A stretch of 64,000 bases of DNA from Schizosaccharomyces osmophilus. Taxonomy: Eukaryota > Ascomycota > Schizosaccharomycetes > Schizosaccharomycetales > Schizosaccharomycetaceae. The notes beneath the pieces were generated by a model. It saw only the letters and a program-made list of their open reading frames with translations, searched no databases and was not told the DNA's origin. Each line of letters starts with the position of its first letter. The stretch's first letter is position 1. The stretch lies in NCBI RefSeq assembly GCF_027921745.1, contig NC_079239.1, forward strand, positions 2,011,501 to 2,075,500, in the 5' to 3' direction. A program made the position numbers and the translations under genes. Below are positions 1 through 64,000 of this stretch, piece after piece.

Positions 1-1
1 T

Positions 2-589
2 GGTTCCCTAACAGATATTATCCAGCAGCACAAACTTAACGAAGAGCAAGTTGCTCGAATATGCCTAGAAACGTGTAAAGGCATCCAACATTTGCATGCA
101 CGCAATGTGATCCATAGGGACATCAAAAGCGATAATGTGCTTTTAGATAAACAAGGAAAAATAAAAATAACGGACTTTGGATTTTGTGCACGGCTCATGG
201 ATCGCTCACATAAGCGTGTAACTATGGTCGGGACGCCGTACTGGATGGCTCCTGAAATAATTAAACAGCAAAAATATGGAACAAAGGTCGACATATGGAG
301 TCTTGGGATAATGATTATTGAAATGCTTGAAAACGAACCTCCCTACCTTCGAGAAGACCCCATGAAAGCATTGTACATGATCGCAAAAACAGGAACTCCT
401 TCCCTTAAAAATCCTGAATTTGTATCTAAAGAATTACATTCTTTTTTAAACTCATGTTTGAATACCGACACAATCTTTAGAGCAACCGCCGCTGAACTAT
501 TAAACCACTCCTTCCTTCAACGAGCATGTTCACCTAAGAGCTTAATCCCTTTAATTTCAACTGACGTTGTCAAACCCCGTAATCATTAA
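2..589 (+). CDS. pak2: PAK-family protein kinase, C-terminal part (5' end outside window)
   Basis: The window opens inside this gene. The frame is open from base 2 and gives 195 residues of a Ser/Thr kinase. Visible are the catalytic loop HRDIKSDN, the DFG motif (DFGFCARL), the activation segment ending GTPYWMAPE, and DIWSLGI of subdomain IX. The wording IKSDNVLL and VGTPYWMAPE is typical of the STE20/PAK group, whose members act downstream of Cdc42 on polarity and MAPK signalling. The kinase domain ends close to the C terminus, as in PAKs. The N-terminal CRIB region is not in view, so PAK rather than another STE20 kinase is inferred. The choice of pak2 (shk2) over shk1 rests on synteny: yam8 and hem14 follow it in the S. 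pombe SPAC1F5 order. Confidence 0.85.
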   Translation, partial: GSLTDIIQQHKLNEEQVARICLETCKGIQHLHARNVIHRDIKSDNVLLDKQGKIKITDFGFCARLMDRSHKRVTMVGTPYWMAPEIIKQQKYGTKVDIWSLGIMIIEMLENEPPYLREDPMKALYMIAKTGTPSLKNPEFVSKELHSFLNSCLNTDTIFRATAAELLNHSFLQRACSPKSLIPLISTDVVKPRNH

Positions 590-759
590 GTTTTATGATT
601 GTTCTTTATGAAAATCTAAATATATTTAATTTATAAGCTTAATTTACAGAGTATTTTCTTGTACTTCTTTGCTTTTTGTGCCCTTTTACCTTGAGACCCT
701 CATTTGCTACTCAGGGTTTTCACAATTTAATTTAATCTTATTTGTTTTGTTCTTTATTT

Positions 760-2217
760 ATGATAAAATTTACCAGCATCCTTTTCCTTTTCCCAGTGTT
801 CGTCTTTCTTTTAGCGACTAAAATTGCAGCTATTACCTACAATCCTTTGACTCTCAATGGCACGGCTGTAGGGAACATAGAAGACCAAAGTGTAGTTTAT
901 TACAACATTTCTTGGTCAGAGGGACAAGCTAAGACCATCAATTTGACGTTATCAACATGCTCTACATTTGAAGGATCTAGCAATTTAATACTCTATGCCT
1001 CCAACTATTCCTTTGACAATTCCCTTGCTTTAGGGAATTACTCTTATTCCTCAGTGGATGCCGGACTGGCTTCCTTGTCGATAACTGGATATTCACCAAT
1101 GTTTATTGCGGTTTCCAGCAGTGATTCTCAATATAGTCAAAGTTACATCGGCGGCAATCATGATAAGACTTCCAATAGTGCATATCAAACAGAATATGAG
1201 CTGTCTGCTGGCAATAATTTTACTTTTACCCAGTACAATGAAACAAAGTTTTTGTTCGCCCAAGATACAGATTTTCAAGCAGCTTTACTAATCACTGGTA
1301 ATCTTACTACAAATGATACGTCTGTAATTCCAAATTATCAAATTTACGTTAATCCAACGGACTCAGCTTTTGATAAACAAATCGGACAACTATCGAGATC
1401 TTTCTGTGCTTACCGAGGCAATCCATCTACCCTTAACATAAACAATGCAGATTTGTCGATGACGGTACGTGGTTTAGGTCCCTTTGCCAAGGAACAGTTT
1501 TATTTGAAAGGATTATCGCCAAACACTTCGTATACCGCATATGTGGTCAAGCCCAATATCGACGCATATGGCGGTACTACCTATCCTCCTATAACTTTTA
1601 CGACAAACGTTGGAACAACATGTCAATTGATCTATGATTTGGAGTTTTGTTCTGAAGTAGCTTATTCCGTTCCCGGGAACGCTGCAGCCTATTCAGCTTT
1701 ATCATTAGCTTCATGGTACAACCAGCAAGCGTATGGCTATTACCAAAACTTCACATATACGTTGGATCAATACCCTTGTAATGCAACTGCGCTTTCCATT
1801 TATTCTCTGTTCCGTAATTGCAGTGACTGCCTGCAGAGTTACAGAAATTGGTTATGTGCTGCCGTCATCCCCCGCTGTGCAGATATAACGGATAACAGCA
1901 CTTTCCTTGTTTATAGGAACAATAACTCAAGATATCCGTTAATAGACGAAGTCGTTCGGCCCGGCCCATATAAAGAGGTCCTTCCGTGCGCTCATCTTTG
2001 CTACACGTTAGCTTCAAGTTGCCCTGTGGATTTAGGATTTTCTTGTCCCAGGAGTGGATTTGGATTAGAAGAGTCATATGGTGAGATTAGCAATGCGACG
2101 GGTGTAATCGCTTGCAATGCACCTGGAGTAGAATTTTATGAAAGCGTCGCAAGCTTTTTACAAATACCTTGGTTGTCCTTTATAATCCTTTTTTTAATTT
2201 GGTGTTTGGTCCTTTAA
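760..2217 (+). CDS. yam8: Mid1/Yam8-type regulatory subunit of the plasma-membrane calcium channel
   Basis: This encodes 485 residues from the ATG at 760; the frame also opens upstream at 742, but only with TTG. The N terminus has a hydrophobic signal-like stretch (residues about 4-26). A long ectodomain follows with many N-x-S/T sites. The C-terminal third is cysteine-rich (for example NCSDCLQSY and PRCADIT), and the protein ends in a hydrophobic tail of about 20 residues (PWLSFIILFLIWCLVL). This layout is that of fungal Mid1/Yam8/Ehs1, which partners the Cch1 pore subunit in stress- and pheromone-linked calcium entry. The length is about that remembered for S. pombe Yam8. The position between the PAK gene and hem14 fits the SPAC1F5 order. 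Confidence 0.9.
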   Translation: MIKFTSILFLFPVFVFLLATKIAAITYNPLTLNGTAVGNIEDQSVVYYNISWSEGQAKTINLTLSTCSTFEGSSNLILYASNYSFDNSLALGNYSYSSVDAGLASLSITGYSPMFIAVSSSDSQYSQSYIGGNHDKTSNSAYQTEYELSAGNNFTFTQYNETKFLFAQDTDFQAALLITGNLTTNDTSVIPNYQIYVNPTDSAFDKQIGQLSRSFCAYRGNPSTLNINNADLSMTVRGLGPFAKEQFYLKGLSPNTSYTAYVVKPNIDAYGGTTYPPITFTTNVGTTCQLIYDLEFCSEVAYSVPGNAAAYSALSLASWYNQQAYGYYQNFTYTLDQYPCNATALSIYSLFRNCSDCLQSYRNWLCAAVIPRCADITDNSTFLVYRNNNSRYPLIDEVVRPGPYKEVLPCAHLCYTLASSCPVDLGFSCPRSGFGLEESYGEISNATGVIACNAPGVEFYESVASFLQIPWLSFIILFLIWCLVL

Positions 2218-3027
2218 TGTCGCTCTAAATATATTTCTGTTTTAATTTTAGTTCGACTAATGAAAAGGATTTTGATGAGTTGAAGTTGATGTTACGTTTG
2301 TGTTTTTAACAATCTACATTATGTAGGTATTTATTTTGGATCAAGTTGCAACAAGCAATAAAAATGTGAATATTTACACTACCAGCCTTCAAGCATAAGA
2401 GGTAAAGAAAATAACATACAAGTAATGCCGTTCTACCATTAATGGAGCGAGAGAGAGAGTAAACGTTTTACGAGCATTTAATATCAGTCAAGTTACTTGT
2501 ATTCAAATAGAGTCGGCTGCTTTCAAGACTCATTATAAGCTTGAAGAGCCACATATTATTACAAAGCACAAACGTGTCTGTTTTACTTCTTGTAAAAGCA
2601 ATGTCGAGCACAAGCACTCAGCTCCCATATTGAAGAAAGCTTTGCATAGTACTTCGTCAATTGTTGATAAAGAAAGACTTCAGCCGTTAAAAAGGTTTAT
2701 AGATAAAATTTCGTTTATATTTTTTCCTTTCTTGAAACCGTACATAAACATGAACTAGCCATACTCTTATTTTGTATAACCTTTGTACTTACTGTAAGAC
2801 ATTCGTCGGTTACCCAGCGTCTGGACATTAAACTTCCTTGGTCGTTGATAACCATCATCTATTAATTGTATTCATTATATTTCAAAATTTTTGTGTTTTG
2901 GAATTCTTTGTATGTACGAAATAAAGTGACAGGTCTCCAAGTCTTCAAAGGAAAAACACCTGATCTTTAAATTCGACCACCTGCTTTATTTCCCTATGAG
3001 CATTGCAATTTCTACCAGCCTATAAAT
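2218..3027. other. Intergenic yam8-hem14, 810 bp
   Basis: This holds the yam8 3' region and the hem14 promoter. No open frame of note is present on either strand. A short (GA)n tract lies near 2450. A CCAGCCTATAAATA stretch ends immediately before the hem14 start codon; it is too close to the ATG to be a useful TATA box if the mRNA has a normal leader. Confidence 0.6.
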
Positions 3028-4491
3028 ATGAAAGTTGCAATTTGTGGAGGTGGAATTGCTGGATTGAGTACTGCATTCTATTTATCGAGGTTGATTCCAA
3101 CATGTCAAATTGATTTATATGAGCGAGACTCAAGATTAGGAGGTTGGCTTCAATCTGTCAAGATACCAACTTCAACCTCTCCTACAGGAAATGTGTTATT
3201 CGAACAAGGACCGAGGACTCTACGCCCTTCTGGCTTGGCTGGTTTGGCAACAGTGGATTTATTAAAGCAATTGAAGATGGAAAAAGGTATCAAACCAATA
3301 CTAAAAGATTCACCAAGTGCAAAAAATAAATATATATATTATCCAAACAGGCTGAATGCCGTTCCATCTAGTGGATTTCAGGCTCTTAAATCTGTTATGC
3401 AACCTGCTCTTCGAGCAGTACCATTTGCTCTTTTGCGAGATCTGTTTCAAAAAAAGAAAATTGATAATGAAGATGAAAGTATAGGATCTTTTATGGAAAG
3501 GCGATTTGGGAAAATGTTTACTCACCGATTAATGAGTTCATTAATTAATGGAATATATGCTGGCGACTTACATTCTCTTTCTCTACAATCTACTATGTTT
3601 GGTTTTTTAGCAGATGTCGAAAGGAAATATAGAAGCGTTATTTTAGGAATGGTCTTAGCCTCGATTCGTGGAGAACTGTTGACTGAAAACCAAAAACTAT
3701 TAAGGACATCTTTACTGAAGAATGAAGATACTAAAGAACTTTTCAAATCTCTACAATCTTCTTCAATGATATCCCTTGAAAATGGAATCGAAAGCATAGT
3801 CTCGCACTTGAATGCCTTTTTCGATGCTTCTTCAAATGTGAAAGTTCGTTTCAACCAACCAGTTACAAGATTAGCGCTGTCCGCTTCAAATGAGAAAGTT
3901 GAAGTTAACAATTGCCAGTATGATTACTCAGTCTTCGCTATGCCCTCAAATCAATTATCAGAGTTATTGCCTTCCCCTGCTATGAGCACTCCAACTAGTA
4001 GTGTTTACGTTGTAAACTTATTTTACCAGGACGCCTCTGTACTAAACTATAAAGGATTTGGGTATTTAGCACCTCTTCGTTTACCAAATAACCCGAACCA
4101 TATATTAGGTGTTGTCTTTGACAGTGAACAAAATAATCCTGAACAGGGGACAAAACTTACCGTTATGATGGGGGGCTCTAACTATGCTTACGACCCAAAA
4201 TCTATTCCAACAACACCAGAAAAAGCCATCAGTTATGCAAAAGAAGCTGTAAAGCAGTCCTTAAGCATACATGCATCCCCGGACGTTGCGAATGCAACTT
4301 TACAACGGAACTGTATTCCCCAATACATGGTAGGCCATCAACATCAGTTGGACAAAGTTCAATCATGGATCGACGACAATCTCCGGGGGCGACTTTATCT
4401 TACTGGAAGCTGGTACAATGGAGTTAGTATAGGAGATTGCATTTTAAACGGTTATAAAACAGCACAAGAAATTGCCCTTAAAGGACAATAA
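3028..4491 (+). CDS. hem14: Protoporphyrinogen oxidase
   Basis: This 487-residue protein is encoded without introns. It begins with an FAD-binding Rossmann motif, GGGIAGLSTAFYLSR (residues 7-21), followed by the acidic strand end DLYERD and LGGW. This is the amine-oxidase/PPO layout of HemG/Hem14-type enzymes, which oxidise protoporphyrinogen IX to protoporphyrin IX at the mitochondrial inner membrane, the step before ferrochelatase. The C terminus has the matching GD-containing motif of the FAD domain (GSWYNGVSIGDCILNGYKTA). The flavin motif sits at residue 7 with no long presequence, as is usual for Hem14. The gene converges on lhs1, with only 200 bases between the stop codons. Naming rests on family resemblance and on synteny with SPAC1F5.07c. 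Confidence 0.92.
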   Translation: MKVAICGGGIAGLSTAFYLSRLIPTCQIDLYERDSRLGGWLQSVKIPTSTSPTGNVLFEQGPRTLRPSGLAGLATVDLLKQLKMEKGIKPILKDSPSAKNKYIYYPNRLNAVPSSGFQALKSVMQPALRAVPFALLRDLFQKKKIDNEDESIGSFMERRFGKMFTHRLMSSLINGIYAGDLHSLSLQSTMFGFLADVERKYRSVILGMVLASIRGELLTENQKLLRTSLLKNEDTKELFKSLQSSSMISLENGIESIVSHLNAFFDASSNVKVRFNQPVTRLALSASNEKVEVNNCQYDYSVFAMPSNQLSELLPSPAMSTPTSSVYVVNLFYQDASVLNYKGFGYLAPLRLPNNPNHILGVVFDSEQNNPEQGTKLTVMMGGSNYAYDPKSIPTTPEKAISYAKEAVKQSLSIHASPDVANATLQRNCIPQYMVGHQHQLDKVQSWIDDNLRGRLYLTGSWYNGVSIGDCILNGYKTAQEIALKGQ

Positions 4492-4691
4492 ATTTTTCAG
4501 TTTACGTTCTGGTTTGATTAAAGACTATCCCTACAGTATTAAAAATTTGGCTATTAATCAACATCTCATAAAGACAATCAAATTCATATATATAATCTAG
4601 CTTTTATATGATCATGAGCCAGCTAAACTGACTTCGTCTAGTAAACGGATTATCTCAGTTATATTGTTTTTTTTTTATAAATAAAACAAGG

Positions 4692-7247
4692 TTAAAGTTC
4701 GTCCTCAAAGTCATTGTCATTGTCAGCTGTAGAAGTAGATGTACCAGCGGTCGATTCAAAAGCTGCTGTGGATGTTGGCTCCGAATGGCTCTCAGTAAAA
4801 CCCTCGGAGGGCTTTGCGGTCTCTTGATCGGCTTTCTCAGAGGTGGAAGTTGCCTCGGATGAAGAAGAGGGTGCTTTAGTTTTAGGCTTTAACTTTGGAT
4901 GTTGAAGTGAACGGCGAAGATATTCATATAATAGGTTTTGAAGCTTTTTAGTCTTAGAATCCATTTCTGAAGTAATCATAACAGGGTCTTCGTATTTAGC
5001 TCTTGAGACATGCTTTTCCAAGTTATCATTGAGCCAAGCAGTAACATTATCGTACTCTTCACTTAACTTTTTGTAAGAAGCATTACGGATGGAAGTAACC
5101 CTCTTCACATCTTTTTCGTCGTATTCCGTTAACGGATACGGAGGGACATCAAAGCTAGACAACAGAGATTCTGCTTTTTCCACGGTCGAATTTAGACTTT
5201 CAAGGCTAAAATTAAACTTGTGACTCTCATCTTGACGATAAGATATGGAATAGATGATATCGGCAAGCTTCTTTTGCTTAGCCACAATTATGTTAGTTTC
5301 GGCGGTTGGTCCATCTTGAAGTAACCAATCAATATCTTCAACAGCTATTTGTTTCAAAGTCTTTGATTCTTCGGGATTAGCATAAGTTAACACTTCATCA
5401 TCATCAGACAAACTTTGAGCTCTATAGAGCAAGCTTTCATATTCATTAAGGGCACTTTCATGTAAAGCCTTGCTTTTGTCCTTCAAAGAACGAAGCGCAA
5501 GTCTGTCCGAGAACAGTTGAAGAGAATCTTCAGACAGTTTTCTATAACGTCTGTAAGTGAAATCGAGACTTTGAAGCTCCAATGCTTCCTCATTTAACTT
5601 TCCAGGTTGATTATTACTGAAGAGACTTTTAACTTTTCCTCCAATGCCAGATGCTGAAGCCGACTTCTGCTCGCATGCAACATATGAACGGACAGGAATA
5701 AACGTTCCCTTCAAAGGATCAGAAGAGAACTCAAACAGAACTTGCTTTTCGGAGCAAGAATCAGCTTGTTTCAATGCTTCGGTTAAGTTGTTGATGCTGA
5801 TTTCTCCAATAAGAGTACCGCCATTAGAAACTGGTAAGGAAGGATGCGCTCCTAAATCGGTAGTATTTATAGCAACTATATGCGAAGAGCCAAATAGGGT
5901 GGATTCAGGTAAAGCAACTAACGGATGCATATTGGTTAAAGTAAGTGAGTAGAAATTGTAAACTGCTCCTTGAACAATAACAGGTTTCACACGGAAACTG
6001 CTAGTCAAGCTAGCACCATAAAAGGCAGCGCCTTTCACAGAGGCCTCATCAGCATTCACCTTTTTAGAAACCTTATCACTCTTGACATAATCATCTATAG
6101 CAGCTTGAATAAAAGGAACACGTGATGTTCCTCCATGAAGAATAACGGAATCCAGTGTTTCAAGTGATACATTGCCTTTCAAAAGAGTTTCCTTGATTAG
6201 CAAAACAGCAGAGGTAGCTAAGTCCTGACATAAAGATTCAAAAACCGAGCGAGTGATTTTTAGGCGAAAATCTATTCCTTCAGCTAATTCTTCTATTGAA
6301 GCATAAGCTTCAGAATTTGCAGATAAGACATGTTTGACTCGCAAAGCTTCTTTCTCTAGACGGGCAAGAGCTCGATTGTTATGGGACAAGTCGATATTAT
6401 GCTTCTGCTGGAATGCATCCTTCATAAAGTTCACGATTCTTCGATTAAGCTCATTTCCAGTTAAATCCAGGGTCGTGGAGCTAGCCAATGATCGGATACG
6501 AGTAATATTTTTGCCTTTGCCTGAGGTCCCCTTTGGAACAGCATCTATAGCAACCAAGGTAGCAGAGATTGAACCGGATCCAGCATCATAAATGATATGA
6601 TGAGCAGGTTCTTCAGAGAAGGATCGAGAAAGAGAATATTCAAGAGCCACTGATAAACCATCATCAATTAAAGCCAAGACGTCTTTGTTTAGTAAACGTG
6701 CAGCGTCAAGTAAAACGAACCGTTGAAGTTCATTGAAATGTGGAGGGACGGTCAGAACCAAATCATTAATAGGTTCTTGAGCCATTTCCTCAGCCAAGTT
6801 AATATAATGTTCCATAGTCATTGCAATAATTTCCTCTAAGGTATAAGAGTCTGAATCCGAAACGACAAAAGATACTCCAGACACCGATTCTTCATTTTCC
6901 TGAAGCTGTAAGGCAGGGTTATTCCCTAAATACTTTTGAACCAACTTTGAATTGAGTCCCGAAACGTCCAATAATTCTTTAACATTCCGTATAGAGTGAG
7001 AAGGTAAACGAGTTGCCAAATTAGCAGCGTCAACACCAAAAAGTCTTTCATCACCTTTGAAAGCAACGGCACTTTGTTCTTTACGACGAGTATCTCTAGT
7101 CAATACAAGCTCCAGAGGTATACCAGCTTTGATTAAAGCTGCTTTCGTCCATTCGGTACCATAATCAATAGCCAATATTGGTGCAGAAACTACAGGCCAT
7201 GCAAATGAAAGAAAGCCTATAGCAAACAAAAGCCATGAAAACCTCAT
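4692..7247 (-). CDS. lhs1: ER lumenal Hsp70-like chaperone/nucleotide exchange factor (Lhs1, GRP170 type)
   Basis: I start the protein at the ATG at 7247 (851 residues). The frame continues 17 codons upstream, but the 7247 start places a clean signal peptide (MRFSWLLFAIGFLSFAW, cleavage near VVSA) at the N terminus. An Hsp70 ATPase domain follows, beginning AIDYGTEWTKAA, with VILHGGTSRVPFIQ further on. The C-terminal half is long, charged and poorly conserved, as in GRP170/Lhs1 proteins, which serve as exchange factors for ER BiP and in translocation. The last four residues are EDEL, an ER-retrieval type tail. Like its S. pombe neighbour order, it is convergent with hem14 and divergent from mso1. 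Confidence 0.93.
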   Translation of the reverse strand: MRFSWLLFAIGFLSFAWPVVSAPILAIDYGTEWTKAALIKAGIPLELVLTRDTRRKEQSAVAFKGDERLFGVDAANLATRLPSHSIRNVKELLDVSGLNSKLVQKYLGNNPALQLQENEESVSGVSFVVSDSDSYTLEEIIAMTMEHYINLAEEMAQEPINDLVLTVPPHFNELQRFVLLDAARLLNKDVLALIDDGLSVALEYSLSRSFSEEPAHHIIYDAGSGSISATLVAIDAVPKGTSGKGKNITRIRSLASSTTLDLTGNELNRRIVNFMKDAFQQKHNIDLSHNNRALARLEKEALRVKHVLSANSEAYASIEELAEGIDFRLKITRSVFESLCQDLATSAVLLIKETLLKGNVSLETLDSVILHGGTSRVPFIQAAIDDYVKSDKVSKKVNADEASVKGAAFYGASLTSSFRVKPVIVQGAVYNFYSLTLTNMHPLVALPESTLFGSSHIVAINTTDLGAHPSLPVSNGGTLIGEISINNLTEALKQADSCSEKQVLFEFSSDPLKGTFIPVRSYVACEQKSASASGIGGKVKSLFSNNQPGKLNEEALELQSLDFTYRRYRKLSEDSLQLFSDRLALRSLKDKSKALHESALNEYESLLYRAQSLSDDDEVLTYANPEESKTLKQIAVEDIDWLLQDGPTAETNIIVAKQKKLADIIYSISYRQDESHKFNFSLESLNSTVEKAESLLSSFDVPPYPLTEYDEKDVKRVTSIRNASYKKLSEEYDNVTAWLNDNLEKHVSRAKYEDPVMITSEMDSKTKKLQNLLYEYLRRSLQHPKLKPKTKAPSSSSEATSTSEKADQETAKPSEGFTESHSEPTSTAAFESTAGTSTSTADNDNDFEDEL

Positions 7248-7863
7248 TACAGCCTCAAAAGAAATTGCCTGTGAATGGAAGAAGTTGAAGGTATTCACCT
7301 AGTTCTATGTAACATGTTGTTGTGTTTCTATTAAAAAGGTTTATAATATGATATTGATAATATCGTAGAAAAGAGGACTGTGCTGAAGAATCCTTCTAAC
7401 AAGCAGTATTTAAATTGTTTCTTTCCTTTTAACAAACAAAAGAAGAAATTGAGTCATGTTAGAAGCCAAAGCTACTGTCAGGCTTGCTCATGTAAGCTAA
7501 GCGCAAAAACGGGAACAATTAGCTCTGTCAAGCTATTGGGAGACTAATTGTAATTTGGATTAGTTCCGTTCACTAAGTGAAGTGATAGCTGGCTTTTCCA
7601 ATGCAATGCAGTTCTTCCATCACTTTTTATTGTATTAATTATTTACAATTGAGACGCATATTATAATATATTCTTTAATACTATATACGCAACGAAAAGC
7701 ACATAATATATTAACTTCCCAGCAACAACTCCCACCTTTACTGAGTCAAGGAAGAAAGAGGATGCTATAGCTACTGAAACATTAAACGTGAGCCAATGTT
7801 TGAATCGACTTGCTTAAAGGAATTCGTTAAATTTTAATCTATCATTTATTTGCTATTTTCGAG
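7248..7863. other. Divergent promoter region lhs1/mso1, 616 bp
   Basis: This shared upstream region serves lhs1 (leftward) and mso1 (rightward). It is AT-rich, with no coding stretch that I can support and no recognised regulatory site. Confidence 0.6.
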
Positions 7864-8328
7864 ATGTGGAGTAAACTTTCGATTTCATCGAAAATTAACC
7901 GGATTCGCGACCCGGAAAGTGATAATTCTATAGAGGACACTCATGTAGCACGAGTGATGAGAAAATACTACCTTGAAAAGACTGGGAATTTACCGGATTG
8001 GCTTCGTCCACCGGGATGGCAGCCTCCAAGTGGAGCTAATACGCCGATGGTACAGGCAGCAAGTAGCGACACAGAAGGTACTACTCCTTCTAATTCGCGT
8101 TCTTCTGTTACTCCAAAACCTGTTTCTCGAGTGTCATCTTCGCCTTCTGTTCCTGCTCCATCAACAAACACACGGAAGCCTCCCATGCAACATTCACATA
8201 GCACATTCGATGATCTATTTGAAGGAGTTGGAAGCTTGCAAAGGTCCCAAACTGGTACAAGTGCAGCTTCATCGAATGCCGCTAGTGGCCTCTTGCGATC
8301 CAAGCTTGAATCTAGGAAAAAGTTATAA
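7864..8328 (+). CDS. mso1: Mso1-like Sec1-binding exocytosis protein
   Basis: This small protein (154 residues) carries a conserved N-terminal block: RVMRKYYLEKTGNLPDWLRPPGW at about residues 35-57. It resembles the Mso1 Sec1-binding domain, in which a short helix plus a P-x-W-L motif contacts the SM protein Sec1 and the SNARE complex at sites of secretion. The rest is low-complexity and rich in Ser, Pro and Thr, as expected of a disordered scaffold, and ends in a basic tail (KLESRKKL). The call rests on the N-terminal block and on its position between lhs1 and cdc12, the SPAC1F5.05c slot. Overlapping frames in the Ser/Pro-rich part are shadows. Confidence 0.82.
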   Translation: MWSKLSISSKINRIRDPESDNSIEDTHVARVMRKYYLEKTGNLPDWLRPPGWQPPSGANTPMVQAASSDTEGTTPSNSRSSVTPKPVSRVSSSPSVPAPSTNTRKPPMQHSHSTFDDLFEGVGSLQRSQTGTSAASSNAASGLLRSKLESRKKL

Positions 8329-9068
8329 ATTCATCTTTGTGAAGAAGGTCAAAATATTAACCTTACCGTAATTATTACTACGAATGCGAATTACAAATCC
8401 ATATTCCTCTTTAAGTATTACTTACCCTTGTAATATGGTTCGATACGATTTGGCATACGCTTTTCTGACTTTTTGTACGAATTAAAAAAGGCTCAGTTTT
8501 CATACTCCAGCTAACAAAATTCCTAATGAACACTGCTTTTATGACCATATGATTTGAGAAAGATTAGAATATACTTCTTAATCTTATACTTCATTTTATG
8601 TTACCGGACACCTGTTTGTCTTTTAATGTTTATCCATGACCTTTTTCCTTTTCTTTTGTTCAATATTGTCTTATAGACATCAGCAGTAAAATAGTATTAA
8701 TTGAACGACATTTACAAAAGTTTATAACTTTGCTCAGTAAAACTGTTAAAACTTACGAATATTATAGCGCACTCTTTCATTTACAATGTAGCAGCATATA
8801 TATATTTTTATTTACATTGAGTTCACTTTTGAGTATTTTTTTTGTTTTTTACTTTCTTTCCAGGTATAGTCATCTATCCTTAGATGTGACTAACTCTGTC
8901 TCCCACCCATTTCCTCTGTACTTTTAGTAAACTACGTGTTTCACCTCAAATCGTTCGTTTATTCCTGTAATACATTCTTTTATTTAAATAAAAGGACGCT
9001 GTTCTTTTCATTTCATGAAGTTATATACATAAACAGTTTACAATGCTGCAATCGTTGAGTAAATAGAG
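8329..9068. other. Intergenic mso1-cdc12, 740 bp
   Basis: This contains the mso1 3' region and the cdc12 promoter and leader. A 65-codon hydrophobic open frame at 8730-8927 is rich in Tyr, Phe and Leu and looks like translation of AT-rich DNA. No regulatory element was recognised. Confidence 0.55.
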
Positions 9069-12000
9069 ATGTCGAATTCGTCTAAGGGAAATCCTCCCCA
9101 TATGTCGTTACCGTCTTTACCTACGACTCCTACACCATCTTCGAGAAGGACGATTGGCCCTAGAGCTCCAAAATCCACTCCAGTTCCTCCAGCCCATAAT
9201 TTGCCTTCTCTAAGCGTGTCAACTCCGACATTCCTAAATCCTGCATCCCGCCCAAAATCATATGTCTCGTCCCATGAGTTACCGAAAGAAAAAGAAGAAA
9301 ATCTCTCTACCTCAACTCGTCTACCCCATCTTAACTCTCCCTTTTCTATCCTTCAAGACAAGGAGTTGATTTCCTCTTCGTCATCTGAGAATCGTCAAGT
9401 TAGGAAAGTAGAAGAGAAACCTAATTTTTATAATCCTCCTGAAGTACAGAATTCCCCTCTGCTTTCGAGAACACCGATAGATTCAGCCAGTCTCCCCTCT
9501 ATAACTGACCAGGAACCGCTCCCTGTAAAGACATCATCTCCATCTTTGAATAGCTCGGCATCTACCAAAAGCTTACATGGCCCTCGTCAGCCTAATACTC
9601 TCAAAGGTATTTCAACACCTGAACAACTTCCTCCAATCCCACATCCCTACGAATCTTTACCTACTCCTCCCACGCATCTCGACTCAGCAAAACCGAAAAG
9701 AAGGAAGAATTACTCATTACCTCCTGTTGTCGAAGTACCTGAAATAACTAATGAGGTCTCACCAAAGTATTCAAACGATGCTAATGGGCAGGTGTACCGC
9801 TTGCGTAGTGCTCGATCAGGTAGCCCAAATTCAACAGCCTCAATCCAATTTGAAATCCCTAGTACTCGCCCTCCATCTTTAGACCAACTCTTGCACTTAT
9901 TTAATGATTTTTTAAGACACCCTATGTTCGATTTCGATGACCACGCCATTACAATACTACAAACTTGTACTCCAGATGAGAAGTGGAATTTTATAAGAGC
10001 AAGCTTCTCTGGATTCGATGATCCCGCCTTTCAAATTCCAGAATTAGCTGCTGTGCATCGCCCTGTTTCATGGTTTGTTCTTCAGTTATGGAACAAAACA
10101 ATAAGTAATTTGCAGTTAATTACACTTTCATCTTTGTTGACAACTCAGTCAAAGAGATGGGTGTCTTCATTTCTAGAACTGCAGGGTCTTCGTGCTATTC
10201 ACAATCTTCTTACGTATTTTAACTCATCCACTGTTGTACAATCTCAACAGGCTGAGTTGCTGCGTTGTGTTTTTCAGCTGATGAGGAAAAGAGCGACCCT
10301 CGCAACCTCAGATTCCTATATCTTTTCTTCTGTTACTCAGGCCTTAGGTTCGACGAACTTACTCCCTAGAAAAGTTACGGCTGACATTTTATCGTGGGCT
10401 TGTGATTTTAAAGAATCATCCGTTATTTCCACAATTGAAAATGGATTGAAAAGCTTAAACCCTTCAGACTTAGAAAGTCCTCCCTTATGCTATGGCTTAG
10501 TAACAACTTTCAAGAATACTGTTATTGAGAAGGAGATTTCTCGTACACCTCCGTCTTCTCCTTCGAAAGTCGCAATATCTAGCTCTCCTTCCAATATTGC
10601 ATTCTTAGAATATTGTACTTCAACGATGAATTTCATCAATAGTTATGTTTCTGTTTATGACGATTCATCTTCCGAGTTTAATGTCCTTGAATGCCTTCAA
10701 GACTCAAATATTCATGAAGTAATCCAGCATCTGCGGAATTTCCCTGACAAACAACTCGAGCGTCAACTTAATATATATGAAACCGAGGAAGAAAGGAGAA
10801 CCGAGTTGCTAACTCCACTAGAAGATGGTGATTCTTTTATATCACATGAATCCTCAATTCTCAGTAACTTAAACGAAGTAGCTAATAATGAACTCGGCTC
10901 TTTATTAGAATCAACGATTCAATCCGTCCTGCTCACGAAAGCCAATGAAAAAGAAAAACTAAAGCTTGTGAAGATATTTAATTCACTTCTGCAAAAGTTT
11001 TTACTGAACTCTAAAATATCTGAAAACACTTTTGAAGAAAGTTTGCAAGTCGCGATAAATTCTCTCACGAATAGGTTATATTCTGACGAAACGGCTCGAA
11101 ATGCTCTTCAAGAAGCGAAAGCTTCTCGTGCTATGGCGGAGAAAATGGTGATTGAAAGAGATGCAATGGCGGCACAGGTTAATTTAGGTGTCGAAGACTT
11201 GATTGAAAAACTGAAAAGTGAGCTGAATGATCAAAATGATGTTATTCTATCTCAAAAAAGAACAAACGAAACATTGAGGAAAGAAGTTGAGGATATGCAA
11301 AAATCGCATCTTGCCCAAATCCAACGAAGTGAGCTGGAGCTTCGAGAACTTTACCTCTTAATTAATCAGGAATCAAACAGTATTTGTTCCGCTGCAGAAA
11401 GAAATAAAATTGTCGGATATTTAGATGATAAATTAGAGCTTCGAAAAAAGGAGATTACAGCGGAATCTGTTTTTTGGTCTTCGGACGGCATCAGTGAAAA
11501 GCTAAAAAGTCTACGCGAGCAAATGAATAATTTGAGTGCCGAACATCGCTCTACTGGTTCTTCTATATTGCAAATTCCTGACAAAGATTTTGTTCGTCCT
11601 TTTCCTCGAGCTAAAGTACCTCGCATTAAGTCAATGCCTAATAGACGCTCAGCTTCCGAAAGCTTTTCTCGCTTCCTTATCCATGAAAATATACAAACAG
11701 AAAAACCCAATCTTCCTTTATTGAGTAGCGCTGGAACGGCGCATGAGAACTCTAAAGGTTTTCCTGATCCAAAGCCTGAAGCGTCTTTAGACGGTGATTC
11801 AACTTTATATGTTTCCGATAATGAACAGATTGAAGGAAGGAAACAGGAGGACTTTAATGAAGAGAATAAGTCAGCAAAGCCTCCCAAGGGAAAACCTTTA
11901 CTGCCTGCACCACCACCTCCACCGCCTTTGCCTGTAAAAACATCCACGGACTCATTCTTACCACCTGTATCTGCAGCAGAAACCAATAAACACACAGCGC

Positions 12001-14528
12001 CTCTTGCTCCCGGGTTACCCCCTCCACCTCCTCCACCTCCTCCAATGCTCAGCTGTTCTGGTGCTAAATTTTTGAACACACATGAACGCAATGAAATATC
12101 TGATTTCAGTGAACCTAATAGTATGGAACGACCAAAACGTCGTCTGAAACAGATGCATTGGGAAAAATTGGATTCGGGCTTAGAGTACACTTTCTGGTCA
12201 GTCACTTCTCGACAATCGAATTCCCTTTTTGAAAAGCTCAAGAACACAGGCACGTTTGAGCAAATTGAAGAAAACTTTGCGATGAAAGAAGCAAAGCCTT
12301 TACAGAAGAAGGGGGCGCAAAGAACAGAATATATGTCTAGTGACCTTCAGAAGCTTTTCGGAATTCATTTTCACAAGTTGGCACATAAAAATCCAGATGA
12401 AATTATTCGAATGGTATTACATTGTGATGAAAGCATCGCCGAAGCTACCGAATTTTTAGGTAGCGAAAAAATTATGAATCAGGTTAAGCTCAAAGCTGAT
12501 CTTGAACCATACCGTATTGATTGGACAAATGGAGGCGAACCCGTAAATGCTGAAAAAGATTCATCTGAGTTAAGCCGTTGGGATTATTTGTATTTGCGAC
12601 TCATCATAGACCTTCAGAATTACTGGGGACGACGGATAAATGCTCTTAAAATTAAATATACCATTGATACTAATTACGAAACGCTTGTTCGTCAAGCAAA
12701 ACTAATTGGAAGAGCTGCATTAATTCTTCGTGATAATGATATGTTTAAGGACTTGATGCAACTGATTCTTTGCCTTGGTAATTTCATGAATGATTATATT
12801 CGTCAAGCACGTGGATTTTCGCTTAATTCACTTCAACGACTTCCATTGATAAAGAATTCATCGAATACTCAGAGTTTATTACACGTCCTTGAAATGATTG
12901 TTCGCAAAAATTTTCCTTCTATAGAAGTATTTCTCACAGACCTTTCTGTCGTGATAGAAGCTGCAAAACTTAACATCGAAACAATTGAACAAGAGTGTAC
13001 AGAGCTCATACGAGGATGCCAGAATGTACAACTTGATTGCGACTCTGGTGTTCTTTCCGACCCTACATCCTTCCATCCTGATGACAAGATCTTGACTGTA
13101 ATTATTCCTTGGCTTAATGAAGGAGTGAAAAAAATGGATTTTCTAAAGGAGCATTTAAGAACAATGAACACGACGTTAAATAATGCCATGAGGTATTTTG
13201 GCGAACAACCTAGTGACCCAAATGCACGAAATGTCTTTTTTAAGAAAATCAGCTCTTTTATTGCCGAGTATAAGAGAGCTAAAGCCGAGAACCTGAAGGT
13301 AGAGGAGGAGAACTCTCAAAAAGACAAGGTCTATGTTAAAAAAGGAAAATCAAAGGTGCTGGAACTTGCTGTTTCAGAGAAGGATGCTAGCGAGAGTCGA
13401 GAAATGGATACTTTCTTGAATAAACTACGAGATTTCAAGCTCGACGGACATAATCGACTTCGTCGTCGTTTACCCACGAATGATAACATGGAAAAGTCTG
13501 AATCTTCGAGCATGAGAAACGCCGTTAAAAATCAGCTTTCTATCCCCAAACGAGGCTTACAAAAGGTTGAATCGAACACTGGGTCACCCAGGCTTCCAAA
13601 AACATGGGGAAAGACCATGGAGAAGGATCGGAGAGTTAAATCTCAAGGCCAGAATAAACAATCAAAACATCATTTTAAGAAAAAGCAATCTAGAAGGATT
13701 GTTTCCGATACCACTGCTGTAGGTGAACAACATTCGGCAGGTAAAGAGAATTTTAGTCAAGCACCAACTAAAAAAGGTGCAACTTCAACAAAATTCACGT
13801 CTGCCACGAAAGCAGGTAAGAATAATGTAAATCGAAGAAGAAGAAGAAAATCTAGTAAAAAATTTGCGGACAATAATAAGGACAAGGATGTCTCGATTGA
13901 ATCCAATAATTCCTTGGAAAATAAGCCGACAAATGGAGAGTTCGACGATAAACAAAATATCAATAACGATCACAAACGGCCCATAAAAAATGTTTTTGAA
14001 AATGATAAGAACATTGGTCAATCCAGCTTTATTAGGAAGTTATCTGAAAGTTCAGACAATACCGAAACAGCTCCTGTCATTCCAACGCACCAGAACCGCT
14101 TTGCGGAATATGGTACTACTTCCTTTAGCACACCAGAGAAAGGCAGACATGAAACACCAGATATCAACACCATGTTACGTCAAAGCAGTAATCGTGGAAG
14201 TGCTCGTCGCCGTGTGTTGGATCAGATGAATACCCCATTGGCCCATAAAAGCTTCAATCAAAATGGTTTAAGTGAGCTAGAATTGGAGACACCTAGCAAG
14301 TCCAGCTATACGGAAAGATTGGAAGCTCTAAAATCTGAGTCGTTTCAGAATTCAAAACGGGTTCATCATTTAGAAAGTGCAAGGCCTGAACCCCCATCAC
14401 CTGCATCACCTCTTTCGTCTGTGCCTGTTACTCCTAGTCCAAGTAGGTCGAAACGAGCGCATGAAATGCTTGCAGGCCTTTTGTCTGGCAGGCTGGCTTC
14501 TAAGGATAATCTTGACGTTGAAAAGTAA
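9069..14528 (+). CDS. cdc12: Formin Cdc12 (contractile-ring actin nucleator)
   Basis: This intronless 1819-residue formin starts with a Ser/Pro-rich region (residues 1-260). An FH3/GBD-like helical armadillo region follows at about 270-640, then coiled coil at about 650-800. The FH1 segment has two polyproline blocks, near residues 947-953 and 980-990, that would bind profilin. The FH2 domain runs from about 1020 to 1430 and opens with KQMHWEKLDSG, the usual FH2 lasso start. The tail is long, basic and Ser-rich (about 1450-1819), as in fission-yeast Cdc12. Formins nucleate and elongate unbranched actin; Cdc12 does this for the cytokinetic ring. Size and position match SPAC1F5.04c. The antisense 295-codon frame opposite FH1 is a shadow caused by the proline codons. 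Confidence 0.96.
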   Translation: MSNSSKGNPPHMSLPSLPTTPTPSSRRTIGPRAPKSTPVPPAHNLPSLSVSTPTFLNPASRPKSYVSSHELPKEKEENLSTSTRLPHLNSPFSILQDKELISSSSSENRQVRKVEEKPNFYNPPEVQNSPLLSRTPIDSASLPSITDQEPLPVKTSSPSLNSSASTKSLHGPRQPNTLKGISTPEQLPPIPHPYESLPTPPTHLDSAKPKRRKNYSLPPVVEVPEITNEVSPKYSNDANGQVYRLRSARSGSPNSTASIQFEIPSTRPPSLDQLLHLFNDFLRHPMFDFDDHAITILQTCTPDEKWNFIRASFSGFDDPAFQIPELAAVHRPVSWFVLQLWNKTISNLQLITLSSLLTTQSKRWVSSFLELQGLRAIHNLLTYFNSSTVVQSQQAELLRCVFQLMRKRATLATSDSYIFSSVTQALGSTNLLPRKVTADILSWACDFKESSVISTIENGLKSLNPSDLESPPLCYGLVTTFKNTVIEKEISRTPPSSPSKVAISSSPSNIAFLEYCTSTMNFINSYVSVYDDSSSEFNVLECLQDSNIHEVIQHLRNFPDKQLERQLNIYETEEERRTELLTPLEDGDSFISHESSILSNLNEVANNELGSLLESTIQSVLLTKANEKEKLKLVKIFNSLLQKFLLNSKISENTFEESLQVAINSLTNRLYSDETARNALQEAKASRAMAEKMVIERDAMAAQVNLGVEDLIEKLKSELNDQNDVILSQKRTNETLRKEVEDMQKSHLAQIQRSELELRELYLLINQESNSICSAAERNKIVGYLDDKLELRKKEITAESVFWSSDGISEKLKSLREQMNNLSAEHRSTGSSILQIPDKDFVRPFPRAKVPRIKSMPNRRSASESFSRFLIHENIQTEKPNLPLLSSAGTAHENSKGFPDPKPEASLDGDSTLYVSDNEQIEGRKQEDFNEENKSAKPPKGKPLLPAPPPPPPLPVKTSTDSFLPPVSAAETNKHTAPLAPGLPPPPPPPPPMLSCSGAKFLNTHERNEISDFSEPNSMERPKRRLKQMHWEKLDSGLEYTFWSVTSRQSNSLFEKLKNTGTFEQIEENFAMKEAKPLQKKGAQRTEYMSSDLQKLFGIHFHKLAHKNPDEIIRMVLHCDESIAEATEFLGSEKIMNQVKLKADLEPYRIDWTNGGEPVNAEKDSSELSRWDYLYLRLIIDLQNYWGRRINALKIKYTIDTNYETLVRQAKLIGRAALILRDNDMFKDLMQLILCLGNFMNDYIRQARGFSLNSLQRLPLIKNSSNTQSLLHVLEMIVRKNFPSIEVFLTDLSVVIEAAKLNIETIEQECTELIRGCQNVQLDCDSGVLSDPTSFHPDDKILTVIIPWLNEGVKKMDFLKEHLRTMNTTLNNAMRYFGEQPSDPNARNVFFKKISSFIAEYKRAKAENLKVEEENSQKDKVYVKKGKSKVLELAVSEKDASESREMDTFLNKLRDFKLDGHNRLRRRLPTNDNMEKSESSSMRNAVKNQLSIPKRGLQKVESNTGSPRLPKTWGKTMEKDRRVKSQGQNKQSKHHFKKKQSRRIVSDTTAVGEQHSAGKENFSQAPTKKGATSTKFTSATKAGKNNVNRRRRRKSSKKFADNNKDKDVSIESNNSLENKPTNGEFDDKQNINNDHKRPIKNVFENDKNIGQSSFIRKLSESSDNTETAPVIPTHQNRFAEYGTTSFSTPEKGRHETPDINTMLRQSSNRGSARRRVLDQMNTPLAHKSFNQNGLSELELETPSKSSYTERLEALKSESFQNSKRVHHLESARPEPPSPASPLSSVPVTPSPSRSKRAHEMLAGLLSGRLASKDNLDVEK

Positions 14529-15545
14529 AACAGCAACTTTCTTTTTAATATGATTCACCGATCGGTAATGGTGAATTCATTTTTGTATATTTTTTTGATA
14601 TCTATTTTTGTTCTTCTAAGGATTCCCTTTAATTTTTGCAAATCGATTAATAAGCACAATTTTGTATATACCTTTTATTTTTCTTTTCTTTTCCTTTTGA
14701 TCTTATTATTTATGCGTTTGATCAATCTAGTATCTGAAGGTGCATAAGTCTGGAATCATTCAATGAAGAACACAGGTAATGATTATTGCAGCATTTTTAC
14801 TTTGCATATTCATGTTTAAACTTGGAACAAATATAATGAAAAGCTACAAGTCCTAGCTTTGGATGATTCAAGTGGTATCCCTTTAGGCAATCTTTTACTT
14901 TGTATAACTACTACCTTTTTGCATATAAAGCATAGAAATATATATAATTTCTGTTTTAATTTTATGTACAATCAAGTTTAGTATCTAGCTTGTTCAGCCT
15001 GCTATTTGATAAACATTTTTATACGCACTGGATGCTTTTGTATAACCATAAAATACTTGGAGGAACGAAATGATCATATTGCTCTTTACTTTCTTGTAAT
15101 TTTTTAACATACGTGATAATGGATAGCACATAGAGCTTACCCAATTTGCGACAATAGTATAAATGCATCGTATGAATGCCAATGAGTCCGTACAACCTCC
15201 ACGACATAAGCCACAAAGAAGAGCAAGAATAGTTCAGCAATTGTTTCTAGTCGATTTGAATTCGATACTTGCTTCTCTAAACATGTTTATTTCAAAGAAA
15301 CTCCATAAAATAATATAATTGTATATTTTTGTAATTCGCCAATACATGACTTATGATTCACCAATGCTGAATTCTCATTTGACAATTGACCTCTTGGGGA
15401 GTAATAACTACCACCACTACCAAAGGCTTTAGAAATTCATTTTTAACAGAGGCTACCCTTTTCTTTGAGTAATTTCTGGATTTAGGGATTGTTTCGGTGT
15501 TCTTATTTGCTACTTCTTTAGTCAAGCAGGAATCGTTGCTATACA
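14529..15545. other. Intergenic cdc12 to the Tda3-like gene, about 1 kb
   Basis: This is AT-rich. Several 60-70 codon frames on both strands are rich in Phe, Leu, Ile and Tyr, without homology I recognise. I see no RNA gene or repeat. It probably holds the cdc12 3' UTR and the downstream promoter. Confidence 0.5.
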
Positions 15546-16984
15546 ATGGATGAATCTCGAAATATAATCATTGTCGGAGGTAAGACGAAAGGATGAGGGA
15601 ACAGAAGGAAATGAAGGAAATGATGCTTGAGGTACACACTCATAATTTCCACGCACGCACAAAAGAATAAGAAAACAACGAAATTTCGGTTGCGTTGGCG
15701 AAGTCTCAAGAGTGTATGAACTAAATTTCGTAAAAGACACGTTTTGTTCAAACTTTTACAGCCTTAAGGGATACAGTATTTTGTAATCTGTATGATGTTG
15801 TTATACTTCTGCACTTTTCCTCCCTTTTTGTATAATAATGTGTGTACTTTTATTAACGTCCTTGCTCAGGTGGTGTTACAGGCACCAGTTGCTTGTATTT
15901 TCTTGTGAATCATCCTAATTTCAACAGAGAACGTGATACAATAACTCTGTTTGAAAGTTCTGGGATTGCCTCAGCGGCCTCTGGCAAGGCTTCCGGCTTT
16001 CTCTCGTTAGAATGGCACGGACCTTCCACCAGCTCATTAGCTGCTCTCTCTTACAACCTCCACAGACAGCTTGCCAATGAGCACGATGGTCATAGAAAAT
16101 GGGGATACCGTGCTCTAGATACCTGGTCTATTAAGGCAGACGAAAATTGTACTCATCCTGACAAGTTGTCGCCTGAAATTGAGTGGATTGAGCCTTCCAT
16201 AGTAGAAAAGGTAACTCGTCTTGGTAACAAAAAAAATTCAGCACAAGTACACCCTTACAAATTTTGCCATTCCATCTTTGAGGAGGCTAGCAAAGTAGCC
16301 AACGTTAATCTCGTGAAAGGTCATGTCATCAGCGTTGATGAAAACGAAGTTGAATATCGTTTAATCGGCGACGATTATGCACCTGATGAAGACGAAGAGA
16401 TTACTTCTGTTGAAGAACTTCATACTATACATTCTATGGAAGCGTCTCATGTCATCGTTGCAGCGGGTCCTTGGACTCCACATCTTATTCCTAACCTACG
16501 CATTTGTGGTGCTCGCATCCACAGTATCACGGTCGATCTTCCTATGAGACTTAATGGAAATGCAGTTTTTTCTGAAATTGCTTATGCGGACGGAACCGTT
16601 GGTGCTCCTGAATTTTACGCTCGTGAGGATGAGTTGTATGTCTGCGGTGAATTTGATGACGAACCTTTGCCCGAGCTATCTTCGGAAACAAGGGTGGATC
16701 AGGGAAGATGTCAGGCTATTAAGGAATGTGCTGACCATTTTCATCCTGTCATTCGTGACTCCAATGTGAAAGTGCGCCAAGCTTGTTATTTGCCCATTTC
16801 GAATGCAACAGGTGCTCCTGTGATAGGAAAGATTGGATCTTCCATTTACGTGGCAGCTGCTCATGGTTGTTGGGGTATCACTTTAGGTCCTGGTACCGGA
16901 AAGGTTCTTTCGGAAATGGTTTTGGATGGGAAAGTTACAAGCGCCAACATTGATCTCTTAGATCCTGAGGGCTCTTTCGTTTAA
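15546..16984 (+). CDS. Tda3-like FAD-dependent oxidoreductase (two exons)
   Basis: Exons: 15546-15579 and 15870-16984, giving 382 residues. The first exon is only 34 bases and codes for MDESRNIIIVG. The splice restores the Rossmann motif GGGVTGTSCLYFL that binds FAD, so the intron is needed for a working enzyme. Next come FESSGIASAASGKASGFLSLEW and HRKWGYRALDTW, typical of fungal Tda3-like members of the D-amino-acid-oxidase fold, and a C-terminal VAAAHGCWGITLGPGTGKV block. Yeast Tda3 has been linked to endosome-to-Golgi recycling; its substrate is unknown. The intron is 290 bases, long for this genome (GTAAGA donor, TTGCTCAG acceptor). The gene converges on pdi1 and matches the SPAC1F5.03c position. 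Confidence 0.87.
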
Positions 16985-17671
16985 ATTTATCGCATCGTTT
17001 GTTCTTTCTCGTGTTATCCTGGTTCTATGATCATATATTCCCGCATTACTTTTGGTCTTGTAAATACAGTACCCTCGAGAGCACCCCTTTTTCTCGCCCG
17101 TTATGATGATCCCTTTTTTACAACTCTCCTTTCTCCTTGAAGCAGGTTGAATTGATGCGCGATTATTGATTTATTTTACTTATTTACTGTATTATAACGG
17201 TGAATATTCAGGATATTTACCTAATAATTTTGGGTGTAAGGTTATTCTGTTTTTTTGCTATTCGGTTTTCCCTTATTCACAAAGTAACGAAAATTACTAG
17301 AATTATACAACTAATTTTTGAGTCTCCTGCTGACAACATTAAGAGCGTCAAATCGCTACTATGTTAGGTAAAAAGTCTTTCATTAATGCTATCCTTATAT
17401 AATCTTTAAATTAATAAAAAGGCATCGACGTATGCCAGGTATAAATTATATTGAATGTATTCATCTTTTGGTCTTATTTTTCATGTAGCTTACAGTACTT
17501 TGGTTATATAAGCTACGATTGTTTATTTTTGTTGCCTTGGGTTACTTAATTTACAACTCAAACTAGCCAAACTAGCAGATACAACTTCATTATAAATATT
17601 ACGATTTTATTATCCATTAGTCACATACAGTGGATAGCTAAAAACGGACATTAATAAAGAAGCATATTTTC
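16985..17671. other. Convergent intergenic region, 687 bp
   Basis: This holds the 3' ends of the Tda3-like gene and pdi1. It is AT-rich and without a supportable coding stretch. The 17638-17916 leftward frame is a shadow of pdi1. Confidence 0.6.
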
Positions 17672-19153
17672 TTACAACTCATTGTATGCTTCTTCCTCTC
17701 CACTCCCCTTAGAAGTTTCTTTTGTTTCATTGGCGTCTTCAGCTTTAGTTTCAGAAGTAGACTTAAAAGAGGAATGCTTTTCGATAAAAGATAACAAGTC
17801 ATCCAAGCTACGATTACCTTCGTAAAAGAGAGGATTCTTCTTATCGTTAGCCTTAAAGAGCATAATAGTAGGGAAACCAGAAATAGAAACGTCAAGATCA
17901 TTCTCAGTCGCGTCAACTTTAGCTACTACCACATTTTTGTTGTCGGCATATTCTTCAGCCAAAGACTCAAAAGTAGGAGCAAGATTCTTGCAATGTCCAC
18001 ACCAGGGGGCGTAAAATTCAACGAGAACATCCTTAGTGGAGTCCATTACTACCTGATTATAATTATCGGCGACGACCACAGTCAAATCGCCTTGTGATTC
18101 GGGGACAGGTTGACTCTTAATCTTAGGTTGGAGTTTTCCATCAGAATATTCCTTGACGAACTTATCCATATTCTTGCTAGTCAAGTCAGAAGTAGGGTAA
18201 GGGAACTTGAGGAACTTGTCCAAATGAGTAATAACAAAAGCAGGCCAGTTGGACTCAATGTTCATTTGCTTAGCAACGGCACCATAGCGCAAAGCATCCA
18301 AAAAGGCAAAACGAACGGTGTCTTGGTATTGCTTAGCAATAGGTTGAAACACGTTGTATAATTCATCACGAGATTCGGTACTGTTGTAAAAAATAATACC
18401 CAAGGGAAGTCCGCTGCTATGATATCTCTGAAAAGTCATTTGGTTTAATTCGTCCAACAAAGGGATACTGGAAAAGCCCAAAAAGTCAGCAATGTCTCCC
18501 TTTTGCCATTGGCCCTCGTAGACTATCTTGTTAGTGTCTTGTGCTGGATCCTTAGTGAAGGCAACGATTCCGGGGAAAGGGACTTCCAAAGATTTGGCCA
18601 AGTTCTTATCAGAAGAAGCAGCAAAAGCGAAACTATCCTGTAAGTTGTCAGCGACATCAGTGTAAGTAGCGTTATGCTTTTCATCATCAAAGAATGCAAT
18701 GACGGCCAAGTCTTCGCTGGTTTCGGTAAAAGTCTCAACATTATCCTTGGTAACACTCTGGACAACAGGTTGGAGTTGCTTCTTCATGTATTTAACAAGA
18801 GCATCATGGCGACGAGGACCAGAATATTGATTGCTGACGTCTCCGTTTTTGAATACTGTAAGGGTAGGATAACCGCGGATGTTGTATTCATTACAAAGAT
18901 CAGCCTCCTCTGTACAATCAACCTCGATCATAGAGATATTGTCTTTCTCTAACTCTTCGGCAGCCGATTCGTACTCGGGGGCCAATGCTTTACAATGACC
19001 ACACCAAGGAGCATAAAATTTAGTCATAAATAGGGCATCAGCACTCAATAATTCTTGCAATCCTGCTTTATTTACTTTAGGAACGTCTGCTGAGCTAGTG
19101 TAAAATCCGCCAGCCAAGGCAAGAAAAGCCGCAAAAAATTTGGTAATATGCAT
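17672..19153 (-). CDS. pdi1: Protein disulfide isomerase
   Basis: This intronless 493-residue protein has a signal peptide (residues 1-22). It carries two thioredoxin-type active sites, APWCGHCK, with CGHC at 51-54 and again at 385-388. Two inactive thioredoxin-like domains lie between them, and an acidic tail follows, so the a-b-b'-a' layout of classical PDI is complete. It would oxidise and rearrange disulfides in the ER lumen. The last four residues are YNEL, an unusual variant of the HDEL/ADEL retrieval signal. It matches SPAC1F5.02 in order and orientation. Confidence 0.96.
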   Translation of the reverse strand: MHITKFFAAFLALAGGFYTSSADVPKVNKAGLQELLSADALFMTKFYAPWCGHCKALAPEYESAAEELEKDNISMIEVDCTEEADLCNEYNIRGYPTLTVFKNGDVSNQYSGPRRHDALVKYMKKQLQPVVQSVTKDNVETFTETSEDLAVIAFFDDEKHNATYTDVADNLQDSFAFAASSDKNLAKSLEVPFPGIVAFTKDPAQDTNKIVYEGQWQKGDIADFLGFSSIPLLDELNQMTFQRYHSSGLPLGIIFYNSTESRDELYNVFQPIAKQYQDTVRFAFLDALRYGAVAKQMNIESNWPAFVITHLDKFLKFPYPTSDLTSKNMDKFVKEYSDGKLQPKIKSQPVPESQGDLTVVVADNYNQVVMDSTKDVLVEFYAPWCGHCKNLAPTFESLAEEYADNKNVVVAKVDATENDLDVSISGFPTIMLFKANDKKNPLFYEGNRSLDDLLSFIEKHSSFKSTSETKAEDANETKETSKGSGEEEAYNEL

Positions 19154-19993
19154 ATTCTATAGATTGTTTTGTTCGCAACGATGGCCTTAACCAATACTAA
19201 TTATGCAAGTAGTTGGTTAAATCTATGTCGGTCTATGAGACTCGGCTCCATATAATACGCTCTATGCATTGCCCCCACTCAGTATAGTGAAATTGTGCGC
19301 AATTGCTTCCTACACTTTACGTTTGTATTAAGAGAGTTACTTTGACTCCTTAAGTATCATAAGAGCTTTTTCTTTGTAGTTCACTAAACCTCAAATCTTT
19401 TGAATTGGCACCCTTTCACAATGTAGTTACGATCATTCATTTTCTCGTGTGTAGACCGAAATGAAACAAGAAAATTTACAATCTTATTCTGTTCATTTAG
19501 TCTTTTCTGCATGGAGAGAGTTTTCGGTTGTTCAACTCATATTTCATTTTAACCAGCTACAAGGTAATTTTTCAGACTGAAATAACAGAAACAGCGAATT
19601 ATCAAGAAAGAAGTTGAAGTAAAAAGTTGTGTAAAAAAATTTTAAAAGGTCATTACGATGTCCTGTTTGAAACACGAATGTCAGAAACAATTTTTAAATC
19701 ATAGGCTATAGTAGTGAGCTTGATGCCTTTTGCATATTAACTGGCAAACAGCATTCTAAACCAAATTAGAGATATAATATTAGCTTGTAAACTATATGCA
19801 TATCATATGGAGCTGGGCATAATCATTTGTACATGCAAATTTAACACGTAACTGCTTATATGCAAAAAATAAATTCACATTTTAATGGATAAATTTTGTC
19901 ATTATAAAGTCGTCGATAAAATAAGAGTTTGAGTTAAATATATTCCCTTTTTCTCTTTGAATAAAAAAAGATATCCAAGCTGAAAAGAAATTG
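19154..19993. other. Intergenic pdi1 to tuberin-like gene, 840 bp
   Basis: This is the pdi1 promoter plus the 3' region of the tuberin-like gene. No open frame above 60 codons that looks coding, no tRNA and no repeat. In cosmid numbering it is the join between the SPAC1F5 and SPAC18B11 series. Confidence 0.55.
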
Positions 19994-22900
19994 TCAAAGG
20001 GAAATCGTAAAATCATATGTTTTGTTTTTTAAATCACTTCGTGAAGGGTCTGCGGAAGCCTGCTTGTGATTAATTGTATTTAGTTCGTCAACAAATTGCT
20101 GGCGCAAAAGCCAGGGATGTACGTAGGCGAAATTTTCAAACAACTGCTGGTACAGTCCCATATCCGCTAAAAAGGAATGAAGCAAAGGTGGTACAGATGA
20201 AACGGCAACGGTTTGATCCAACTTCCAATATCCTTGATGGGATATATCCACATCTGTTGTGATAATTTCTAATCGTGTGTGAAACAACGTATCAAACATT
20301 TTCAAGGCGTCCAAATGCGAATCAAGCGACAACTTGATTATTACAGGGACGTTGAAAGACTCCCAATCCATCATTGAAGATTCCACCAAATCATCAGAAG
20401 CAATTAAAACCATGCCGCTGAAAAGGACCTTTTCCGTATCTCTTTCAGGATCCTTTATATGCTGAAAGACAATTTCTATCGTCTTACTCGTCCACACATA
20501 TACAGTTTCTCCGGTCTTCAACTTTTTTTCTACCCCGAAGCTTTCCAGCAGCCGGTAAAACAACTGCCATCCAACAGTCGTGTTTATATCTCCATTATAC
20601 TCGTCTGTTTGAAGAACAACAGCTATGTTAATTACAGGCCGTATATGAGTACCATCGAGACATTGTATTAGATCTGCTGCATACTCGCTCGGTTGAACCA
20701 ACACTGGTTCTTCTTCCTCGTTATCCAATGGAGCTAAAATTGTTTCCATAAAAATATGACTTGTAGATTGCTCCAGAAGGTGCATTTGTCTTATTTCACT
20801 GCTGACAACATTTTCTTTAATTCCATGCTTCATTATATCATAGTCGGCTGTATTGGCATGTAATTGATATATGGTTGTACCAGACATTCTTCGAATAGTC
20901 ATTTCAAAATCCCCAATTTCGTACTGAGCATTTATGGTTATCACGCAACCTCTATAAATCCAAGTTTTTGAATACTTATTAAACAAAAACTTTTTGTCTT
21001 TGTTGTAATTCTCCAACCTTTCATCAGAATAGGTAAACCGGAGTAATAGTTCGTAAAAAACTTTTTCATATCCTTCAAAATGAACAGGCTTTCTGCTCCT
21101 TAAAAATTCACCCAACAAAAATGAAACTAAGTGCGGCCTCTGTGATAGCGGACACGACAAAAATATGTTTGAGATAATGTAATAAGAAAAAGTAATCAAA
21201 TAGAGATTAAAAAGTTTTGCATTTGGGTTGACCAAGCCTTTCTTTTTATCAATTTCGTCTGTTCGCGAGCGAATAATACTTAAGCAAAAGAGACAAATCT
21301 TTTGAATCGTCTCGACGTCTAATCCATCAGTAAGTACAGGGTTATTACTCACTACATGAAGTAGACGCAAAAAGTTTACGAGGCTTCGTTCACTTATATT
21401 CGAAGACATAATCAAAGAGAAAAATTTGGGCATATAGGAAACTGAAAAAGAATGCATTGCATAGCAATTAATAATTAAAATGTCGATGCAGGATTCCGTG
21501 GTACTCTCTCCCTTCTCAAGGAAATAATTTAATAACCGAAAGAATTGTTCATGACAATTTTGAGGAAATGCATCTTTATACACCATTAAAACAGACAAAA
21601 CCTTAGATAGAAGAACCAAAAATCTTTCTTTTCTACTACCGGAAAGAGAATTAAAGGTTGAGGTATATTTACCTGTCGTGATCTCTAACATAAATTGTAG
21701 AATTTTCTTTAACGCATTAGGGCAAGTAAAGAACATTGATGAGCTTCTCAGCTGATTAGTAAAATTAATGAAAACATACTCCACGATATCTGCATCGCTT
21801 TCATGTAAAACTATATGCATTATAGCTGAAACCCATTCTTCAACGGGAATTTTGATTAGCCCCTTTGACGTTTTCGAATCCGTGTTAGCTTTTAACGGAA
21901 ATCGCTGAAATACAGCAGCAAATGATAGATCTCTAAACTTTACTTTATTATCACGGCATTTTAATGCTTCGTCAGATATAAAAGGGTTGTACCATTGGTT
22001 TTCGTATTTCGATAAAAGCGCCTGAGAAGTCGGTGAAACATTCAAAAAACAATATCCATTCGAATTAATCCGTAGTTGTAAAAGCATCTGTAATGGAGCG
22101 ACCCGATAAGAACGACGAATTTTCAAATTTTTAATAACTAAAACCAATTCTTCATATAAGATCGATTTGAATTCCGGTAACATAACATAATAAAATGCCA
22201 TACTTGATATTGCTTGAATTGAAGCAAGCTGCACTTCACCCATTTCATTATTATGGGCAAAGTTTTTTAATATAGCATTGACTTCGTAAAATATGTCTGG
22301 TGGATATACACCGGATAAGTCACATACCAACCTGAACACATTTTCAGTTAACTCATCTGAATGGTATCTATTTAAAGAATTGAGTAATGGAAAAAGGATT
22401 GTCCTGAAAACGGAAGATCGGTGCTGACCAGGAGACGAACGTAAGAATTTACGAAAAGAAGGCAATAACGAAATACGCACCTCATAAGAATTGTTAAGGT
22501 TCATATAAATATCGACAAGTAGTTTTTGGTCGTCAAACCAGCTACTTAGGTGAGGCATCTGAGCTCTTTCGTCGAGAACTAGAAGCATTTTTTTACGAAG
22601 ATCATCCGACAAATAGAAAGAATTGACCTTCAAGAGATCGAAAAACTTATCCAATAAAACAATACTCGTAAATTCTTGAAAGAAATCCTCTAACAAATTA
22701 ATATTCCGGATTTGATAGGTCTTAATTGATTCAATAATATTCGGTTCACTGTGTTTCCAGGTCTCTCTTTCATAATTGGATGACTTTGGTAAAGATGAAG
22801 ATATTTTAATTAAAATATCAAGCAAACTTATCCATTCGTCAATATAAAGCAGCTCAAAAAATGAACGGTGTTCCAAAGCATTGTATAAAGAGCGAGACAT

Positions 22901-23875
22901 TTCAAGAGCTAACCTGCTAGATTGTTGGTTCAAAGCTTGAAGCATAAATCCAAGTAGCATTCCTCGGGTACAGTATACAAATCTTGGAGGGTCAATCAAA
23001 ATATTGCATAAAACTTTGACTGCTCCCATTTGAGCAATTAATGAGCTCTCACTTGAACTTTCTAATACTTTTCTCAGGCAAGAAACAGTCTCGTACTTTT
23101 TTGCAGATTTCAAAAGCTTATCAATAATTTGCTGAGCAGAATTCGAACTGGCAGTTAATCCAAATTTGGCTCGGCATAGCATTTCAATTACGGAAAATAA
23201 AACAGAAGAGGATACTGACCCACGGCTAATTAGAGAGTTCAGAAGTGAAAAAACAAGCTCTATATCCTGTACATCAGTGGTATTCTTACATATCCAAATG
23301 CAATTCGCTAACATACTAGAAATAGCCATTTCCTCAAAAACATGGAATTTCACTCGAATCATGCTAGTTAAAAGGATCATAGTCTGATGAAAGCAATGAG
23401 TAAGATTTTTCAGCTGGAAGCTTGTCCTAAAAGAGTTTCGGTTGTTGGAACGCAAAGCATCAAGTTTTTTAAACATAGCAATTATCCATTCTGAGAGGAG
23501 CTTCAAGATATCATTTGAATAACTTTCAATTTTTTCACCTTGAGAAGTAGTTGTAATTAATGCTTCTATTCCCTTGGGATAATCTTCCACATTTGAAAGT
23601 ATGGATATTTTCTGGAATAATAATTCACGCTCATTAGTAGTTACATCCCTCTGATATTCCGTGGCTCGAATCCAAAGATGAATAGCTAAGTATTTTAATT
23701 CGTCTCTGGCTTTTAATTCCAAGGTGTCGCTGGTACACTTGACTAATTTCTCGATGGGTACACGCTTGCAAAACTGTTCATCGTAAATAAGCCTTTTGAT
23801 ACGTTTATGTCTTTTCTCCCATAATACTTCTTTTGAAATACTCTGCAAGTGTATATCAACGTCTTCAGTACTCAT
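19994..23875 (-). CDS. Tuberin (Tsc2)-like protein, predicted GTPase-activating protein paralogue
   Basis: The frame is intronless: 1298 residues from the ATG at 23890, or 1293 from 23875 (MSTEDVD), which I prefer on remembered S. pombe length. The first 300 residues resemble the tuberin N-terminal helical-repeat domain (for example LFQKISILSNVEDYPKG and the stretch ending LLSEW). Helical repeats continue to about 950. The C terminus resembles the tuberin Rap-GAP region (GWQLFYRLLESFG and VYVWTSKTIEIVFQHI). However, I find no H-x-G-N-D asparagine-thumb motif after the latter, so catalysis is doubtful. In S. pombe, tsc2 sits beside tup12; here the neighbours (tup11, rhp6, lcp5) point instead to SPAC18B11.11. 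I therefore call it a tuberin paralogue and not tsc2 itself. Confidence 0.8.
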   Translation of the reverse strand: MSTEDVDIHLQSISKEVLWEKRHKRIKRLIYDEQFCKRVPIEKLVKCTSDTLELKARDELKYLAIHLWIRATEYQRDVTTNERELLFQKISILSNVEDYPKGIEALITTTSQGEKIESYSNDILKLLSEWIIAMFKKLDALRSNNRNSFRTSFQLKNLTHCFHQTMILLTSMIRVKFHVFEEMAISSMLANCIWICKNTTDVQDIELVFSLLNSLISRGSVSSSVLFSVIEMLCRAKFGLTASSNSAQQIIDKLLKSAKKYETVSCLRKVLESSSESSLIAQMGAVKVLCNILIDPPRFVYCTRGMLLGFMLQALNQQSSRLALEMSRSLYNALEHRSFFELLYIDEWISLLDILIKISSSLPKSSNYERETWKHSEPNIIESIKTYQIRNINLLEDFFQEFTSIVLLDKFFDLLKVNSFYLSDDLRKKMLLVLDERAQMPHLSSWFDDQKLLVDIYMNLNNSYEVRISLLPSFRKFLRSSPGQHRSSVFRTILFPLLNSLNRYHSDELTENVFRLVCDLSGVYPPDIFYEVNAILKNFAHNNEMGEVQLASIQAISSMAFYYVMLPEFKSILYEELVLVIKNLKIRRSYRVAPLQMLLQLRINSNGYCFLNVSPTSQALLSKYENQWYNPFISDEALKCRDNKVKFRDLSFAAVFQRFPLKANTDSKTSKGLIKIPVEEWVSAIMHIVLHESDADIVEYVFINFTNQLRSSSMFFTCPNALKKILQFMLEITTGKYTSTFNSLSGSRKERFLVLLSKVLSVLMVYKDAFPQNCHEQFFRLLNYFLEKGESTTESCIDILIINCYAMHSFSVSYMPKFFSLIMSSNISERSLVNFLRLLHVVSNNPVLTDGLDVETIQKICLFCLSIIRSRTDEIDKKKGLVNPNAKLFNLYLITFSYYIISNIFLSCPLSQRPHLVSFLLGEFLRSRKPVHFEGYEKVFYELLLRFTYSDERLENYNKDKKFLFNKYSKTWIYRGCVITINAQYEIGDFEMTIRRMSGTTIYQLHANTADYDIMKHGIKENVVSSEIRQMHLLEQSTSHIFMETILAPLDNEEEEPVLVQPSEYAADLIQCLDGTHIRPVINIAVVLQTDEYNGDINTTVGWQLFYRLLESFGVEKKLKTGETVYVWTSKTIEIVFQHIKDPERDTEKVLFSGMVLIASDDLVESSMMDWESFNVPVIIKLSLDSHLDALKMFDTLFHTRLEIITTDVDISHQGYWKLDQTVAVSSVPPLLHSFLADMGLYQQLFENFAYVHPWLLRQQFVDELNTINHKQASADPSRSDLKNKTYDFTISL

Positions 23876-23890
23876 TATGTGTTTCTTCAT

Positions 23891-24628
23891 ATATCAAACA
23901 AATTAAAAATCTTTCAATATTTCAGTAGCTGAAACAATATTTCACAAAAATAATTAACTTTAAGTAATACACTCATTAAAAAACCCGTTATGTACACTTT
24001 TTTAACTTCATTCCTCTAGCAATTTGTATTATTTCCAAAATTTCCTTGCTTATAGGTTTAGCATCGCAGAAGCCCGCAAGCAAGCATGATATATGGATAG
24101 GTCTGGATTATAATTTTTTTTTTTTTTTTATCTTCCTTTTTTGTTACTTTTTTTTTTTTTTTGCAAAAAAGATAAAAATATGATACCGTAAGAATTATAG
24201 CTGTTTTCTAAGTTTTTCACAAAGAACTTTCGTACGTGGGTGAACCCATAACAGGACGTACACAAAATAAAACAAAGAGTAGGTTTGTTGCATAAATAGT
24301 ATAATATGTTTTACAAAAGGTCTGTATTATTCCTGGTAGAAATTTCCAAGGATACTAAAGGACTTCAATATAAGCATAATCAAACCAAAAATTATATACA
24401 TTGCTAGCTAACTAGTTACCAAATAGTATTATACAGAACCGTTCTTGCAAAATACAAAGTTCAATCCAAAACTGTAAACATGTTATCGTAAGTAATCAGT
24501 CGTAGCCTTTTTTTGCCTTCATCATAAAAAGTACAATTCTGGTCACTTCCCTAGATTTATAGTAGAAGCTTAATTTACTCTTGAAAAACAAGAGACCAGC
24601 ACAAAATGTTTTAGGGAGCACGCTATTT
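23891..24628. other. Intergenic tuberin-like gene to tup11, 738 bp
   Basis: This is the promoter of the leftward tuberin-like gene and the 3' region of the leftward tup11 gene. It contains two long T tracts at 24114-24162. Otherwise I see nothing. Confidence 0.6.
24114..24162. repeat. Paired poly(T) tracts
   Basis: T16 (24114-24129) and T15 (24148-24162) are separated by a pyrimidine-rich spacer. Such tracts often lie in nucleosome-poor promoters; here they are about 0.25 kb upstream of the tuberin-like gene, read on the leftward strand as poly(A). Confidence 0.7.
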
Positions 24629-26706
24629 TCATGGACTAGCGGGACCAATTGACCAAATGCGGGCTCGTAAGTCACCACTTCCGGAAGCAAACTGTTTGCC
24701 ATCAGGGCTAAAGCTTACAGATATAACAGAATTCTTGTGGCCCTGGCATGTCAAATAAGATTGTCCTGTCTGTAAATCCCAGAACTGTATGCTTCTATCT
24801 TTTGAACCGCTAAGGGCCCAACGATTGTCTGGCGAAACAGCAACAGACAGAACGAAATCGGAATGACCATGGTAAGTAGCTTTACAAACACCATCGGGCT
24901 TAATAGCAGCAAGACCAACGGACCGAGGAAATTGTAGTTCCCAGACCTTAATTGTTTTATCAAGGCTTCCACTGACCAAAAATTTACTATCTGGAGAGAA
25001 TGCGATGGAGTAAACACTTTCCTTGTGACTTTCAAGTCTCTCTACTAGGGTTCCAGAAACGGACCAAACCCGGATAATCTGGTCCAAACTGCCAACTGCA
25101 ATGTACTGGTCATTTGGAGAAATGGCAATTGCTGTTACGCCATTTTCAATCTCCAGCTTCAAAATACATTGACCAGTTTCCACATCCCATAACCGAGCAG
25201 TATGGTCACCGCTTCCGGAAACGATAAAACGACCGTTGTGGCTGAAATCGAGAGAGTAAATATCTTGCTCATGGCCAGAAAAAAGGAAACGAACTTTTTG
25301 AGTAGCAAGATCCCATAGCTTAATCTGACGATCTTCGGTGCCAGTAACTAGGTATTTTCCATCGGGACTGAAAGCAATAGTACGGACGTACAAATCACGA
25401 GAATGATCTGGAGAATCCTCGTTGAGTGTAAAAAGCTTTTGTCCCGTATAAACATCGAATATATTGGTAGCCCGGTTGCAACCAGTAGCTAAGTATTTAC
25501 CGTTATGACTAAACTTGGTACAGCAAACAACACTAGGGTGCTCCAGGGTATGAACGAGATTTATGTTGAATAATCTTCGACATGCTGGATTATATGTGAC
25601 ATACCAGCTAGGGGATTGTGACTTTTTCTGTGTGTAAGCAGAAGCTTGATTTACTTCTTTGGTATGGGGCTCATGCTCTTGATAGGCTTGCTTGCCAGTA
25701 TATTGAGCTATACTATTTGTGTTGTTTGGGATGTCTTGTGTTTGAAGTTGAAAAGGCTGCTGTTGTTGCTTTTGCTGCTGCTGCTCGGGATTTGCGACAT
25801 AATAGCCAGGTAAACCACCCATGTGGGCATTTCCTGGGACTGTTGAATGAGGAGGAGCAGAGTTATCGGTGTAGGAAATAGGAGACACGTAAACCGATGG
25901 TTCTGAAGCACTCGTTGCGTTACTACCGAGCAGCACTTGCTGTCCAGGATGAGTCATACTAGGATGTTCACCGGACGTTGCCGCCGCGACGGGGGCATTG
26001 GATGAAGAATCATGAGCTGGATCGAGATGAAAGCCAGGTTGTTGGGCAGAAGAAAGAGGTTGCATGGAAGGGATTTTATTAGCATCAACGGTATTGAGTG
26101 GTTTTGAGGTCGTAGGAGGGTGAAAAGACTTGGCATCTTTATTTATCCGCTCGTTAAAGGATGGCTTTGTAGAGTTAAAAGCATCTACTCCTAAAGCATC
26201 GAGTTCATGTTTGATCGCATTTACCTCTTTTTCATAACTGCGCAAAGTTAGTAAAGGACAGGTATATAAAAAGGTGGCTGAACACAATTACACATCCTAT
26301 ATTATGAAATAAAACCATTTATCAGTATGTGCTATAGAATACAGCAAAGAGACAAGCTCCACCAACGGATGGACTACTTACGTTTCGCGTATGACTTTTT
26401 GCTTTTCAATCATATCGTCCAGAGTCTTACGAAAATTTTCGATGTCTTGTATTTGGGACAAAATCACTACGGTAAGAGTTAGTGCACCACTTCAGATACG
26501 ACGCGCGTTTGTGTTTATTTTCATCAACTACGACAACGAAAGGGCGGAAAAGAATCGTAGAAAGAGAAAACAATCAATTGCTTAAACATACTTGAAGTGT
26601 CATAATTATCAGCACGGCTTTCTGTACTTGACGAGTTTTTATTTAGCATATCATATTCCGACTTCAGAGCATCCAAAACCTCCTGCACATTCTTGTTTCT
26701 GTCCAT
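24629..26706 (-). CDS. tup11: Tup1-family transcriptional corepressor (three exons)
   Basis: Exons (leftward): 26706-26592, 26466-26382 and 26237-24629, giving 602 residues. An in-frame ATG at 26715 would add three. The first two exons plus the start of the third code for the N-terminal helix ([19 protein letters not shown], then [19 protein letters not shown], then [17 protein letters not shown]) by which Tup1 proteins tetramerise and bind Ssn6. A Gln/Pro/Ser-rich linker with a CAG-type poly-Gln run follows, then seven WD repeats at about 290-600. Splice signals are good: the branch/acceptor sites are CACTAAC..TAG and TACTAAC..CAG. The assignment to tup11 rather than tup12 comes from the rhp6/lcp5/gpi18 side of the synteny. 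Confidence 0.9.
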
Positions 26707-26715
26707 GGAAACCAT

Positions 26716-28195
26716 GATTGACAACAAAGGTCAATATTGACAAGTAAATAAACAAAAGGAATCGCAAAGGATGTGAAACGAAATAAATGGTGTTTCAATG
26801 CGTATAACTGCGTCGTCGCTGGAAGTAACGGAGTCTATACTTGGCCTTAGATAACGAGTGAGCTACAACTCCTAAAGTTAGATACCGCATTGGAACACAT
26901 AAAGCCGAAATGGGAACCACCAGTGGAAGAGAAGCATAGAAACAGAAATCGCTTATTTGTGGATTCTGAAAGAGTTATACACTTTAGCAAATTTTTTGTA
27001 TCAACGTTGGGACCTGAGTGTTGAAATCAATGGTTTGACTGAGTCTGTACAGTAACTTAGCTTCGCTTACGTCAAACAAGGAACGGTTTTGAAAGGGACA
27101 GTCCGAAAAGGGAGATTCTTAAGGATCAATACCTCTTGTTGATTCTTTTTTTAGGCGCCATTCTTACTGAGAACTGAATTTAAAAACCGTTAGAAAATGC
27201 GATTTTGCAATAAAAGTGTTTCTTACTAACGATCGATAAAGACGGAAATATCCCTTTCTTAAGCGAAGCGAGACTTAAAACTGAAGAAATTACTTTGTTT
27301 ACATTGCCGAAAAGCAAGAGCGACAATTCTTTCTCTAAATAATGTTTTTACTAATTCTTTTTGGTTTTTGTGTTTTCTTGGATGAATGAATGGAACAAAA
27401 GTCGTAATCTTGGCTATGAGGCTGTTTGCTCCCCTAATAACACAGACATCTAAACTTTACCAAAGTTTGTAATTAATACAAGCAATCAATTTCCTTTCAT
27501 TCTTAGAAACTGACGACAGATGGTCGTAGACAGTCAGTCTAGCATGTTTGGTTGTTTAAGGATCGCACGGTAGAAGGACAAGATGGATGAATGGTTGCTT
27601 TCTGTCATAGGAAGGATCCTGTGTAAGTCTTATTTGATCGAAGGAATTCAACTTTCTCGTACATACTATTTATTTCGCTCATAGGTGACTTGAGCAAGGT
27701 TTTGATACGAAGTGATCACTTGCTGAAGCACCAATATATGAATACAAGTTTTGATTCATTTTGTAGCTCAACTTTTACCTAATGCTGATGGATTTTGCTC
27801 GTACGCAATTCATTCTAGAGAGTTACGCATGGCATGTGATTTTGCGTCCTTGAATACTCTCGCATACGCTCTCTCTTTCCGAATGAAAACACTCGCTTTT
27901 GAACCTTGTTTGGATTTGGATTTGACACTGCGGCGGAACACTGTTTCTGTCTTTCGCTTATTCAGAAATCAATTTCGGGTTATTTCTCCTGTAAAGGATA
28001 TAACGCTTATTTACAAATACCTCTGGAACATAATTACAGCAAAAAAAGCCTTTTCTATTTATCAAATCCAAGAATAGTTTATGATTAGGAAGTAACGATA
28101 GCTTGTATACAAGTAACATTTCACCAGTAGGGCCAGAGGACTTGAAACAAGCAGCACTTGCTAAATTCGTGTGAGACAGACGAAACAAGAGAAAC
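26716..28195. other. Gap between tup11 and the Asterix gene, about 1.5 kb
   Basis: The left part is the tup11 promoter. In the right part a rightward ATG at 27584 codes for MDEWLLSVIGRIL and runs into a consensus GTAAGT donor at 27622. Possible acceptors occur at about 27684 (CATAG), 27765 (TTTTGTAG) and 27818 (TTCTAG), and a 108-codon frame lies at 27751-28077. I could not join these into a convincing protein. S. pombe has one more rightward gene here (SPAC18B11.09c in memory), so a small intron-rich gene is possible but not shown. Confidence 0.35.
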
Positions 28196-28772
28196 ATGGC
28201 ACACGTTGATCCAAAGAGAGCTGATTTAGTGGTTCCATACAAAGCTATTCCACGATCTCAAGATGATGGTACGACAGCAACACTACCTCGCATATCCATG
28301 AATACAAAAGGCAATCAAGCGAGCTTTATTGTTTTGATTTGGATATAAATCTAGTCTCTAAAGTGTTTGTTCATATGCTTACTATTTATCGTTTCTAGTG
28401 GGGATTACTACAGTTAGCACCGTCGTTTGTATGGCTGCTTTGTTTTTAAGAATCAAGTACGAACTTCAGGATAACAATATATTTCTTTCGATCCATATAT
28501 TAATTATATTTCAAGGTTTATCGCTTGGGCCGCTTTTATCCTAGCTGCATCAAATATGCTCAATTCTGCCTCTTCACCAAACTCTTCCCCCATGTCTATG
28601 GCCTTGTATGTTTGGTGATTCATTCTGTCCCGCTCTCCTTTCTAACAACATTTAGCTTGGGTCTTGCCTCTTTGATTTCTACCTATCTTCCCGTAAGTGC
28701 TGTTGTCTATTTTAAAGATATCTTTGATTTTAACCGCCTTAGTATTTCTTAAACACACCTCAATCGCCTTAA
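28196..28772 (+). CDS. Asterix/WDR83OS-like subunit of the ER multipass (PAT) chaperone complex, five exons
   Basis: Exons: 28196-28268, 28399-28456, 28516-28605, 28656-28692 and 28743-28772 (95 residues). No single frame reveals this gene. The joined protein begins MAHVDPKRADLVVPYKAIP, like the DPRRPNKVLRYKPPP start of human Asterix. It continues with a first membrane segment ending ALFLRIKFIAWAAF (human LMLKLKWCAWVAV), then SNMLNSASSPNSSPMSMAF, a short second hydrophobic segment (LGLASLISTYL) and a PQ-containing tail. Every junction keeps frame. Donors are GTACGA, GTACGA, GTATGT and GTAAGT. With CCDC47, Asterix shields hydrophilic transmembrane segments during membrane insertion in animals; the yeast role is inferred. 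Confidence 0.85.
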
Positions 28773-29562
28773 GCACAGTAATTCACATCGGTATACCCCC
28801 TTCCAAAGGAAAAAAAGAACAAAAGTGAACCTTTTGTTACGCGCATTTTCTTTCGGGCTTCTCTATGTGACTGATGTATTCAATTCTCTTCAGCTTGAAC
28901 TCGGTCTACGTCCTTCTACCAGGTCAGCTATGTGCCTTTTATTTTTTTCTTTTTATTTTATTTGAAGAGCTGACATCTTCAACCAAAAAAAGACAAACTT
29001 ATTCCACTATGCGTTATCCGGTACAAGCTGCTAAATCTGAAGATTCTATCTGAAGGTCCTTCTTGCATATCATCGATCATTTTCTTCTTGTTAGCATATT
29101 GGCTCTTGTATTTCAGTTTATACGAATATATGGTGATTGCATACATTACTCCACTGATCATCTGTTTTTTCTCACCGGTCGGGAATTCAAGGATGAACTG
29201 TAGGAAAATCACGCACGAACAGAAAACTTCCAAAGTCTTCTCGTGACACATTGCTTTTTCAAAATCTCGTTTTTCCTCAATTTACTTTCATCTTCCAAAC
29301 GCCTTACTAACTACTTTGAACTCATTTAGGAAATAACGATGTATAGCGCGTTAAAGCATTAAATTTTAAATTTCCGTACGCTTTGTTATCTTTAATTTTA
29401 TTAAATAAGAATGTTCGTAGACGTTCATTTTCTTGCCTTTTCCAACAACATTTAAAAGATATCTATTCAATTTTAGTTGGTTCATTCGTACATTCTCTTG
29501 TTTATAAAGTAATATTTATTGCATTTCGGTAGAGGTCTTTTTTCTTTTTGTCGTTGTTAAAA
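28773..29562. other. Intergenic Asterix gene to rhp6, 790 bp
   Basis: This holds the rhp6 promoter. A leftward 90-codon frame at 28979-29251 (MCHEKTLEVF...) has a mixed composition but no similarity I recognise and no clear splice context; I do not call it a gene. Confidence 0.5.
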
Positions 29563-30337
29563 ATGTCTACTACAGCCAGAAGACGTCTCATGAGAGACTT
29601 TAAGGTAAGGCTAATTTCATAACACGAATTATAACAAGAATTACTAACGGTTTCTTTTCTAGAGAATGCAGCAAGACCCTCCCGCAGGCGTTTCCGCTTC
29701 TCCCATATCTGACAATGTTATGCTTTGGTAAGTAGCCATGGGAATCCGAACCAAAAACACGCTTGTATTCTGTTTGATTGAAGAGTTATTCAGAGTCTGT
29801 AATGAAGCGAGGAGTTTTGGCTGGATTCTCTTTTTTAAAGATATGGTATTAACATTCGGAACAGGAATGCAGTAATCATCGGTCCAGCAGATACTCCTTT
29901 TGAAGATGGTACATTTAAATTGGTTTTATCGTTTGATGAACAGTATCCAAATAAGCCGCCTTTAGTAAAATTTGTTTCCACAATGGTACGATCTTACTAA
30001 GTTTTTTTAACAAAAATTCGCTTTTTCTTTGTTTATAGTCTAACTTCTTTTTGTAGTTCCATCCCAATGTTTATGCGAACGGTGAGCTTTGCCTGGATAT
30101 CCTACAAAATCGATGGTCTCCAACATATGATGTTGCCGCCATCCTGACGTCTATTCAAAGGTATGAATCATCATATTTTCTCATGTAATAATGGAACTAA
30201 CCAAATTCTTAAGTCTACTGAATGATCCGAATAACGCGTCCCCGGCGAATGCTGAAGCAGCGCAGCTTCATCGCGAAAATAAGAAAGAGTATATACGCCG
30301 CGTTCGGAAAACCGTAGAAGATTCCTGGGAGAGCTAA
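29563..30337 (+). CDS. rhp6: Ubiquitin-conjugating enzyme E2 (Rad6/Rhp6), five exons
   Basis: Exons: 29563-29604, 29663-29727, 29865-29985, 30057-30160 and 30214-30337. These give 151 residues, the length remembered for S. pombe Rhp6. The protein starts [21 protein letters not shown], as Rad6 enzymes do, and has [16 protein letters not shown] around the catalytic Cys88. It works with RING ligases in histone H2B monoubiquitination, PCNA ubiquitination and post-replication repair. It lacks the long acidic tail of budding-yeast Rad6. The introns have clear signals, for example GTAAGG with a TACTAAC branch in the first. It converges on lcp5. Confidence 0.97.
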
Positions 30338-30777
30338 CATTCCTTCTCCTTTGATTCCCTTTATCCTAGAAATGACTTTAAGACTCTGTCCTTGATTCCT
30401 TCTATTAGATTATTTTTACCTCGTAATTTTGGAATTCCGCTGCTAAATTATTATCATATATCCGAATGTATTATATTATTTTAGAGGTAAATTGATCGTG
30501 TTTGAAAAAAATAAAACAAATATGTAAATTCATAGTTTGCTTGCGTGTAGCACTAAATGACCGTTCATTCACGAGTACGAATGCTTCTTACAAAAGATTA
30601 ACTTTCCCATAATTATTATTGTACAAAAAACCCAGAAGTCATCTATTCATTCAGCAAAGTAAAAGTTGAGCAACCAGTTCTATACCAAAATTATATATAT
30701 ACTATTTACCTTTAATTTCTCATCCAATCGACCCAATGAATCCATTTATCCCAAATTTTAGTAGAAACCATCTGTTT
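30338..30777. other. Convergent intergenic region rhp6/lcp5, 440 bp
   Basis: This holds the 3' ends of two facing genes. It is AT-rich, with nothing else seen. Confidence 0.6.
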
Positions 30778-31773
30778 TTATCTGCGTTTCAAGGACTTTC
30801 TACGCTTACGATAAGCGTCACCCATCCGACTTTGACCGGATCCCGATGCGCCTTCAGAGGCGTCTGATGCGCCACGCTTGTTTGCACGAGAAGAAAGGTC
30901 CAATTTACGAGAGGCAAAAGCATCACTGTTAAAGCTGCGATCCAATAAAGACCAATCTTCACCACCAAAACCGGGTTTCTTTGGTTTCTTGACATTTTTG
31001 AGTTCTTTCTTGGACAATTTTGGAAGACGAGTGTAATTGCTTTCTTCATAATCCGCACGCTCGCGCATCTTCTCCAATTCTCTTTCATCTGCATGAATAA
31101 CTCGACCACCTCGTTCCAAGTTAGAGCCAACACTTGGCATACTCTGAGGTAAAGATGACAAATCAGATGAAACAAATTCATCAACAAGTTGATTAGGTCT
31201 ACGTCTAGTCTTTTTCTCATCGTCCATTGTAACGGCACGAATCCTTGGGGGTCGATAAACACCATCCTTCTTGGACTCATCCTCGTCGTCCTCAGATGTA
31301 ACTTCTTCTGAGGCAGCATCTTTTTTATTACTCTTCTTGTCTGTTCCTTTAGCGGCAGGTGCCTCTTCTTCGTCACTCTCAAGTCCAACAAGATTTGGCT
31401 TATAATGAAGCTTAAGGCTATCGGTGTCTTCTTGATTGATGCCACCATCCAATCCAGAAGTGCTTAAAGATTCCAATTCTTCCTTACGTTCAGCAGCACG
31501 CAAGAGTTTATCTAGCGAATACTGGATGCGATTTTCCAAAGGTCGGACCTTTTCAATTTCCAGTCGCAAACGAACGAGCTTCTCTACGACATTCTGGAAT
31601 TCCAAGTAACTTTTCCCTTCTAGTTTTACTAAAATTAAGAATGCAAGCTTTTGAACATAGGAAAGGAGTAACTGGGTTTTCAAAGATACCAACGAAACGC
31701 CCTCAGATGTAGGGTTGATGTTCTTTGGTAGACTGTCCAGCGCAGAGACCAGACTTCTGTTTATAACATCCAT
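30778..31773 (-). CDS. lcp5: U3 snoRNP-associated Lcp5/neuroguidin-family protein
   Basis: This intronless 331-residue protein has an N-terminal Sas10/Utp3/C1D-type helical domain (residues about 20-115), including LLLSYVQKLAFLILVKLEG and VEKLVRLRLEIEKVRPLENRIQYSLDKLL. An acidic, Lys-rich middle follows, then a basic C terminus (DAYRKRRKSLKRR), typical of a nucleolar protein. Lcp5 family members act in the small-subunit processome during 18S rRNA maturation. Order and orientation match SPAC18B11.06. Confidence 0.92.
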   Translation of the reverse strand: MDVINRSLVSALDSLPKNINPTSEGVSLVSLKTQLLLSYVQKLAFLILVKLEGKSYLEFQNVVEKLVRLRLEIEKVRPLENRIQYSLDKLLRAAERKEELESLSTSGLDGGINQEDTDSLKLHYKPNLVGLESDEEEAPAAKGTDKKSNKKDAASEEVTSEDDEDESKKDGVYRPPRIRAVTMDDEKKTRRRPNQLVDEFVSSDLSSLPQSMPSVGSNLERGGRVIHADERELEKMRERADYEESNYTRLPKLSKKELKNVKKPKKPGFGGEDWSLLDRSFNSDAFASRKLDLSSRANKRGASDASEGASGSGQSRMGDAYRKRRKSLKRR

Positions 31774-32069
31774 TTAAAGCAATTCTTTAGGAATGGACGC
31801 CTTCTTTTCTGGCTCTTTCTGAGAATTGGAAAGAATAGGCAAAATGAGAGTTCGTGTGTGTCCAAATTTTGTATCCAATCCCCTAAATAAGGAAGTGGTC
31901 CTTCTTCACAAAACTAATTTAAGGACCTACAACGTATGTTTATATTTTGTAAATCTTTTATTAAAAGTTGAGTTTATAAAAAGGTAGATGAGAAGCAAGG
32001 CATAATTGTTTAATTTAGTTCATATTCTTTAAACAATTATTCGACTGACATTTTTCATTACGAGAAGAA

Positions 32070-33380
32070 CTATGCTGGTGGTAAAAAAGAACCATACAAA
32101 CCTGCTTGTATGAGAGTATAAAGAACCCATGAGAAGAGAATAATTTCTGTAAATTTTCTGACATGCAAGGATGAACTTTGTGACCAAGCATGAGCCAAAG
32201 ACCAGTATAAGAGGGGAAAAGAGGAAGAAAGTCGGTTTAGTACTTGGGTGTGCATTTGAAAGATTCCTAGGTATAGATAGAAAAGGCTGAGCATAAAAAG
32301 ATACCGTATAGTTACATCCTTCCTTATGGATGTAATCGAGTACCATAAAGAAAAGACAAGGGGGATAAACGTGATACAAGCTAGAAAGAAATTGGGTATG
32401 TTGTTCGATGTCCAGTAATTGAGAAAACCAATATTCCAATACTTCTTTTGAACCGCAGGGTATATGAATGGTAGATACGACAGACACCAGGAAGCACGAG
32501 GACAAAATACCTTGTAGGCTTGAAACTGGCCGTACAAGAAAGGAACAGCGATTCCGATACATCTGCAACCGTTTAAGAAGGCAGTCCTGAGAAATTTAGA
32601 AACTCCAACTTTCTGTCTCACAAAAGAAAAAAAGGTGTCTGTTGTAGGAATAACAAATAGTAATGACCAGAAGAGACCATTGCTTCGGAAAAGTGTAGAA
32701 ATAGACCAAAACATCATAGCCAACGTCTGTCGTTTTTGTACATAGCACAAGAGTCCGAGAAAACTGCATGCGGAAAACGCCGATTCTGTGTAACCAACTG
32801 ACATAAATATTCCAGCGGGCGAGAACAAGTAGAAAATGACGGAGAGTACTGAGATTCGTTTATCGAAGAACACAACATTAGTAGTACAGTAAAAAGCCAC
32901 GGCCGCAATAGCATGTAAGACGATAGCTAAACAACACGCACCTAATCCTAGCACAACAACATCCTTTGATTCAAAGCAAATAAATCTTATAAGAGCACCC
33001 CAAACGTCCGAAAATGCCCACTCTTGTTCGAATAATCGATTTTGTAATGACATGTCCACAAAGTAAATTGCGTCCCAGCGGATCCAAGCCTTAAAAAATC
33101 CTATAAGCAGAGAATTTCTAATTTGGGAATCATGCTGGCTCAAATAAAGACCTGCTGTGTGATCAAAAACTGACAAACTAGAAGTTATGAAAGCAATCCC
33201 TAGATAAGAAAATGTGCTCAGGACAAACAATAGAACGCAAGTTTTCCTTGAATTTATGGAAAAGATACTATGATTTTTCTTGTTTGAGAATTTCCTCGAC
33301 CTTGCGCATTCGCCTTTGTTCTCGGAGTTTTTCAAGTTCGTCGTGGATTTCCTCTCTTTCAGTGGGAATTGATCGGTCAT
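32070..33380 (-). CDS. gpi18: GPI mannosyltransferase II (Gpi18/PIG-V)
   Basis: This multi-spanning membrane protein (436 residues from the ATG at 33380) has a PIG-V type lumenal motif at about residues 102-120 (WDAIYFVDMSLQNRLFEQEWAFS). Gpi18 adds the second mannose to the GPI anchor precursor in the ER. The first transmembrane segment begins at about residue 47. The start is uncertain. The ATG at 33380 lies inside the third exon of the Pet100-like gene on the same strand, so the first 38 codons overlap that gene in another frame. There is no later in-frame ATG before the first membrane segment. Either the overlap is real or gpi18 has an undetected 5' exon spliced to a site such as the AAG near 33247. 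Confidence 0.9.
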   Translation of the reverse strand: MTDQFPLKERKSTTNLKNSENKGECARSRKFSNKKNHSIFSINSRKTCVLLFVLSTFSYLGIAFITSSLSVFDHTAGLYLSQHDSQIRNSLLIGFFKAWIRWDAIYFVDMSLQNRLFEQEWAFSDVWGALIRFICFESKDVVVLGLGACCLAIVLHAIAAVAFYCTTNVVFFDKRISVLSVIFYLFSPAGIFMSVGYTESAFSACSFLGLLCYVQKRQTLAMMFWSISTLFRSNGLFWSLLFVIPTTDTFFSFVRQKVGVSKFLRTAFLNGCRCIGIAVPFLYGQFQAYKVFCPRASWCLSYLPFIYPAVQKKYWNIGFLNYWTSNNIPNFFLACITFIPLVFSLWYSITSIRKDVTIRYLFMLSLFYLYLGIFQMHTQVLNRLSSSFPLLYWSLAHAWSQSSSLHVRKFTEIILFSWVLYTLIQAGLYGSFLPPA

Positions 33381-33602
33381 CGTTTTTCCAGAAGTTTGCC
33401 TACGATGATTAGTTACTTGTTTATGCGAAACATTTCATACACGCTCGATGTTTTTTTCGTAATAGCTAGGGTGTCCGATATAGTACATTGCCCCCAATGG
33501 AAGCGCACAATATAAAGTAAACTAGTTAAATAATAATTAATACACCGAATACAATAACAAGATCGCACTTACCTTGACTAGTTCGAGGTTTACACGAACC
33601 AT
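33268..33602 (-). CDS. pet100: Pet100-like cytochrome c oxidase assembly factor (three exons)
   Basis: Exons (leftward): 33602-33573, 33521-33441 and 33399-33268 (80 residues). The gene has not been obvious because no exon exceeds 44 codons. The joined protein begins MVRVNLELVKFTLYCALPLGAMYY, like the human PET100 start MGVKLEIFRMIIYLTFPVAMFW, with one membrane segment. HPSYYEKNIERANFW follows, then a charged coiled-coil tail (TEREEIHDELEKLREQRRMRKVEE), again as in PET100. Introns of 51 and 41 bases have GTAAGT/CTAG and GTATGA/GTAG ends; the second contains a TAACTAAT branch site. All junctions are phase 0. Pet100 helps assemble complex IV at the mitochondrial inner membrane. Its last exon overlaps the start of the gpi18 frame by 113 bases. 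Confidence 0.88.
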
Positions 33603-34278
33603 GGAAGTAAAGGTACAATAGTAAAGTTGAGTACCGTTATGCAGAAATACGACCACGGAAACAACAAACAAATAGTCTCCAAAACCTAGTTTATTCTTTA
33701 AAACATAAGATGATTATGATTAAATAGGATTATCTGACTAGCTAAGCATAGATTCAGTTAGGCATACTCAACTTTGCTAATTTACTGTTGCTCTCTAAGA
33801 ATAAATCTTTAAAAACTACATAAGCCAGATTTCTAAACACCGTGAAGCAATCAAGTTGAGTGTATTCCCTAGGCCGATGAATCTTATATCCTTGCTTGAA
33901 AGCTAAAGTAGAAGGAACGTATATTCCGATCAGCAAATTTAATCCTCAATACACTTATGAGTTTGTATACATGATTCGACATCCAGCCGTTAAGTGAGGT
34001 TTGGCTCAGCTCATAAAGTATTATTTGTAATTGATGAGCATTATTCATACCAATTCTAACGAATTACAATCGCCAAATAATATAAAAAGAATAAATCTAA
34101 GCACCTTTGGCTAAAGTTTGGAACCTTGACGTTAAAAAATATTGGTATCAACGAAAGTAAAAGGATATGTAAGTATACCAATAATGAATCAGTAAAATTC
34201 GACTGTAAATAAAAAATCGTTTCTACATTGAAAACGATAATCGGCATAAACATTAATTCCATGTTTGTCTTCGTTGAT
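33603..34278. other. Intergenic pet100-ncs1, 676 bp
   Basis: This is the promoter of the leftward pet100/gpi18 pair and the 3' region of ncs1. A leftward 60-codon frame at 33754-33936 has no recognisable similarity. Nothing else seen. Confidence 0.5.
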
Positions 34279-35040
34279 TTAGACCAAACCATCGTACAAG
34301 GAAAGAGCAGAGACAATGGTTGGATCTTTCTTTGAACCTTCACGAAATTCTTCCAAGTTTAGCTGACCATCTTTGTTCTTGTCCATCATGCTAAAAATCT
34401 TATTCACGCGCTAAATAAATGGTCAGTCTTCGATCGTTTGCTTTTGTAGTAGATGCTTACCTTCTCAGGAGTATCTTCGTCTTCAGGAAGCTTCACCATG
34501 CTGCCAACCATCTTATAAATAGCGTCAACGATCTGAAGCATTTCATTATATGAAATCAACCCATTGTTATCCAGGTCATATAATTGGAATGCCCATACCA
34601 ACTTGTCGTCAAGAGTACCTCTAGATGTGACGCTTAAAGCGCAGATAAATTCCTTAAAATCAATCGTTCCATTCTTGTCTGTATCAAAGACATTAAAGAC
34701 GTATTCTGCAAATGCCGAGGGGTCGCCAAAAGGAAAAAACTGCTTATAAATTTTCTGAAATTCTTCTTTATTCAGATTACCAGAAGGACAGTCTTTAAAG
34801 AATCCTTAAGCAAGGGTTAGCGTCTTGTCTGGAAAAGCAAAAGCGCGTTCAAGCAGACATTGCCGAGATTGAACTCGTCTGCAGAAGCATACCTTTATAC
34901 CATTGCTGTAGCTCCTTTTTATCAACTACAAATAGTTAAACTTCTGAACTTTGAAAGTCATAAAGTTCCTACGTACACCTTGTAGAGCGAACCAATTCTT
35001 GAAGTTGATCCTGTGACAACTTGGACTGAGATTTTCCCAT
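34279..35040 (-). CDS. ncs1: Neuronal calcium sensor-type EF-hand protein (four exons)
   Basis: Exons (leftward): 35040-34977, 34925-34893, 34804-34461 and 34410-34279. They give 190 residues, the usual NCS-1 size. The N terminus MGKSQSKL is an N-myristoylation signal. [20 protein letters not shown] carries the degenerate first EF hand. Three further EF hands follow ([28 protein letters not shown] and [14 protein letters not shown]), and the protein ends LSLYDGLV. Fission-yeast Ncs1 senses calcium at membranes and is linked to nutrient control of sexual development and to calcium tolerance. Splice sites are clear; exon 2 is only 33 bases. It is divergent from the pseudouridine synthase gene. 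Confidence 0.95.
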
Positions 35041-35841
35041 AATTTTTTAATTATTGGATAACGAAGATGTTTATTTAATTGAGAAAAAAAACAGTAAACC
35101 AAAGGAAAGTTGAATTAAAAACAGCCACAAATACCAGAGGCGCAGACTCAACCATCGGTTTGGTAAAATCATATTGTATGACAAAGGAATAGAGTAATAT
35201 TACTATACCAAGAAGTGTAAATATTTGTAAACAGAGGAAGTGTGAACTGGCATGAATTATTAAAAAAGATTGTAAACTAAATTAATCAAATGGAAGGTTT
35301 TTAATCAATTTTTGACAAGATTGATGTCTTTCTCTACGAACTGGGCAACGTAAAGACGAGGTTTCCAGTTTCATAATTGAACTCACGCATTGCCATCCAA
35401 CCGTCGATTTTCCTTTCAATGGCTCATTTTGAAAAGCATTTTTCAGACAGTTTCTTTCAACCTTAGAATGGCCGTAGAACTCCATCGCTGCTTCCGCAAA
35501 CAACTCGACTAGAGTCCCTTCCTAGAAAATCATCATTTTTAAAGAAAAAAAAGGTAATAATCAGCCTGAAAATTAAAAAAATTAAAACTAAAAAAGGCTC
35601 TAATTCCTATATACAATGAACAAGAAGTATTTTTACTATCGAAATCTAAATACGATATTTTATTAAGACATTATATTAAAGAGAATATGAGTGAGTAGGA
35701 TACCCAAACTTTCGTCCATAACCGGACTGATTTCCTTGGGTCTTTTAAACTTGATTGAATCCTTTTTCTATTTTAAACGTGATTTCTGACAGAATCTGTT
35801 TTTACCGAGTAAAATGCCCTCGTTCATGAAGATTTCCTCCT
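35041..35841. other. Intergenic ncs1-pseudouridine synthase, 801 bp, with an unexplained leftward open frame
   Basis: A leftward frame at 35282-35522 is open for 80 codons after a TTTTCTAG acceptor-like site. It begins EGTLVELFAEAAMEFYG and ends KLIKNLPFD, with an internal GTGAGT..CCCAG pair. It has protein-like composition, but I do not recognise it and cannot find a first exon. The rest is promoter sequence. Confidence 0.35.
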
Positions 35842-37092
35842 ATGCAGCAGTTGACCTCCACCACCATTCGGGGAATCAGAATTTTCAGTTCTTTACGGCA
35901 AAAAGGAATGTACAAGCGTCCAAAGAGGGATTGCTTGGAGAATTGTGAATACGTCTATCATGGCGATGGTTTAAGACGCGTTCCACCCTATCATTACGAA
36001 TACATAACTTTTGCAAAACTTCGCTGGTATGGAAAAACGCTTTTGGAAGTGTTCAGCACGGAGTTCCGAGACCGTGAGCCAGGATATTACGAAAAGGCCA
36101 TCCGTGGTGGTCAAGTGAGTGTCAATCATAAAGTTGGAAATGTGGATACTATCATCAACAATGGTTATATAGTCTCACATCACGCTCACCGTCATGAACC
36201 TCCTGTTTCTGATCAGCCGGTTGTTATTGTCCATGAAGATGAAAAGTTTGTTGTAGTAGATAAGCCTGCAGGAATCCCAGTCCATCCCACAGGACGTTAC
36301 AACCACAATACTGTTCTTCACATTCTGATGAAGGAAAACAAATGTCCTTTTCTATATCCTTGCAACCGGCTTGACCGTTTGACGTCTGGGCTGATGTTTT
36401 TTTCAAAAACTTCAAAGGCTGCCGAAGAGATGCGCGTTTATATGATTAGTAAGGCTTTGAACAAAGAGTACGTCGCCAGAGTGGTTGGGGAATTCCCTGC
36501 CGACAAAGAAATAACCTGTGACGCACGTCTTCTTACTGTTGCTCCTACTCTCGGACTAAACCGAGTTCACCCAGATGGGAAAGAAGCTGTTACTGTATTT
36601 CGTAGAATTGCTTTTGATGGAAATACCTCCCTTGTTCATTGTAAGCCTTTAACTGGAAGAACGCATCAACTTCGTGTTCATTTACAATACCTGGGTCATC
36701 CGATTGCAAATGACCCAATTTATGCAAATAGACGAGTCTGGGGCTCATCCCTTGGAAAAAACGGAGACGGTGATAATGCTTCTGTAATTACGCGTCTTTC
36801 TGAAATTGGTAAGACGGAGACGGCTTCCCCTTTGTTACAGTATGAATGGTATACGAACGAGACACAGGCAGAAGCAAAAGCTCGTAGAGATAAGCGAATT
36901 GGTGAACTCTTGACTGGTGAACATTGTGAAGTATGTGGATCACCTTTGTATACCGACCCTAGTCCAGAGGAACTTGGAATTTGGCTCCATGCTTTACGCT
37001 ATGAGAGCGACGAATGGTCATATAAAACGGATTATCCTGTATGGGCCTTGAAAGTTAGGGAACGAGATCCAGCTGCGTCTCCTTTACCCTGA
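35842..37092 (+). CDS. RluA-family RNA pseudouridine synthase (Pus8/Pus9 type)
   Basis: This 416-residue intronless protein has an S4-like N-terminal region followed by the RluA catalytic domain. [20 protein letters not shown] and [16 protein letters not shown] are visible; the Asp of RLDRLTSG is the catalytic residue. [25 protein letters not shown] is the conserved C-terminal part of the domain. A CEVCG motif and a family-specific tail resemble Rib2/Pus8/Pus9 enzymes, which make pseudouridine 32 in tRNAs. The first 28 residues are basic and could be a mitochondrial presequence ([16 protein letters not shown]), with a second in-frame Met at residue 23. Dual targeting is therefore possible but unproven. 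It matches SPAC18B11.02c. Confidence 0.9.
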
Positions 37093-37543
37093 CTGTTGTC
37101 TAAATTGCGCTCTTTGAAATTAAACTCCAAACTCCTGTACATTAGTAATTTAGAATACTTTAGAACTTTTTTTTGTACAAAAGAGACGGTTACCGTCATG
37201 GATTTACGGAATAAATTAAGTTTTTTGTAGTTTGATTGGTTTTAATGAATGCCTTACCTAGTAAGTATTACAGCTTCTGTTCAGTATGGAAAAATCACTT
37301 GTACGTACATGGTCATTTCTACTGATGGATAATTTCTCGTAAACAAATATATAAACACAGAAAAGAGCAATGATACTAAAACAGAAAACCTCTGCCATGA
37401 GTCCTTTCATCCCAACTCGTTACTTCATCTTCAAGTAACTGACAAACCATGACCGATTTGTGATTTAGAGAGAGCTAACTTGGTAAGAACGGGATGTTAC
37501 TATCTTGCTTTGACTTAAATTCGTCTATCTAATGTGAATTGTG
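37093..37543. other. Intergenic, 451 bp
   Basis: This contains the 3' end of the pseudouridine synthase gene and the promoter of the nuclease gene. No coding stretch seen. Confidence 0.6.
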
Positions 37544-38983
37544 ATGGGAGTTCAAGGTTTGCTACCGATGCTTCGGAGAATTGCTCCTGAATGTATTCAG
37601 TCAATCGCAGTAAGCGCGTTTTCCAACTTATGCCCTGTCGTCGCCATAGATGGAACATTGCTGCTTATAAGGAACTTTCGCTCACAATCTACTGCTTTAA
37701 ACTATAGCTATAATCATGTTAATTGGGCATTCAAGCTTTCTAGGTATTGTCGGAGACAAAAAATAACGCCAATCGTTGTGTTTGATAATCCAATTCCAAA
37801 CGAACATAAAGCAGAGGAGCACGAAAAGAGGCAATTGACAAAAGCAAATATTGTGAAAGACCGTGATAATATTTCCAAACGTGCATCTCTTCAAGAGAAC
37901 TTTGAATCGGTTTTGCTCAATCGGGCAAAACCATGTATTGTTTCTGATTGCGAGACACTTCTTTTTTCGCTCGAGAATTTACTTGAAGATGTGCAATTGG
38001 AACATTCAAAACTTTCCGTACCATATGAACAAGAAGATTTAGAATCCACTCAAAAGTCAAGGGAAATTCAAAGCCCTTCACCGAATCCCATAGACAAACA
38101 GGAAAAACAGAAAAAATTAGAAAACATTAAGGAGCTTTATAACCAGCTGGTAAGTTTTTTGAGCGACTTGGACCCTTCTTCAGATGTAAAAGCATACCTC
38201 GAAACCGTGAAGCCAAGCTCTGATTTGCCATACCTAAAATTATGTGTCCTATATTTATTGGGAAAACTTGAACTGGACGTTTTACGAATATATAGACTTA
38301 AAATACAAGAGGAACTGGAAAAATATGAGCGTCGTCTTTACTCTCCAAGCAAACAACATTTTGAGGAGTTGATTGAGCTTCTAAAGATTTTGAATATTCC
38401 AGCGACTTATGCTCCCGTAGCAATTGAAGCTGAAGCATTTGCTTCTGCCATATATAAGAAGAATTTGGCTACTGTTGTTGCTACTCAAGACACTGATACA
38501 TTGGCATTAGGTGCTCCCATGGTGTCAAACTTTTTAGATAATTCAGAATTGGCTTACCATTCTCTTACCTATATAAATCCGATGCGAATTTGCAATAGCC
38601 TGAGCATTACTCATAGACAGTTTCAACTATATTGCCTTATGTGTGGAACTGATTTTTCTACTCGAATTCCTAAGATAGGTCCGGTACGTGCTTTAGAGGT
38701 TATTCAAAAGCATAAAGATATTTCTTGTGTACTAAACGATATATCCCTTTCTAGCAGATTTAACGTACCAGAAGATTATGAAAAAATGATTGAGGTTGCT
38801 CTTAAACGTTTTACTGACTTGCCAAATAAAAACGAGTTCTTTCACTTTATAAATGCAAGCCCAAAAAGCTTTTTGCAAATGTCCGATGATTACTATTTGG
38901 ATCTAGAGAGGCAAGCATTAAAGCTCTTTAACTTGCAACCTGATTATGTTCAGTATAACGTCCTTGGGTACTATTATTTTTGA
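37544..38983 (+). CDS. XPG/FEN-family nuclease (uncharacterised branch)
   Basis: This encodes 479 residues from the ATG at 37544. It opens with the XPG N-domain signature MGVQGLLPMLRR and the acidic strand VVAIDGTLLLIRNF. The second N-domain metal site is the VVFDNPIPNEHKAEEHEKR region. The I-domain reads IEAEAFASAIYKKNLATVVATQDTDTLALG, with the paired Glu and Asp metal ligands. A helix-hairpin-helix follows (MCGTDFSTRIPKIGPVRALEVIQ). All key acidic residues are present, so it should be an active structure-specific nuclease. The spacer between N and I domains is about 190 residues, much longer than in FEN1. There is no PCNA-binding tail. It corresponds to SPAC12G12.16c, whose role I do not know. 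Confidence 0.88.
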   Translation: MGVQGLLPMLRRIAPECIQSIAVSAFSNLCPVVAIDGTLLLIRNFRSQSTALNYSYNHVNWAFKLSRYCRRQKITPIVVFDNPIPNEHKAEEHEKRQLTKANIVKDRDNISKRASLQENFESVLLNRAKPCIVSDCETLLFSLENLLEDVQLEHSKLSVPYEQEDLESTQKSREIQSPSPNPIDKQEKQKKLENIKELYNQLVSFLSDLDPSSDVKAYLETVKPSSDLPYLKLCVLYLLGKLELDVLRIYRLKIQEELEKYERRLYSPSKQHFEELIELLKILNIPATYAPVAIEAEAFASAIYKKNLATVVATQDTDTLALGAPMVSNFLDNSELAYHSLTYINPMRICNSLSITHRQFQLYCLMCGTDFSTRIPKIGPVRALEVIQKHKDISCVLNDISLSSRFNVPEDYEKMIEVALKRFTDLPNKNEFFHFINASPKSFLQMSDDYYLDLERQALKLFNLQPDYVQYNVLGYYYF

Positions 38984-39219
38984 TATATTCGTTTTTAACA
39001 AAAATATTATGATATGAGAGGAATGATTTCTAATTACTATTGTTCAACCAGAACAGAAGAGAAAAATGGATTCATTATTCTTTTCGTAAGAAACCTAAAG
39101 ACCCAACGAAAATTCAATACCATCCTAAAATTAAAAACAACTAATTATTAATAAGTTTAGCTTTTTGCTAACTTTAAACGAAGAATAACCTCAAACTGTG
39201 AATGTTAGTAGTGTATCAT

Positions 39220-40678
39220 TTAACCGAACGAACATACCATAAAAACAATCATGAACAAAGTAATTAGAATAATGATAATCCATGTTATGGAATTCATTTT
39301 TCTGTCTGCACTTGATTTCCCAAAAATATCAAGCATGTCGAATATAACCTTACAACGCTTGTTTAAAACATTCGTCCGAGGCCCAATTTCTAAATATTGT
39401 CGAAATGCTGTGTACAAAGGAAGTAGCAAAGGTTCTGAATCCCATAAAAATTCCGGTGTATCCAAGACATTACTGATTAGATTTACATCTACACGTAACT
39501 GAAATAAATGCCCACTCATTCGAATAACCTCGGCCCTAGAGAGGCCCAGATGGCCATATAAAGCAAGTTTTTTTGGGAAAACTAGGGCCGAATTCATTGT
39601 CACGTCTGTCCGAAGTTCAAACCTAGAAAGCTTGACGGATTGTGCAAGAGCATGAGACATTACTAGTTTCATTTTGATATCAGCAGAGGGAATATGAATC
39701 ATATCGTTATAAATACGAGGCCGTTTGGTATGCGGAGCGTAATGAAAATGTAAATCTTCGACCTCGCATTCCTCCTCAGCCAAAGGTTTTATCATCAATG
39801 AGTTCTCACCCCCTGCAAATGTTAAATCTGCTAAAATGTCTTTTTCCTGACCTAGAGTGAAATTCCAAAACACTATGACACCATAAGAATAAACAAAAAC
39901 TAAAAAAAAAAGTTAGCAGGTCAACATTATGATAATACATACTTTCTGAAATGCGGTACATTTGAGCAATTGAACTTGCAGACGGAGAAGTGCTGGAGGT
40001 GGATTCCTCATTCAATTGTTGTTGTGATTGATCGGAAGAGGTAGAAGGAGAATCTTCTTGCTCCGTTGACGGTGGAGGGCCACTGGCAATTCGGCAGGAG
40101 TCTGATCTACCATACACTAATGGTAAATGGTAAACAGCGTACAAAGTTTCATCGTATTTTCTCGGTCTAACCTTGTGATACGTTCTCAAAAAATGTTTCA
40201 CCTTTGGTAATTGAAAGGCGTCGCATATAGAATAAGCTGTGGCTCTTGGAAATCCCAATTCCTCTCTTTTGTCCTTTGAAAGGTTTTCCGACTTAATCAT
40301 GTTATACGAACTCAGCGGCACCATATCTTCATAAACACTGGGATCTTCTTCAAATGAATTGACAGCATGATCTTCAGGCAGAAGTACTAGCTTTTGCGAT
40401 GTTTTTGTCGTCCGTTGAGGAATATGAGAATTTGCATCCACATGACGATTCTTGAGTAGCCAACCTAATGGGTGATCTATTTTTTGTGCATTATTTTTTC
40501 GCTGGAATAGTTCCTGGGCTGATGATATTCGATGATTTCCAAACCCAGGAGGACTATGCCGTTGCGGCGTCAAACGAGAGTATTCAGAACTTACTGGAGG
40601 AGAGATGTGAACTGGGGTTGATAGCTTCGTATTAATTGTCCGTTTTGGAGGCAACGTAGGCCGCTGTTTATTCGACAT
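39220..40678 (-). CDS. sif3: Rmd1/Sif3-family (DUF155) membrane protein (two exons)
   Basis: Exons (leftward): 40678-39943 and 39899-39220 (471 residues). The N terminus is long and disordered. The DUF155 domain starts near TAYSICDAFQLPKVKHFLR and carries YGVIVFWNFTLGQEKDIL across the splice. It ends with HLFQLRVDVNLISNVLDTPEFLWDSEPLLLPLY, and a single hydrophobic C-terminal anchor follows (WIIIILITLFMIVFMV). This is the layout of Rmd1/Rmd8/RMND1 relatives; S. pombe Sif3 was found as a Sad1-interacting factor. The acceptor chosen (TTTTTAG before 39899) restores the conserved YGVIVFW block. A second in-frame acceptor lies 27 bases on. Convergent with the nuclease gene. Confidence 0.9.
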
Positions 40679-41605
40679 TACCGTCTCCAAAAATTGAAGT
40701 TTGTTCTGTACAATGCTCCCTGGTAATTGCTTTATTCGCACAAGCTATAATTATATTACGAATCGCATGAATAACATAATGTCATAAGTAATATTCATAT
40801 TTCATTATTTAACGCGCTGTCTTTTATATCATTAAAAGGTAAACAAACATTTCTCAGTAAAAAATAAGAAAATAAAACACTCTTTGTCAGAATGGTTAAG
40901 CTGGTATATTTATGCTTTAAAAGAGATTTAAAATCTTTCAAATGATTGAACTTCGTTTTCAGAGTCTTACGCGGGCATATATACTTACAGAAGCAAAACG
41001 TCTGTATGCATTTTTCGTGTGACATGAAAAGCAATGATTCTACATCAATCAAATTATTCATTGATTTTATTCTTCGATAGATCGGGTTTCAGGCTACAGA
41101 ACGTGAATTGATATACGATGAACTATAACTTGAGGGCTTATTGGGATCATTCAACAATGAATAATGGACAAGTAAAACAAAATGAACTTAATTGTTAACT
41201 AAGAAACGACGGGAATATTATGATGGCCTACAACCCGATTTCTTAGGCATCCAACTTTATTTACTGCTTTAAAAACGAAATTGCAACTTGAGGTTCTTGT
41301 AGATTTCCTTCAAGTCACCTTTTATTTCCTTTCAGATTTTAGCAAAAAGAGAAGAGAAACATACTTTTTTGAGCAAATGTCTCTTGCATTGATGGATTGA
41401 AAGGCATCCTATCCTCCATTCATCTTTATACGCAGCACCACTTCCAACATAAAGGTAGAGCGTGAATCGGACTTTCTTTGAATTCATCCCAATCTAATAG
41501 ACAATATCACTGTGAATTATTATACGAAGGAAATAAAAGCATCCGACCTTGTTGAATTTCTCTGTTATAAAGTTTTCAAATAAACGTTTGATTTTTACAG
41601 TAAGA
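40679..41605. other. Divergent promoter region sif3/pfs2, 927 bp
   Basis: This is shared upstream sequence. A leftward 88-codon frame at 40795-41061 is Lys/Phe/Cys-rich and unrecognised. A stretch near 40890 begins like a tRNA 5' end but has no matching arms. No gene is called. Confidence 0.5.
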
Positions 41606-43144
41606 ATGGAGCGCGCCGAAAATGCTAGAATTATTCAAAAGCCTATGACGAGAAGAACCGTTGACTATGGCTCTAATCTTTCCCAATATGTTTTGAACCG
41701 GCATCTTCGAAGCAATATGTATCACGTACATGTCCCCAGACCCAATCCTAATCACATTCTTAATCAATATCCTCCATGCGAATATAAATACAACTACGCT
41801 AACTCTCTATGTACAAAGTATATTCACACGTCCGCAAACAAGGCACGACATGTTATTAACGTCGTGCGGTGGACACCAGATGGCAGAAGACTTTTAACGG
41901 GTTCCTCCACAGGAGAATTTACTTTGTGGAACGGTCTAACATTTAATTTTGAGCTCATTAACCAGAGTCATGATTATGCGGTTCGATGCGCCGAATGGAG
42001 CTCAGACGGCCGCTGGCTCATTTCTGGTGACGGAGGTGGTATCATCAAGTATTTTGAACCGAATTTGAATAATGTGAAAATCCTCCAAGCTCATGAAATG
42101 GAAATTCGAGATGTAGCTTTCTCACCGAACGATAGTAAGTTTGTTACTGCTAGTGACGACGGTTCTCTGAAGATTTGGAATTTCCAGATGAGCACTGAAG
42201 AACAAAAGCTCACAGGACATGGTTGGGATGTTAAGACGGTGGATTGGCACCCTTCCAAGGGTCTTTTGGCATCTGGTTCCAAAGACAATTTAGTGAAATT
42301 TTGGGATCCTCGTACTGCTTCCTGTCTTGCTACATTACATGGACACAAAAATACGATAATGCAGGCAAGCTTTCAAAACGGTTTTGGGAATAATTACCTT
42401 GCTACTGTTTCAAGAGATAGCACCTGTCGGATTTTCGATTTACGAGTTATGAAAGATATCCGAGTTTTGCGTGGCCATGAGAAAGATATTAATTGTGTTA
42501 CATGGCACCCCATCCATGGTAACTTACTTACTACTGGTGGCTCTGATGGAAGCGTCAATCATTACAGTTTGGACGAGCCACCTGTTTATTCCCAGCAAAA
42601 ATATCACGAAAAACATCCCCAGACCACCCTTTCATCTTCTTCCCATTTGTTATATCCTACTGCTGAAATTCCTTATGCTCACGAACTCGGTATATGGAGT
42701 ATGCAATATCATCCGCTAGGCCATTTACTTTGCACTGGTTCCAATGATAAAACCACGAGATTTTGGTCAAGGTCTCGTCCAGATGATGAAGAATCCTTCT
42801 TGGACCGCCATCATTTGGGTGAAGAACAATCTGAAGCTGTTATTGGACAGAGACGCGCGGTAGCGGAAGAAGAAGATGCCTATGAGCCTGATGAAATTTC
42901 ACCGATGGAAAACTTATCGAACGTGAACAAGCCTTATCCTTCTATGCCTACCTTGCCAGGTTTAGGAAATGCACCTGGATTTGCACCTTCTGCAGCTGCT
43001 GCCGCATCTTCAGCGAATCCACAAATTCCCGGAATGACGCATGCTTCTACTCAAAATTACGGAAATCCCTCTCCATCAACTGGCCCGTTTATTCCAGGTT
43101 TAGGCTCTCGTCATCAGGATCCTTATTCACAGTCCTATCGTTAA
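41606..43144 (+). CDS. pfs2: Pfs2/WDR33 WD-repeat subunit of the cleavage and polyadenylation factor
   Basis: I start at the ATG at 41606 (512 residues); the frame upstream opens only with TTG. The N terminus includes MTRRTVDYGSNLSQYVLNR, a conserved Pfs2/WDR33 block. Seven WD repeats follow at about residues 75-400, with repeat ends such as LTGSSTGEFTLWN, VTASDDGSLKIWN and LCTGSNDKTTRFW. The C-terminal tail is rich in Pro, Gly and Ala, as usual. Pfs2 is a scaffold of the nuclear 3'-end processing machinery and helps recognise the AAUAAA signal. It matches SPAC12G12.14c and runs in the same direction as cid14. Confidence 0.95.
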   Translation: MERAENARIIQKPMTRRTVDYGSNLSQYVLNRHLRSNMYHVHVPRPNPNHILNQYPPCEYKYNYANSLCTKYIHTSANKARHVINVVRWTPDGRRLLTGSSTGEFTLWNGLTFNFELINQSHDYAVRCAEWSSDGRWLISGDGGGIIKYFEPNLNNVKILQAHEMEIRDVAFSPNDSKFVTASDDGSLKIWNFQMSTEEQKLTGHGWDVKTVDWHPSKGLLASGSKDNLVKFWDPRTASCLATLHGHKNTIMQASFQNGFGNNYLATVSRDSTCRIFDLRVMKDIRVLRGHEKDINCVTWHPIHGNLLTTGGSDGSVNHYSLDEPPVYSQQKYHEKHPQTTLSSSSHLLYPTAEIPYAHELGIWSMQYHPLGHLLCTGSNDKTTRFWSRSRPDDEESFLDRHHLGEEQSEAVIGQRRAVAEEEDAYEPDEISPMENLSNVNKPYPSMPTLPGLGNAPGFAPSAAAAASSANPQIPGMTHASTQNYGNPSPSTGPFIPGLGSRHQDPYSQSYR

Positions 43145-43543
43145 GTGTTTTCCTATTTTTCAGCAATCCTTCGATGAGAATATCCAAAGAAGAATTACTA
43201 CACGTATGCTACTAATTTGATACTATGAGACGTTCTTTCTTTTATTGCTCTACCTAAATTCCGCTTCAGAAATGAATGCAAAACGATCGTTTTATTTTCC
43301 ACAAAGCTCAATACTTACCATTTTTATTGCTTCTTTTACTTTCTTGTTTAACGCATATTAACGCGGAATACAGAAGTTGCTGTAAGAAGAATCTGAAAAT
43401 TGTGCAACAAAATCACCACAAAATTTTAAAGAGTCGGATGTGGTCATTGTTTAAGGATTGACTCTCAAATTTGCGGATTTGTACAAACAAGGGACCATTT
43501 CTACATTGATATTATTTGGTGATAACTCCCTTTGGCTTGGGAA
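43145..43543. other. Intergenic pfs2-cid14, 399 bp
   Basis: This holds the cid14 promoter and a 61-codon rightward frame with a signal-peptide-like start (listed separately). Confidence 0.55.
43276..43461 (+). CDS. Possible small secreted peptide ORF (hypothetical)
   Basis: This 61-codon frame starts with ATG. It has a short polar N terminus, a strong hydrophobic core ([17 protein letters not shown]) with an A-E junction that could be a cleavage site, then a short basic Cys-containing tail (EYRSCCKKNLK). I do not recognise it. It lies just upstream of cid14 and may be only leader sequence. AT-rich yeast DNA easily produces such hydrophobic runs. Confidence 0.25.
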   Translation: MQNDRFIFHKAQYLPFLLLLLLSCLTHINAEYRSCCKKNLKIVQQNHHKILKSRMWSLFKD

Positions 43544-45574
43544 ATGGCTAAAAAAAGTACATTCTCCAAAGCAAACAAGGCTAATAAAATAAAAAAGAAA
43601 TCAAAATTTGATGAACGAGAACCTTTACCTAGAAGGATTTTTAAAAAAGGCGATAGGAATCGCAGATTTAAAAATAATGATGGAAAAAGGAAATCGGAAT
43701 ACCCCGACGAATTGGAAGTGAACAATAACTTTAGTCTTTTGGAACAGGAACAGGAGGAGAACAGGAAAGAACGTGAAGGCACCCAGCATTCACGACAAAA
43801 AGATAGTACCAGTGATTTCTTAAAGCCGTCAGTGAATCAGTCGGGACGAGTCGATCCTTTGGAAACCCTAGAAAAGTTAGATCTTCCGGAAGAAGCAATC
43901 AAGAAAGGAGCGCCCTCGATCTTAGTAGGTTTAGAGAAGCTGAATGGTAAGACTGAAAAGCCAGGACCAGAACCAAAGAACGCTGTAGATGAAAATGCAG
44001 ATTATATTGGTTTCGATTGGAATAGTGACGAAGATGTAAAGGACACTTCGAAAAAGGAAGCAAATGATGTTGGACCTAATAACATTCCTGGCTTTATGCA
44101 AAATAACGGTCGGTTTTTCCACGAGGCCAGCAAACCAAATGAGGATATCAGTAGGAAGAGAAAGCGTATGGCATACGAGATTGATCCTAGCTCTTGCCCT
44201 TGGCATAGACCTTACAAAGCAGATGTTGAAGTATCTCGACTCTTGCATCAGGATATAAACCAATTTGTTGAATATATAACGCCGACGCCGGAAGAACATG
44301 CTGTTCGAAAATCTTTAATTTCGCGAATTAATAGCGCGGTTTTAAAGAAATGGCCAGATGTTTCCGTATACGTATTTGGAAGTTTTGAAACCCGTCTTTA
44401 TCTTCCTACCTCTGATCTTGATATGGTAATAATGTCTTCGGATAGTCATTATCGTGGAAGCAAGAAGGACATGTTTGTCTTGGCCCATCACCTGAGGAAG
44501 TGTAAAGTCGCTACTGATATACAAGTTATTACTACCGCTAATGTGCCTATTATCAAATTTGTGGATCCCATAACAAAGATCCATGTCGATGCATCTTTTA
44601 ACCAAGCGGGTGGTTTGAAAACTTGCCTGGTCGTTAACGGCTTTTTGAAGAAATACCCTGCTCTCCGTCCTCTTGTAATTATTGTTAAACATTACCTAAA
44701 CATGCGCGCTCTAAATGAGGTGTTTTTGGGTGGTCTTAGCAGTTACGCTATTGTTTGTTTGGTGGTCTCTTTTCTTCAACTTCATCCGAGATTAAGTACT
44801 GGCTCCATTCGTGAAGAAGATAATTACGGGGTTTTGCTTTTAGAATTTTTAGAACTTTATGGTAAGCGTTTCTATTACGATGCAGTCGGTATTGCCGTTC
44901 ACAATGGTGGATTTTATTTTTCAAAGAAAAAGCAAGGATGGTTAAGACCAAATCAACCTTATTTGTTATCTATTATGGATCCTGTTGAATTCACTAATGA
45001 TGTGTCGAAATCTAGTCGAGGTCTACTCCGCGTTAAAGCTACCCTGGGTAATGGATTTGACTTATTAACAAATGAGTTATTTGCGCTCGCTTCTAGGATT
45101 GAGCGAGAGGGATCACGTAGAGCAAGTGATTTCCCTAGTATCTTGGGCAGCATCATTTCTGTGGATGAAGGTGTTCGTAAACATAGAGTTCACATGCTGA
45201 ATTGTTTTAATGAGCATCCTATTCCATTAGAGCCGATGGTTGACGTTGAACAACTCTCTAGTATTGATGTTGATCATCTTCCTACGGATAATGTAGATTT
45301 ACAGTTTGTGGAAGATGAATCTGATTCAGATGAGGTTGAACAGGAGACGGATGAGTTAGTAGGAAAAAAAGGGCTAAGCGACCTTCAAGAGATTGATCAA
45401 AATCAAGGGTTGTCAGATGCTTCGGATTCTCGTATGAATGCAAAAGATCTATTTAATATTGACGAAGAAAGCTCCGAAGAGTACGAGAAAAACAACGATG
45501 AGCCCACTCGCGACTATCAAAGGTCTGACGAAGAGGAGTCGCGTGCGACAAAAGTGAGAAGGAAGACTCGATGA
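43544..45574 (+). CDS. cid14: Cid14/Trf4-family poly(A) polymerase of the TRAMP complex
   Basis: This encodes 676 residues from the ATG at 43544 (MAKKSTFSK). The N-terminal 220 residues are basic, then acidic, and disordered. The nucleotidyltransferase core begins near SSCPWHRPYKADVEVSRLL. The catalytic block VFGSFETRLYLPTSDLDMVI (about 278-297) contains the G-S and the D-x-D pair, and the third Asp is in KIHVDASF (about 347-353). A PAP-associated domain follows, with YGVLLLEFLELYGKRFYYD. The acidic C terminus is typical. Cid14 adenylates nuclear RNAs for exosome decay and has roles in rRNA processing and heterochromatic silencing. It converges on the SLC35F6-like gene, with 179 bases between. 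Confidence 0.95.
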   Translation: MAKKSTFSKANKANKIKKKSKFDEREPLPRRIFKKGDRNRRFKNNDGKRKSEYPDELEVNNNFSLLEQEQEENRKEREGTQHSRQKDSTSDFLKPSVNQSGRVDPLETLEKLDLPEEAIKKGAPSILVGLEKLNGKTEKPGPEPKNAVDENADYIGFDWNSDEDVKDTSKKEANDVGPNNIPGFMQNNGRFFHEASKPNEDISRKRKRMAYEIDPSSCPWHRPYKADVEVSRLLHQDINQFVEYITPTPEEHAVRKSLISRINSAVLKKWPDVSVYVFGSFETRLYLPTSDLDMVIMSSDSHYRGSKKDMFVLAHHLRKCKVATDIQVITTANVPIIKFVDPITKIHVDASFNQAGGLKTCLVVNGFLKKYPALRPLVIIVKHYLNMRALNEVFLGGLSSYAIVCLVVSFLQLHPRLSTGSIREEDNYGVLLLEFLELYGKRFYYDAVGIAVHNGGFYFSKKKQGWLRPNQPYLLSIMDPVEFTNDVSKSSRGLLRVKATLGNGFDLLTNELFALASRIEREGSRRASDFPSILGSIISVDEGVRKHRVHMLNCFNEHPIPLEPMVDVEQLSSIDVDHLPTDNVDLQFVEDESDSDEVEQETDELVGKKGLSDLQEIDQNQGLSDASDSRMNAKDLFNIDEESSEEYEKNNDEPTRDYQRSDEEESRATKVRRKTR

Positions 45575-45753
45575 GTTTTAGTATAGATAAAAAATATCTT
45601 TTGCTGGGTAAAAGAAGATTGACTTTTTTTTTGGGATAGACGTTACCTAATGAGATTCTAATGTTTGTCAAAAGAAAGTGTAAATTAATTCAATAGCTCG
45701 TTAAACCGTAAAAGAACAGTTAAATCTAAAAACAGAAACGCCAACGAAATGAG

Positions 45754-46852
45754 TTATACTTCGGCGAGAGGAAGCTTTATTATGGAGTGATAGGTTGCAA
45801 TTCCATAGATGAGTAAGACAAATCCAGTAAATTGCAGGAGATGAAATGATTCCATTCCAAAAAGCAAGGCAATAATCCAGATACCGAATGTGCGACCAAT
45901 GTCGAGAAGAGAACGTGTAGTAGCGGAGTATATTTGTGTGATGGAAAGGCCACTTACGTTAAAAAAGCTATCAAGTTAGCAAAATATTAAGAAACAAACA
46001 GAGATTAGAAAGCATACGCAATGGAGATCATAATAACGAAGGAGATGAAGTAAAGAATACAAGATTCGTTTAGTCGCGAGAAAACGTGAGAGTAGTCAAA
46101 CCAACCATAGCGTCCAGCCTCCGTGGATCCAACAAAATAATAAGAAAGAGCCATACCAAGGAGAACAAAAACGACACCGTAAGTACCTTCATAGGCAACC
46201 AACTCGGGAGGATCGACATGGATGTAAGACAAGATGTATTCTTCGAGGGTAAACTGCACGGCTAAAAAGCCTTGGCCAATAAGTACTGCAGAGATACCTA
46301 ACGTTGGATTTGATCCAACGTTTGATGTAAATCCAGAATAGCCAACAATTGTCACACCCAGTACTACGAAAGCCAAAGAAAGCCACTGATTGCGACCAAT
46401 GTATCTTTTCAAAAATGTGATCGAAAATAAAGCAACGAATATAATTAAGGACCCTCTTGTCATTTGATAAATACTGGCGCTTGTAAACAATAAGCCGACA
46501 TTCATTAATGTAGAGCCAGAAATATCCATTATAGCTGGCAATGCCAAAGCAGCCTTTTCCTTGAGAGTTAACGGTTCTAATGACTCATAATCCGATCCTC
46601 TAGAATAGCGGCGATAAAACACATAAAACCATAAACAAGCCTCTCCCAAGAAGATGTTTAAGCTTTGAAAGATGGCCATACTTTTTATTGGCCCAGCATC
46701 CTCTGCAAGATTATCCTGGTACCTACAAAAAACGCAATGGTTAGTAAACGAGCCTTCATTATTTAGTTCTTCGTTTTTGAGTTCAATGCTTCGTACTTGG
46801 ATAAAATGGTGTTTGCTACACCAGACGCTAACATAACAATTGGTAGCAACAT
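45754..46852 (-). CDS. SLC35F6-like drug/metabolite transporter-superfamily protein (three exons)
   Basis: Exons (leftward): 46852-46797, 46722-46018 and 45967-45754 (324 residues). Exon 1 codes for MLLPIVMLASGVANTILSK and joins YQDNLAEDAGPIKSMAIFQSLNIFLGE, like human SLC35F6 (NTLSAKWAD...). The middle has SASIYQMTRGSLIIFVALFS. The last exon supplies the two final helices, starting FFNVSGLSITQIYSATTRSLLD and ending GIATYHSIIKLPLAEV. Branch and acceptor signals are good (TTACTAAC and TGCTAAC). About ten membrane spans are expected. The family is nucleotide-sugar-transporter-like, but the substrate is not known. It matches SPAC12G12.12, the last chromosome I-type gene of the window. Confidence 0.9.
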
Positions 46853-47685
46853 ATTGAAGATAATTTGCTGGACAAAATCTTGTTGAATGCTTTTCTTCAC
46901 AGTAATGGCTGTTGGTAATGCCTGACTTTAGCGTTGGTCGCTGGATTCGTACCACAGGAAACGAGTTTCAATTGAAAAAGCTTAAAATAAAGCAAATAAA
47001 ACAAATAAATAGAAAGAAAATATAATATAATTGAGTTGATCTTTTCAACCATGAACCATCTAAATTAATGAACTACATGGACTTGGGAATTACTTATTTC
47101 GCATTTTTTGATGCCGATCCCTTAAGCGAGTAGTATTGATCAACCATGAGTAGATCAGATCGAGAATGACGACGATCTGAATCTTTTCCAATCTGCCCCC
47201 ACTGGGTCCTTAAAATAGCTGGGGTCTAAATGGAAGCAGTTCTGAAGACAAACACGAGAAATAGTACCGTGTGGGGGTTTTTTCGATATGCTAGTCTATT
47301 GGGAATGTGATACGAAAATCAAGGCATATAGGAAAGTCAGTGGACTTAAACAGGAATTTAAATTGAAAGAAAATGAATAAATGAAAAGTTTATGATGGGT
47401 TTGGTAGCTTTGGTTGAACAGCTTACAAAGTATAGAAGCTTTCCCAAAGGAACATGGCATGAAGGTATATATATATAGAAGATAATTCGTTTGTAAGGTT
47501 GGGCTACACTGAATAACATTCTTTCATCAGGAATGAAAATTGATTATTTCCAACATTATATTAATGAACATGACTTGCTGAGAATAAAAATACTGGAGAC
47601 ATTCAATAATTGCGACGGCTGAGACGTGTAAAGCCTCAGAAATGTGAGTATAAGATAGAAATGTTTCCGTCTTGTGGTAATTGTA
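46853..47685. other. Junction interval between chromosome I-like and chromosome II-like gene order, 833 bp
   Basis: The SLC35F6-like gene on the left belongs to the SPAC12G12 series and get1 on the right to SPBC543, so the synteny break falls here. The interval has a (TA)n run near 47467. It also holds a leftward exon-like open stretch at 47094-47225 (listed separately). No tRNA, repeat or transposon remnant that might explain the break is visible. Confidence 0.6.
47094..47225 (-). CDS. Unidentified exon-like open stretch in the synteny-break interval
   Basis: After a CATTTAG acceptor-like site, 43 codons are open before a stop. They include ILRTQWGQIGKDSDRRHSR and then SDLLMVDQYYSLKGSASK. 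The composition is that of a soluble, charged protein rather than of translated AT-rich DNA. An upstream ATG at 47460 (MPCSFGKASIL) runs into a GTAAGC donor, but the joined frame does not give this product. A second frame over the same bases also reads plausibly (HLDPSYFKDPVGADWKRF). I cannot name it; it may be the last exon of a small gene. Confidence 0.3.
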   Translation of the reverse strand, partial: TPAILRTQWGQIGKDSDRRHSRSDLLMVDQYYSLKGSASKNAK

Positions 47686-48308
47686 TTAAAGGAAAGAAGA
47701 TATTGTCTTTCCCACTGCATAGTTCCATACGGTCAAGCTGACAGAACCTTTCATAACGAGGTTAGCTAATGAGATTTTAAATATGACTTTTTTTTTTCAA
47801 ACTTACCATATTTAGATCGTGGAAGAGACAAAAACCACAAAGCCCAAGGGGGAAGTAAAAACGCTGGTAAGAAAAAGACAGGTGCTTTGGACTTCTTGTA
47901 CTGCATGTAGAATCGGAATCCTCTAGTCAATATCCAAAGCACAATACTAACGAATTTTTTGAATGTTTCCTGGAATCTTTGAACAACGGTAGACTGGTTT
48001 TCTAACTCTTGATTCAGCTTTTCATACTTTCTGTTCAAACGAGCCCATTTGGCAAACTCATCTTGACTGCTTGTGCGATTCAACTCTTTCTTCAAGCTTA
48101 AAAGCTCTTTGAAAATATCTTTGTTTTTCTTTAGCTCTTCGTTTTTACTACAGGCTAAATAAACTTGGTAAATCTGTCGTTTTAGTTAGTTGTTTCTCAT
48201 CACTTTTGTTGCCTCTGTTATTACCCCGTTAATGGCCTTTTCTTTGAAGTATTTGTCAAAGAAATGAATAAGTAAACTTAAAAGAATTGTAGCAACGATC
48301 AAATCCAT
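47686..48308 (-). CDS. get1: Get1/WRB receptor subunit for tail-anchored protein insertion (three exons)
   Basis: Exons (leftward): 48308-48225, 48173-47807 and 47747-47686 (170 residues). Exon 1 gives the first membrane segment ([17 protein letters not shown]). Exon 2 holds the cytosolic coiled coil, including [29 protein letters not shown], the conserved Get3-binding block. A second membrane segment and the start of the third follow. Exon 3 ([20 protein letters not shown]) completes it. Introns have GTAATA..CTAACTAAAACGACAG and GTAAGT..GCTAAC..AAAG ends. With Get2, Get1 docks Get3 at the ER to insert tail-anchored proteins. It is the first gene of the SPBC543-type block. Confidence 0.93.
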
Positions 48309-48663
48309 GCTGAACTGTTCGGTGGTGGATAACCTTTCTATGTCACTGACGCTGAGGAGGAATCCCTGTGGTTATGGCATGGCTTACTGAATACAAGAGA
48401 GCTGTCTACTCATCAATTACTTGCTTGAATCTATGTCGATAAATAATAGAATTAATTGATCATTTACATTTTATCCATTGCTGTTTTGTTTTTACATTGA
48501 CGAAGAAAAACGTCTAAACATCTTTCCACATGCTTTTTAAAACAATTACCTAGGAACTACATGATTATAATGTTTTAACTAACTTAATGAAATCTCATTG
48601 ACTGAATGTAATGCTATTCTAATCATTCATAATTTTTCCATAACATTTTCTTCAAAATATACA
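48309..48663. other. Intergenic get1-yta12, 355 bp
   Basis: This holds the get1 promoter and yta12 3' region. It is AT-rich; nothing else seen. Confidence 0.6.
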
Positions 48664-50919
48664 TTAGTTGCTTGAAGGAGTTGCAGAAGGGGAGGGTTGC
48701 TGATCAGATGAATTATTATTTCCATACTGGCGCATTATTTTTGAAATGTCCATATGGCGATGAGCATAGGGCCTAGGACCAAGAAGTCCTTCGACTTCAC
48801 TGTATGTAATAACTTCCTTCTCTAGCAAGCGTTTAGCAATGTTTTCTAACCCTTCTTTGTGATCTGTGAGTAGTGTTCTGGTACGCTCATATGCATATTT
48901 GACAAGCTTTCTTATTTCTTCATCAATTATTTGAGCAGTGGCTTCCGAGAATGGTTTTTGAACACTTTCACGAGAGTCCATAGGATAAGAAATAGTGCCT
49001 ACAGAAGAAGACATACCAAATTGAGTGACATATGCCTGAGCCATTCGAGTCACTTTTTGGAAATCGTCGGACGCGCCGGAAGTTATCTTCTCTGTTCCAA
49101 AAAATATTTCTTCTGAAACTCTGCCAGCAAGTGCCATTCCCATCTGATCTAATATTTGGCCTTTACTCATAAGATACTGATCTCTTGGCAAGTAGCTAGC
49201 ATAACCCAAAGCTTGGGCTCTTGGAATGATAGATACCTTCAAAAGAGGATCAACGTATTCCATGAACCATCCAGCAACAGCATGACCAGCCTCATGATGA
49301 GCAACAGTGTTTTTCTCCTCAGGGCTCAAGACACGGCTCTTCTTTTCCAAACCAGCAGTTACACGCTCAATAGCTTGCTCAAAATGGACCATTTGAACAC
49401 TGTCACTACCGCCACGAGCAGCAATCAAAGCACCTTCATTACAAACGTTCATTATGTCGGCACCAGTAAATCCAGAAGTAAGCACAGATAAACGCTTAGC
49501 AACCACGTTGCGATCATCAAAGGCTTTGATGCGATGTAAATGGACCTTAAATATTTGTTCACGTCCACCAATGTCGGGACGATCAATATGAACTTGGCGA
49601 TCAAAACGACCAGGTCGAAGCAAAGCGGGATCCAAGACATCAGGCCGATTGGTACCTGCGAAGACAACAATATGTTCACTGGGCGTAAAACCATCCATTT
49701 CCACCAAAAGTTGGTTCAGTGTACTTTCACGCTCATCGTTTGATCCAAATTGACCACCACGACCTCTCGCTTTACCAATAGCATCAATTTCATCTACGAA
49801 AATAATACAAGGTGCATTCTTTCTTGCAGTTGCAAAGAGATCACGTACTCGAGATGGACCAACACCAACAAACATTTCTAAGAATTCGGAACCAGAAACA
49901 CTAAGGAAGGGAACACTGGCCTCTCCAGCGGTAGCCTTGGCAAGTAACGTTTTACCAGTACCAGGAGGACCAGAAAGAATAGCACCACGAGGAATCTTCG
50001 CACCTAAACGCTCATAAAATGCGGGATCTTTCAAAAACTTCACAAATTCCATAATTTCTTCTTTTGCCTCATCAACACCGGCGACATCAGCGAACTTAGT
50101 TTTGATGTCCGTTTCATGATTAAACATTTTTGCGCGACTCTTTCCAATTCCAAAAATTCCACCTTGGCCTCCGCCAGCGGCACCAGAAGCGCGACGAGAC
50201 AAGTAAATGACACTTCCTATAATCAATAAAGTAGGGGCAAATGATAGTAAAGTACCAAGCAAGGAGACTTCGTCATGATACGCTACAGGAACAGATTCCG
50301 AAGATGGAATCCCAAGTTCCTTTTGAGCAGCCTCAAGTTTCCTATCAAAAGACTCGACTGATCCAATTGAAAAGTAGTACTGACCAGATGCATTGGGCAT
50401 ACCTCCACGTAAAATAACGCGGACGCGGTTTTGGTTGACGACTATCAACCGTTCAACAAGACCTTTATCCAAAAACTGTTGACGGAAATCTTGCCAAGTG
50501 ATTTCTTGCATATTTGCCCCAGGCGATAAAACGTTGTATAAAACATAAGCCACTAAAATACTACCCAGTATAGTATTTCCGTTTAAAGCTACTTCAAATA
50601 CCTTTTTGTTGTTTCCATCACCGCCCCAGTCATTTTTCTTTTTATCGTCGTTTTTCTTGTCATCTCCTTTTTCCTTAGTATTGGGATCCGGCTTTGATGA
50701 ATTATTTTGCGAAAGGCGAGAGCTTTGGTGAAAAAACCGAGAAGCTAACTTGGGTACATAAGGTTTTGAGGTACCTTTCAAATTAGCAGTATTCTCATTT
50801 TTAGGGATATCTGGGATGACAGAAAAATGTCTCTGAAAAAAAAACTTCGAATTTAATACCCTCGAAGAAAATAGTCTTGGTTGCTGCGCATTGACTGCGC
50901 GTAATGTTTTAGAGATCAT
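48664..50919 (-). CDS. yta12: Mitochondrial m-AAA protease subunit (Yta12/Afg3 type)
   Basis: This intronless 751-residue protein has a basic, Ser-rich mitochondrial presequence. A Lys/Asp-rich linker follows (residues about 75-105). Two membrane segments lie at about 112-130 and 219-240. The FtsH-type AAA domain has Walker A GPPGTGKT at 317-324, Walker B FVDEIDA at about 374-380 and the SRH region ([17 protein letters not shown]). The zinc protease motif HEAGH is at 542-546. It would degrade unassembled inner-membrane proteins and process mitochondrial precursors from the matrix side. Two membrane spans and the FtsH-ext region indicate m-AAA, not the single-span i-AAA. It matches SPBC543.09. 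Confidence 0.94.
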
Positions 50920-51882
50920 TCCACTAAAAGTGAGAATGGAATCACTAGAGTACTTGCGAAAAGATGCCTTAAGAAGACAATCAATTATGTTTTTTTAATA
51001 CTTTGAAACGATTTATAAGTGCCAAATTGATTGGAGAGTTTGTAATCAAAAAAATGGTCTTGAACACTTTCCTCTTCGTGTTAGTAATCGAACGCAAATA
51101 AAGCTTTTAGCAGTTGAGATCCACAAAACTTCCTTTTAAGCCTCTAAAGTATGAAACAAAAAAGTTTAGACTAAAGCTTGTACTTGTTCACCGGTTACTG
51201 TATAGAGGCAGTTAGCCCGTAAATTAGGTGAGCAAGTTGATTCTAATATTTAGAATCTTAACGAATAAAAGTTATGAATCAGGATTAATAATTAATCCTG
51301 CCTTATTATTGTAGTACTGGCAAATGTGAAAAGAAGGAGTAAGGTGGTGGTCAGTAGACGACGTGAGTGTAATACTCCATATATACAGTCTGTCTCCCTT
51401 GATTTATTTTTCGGTTTCTTAATATGTACATGGATTTATTTGTTTACTTTTTCCTCTTATTTTTTGAAAGCTTTTTTAAGAATGTATTTTGTTGAGTTAC
51501 ACGAGTATCGAAAGAAATAGTCCTTCTTTTGTAATACATAGACTAATGCTGAAGCTGAAATTAATGATATCTTTAAAAACATATCCTAAAGTAATGCAGT
51601 TAAAGCATGTGTCTATCTTTTGGTTCAGGTTATTGTTGAAGAGAATCAATTTTATAATCTAATCAAGCGGTACTCGATGATTCAAGAAAAACCATTCTTC
51701 TCTATTTCCAAGAGGAAAAAAAAAATAACATCTTAAAATGGAAGGATATAGCTAACATGACAGGGTTCCTTGGGAAAGAATAAGTTTTCATAATCTTCAG
51801 TGATGAGGGTAAAATCATAAAGGTTTTCAAAAAGTAAATATAAAATAAAACTGGAAAAATGGATAACTAAAGACTGTATCTC
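50920..51882. other. Intergenic yta12-FIT gene, 963 bp
   Basis: This is the yta12 promoter and the 3' region of the FIT gene. A 19-base inverted repeat lies at 51281-51299. A 64-codon rightward frame at 51326-51520 opens with GTG and contains a hydrophobic stretch (LFFGFLICTWIYLFTFSSYF) and a charged tail. I do not call it a gene. Confidence 0.5.
51281..51299. repeat. Short perfect inverted repeat
   Basis: AGGATTAAT-A-ATTAATCCT has 9-base arms and a 1-base centre. It lies about 360 bases upstream of the yta12 start. Its function is unknown; it could be a protein-binding site or chance in AT-rich DNA. Confidence 0.6.
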
Positions 51883-52638
51883 TCATGCGTCTTCAGGAGA
51901 TCCTAGAATTGACGAAACAAAAGGAACTTTAGAACATAAGACATAGACGACAGCCCATTCCAAAATTCCTGAAAAGAATCCAGTAAATTTCTCAAGTGTG
52001 GTATGGTAATAAGCTGTAGTAACAAACAGCATCCACCACCATAAGCATAACAAGCCTGTCAAAAACTTTGTCGACGTAGACTTGATCCCATGATGGACGA
52101 AATAGTCAAAGTTTTCTGCAAGCATAAAAAGACTAGAATGAGTTAACAAAAACACATGACCAGATAAATCATGGCCTCCGGTCCAAAAACCATTTGCGGT
52201 TTTACAGTGAACAGCCGTTTTTGGATGAAATGTTATACTCGCGACATCAAAGTCCACACAAGTCCCCCCTGTCAAGGCGAAGGCCCGATCTATAAGACTT
52301 GGTCCAACAAACCATTGTGTAACAAGGAACCACCAAAGCGTAGCTAGCACATAACGAATAATAAGTTTGTGTCCAAGCTGTTTATTTTTCTGATACCATA
52401 TATGTGAGAAGTACGCAACAGTAGTCCAGAACCATCCTTTCTTTACAAACAAAATGTTAATCAAGTTTTTCGAATTGCCAAAGTAATTCGCAATCTTGGA
52501 TCTATCTAGGAATCCACCATAAATGGTTCCTAGGAACATTGTCGCAGCATAAATTTCAAATAAAAAAATGTCTCGGCGTCTTAATCCCCAAAAGTACACC
52601 CTTTCATTCCAATATTTAGAAGCAGTGTTTTCGCTCAT
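51883..52638 (-). CDS. FIT/Scs3-family ER lipid protein
   Basis: I start at the ATG at 52638 (251 residues); the frame extends upstream to 52749 but opens there only with TTG. Several membrane spans are visible. The two conserved FIT2 histidine blocks are present: GGHDLSGHVFLLTHSSLFM and TTAYYHTTLEKFTGFFSGI. FIT proteins sit in the ER membrane and act as acyl-CoA diphosphatase-type enzymes needed for lipid-droplet budding and phospholipid balance; both proposed catalytic histidines are retained here. It corresponds to SPBC543.08. Its 3' neighbour yta12 runs in the same direction. Confidence 0.9.
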   Translation of the reverse strand: MSENTASKYWNERVYFWGLRRRDIFLFEIYAATMFLGTIYGGFLDRSKIANYFGNSKNLINILFVKKGWFWTTVAYFSHIWYQKNKQLGHKLIIRYVLATLWWFLVTQWFVGPSLIDRAFALTGGTCVDFDVASITFHPKTAVHCKTANGFWTGGHDLSGHVFLLTHSSLFMLAENFDYFVHHGIKSTSTKFLTGLLCLWWWMLFVTTAYYHTTLEKFTGFFSGILEWAVVYVLCSKVPFVSSILGSPEDA

Positions 52639-53345
52639 TGCTTTCTTTATTTTAACAGATAAAAAAAAAAGGAATTGCTTTATTTTAATATAGGGATTGG
52701 TCAATTCTTTAACTAAAATGAGTGAATTAAGTATTATTGCCTTAGGCAAAATTGTTGGGAGTAAGTAAAATTAGCAATGAGAGAATGTACCAACAAAATG
52801 AACTACCAACGACATAACGTGTCTTTACTTTTATGGTAATGTGGCCTGGTTTTGTTTTAATTCACGAGTTTTTATTAGACACTCGTTCTAACTTAGTTTT
52901 GATCAATTCAAGCACTCATGCCGACAAGAAGGGTTGCTGTAATTAGGAAATTGTTTCAAAACGCCTTCTATGTTATTTCCTGTTTAATTTTGATTACCAT
53001 GACCTATGAGAAAATCTTGATATACGGACATTTAAAGAACTACTATTTTATTAGTATTTAATTCATGGCTCTAAGAGGGTTGAAGGAAATCGTCGAAATT
53101 AAGAGTCGGGGTTGTAATCAGTGTAGTTTGAAAAATATAGCGGTCTGAAAAAGAGCAATTAGGAAACCTTTGAATAGGTATTCATAAAGTATATAATTGA
53201 AAACGAGAGGAATGGGTTCCAACCAAGGAAGAAGAGCAATCTGAAAAGGAAATTTAAGATAACCTTTTTACGAAAAAGCCTGACAAAAATGTATTTTTTA
53301 AAGGGCAATGAATTAGTAAAAGAGAAATTTTTGAAATTTAAGTCA
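52639..53345. other. Intergenic FIT gene-pek1, 707 bp
   Basis: This contains the FIT gene promoter and the pek1 3' region. No coding stretch or RNA gene recognised. Confidence 0.55.
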
Positions 53346-54545
53346 TTAATCCAACCACACCTGACGCAAAAATTCCTCCATATTCACATCTATACGTTCA
53401 AAAGCTTTCACCCATGGGTGACAAAGCATCTTTTGAGGCCCAGGACGTTCATCTTTATTCTTTATAAGACTACACAAAGAGTTAGCAGAGCAAAATAAAA
53501 GCGATTGATATGTCTTACCAAACACAAAGGAAATGACGAAAAGCCCTCGACCATGTAATTCCCGATTCCTCAGGGAGAGCAGGCGGCGGCATATTGATGA
53601 TATATGACAAGAGTTCAATTGGCATTAAAGGAGGACTTTCTTCTGGTGGAAATGGAAACCTATTCAACGCAACCTCCATAAGCGTCAACCCAAGGGACCA
53701 AATATCAGAAGAGATGGTATATGCAGAACCAGAAATGCGTTCAGGCGCCATATAATAGGAAGTACCTGTAAAGGTTCCGGCTAATGAGTTTACAAGTTCA
53801 CCCGATACGCCAAAATCGCAAAGCTTTACCTGGCCTGTTGCAGTCATCAAAATGTTGGAGGGTTTTATGTCACGGTGAATGATTTTTCGATCGTGTAAGT
53901 AGCTCAAACCACTAAGTACACCATGAGCAATTTTGCCCAAAGGTCGTTCGCCTGTACGACCTCCTTTTGCGCTTACACGCTTATAAACAGCGTCTAAAGA
54001 ACCAGCCCCACAATGTTCCATAGCAATATTAAGCTGGCATTCTGCAACATCGTAGCAAGCACCATAGTATTTTACAACGTGAGGAGAAGCACAACTACGA
54101 TTAATCTTCAACTCACGAAGGAGCTGGCGTTGCACACTCGTATTCGGTGCACTAAAGACAGTCTAGAGGCTCGTTTAGTAAAAATTTAAAAAGGCTTAAA
54201 GAACATTCAACGTACCTTTAATGCAAAAATAAGATCTGTTCCACGGACCTTGCATTTTCGAACAGATCCGCTAACACCATCACCTAAACTGTTCATGTAC
54301 AGGATCCCTCCATTTGTTACAAGATCCTCAAGTTGCTCGTCATCTATGTCTTCTAATGAACGGATAGTATTGTTTTCTAAACGGTTTCGCTTGTCGGCAA
54401 TCGGATCCGATTGCTTCTCATTTGGAGAAAAAACTAAATCAGTAATTTCAAGAATTTCTTCTTGTCTTCGCTTTTCCGGTTGACTGATTCGTTCTTCAGA
54501 GAACCCATCACTCGTATCCAAATTCAATAAAGGTTTTTGACGCAT
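53346..54545 (-). CDS. pek1: MAP kinase kinase Pek1/Skh1 (three exons)
   Basis: Exons (leftward): 54545-54216, 54162-53519 and 53469-53346 (365 residues). Exon 1 holds the N-terminal regulatory part and the start of the kinase domain up to the VAIK-type lysine (FALK). Exon 2 starts TVFSAPNTSVQRQLLRELKINRSC. It carries HRDIKPSNIL, DFGVSGEL and the MEK activation loop NSLAGTFTGTSYYMAPER. Exon 3 completes the fold (LIKNKDERPGPQKML, HPWVKAF). Introns have GTACGT..CTAG and GTAAGA..TGCTAAC..GTAG ends. Pek1 acts in the Pmk1 cell-integrity MAPK cascade, where in S. pombe it can switch between inhibitor and activator. It is divergent from dbp8. Confidence 0.94.
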
Positions 54546-55179
54546 AGAGAATACATTACCAAATCAAGGCTTGGCACAAAAAGTAAATTCAAAGAAAATG
54601 AAAACAAAAACTATGGACTATTCCTTTTATCGAGTAGCATTCACGACCGAAGTAAAAAAAGAGTAGTGGTCGAGTATACGTTTCGGAGAGTAGAGCGCGA
54701 GGCACATAAATTAAATTCACACAGTACGCATCTCCTCAGAAAAATATAAACTGGCAGATGAATTCAGAGAGAACACCTTGCCAATTTATAAGAGAAATAA
54801 ATTAAATAGAAGTAGAAAAAATTAGATCGTGAAAGGCTATGGTAATGCTATTTTGGAACCATATCAGGCATGGTGGAAAGAAGAACATGAACGCGTAAAC
54901 ATAAATGTTACTTTCTCGTGGGTTTGTCCTACGAGGAATCATATTGTTTACAACTCATTTTAAATTTTTTTTTTTTTTTCGTTGTGTTTATATAAACAAA
55001 CCAGCTTCCAGTAGATACAAAATAGCAACTTACATTAGCGTTCGTTAAGTGGGTATATCAGTGTAGAACGATGCAATTCATGGTGGAAACTGAAAATTCG
55101 CGTCGAATAACAAAAGCAAATATTTAGACAGAATCCATCTTTGTGGCATTGTAAAATACTGGTATAAAGCGAATTTGAC
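54546..55179. other. Divergent promoter region pek1/dbp8, 634 bp
   Basis: This shared upstream region has a T-rich tract near 54965-54980. A short rightward frame (54537-54749) has no support. Confidence 0.55.
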
Positions 55180-56661
55180 ATGTCTGAAAACCAGGATGTT
55201 TCGTTTGCTGATCTAGGGATATCTCCTTGGCTAATTGACACATTGCAGGCTTTAGCTATTTTTAAACCTACAGATGTTCAAAAAGGAGTAATTCCTCCAA
55301 TCTTAAAAGGTAAAAACTTGCTTTCGTATTCTGTTCTTTTGACTAACTTGATATTTAGGCCATGATTGCATAGGTGGTGCTAAAACTGGTTCTGGTAAAA
55401 CAGCTGCATTTGCACTTCCAATTCTCGAGAGTTGGTCTAGGGATCCATCTGGTATTTATGCTGTTATCTTAACCCCTACAAGGTATTGACTACTTTCACT
55501 TGAAATCTTACCTTACTTACTAACGTTGTCGTTAGAGAATTGGCTATTCAAATTGACGAACAGTTTGCTGCGCTCGGATCAAACATGAGCTTGAAACATA
55601 CCCTTATCGTTGGTGGAATGGATATGATAGCTCAGGCAATTGCATTATCACGAAGGCCGCATGTAGTTGTTGCTACTCCAGGCCGTTTAGCCGATTTAAT
55701 TCGAAGCAACGGACCCGAAACTACAGCTGGTTTGCAAAGAGTAAAGTTTCTTGTTATGGATGAGGCTGATCGATTACTTTCTTCTACCTTTGCCGATGAT
55801 TTAGGAGACTGTTTCTCAAGTCTTCCACCTTCAGAAAATCGACAAACTCTTCTATTTACGGCCACTATCACAGATGCAATTCGACAACTAAAAGAAAAGC
55901 CAACAAAGGGGAATAAGCCTCCCCTTTGCCTTTATGAAATTGAATCTGATAAAATTTCGGTTCCTTCAACCCTGCAGCAAGATTATGTTTTTGTTGCTTC
56001 ACACGTTCGTGAGGCGTATTTAGTACACTTGCTTTCAATTCCCGAAAACGCTGAGAAATCTGTAATCATCTTCGTCAATCGCACCCACACCGCTGAGCTT
56101 ATTTATTCAATGCTTCGTTTACTGGAATTTCGAAGTACGGAATTACATTCCCAAATGGCTCAACGAGAACGTATTAATTCTTTAGGACGATTTCGTGCAG
56201 AGGTTGCTCGAATTTTGGTCGCCACAGATGTCGCCAGTAGAGGTCTGGATATTCCATCTGTGCAATTAATTATCAATTACGATCTACCTCGTGATCCTGA
56301 CGATTACATCCACCGAGTTGGTCGTACAGCTCGTGCTGGAAGATCCGGTCAGGCTATATCTGTTGTTACAGAACACGATGTGGAACTGGTTCATGCCATT
56401 GAAGATCGTGTAGGATCAACGATGTCCGAGTATGAACATGCCTCTGAGAACAAGGTTTTGGAGCGTTTGAAGGAAGTAACTGATGCTAAGCGTCAAGCCT
56501 CTCTGGAAATGATTGATCGCGGTTTCGGTGAGCGTAGACAAAAGCAGAAAGAAAAACAATTAATGGCCAGTGGCCACTTGGGTATCAATGACAGTAGAAA
56601 CAAAAGAAGAAAAAATAAGGGCACTAAAAGTGACCAAAAGATGAAAAAAACAAGAAATTAA
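55180..56661 (+). CDS. dbp8: DEAD-box RNA helicase Dbp8 (three exons)
   Basis: Exons: 55180-55309, 55359-55482 and 55536-56661 (459 residues). The Q-motif region is in exon 1 ([30 protein letters not shown]). Exon 2 gives motif I ([13 protein letters not shown]) and motif Ia (LTPTR, split by the second intron before ELAIQI). Exon 3 has DEAD (VMDEADRLL), motif III as TAT rather than SAT (FTATITDA), and motifs V and VI ([13 protein letters not shown] and [15 protein letters not shown]). The tail is basic. Dbp8 works in early 40S ribosome assembly in the nucleolus. Splice branch and acceptor sites are clear (GACTAAC..TTTAG, TACTAAC..GTTAG). It matches SPBC543.06c. Confidence 0.94.
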
Positions 56662-57186
56662 GAGGAATTTTTGGGGTTAATGGATAATGGTGTCTGGCTT
56701 TGTCCTTCTATGTAAAGTTGAAAATGGATTATATGGTTTTGCTATTATAGAGGAACTAATAAATAATATATCTGTCGATATAAGCGGCACTTTATACTTC
56801 TGGATAAAATTGGTTATAAGAGATATACTAATTGCGTGTTTCCTACCATATTCATTTTAAAACTTAGTTACAATTCATTGCAAATAATGCTGCAACTAGG
56901 AAGCACTTTCATAGATTGATATTAGCAAGAGTTCATTTCTGCTGACTCTTCCGGCCTCTTTTATTACTGACATTTTCCATACCATGTAATTTTTACTTTT
57001 ATTGAGAGAATGAAACATGCATTCATAAAACCAAGTAAAGCAGCATACTCCTAAACTGGCAATTCCACAAATAAGTCATTGGCGCAACTTCATAAAGCAT
57101 TTTTCGAAAACTAGGTAACATTACGTTACTTTATAAATAATATGAGAGATGTTCAGTTTTGCAAATGTGTACTGCTTGAAGATTCA
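56662..57186. other. Intergenic dbp8-anion transporter, 525 bp
   Basis: This holds the dbp8 3' region and the transporter promoter. An ATG at 57142 would extend the transporter by 15 codons. Nothing else seen. Confidence 0.55.
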
Positions 57187-58989
57187 ATGGGATCGATTAC
57201 ACTTCGAAAGAGACTCAAAAAGCTTGACTTTAAGCCGGGACATTCCATTTATGAGGATATCCGTCAACGCGTCCCCTATTATAAGTCAGACTGGCGAGAT
57301 GCTTGGCATTATCGAATATTGCCAGCAAGCTTGAATATTTATTTTGCAAAGTATGTATTTTAACCTTTCTATTACAGTTCTAAAAGTATTTTGTTCAATT
57401 GGAATTTCCTTGAACAGCAATTGCTAATATTTAGTTTGCTGCCCGAATTAGCCTTTGCTCTAGACATGTTTTCTAAAACAGAAAATAGCTTCGGTGTCAA
57501 TGAGGTTTTGTTAGCAAGTGTTCTTGGCTCAGTTGTTTTTTCGTTATTATCTTCGCAGCCTTTATGCATCGTTGGTGTTACCGGTCCGATTACTGTATTT
57601 AATTACACGATTTACAACATTATTCATGACAGAAATACGCCATATTTTCCTTTTCTTTGTTGGATCTGTTTATGGTCTGCGGTTTTCCATTGTATAATTG
57701 CTCTCACGAACCTCGTACACTTTGTTAAATACATGTATGTGTTATATTACTAAATGACTAAAGCTAACTCTATGAAGTACGAAATTTAGTTGCGAGATTT
57801 TCGGGCTATATGTTGCATTTATTTATTTGGAGAAGGGTGTTCAAGTTTTAACTGATCAGCTTCAACATGGCCTAGCCAACACTTTTCTTGCAATAACTAT
57901 TGCTTTATTATTTCTAATTATTGGTTGGGCTTGTAATTGTATCGGAAGCTCGTCTCTGTTTAATCATAGAGTCCGAGTTTTCTTACTTGATTATGGCTTG
58001 GTAGCTTCAATTATTTTTTTTAGTGGCTTTCAACATATAGGGAAAATGCGTCAGATAGACTTGTCAAAGTTGCCAACGTCGAAGGCTTTTCTGCCTACTC
58101 AGGACCGAAGTTGGTTTATCAAATTTTGGCAAATCTCTGTAGGAGATGTTTTTTTGGCTATTCCATTCGCTATTATATTGACCATACTGTTTTATTTTGA
58201 TCATAATGTTTCGGTACGGTAAGAGATAAGTTTGATTTTTACTAACAGCTTGTTGAAGTCATTAATGGCACAAGATCCTTCGTTTCCTCTGAAGAAACCT
58301 TCTGGGTTCCATTGGGACTTCTTTTTATTGGGAATAACGACTGGTGTTAGTGGAATTCTCGGGATACCCGCACCAAACGGCCTTATCCCTCAAGCACCGA
58401 TGCATACAGCGACCCTTTGTGTAACAAAAATTGAGAAAGACGACGAAGAAAAGCAAGCTTGGAAAATAAAAGTAGTGATTGAGCGAGTTATTGAACAAAG
58501 AGTGAGCAATTTTCTACAAGGATTAATGACGCTGGGAACTATGACAGGACCGCTGTTGGTAGTTTTGCATCAGATTCCCCAATGCGTCTTAGCAGGCTTA
58601 TTTTGGGTACGTATTTTATTTTTTTAGCATCAAAAAATGATAATGCTAATCGCATCTAGGTTATGGGATTGTCCGCTATTGCTGGTAATAATATAGCACG
58701 AAATATTTTTTATATATTTGGAGATCGAAGAGTTTTATCACAAGGTCATGTGCTAAATCACTGTCGATCGCGTAAAGCAGTTTGGTTGTATACTTGTCTG
58801 CAACTATTGGGTTTTGGAGCGACATTCGCAATTACACAGATTGACAAAGCGTCAATTGGATTCCCAATAGTCATTCTTTTATTAATTCCATTTCGAACAT
58901 ACTTAATGCCCCGATGGTTTTATGAGGAAGATTTAGAAATTCTTGATGAAAATGTGGGGCTTTCAGCATATCGTGAGGGAGCTTTCTAG
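57187..58989 (+). CDS. Bor1-like anion (borate/bicarbonate family) transporter, five exons
   Basis: Exons: 57187-57350, 57435-57734, 57790-58213, 58259-58606 and 58660-58989 (521 residues). An in-frame ATG at 57142 would add 15. Exon 1 ends in the first membrane segment. The join gives YFANLLPELAFALDMFSKTENSFGVNEVLLASVLG, then SSQPLCIVGVTGPITVFNYTIY, the SLC4/Bor1 core. FDHNVSSLMAQDP crosses the third junction. TTGVSGILGIPAPNGLIPQAPMHT is the most conserved SLC4 stretch. About 12-14 membrane spans are expected. Yeast Bor1 exports borate; the substrate here is inferred. Competing splice sites exist at intron 3. It matches SPBC543.05c and converges on npr3. Confidence 0.92.
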
Positions 58990-59106
58990 GATTTATTTGT
59001 CTTCTGTTTTATTTATGAGAACCAAGTTATAATTGTATCATTAGCATTTTATTATACACATATGAATTATGAAAAGTCGAAACATGTGCAAAAATCTACA
59101 TTATAA

Positions 59107-60905
59107 TCACCAAGAAAACCAACGAATTAGGTAATGTTGATATTCGTTTAATACGTTTCGCATGGATTTACGAGGCAAGCCTTCGGCAATCCAAATCGTT
59201 TGTAGGGCATATCTTCCATTAAAGTACTTGACAACGGAAAGAAACAACGAGGCTAGTTCGGTGCTTTTCTCAAATGCTATAGCTTGGATCCATTTTTGTT
59301 CAAGTAAAGAAGCTGAATGAGGATCAATAATAAGGGATTCCCTCCCATCATCATGTCTCAACTGTTCTAGCAGCTGTGAATCTTGATCCTCAGAACTTTG
59401 TGATTCAATGTCTCCTTTAACTTTTTTCTTAATTTGAGGAGTCACGCAGACATATATATAGCTATTTTGTTCATAAACCCAATTACGTCGACACAACCAA
59501 GCTAGCATTTCCATGTAAGTTGATTCATGATCTTTGGAAGGTATGATAGAACCAAATGGTCGAGGTTTAAAAGATAGAATGGCCAAAAATGTAGGAAGGG
59601 AAGGAAGACTTGGGAATGTTCGTTTGAAGAGACCGGCATCCGACTTAAGTTTGGAAAGATCAGCCGTTGGGGACGTAACATAAGTATTTCGTATCAGAAG
59701 CGGAGGAATAGCTATAGCCTTTCTCCAATGTATGAGATGCTTTGCTAAAAGAAAGCACTCTGATAAAGAAATACCTAAAGAATTAGCGATATCAGTAAAC
59801 CTAGAGTGTTAGAATATTAAAAATAAAAAAACTGTCATATTTCTTACGTAGAAGTGGGTCTTGCTTCTGTTATAAATGAGGCTAATAAGGAGTTGCGCGA
59901 AAGGGGAAGGCGTTTCATGATAGATTCGAGATCTTGCAACAGAAGCAATGACCAGTAGGGTGCAACAAATGGCTCTATTAGAGAGGGTTCTTCCTCATTG
60001 AAGATAGTTTGAGACGCTAGAATTGTAGGAGAACGCTCTTGTAACTCTAATTTATCCAAACTTGAAACGGAAACAGTCATAGGCCAAAGCAAAGTAATAT
60101 TGATAGATTGGTTGATCTCCAAATAAGCAGTATGAAGGTGAATTAAGGCTTCATAAGTAGTCACTAAAATTGAAGCAAGGTTCGAATGCACAGGAATCTC
60201 CTGGCAAAAATCGTCAAAGGGGGTTTTTTTATTACTATACCTCTCAGTCATTTTTCTTATATTCTTGCATTCATTTTCCACATAGTTTCGTTTAGCTTGT
60301 TCGTATTTCAGACCTGTGACCAATTTGACCACTATAGATTCATACAATGTGTTAATTGTGGGTCGATAAATTGAAGCTGTAGGAATGTTTAACACGAATA
60401 CAACATGAAAAAGAGACATAGAAGAGGTTGACTTGTACTGATTAGGTTTTGACTCGGGCGTGTTAGCTGAAGCAGAGTTGGTCGAATCCTCCTTTAGTCC
60501 AGATGGATCTATCAAAGAAGAATCATCAACGTTTTTAGAAGGATTCTTGCGCTTTACCCATTCACCGGAAGGTCCAACATGAACAGGGCAACCTAAGAAT
60601 GTAAGACCATCCACCCACATTTCAAACTTTTGGTTGCATAACTCCGGACGTGGAGATAGCATATTTGCTAAAAACCCTTTTTCATATCCAAGTACATGAT
60701 TTTCATCTGCAGCGCCGTTGAATTCTTGACTGTCGTCATCCTCTATTTTTAATATATCCATGGCAATGCTAACATCTTCAGAGGACTTATGGGAGTCTTG
60801 AAAATGGACTTGCGGTTGTGGTGGCCATTGAAAGACAAAATTTGATCCAGAACTTGTTTTTTCAATCAGAAAGATTGCAACAATACGTGGAGTTAAGCGC
60901 ACCAT
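59107..60905 (-). CDS. npr3: Npr3, subunit of the GATOR1-type (SEACIT) complex (two exons)
   Basis: Exons (leftward): 60905-59848 and 59800-59107 (583 residues). I start at MVRLTPRIVAIFLIEK, the longin-like N terminus of Npr3 proteins, not at the more upstream frame start. The middle has FHVVFVLN and VVKLVTGLKYEQAKRNYVE. The C-terminal part has a winged-helix-like region (ETNIAN-type segment TDIANSLGISLSECFLLAKHLIHWRKA) right after the splice. The intron is 47 bases with GTAAGA and TTCTAACACTCTAG. With Npr2 and Iml1 this complex restrains TORC1 through the Rag GTPases when amino acids are scarce. It matches SPBC543.04 and is divergent from pku80. Confidence 0.92.
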
Positions 60906-61776
60906 TGCTGAATCAAACGTTGTATAGGAATAATATATCACTCAATACCTTAATTTCCATAAAAAGAAACTTAATTGAAAGACTCTCTCTTCCTATTTTT
61001 TGCTATTCCCATAATTTACTTCGCAGAAATTATGGTGGTGAGTGTTTCCAAACCAGTCTGATTACCTAGTACAAAAAGAAAAAAAGCATGAACGACAAAG
61101 CTCTTTTAAAATGTATCAAGTTTCGCTTCGATTTACCTCAAAATACGTGCCTGTTCTAGAGGGTTGTTGTAATCCCTTAACAGTGTTGGTTTTAGTATTG
61201 TCCAGCAAGGTATCGCTCAAATCTTCAGCATGATTGATTTGTATGTTAAGTTATTATAGAATAGGAGATCCATTATAATCTAAAAGTATGTAATAAATAG
61301 ACAAGTATGCACTCTATATACTTGCTTCACCTGTGTTCAAAGCGCTTCAGACTTGCTTTTGCAGAACCAAATTCCTGATATTCATTCGTAAATACTATTG
61401 AAAGTAATAACTTGTGAAACAAGTAACCCAAGTGTCGCTATAAACCTGATATAACCAGTAGCGATCCCTGTAAATGAATTATTTTAGAAGCTGGATAGTA
61501 TAGACCAAAAAACCAAGTCTAGAGACAAAATAGATTTTTTCCCTCTTCTGTTCTATTTGAAATGACTTTTCCAGGTTAGGAAGCGACCTCTTATAACCAG
61601 CTCACAAGAATTCCTTCTTTGCACGATATAAAACTAAAGGTTAACTCTTCCTCTTAAAAACATTAACAACATTATTTCTTTGCTTTTTTGCTGTAATGGA
61701 ATCCCTGTTTTAAGTCTTGGTTCGTAGGATTACATCCTTCATCAATTCCAGTTCAGCACTTAAAGCACCAAGTTTT
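60906..61776. other. Divergent promoter region npr3/pku80, 871 bp
   Basis: This is shared upstream sequence. Short rightward frames (60818-61069 and 61042-61233) are unsupported. The pku80 reading frame is open about 60 bases upstream of its ATG. No regulatory site recognised. Confidence 0.55.
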
Positions 61777-64000
61777 ATGAGCGACAAGGAATGTACAGTT
61801 TTTGTCATCGATTTGGGCGCTGACATGGGCGGCTGCCACCATGGCAGACAACGCACAGACCTAGAGTTGGCTTTGTCGTATTTTCAGGACCAAATCTCGC
61901 GCAAGGCAAGTAGGCATCATAATGCTTGATTTCTAACTCGGATTAGCTTTTGCTGAACAGGAAAACTGATGTAGTTGGAATTGTGACATTCAAATGCGAT
62001 GGTAAATGATTTTTTTCTCATGTTAACTGAATGCAATCTAATATCTGGTTTTAGAAACAAAAAATGACTTGGCGGAGCAAGAAGCTTACTGGAATATTAA
62101 TGTTATGTATCCAATTCAGACGTATGTTTTTTAATCCTTTCTATCCCTCTGTATGAATTGACAAATTAACTATTGTCAAGGTCGTTGTTCACAAAAATGC
62201 AATATGTGAAAAGCAGGCTCGTACCCAACAGAACAATGCAGGGAGATTTGATATCTGCAATTGTTGTGTCGTTTGATATTATCGCTCGATTTTGCAAAAA
62301 AAATAAATGGAAGAAAAACATGGTCGTCCTTACTGGCGCACGAGGGATTTTTGACTTTAGCGATTATTTGGGAATTGCTGAGCAAATGGTACAGCATGAA
62401 GTCCGATTAAGCTTACTAGGAATTGATTTTGACGATCCGAATACTCAGACTTTCGAGTATTCCAAAGACCCGGAGAAGAAAGAGAATGAGCGACAGTTGA
62501 GGCATTTTGTCGATAGCTGTAAAGGAACCGTCCTCGTCTTTCAGGATGTAGAAAAACGCATAGGAGAGCCCTTGGTACATCGGGTTCGACCTGTAAGTGT
62601 GTTTAAAGGATCACTAACCATCGGCAATGATGGCGAAAACGAAGCTTCTGTAACTATGCATGTAGAACGATATCCGAGGACACGTGCTACAAAACCTCCT
62701 ACTTCAAGTGCCTTTAATGCTGGTTCAAAGCTTCCAAAAGAGGATGAAAAGCAAGAGCAATTCTCATCTTCGCAGGAAAAGCCATGGGAATCTAATGCTA
62801 TATCAACGGTTCGCTCATACGTCGTCCGAGATTCTCAAACAAATGAGGTTTTTGAAGTGGATAGAAAGGATTTGGAAAGTGGTTACAGCTACGGACGCAC
62901 AATTGTGCCTATAAGTCGTTCCGACGAAGATATTTTAGCATTGGAGACAAAAGCAGGTTACGAAGTTATGGGATTTATACCCAAAGCAAGTCTTCCATGC
63001 TATTATACCATTAGTGAATCAAATATCATTATTCCTAGAGGAGATGAAACGAATAAACAAAGATTCTCCTCTTTTGTGCAATCTTTAGAACGCGAACATA
63101 GATATGCATTGGCGAGGTATGTTCCGAAAGAAAGAGGCTCACCAATTTTACTTGTTCTTATGCCTTATGTTGAATCGAAGAAACACTATCTAGTAGATGT
63201 TCAGTTGCCCTTTGCAGAGGACGTACGGCCATATCAATTTCCAGACCTTGAAGAACTGTCTGACCCTCAAGAGAAGCAACGACTAGATGAAGCTATGAAC
63301 CACTACGTTGACAACATGGACTTAGACTCTTCCGAATGCCCTTTTCAACCAAAGTTTGAGCCAGAAAATACGTATAGCGCTGTACCCCATCGACTGTTTC
63401 AAGTAATAACCCATTACGCTGAGTTTCCAAACGAAAAATTACCATCTCCACCGGAATATGTAGTTCGTTATACTAATCCTCCGGCGAATATGCTTGATAA
63501 TTGCTCTAAGGACTTGGATGTTATTTCTGAAACATTGTCTGTTATACAGCCCTCGGAACCCAAATATGCTTCACAGGAAACAGCATTGGATAGCGGCGCC
63601 CCTATATCTGAGCAAGAGATTGATGAGCTATTAAATGCCGGTATTGATGAACAGGAAGAAAAAGCATTGATTTTACATGTTAGTGAAAAGGACCCTGTGG
63701 GAACATTTACGGAAATTCTGAAAAATCCATTTGGGCTGGAAGATGCTCTTTCTGAAATGGAGGGCGTCATACGAAGGCTAGTTGCAAAGGAAGAAAATAA
63801 TTTAGCATTACTGTCTTTACAAGCCTTGCGTGTTCATTCAATTTTAGAGGATGAAGCAGATCGCTATAATAAGTATATTAAACGATTACAAACAGATGTA
63901 TCAGAAGGCGTCTTGCCAAGGAACGATGATGCTTTGTCTAGGATTACTTCAGATCTCGCTCCAATTCAGCATGAGGAGCTAATGAAGGCTCGTCCTCCTG
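61777..64000 (+). CDS. pku80: Ku80 DNA end-binding protein (5' part; runs off the window)
   Basis: Exons: 61777-61905, 61947-62001, 62055-62121 and 62181 onward, still open at 64000. Exon 1 begins the von Willebrand A-like domain (ECTVFVIDLGADMGG). The next exons give LLLNRKTDVVGIVTFKCDETKNDLAEQEAYWNINV. Exon 4 continues through VVLTGARGIFDFSDYL into the Ku core (GYEVMGFIPKASLPCYYTIS, YALARYVPKERGSPILLVLMPYV) and the C-terminal arm. Intron 1 has a GC donor (AAG then GCAAGT) with a TTTCTAAC branch and TTAG acceptor; phase and homology both require it. Ku80 with Ku70 binds DNA ends in end joining and protects telomeres. It matches SPBC543.03c. Confidence 0.94.

Follow-up and report, generated by a model that had tools for sequence, protein, structure and literature searches.

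Can one strand of a fungal chromosome encode two conserved, unrelated proteins in overlapping frames, and how might both proteins be made? We were led to this question by a locus in Schizosaccharomyces osmophilus, within the 64,000-nucleotide stretch of DNA analysed here (contig NC_079239.1, positions 2,011,501 to 2,075,500; hereafter the window), where a pet100 gene runs into the start of gpi18. One would not expect a same-strand overlap of this kind in a free-living fungus, and annotation by automatic means is prone to lose the smaller open reading frame (ORF) or to assign the wrong start to the larger one.

A three-exon pet100 gene

An earlier note on this DNA had claimed three small exons, joined in phase 0, that encode an 80-residue protein resembling PET100, and our analysis returned the same coordinates, introns and phases:

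33573..33602, minus strand: pet100 exon 1, 30 nt; AUG at 33602, with T at -3
33522..33572, minus strand: pet100 intron 1, 51 nt; GTAAGT ... TTAAC ... TAG
33441..33521, minus strand: pet100 exon 2, 81 nt; Pet100 profile positions 11-35
33400..33440, minus strand: pet100 intron 2, 41 nt; GTATGA ... CTAAT ... TAG
33268..33399, minus strand: pet100 exon 3, 132 nt including the stop codon TAG; Pet100 profile positions 42-72

Spliced in phase 0, exons 1-3 give 80 amino acids followed by TAG, and the joined product matches the Pfam Pet100 family (PF09803) over profile positions 1-72 of 73 with 62.1 bits (E = 6.2e-17; gathering cut-off, 24 bits). The pieces each align to the expected part of the profile: exon 2 by itself covers positions 11-35 (E = 7.6e-6), exons 1 and 2 together cover 1-35 (E = 1.5e-10), and exon 3 by itself covers 42-72, only at an E of 0.02, which is under the cut-off. 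With these values for the joined product and for exon 2 alone, we rejected the possibility that the match is an artefact of splice-site choice. Both introns also fit a strict donor-branch-acceptor pattern at the predicted junctions, a pattern that occurs three times in 14 uninterrupted control ORFs totalling 27,648 nt, as against twice in pet100 itself. The branch-like sites TTAAC and CTAAT agree with YTRAY, the branch consensus for Schizosaccharomyces given in the excerpted text of PMC3629103. Among PDB sequences searched up to an E of 1, we found only two chance-level matches to Pet100 and no solved relative. Proteins of the Pet100 family have a membrane segment at the N-terminus and a charged tail after it; in the predicted protein the hydropathy peak, from residue 8, is 1.25, below the cut of 1.5 that we used, and the charged tail is seen by eye. 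Yeast and human PET100 have a role in the assembly of complex IV, according to the excerpt of PMC3334569.

Three ORFs of 2-3 codons lie 5' of the pet100 AUG on the minus strand, at -163, -147 and -104 (33765-33698), and they would be of consequence only with an mRNA leader of more than about 100 nt.

The first ATG of the gpi18 frame lies inside pet100 exon 3

The second gene occupies the same strand:

32070..33380, minus strand: gpi18 ORF, 436 amino acids, of which 50-436 match Mannosyl_trans2 (PIG-V); A at -3 of the AUG at 33380
33268..33380, minus strand: pet100/gpi18 overlap, 113 nt; shared by the pet100 frame and the gpi18 (+1) frame, in which it encodes gpi18 residues 1-37

Its product matches the PIG-V/Mannosyl_trans2 family (PF04188) with 148.8 bits (E = 4.2e-43; gathering cut-off, 22.4 bits), residues 50-436 corresponding to profile positions 6-443 of 443. 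The first in-frame ATG of gpi18, at 33380, lies within pet100 exon 3. The first four methionines of the protein are residues 1, 110, 193 and 222, and residue 110 is already inside the matched domain; position 33380 is therefore the sole AUG of the open frame that leaves the domain whole. The earlier note had likewise described this as the only usable gpi18 ATG and counted 113 bases read in two frames, and we computed the same. The first hydrophobic segment of Gpi18 comprises residues 46-71, and residues 1-46 form a basic tail (12 K/R, 4 D/E) with no family match in Pfam. We found no match to Gpi18 among PDB sequences at E values up to 1, and no confirmed relative among 42 pattern matches in bacterial and archaeal genome contigs or four in viral contigs.

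A 177-amino-acid ATG ORF in an alternate frame extends from 32562 to 32029 on the minus strand, within gpi18 and beyond its end. The 164 of its codons that are inside the gpi18 coding sequence are in the +2 frame, a length reached in 1/3,000 synonymous recodings, and the ORF has no Pfam match at E values up to 1.

It could be argued that gpi18 is not translated from 33380 at all, and that a near-cognate start past the pet100 stop, or an unseen 5' exon, leaves the overlap untranslated in the gpi18 frame. In-frame near-cognate codons are indeed present past that stop (ATC at 33266, ATA at 33257, AGG at 33248), and the part of Gpi18 encoded in the overlap carries no conserved domain, but upstream of these codons there is an AUG with A at -3. 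As for an unseen exon, we scanned positions 34300-33050, which hold 84 candidate introns, and built models with at most two introns of 30-700 nt, requiring a branch-like motif. Twenty-seven one- or two-intron models reach the gpi18 core, all of them dependent on a weak donor at 33552 or 33543, and 27/27 take the exon 3 acceptor (intron end 33400); the overlap is therefore kept, and exon 3 would still be read in both frames. Between the start of exon 3 and 33247, 0/10 AGs have a YTNAY motif in the preceding 40 nt. Since that interval holds no branch-like acceptor and none of the 27 models bypasses exon 3, the skipping of pet100 by a gpi18 5' exon, as the earlier note had entertained, is unsupported, and we regard any start other than 33380 as very unlikely.

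The overlap is predicted to be dual-coding

The shared 113 nt encode the C-terminal, profile-aligned part of Pet100 together with Gpi18 residues 1-37, which precede the family domain. We asked how often a second frame stays open by chance. In 20,000 synonymous recodings that keep the Pet100 amino acids and use the codon usage of the window, the +1 frame was open across the overlap in 8.0%, and over all of exons 2-3 in 2.8%. We also drew 8,748 in-frame pieces of 132 nt from the 15 control ORFs; the pieces overlap one another and hence are not independent. In 1,048 of them (12.0%) the +1 frame has no stop in the final 37 codons, and in 553 (6.3%) a +1 ATG begins an open run of 30 or more codons that extends to the end of the piece. 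An open +1 frame is thus only mildly unusual, and we rejected it as proof of dual coding by itself, such an open overlap being expected about 6-8% of the time by chance.

The same openness would permit a +1 ribosomal frameshift in exon 3 that yields a Pet100-Gpi18 fusion, since the +1 frame is open from the TAG of exon 1 through exons 2 and 3 into gpi18. We recognised no known shift site by eye, however, the fusion would attach a mitochondrial segment to an enzyme of the ER, and an ordinary AUG is present, so that we consider a frameshift extremely improbable.

What argues for dual coding is instead that a gene is recognisable on either side and that gpi18 has no other usable AUG: pet100 and gpi18 are, as judged from their sequences, both real, and the overlap would then be read in both frames. 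The earlier note had left the choice between a dual-coding overlap or bicistronic message on the one hand and an unseen gpi18 5' exon on the other. The overlap stands, with both Pfam gathering cut-offs passed and the AUG at 33380, while the bicistronic message is only probable. Because the overlap encodes only the basic tail before the Gpi18 domain, it is most likely that pet100 is the older gene and that gpi18 captured a start codon inside it.

The unusual point here is the long same-strand overlap of two conserved, unrelated genes, bicistronic overlapping mRNAs being already known in eukaryotes. In the open-licence literature we found no paper on the pet100-gpi18 pair and no mention of SPAC18B11.05, which we take to be the S. 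pombe gpi18 identifier, although the overlap may have been annotated earlier in an S. pombe database. The terms cistronic, gpi18, pet100 and uORF are absent from the main text of the S. osmophilus genome paper. ONT cDNA has been sequenced for S. osmophilus (PMC10085805).

Leaky scanning could yield both proteins from one mRNA

How might the two proteins be made? We propose, giving it an even chance from the sequence features below, that pet100 and gpi18 form a single bicistronic and partly dual-coding unit that is read by leaky scanning past the pet100 AUG. One capped mRNA would begin upstream of 33602 and then be spliced; most scanning ribosomes would initiate at the pet100 AUG (T at -3), and a fraction would bypass it and initiate at the gpi18 AUG (A at -3), which lies 130 nt downstream in the spliced RNA. 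The pet100 stop is 3' of the gpi18 AUG, and ribosomes that have translated all of Pet100 therefore cannot reach that AUG by forward scanning. If one mRNA serves both genes, the simplest reading is thus leaky scanning, and it would cause the outputs of Pet100 and Gpi18 to trade off.

From the pet100 start to that of gpi18, the spliced RNA contains three AUGs, namely that of pet100, that of gpi18 and, between them, a second one in frame with pet100 (G at -3). There are no out-of-frame AUGs between the two starts, whereas the recodings have 1.32 on average and 11% of them have none. The additional pet100-frame AUG should also catch scanning ribosomes and counts against leaky scanning. On a start-context matrix built from 15 ORF starts in the window, which we assumed to be gene starts, the pet100 start receives -1.29, that of gpi18 -0.39 and the AUG between them -0.17. 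Among the controls, 3/15 score under pet100 and 4/15 under gpi18, and T at -3 is found in 4/15. The start contexts therefore separate the pet100 and gpi18 starts weakly. In the excerpted text of PMC7049704, start context in S. pombe is described as comparatively uninformative, and the choice of AUG as having no apparent role in making alternative proteins.

Those contexts, which do not strongly favour leaky scanning, leave room for the main rival, a second transcript that starts inside pet100. Here the two genes would have separate overlapping transcripts, with a gpi18 promoter inside pet100 and an mRNA start between 33600 and 33380, so that 33380 would be the first good AUG; the DNA would be dual-coding and no mRNA would need to encode both proteins. 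If the start were past 33539 no AUG would have to be bypassed; otherwise the AUG in exon 2 would intervene. The promoter would have to be accommodated, however, in the mere 222 bp that separate the two AUGs, a stretch made up entirely of pet100 exons and introns, and an RNA that began within intron 2 would carry the two AUGs of that intron. Separate transcripts would also leave pet100 with no poly(A)-like hexamer at which to end on its own: AATAAA, ATTAAA and AATAAT occur 0 times in the 1,533-nt unit 33602-32070, as compared with 47 times in the 15 control ORFs (1.67 per kb). AATAAA flanks the unit, at 33695 and at 31962, the latter being a candidate for a shared signal:

31957..31962, minus strand: AATAAA 3' of gpi18; possible shared poly(A) signal

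The absence of the hexamers inside the unit fits, without proving, a common 3' end for pet100 and gpi18. Taken with these points, we see two transcripts as a possible arrangement, though a clearly less probable one than the bicistronic unit.

Splicing could also act as a switch, as the earlier note had suggested. Fully spliced RNA would yield Pet100, and Gpi18 would come from unspliced or partly spliced RNA by reinitiation downstream of short ORFs, or from RNA spliced at the weak donor 33552 or 33543, either of which places the pet100 AUG in the gpi18 frame. Retention of intron 1 shortens the pet100 ORF to 21 amino acids and places its end 115 or 156 nt upstream of the gpi18 AUG, and retention of intron 2 alone shortens it to 38 amino acids, with its end 54 nt upstream; the weak donors bring an upstream AUG into the gpi18 frame in the 27 models described above. 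On the other hand, retained intron 2 inserts two AUG mini-ORFs ahead of the gpi18 AUG, the donors at 33552 (GTATTC) and 33543 (GTATTA) have no G at position 5, and use of the donor at 33552 makes two introns, one of which would be only 31 nt long. The switch is possible but not needed, the spliced RNA having no out-of-frame AUG before that of gpi18, and it appears unlikely to us.

Comparison with known systems

The proposed leaky-scanning unit has partial counterparts in other eukaryotes. The excerpt of PMC11291117 describes bicistronic nuclear mRNAs of green algae that are translated by leaky scanning, with a PET100 orthologue in the Auxenochlorella set. As may be the case in our locus, the first ORF has the weaker start and the second ORF yields a second protein, and the algal set includes many mitochondrial proteins. 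Unlike the algal examples described there, the S. osmophilus pair has a 113-nt overlap, two introns of the first ORF upstream of the second start, and Gpi18 as the partner, and it is known from sequence alone. In vertebrates, STREMI, a microprotein of the mitochondrial inner membrane, and SLC35A4, a nucleotide-sugar transporter of the secretory pathway, have been shown experimentally to come from one mRNA (excerpt of PMC13303939). The pairing of a mitochondrial with a secretory-pathway protein thus occurs in vertebrates too, and there as here the ORF of the mitochondrial protein precedes that of a membrane protein which serves glycosylation in the secretory pathway; the STREMI ORF, however, is located in the 5'UTR of SLC35A4, with no overlap described in that excerpt, and the proteins are unrelated to Pet100 and Gpi18.

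Budding yeast also has bicistronic transcripts, such as YOR302W-CPA1 (excerpt of PMC8573964), where a small upstream ORF and a downstream enzyme share one fungal mRNA and the second is reached by leaky scanning, similar to what we propose. The YOR302W ORF regulates CPA1 through ribosome stalling, according to the same text, whereas pet100 encodes a conserved mitochondrial assembly factor. XLalphas and ALEX are, as we predict for our overlap, read from one strand in two frames, and they come from one transcript (excerpt of PMC4705651); in that case the frames share a single exon and the products interact, while pet100 and gpi18 are unrelated conserved genes that overlap only at their ends.

A more speculative extension, which we hold to be doubtful, is that the pair has been retained throughout Schizosaccharomyces as an obligate dual-coding bicistron, with the level of the Gpi18 mannosyltransferase governed by Pet100 translation via scanning efficiency. 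If this were true, assembly of the respiratory chain would be tied to the synthesis of GPI anchors and of the cell wall, a fungal parallel to STREMI-SLC35A4. If the two proteins are co-translated, deletion or tagging of either gene would disturb the other, and the pair would offer a tractable fission-yeast test of how two proteins are made from one eukaryotic mRNA.

Neighbouring genes

Lastly, we looked at the surroundings of the minus-strand pair. It is flanked by an ncs1-like gene, whose last ORF piece ends at 34279, and an lcp5-like gene, with its ATG at 31773, both presumed names for these neighbours; the GC content is 37.9%. A fragment of the ncs1-like product is identical to PDB entry 2l2e, presumably an S. 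pombe protein, at 106/115 residues, in keeping with a fission yeast other than S. pombe, and the lcp5-like gene belongs to the Sas10/Utp3 family. This gene (31773-30778) contains in its +1 frame an ATG ORF of 219 codons (31448-30789, minus strand), with no Pfam match above the cut-off and no PDB sequence match at E values up to 0.1. None of the 15 control ORFs listed has a longer one, and with recodings made for the lcp5-like gene and gpi18 only, a selection effect applies to its length, which was reached in 0/3,000 synonymous recodings (median 56 codons, 95% point 99).
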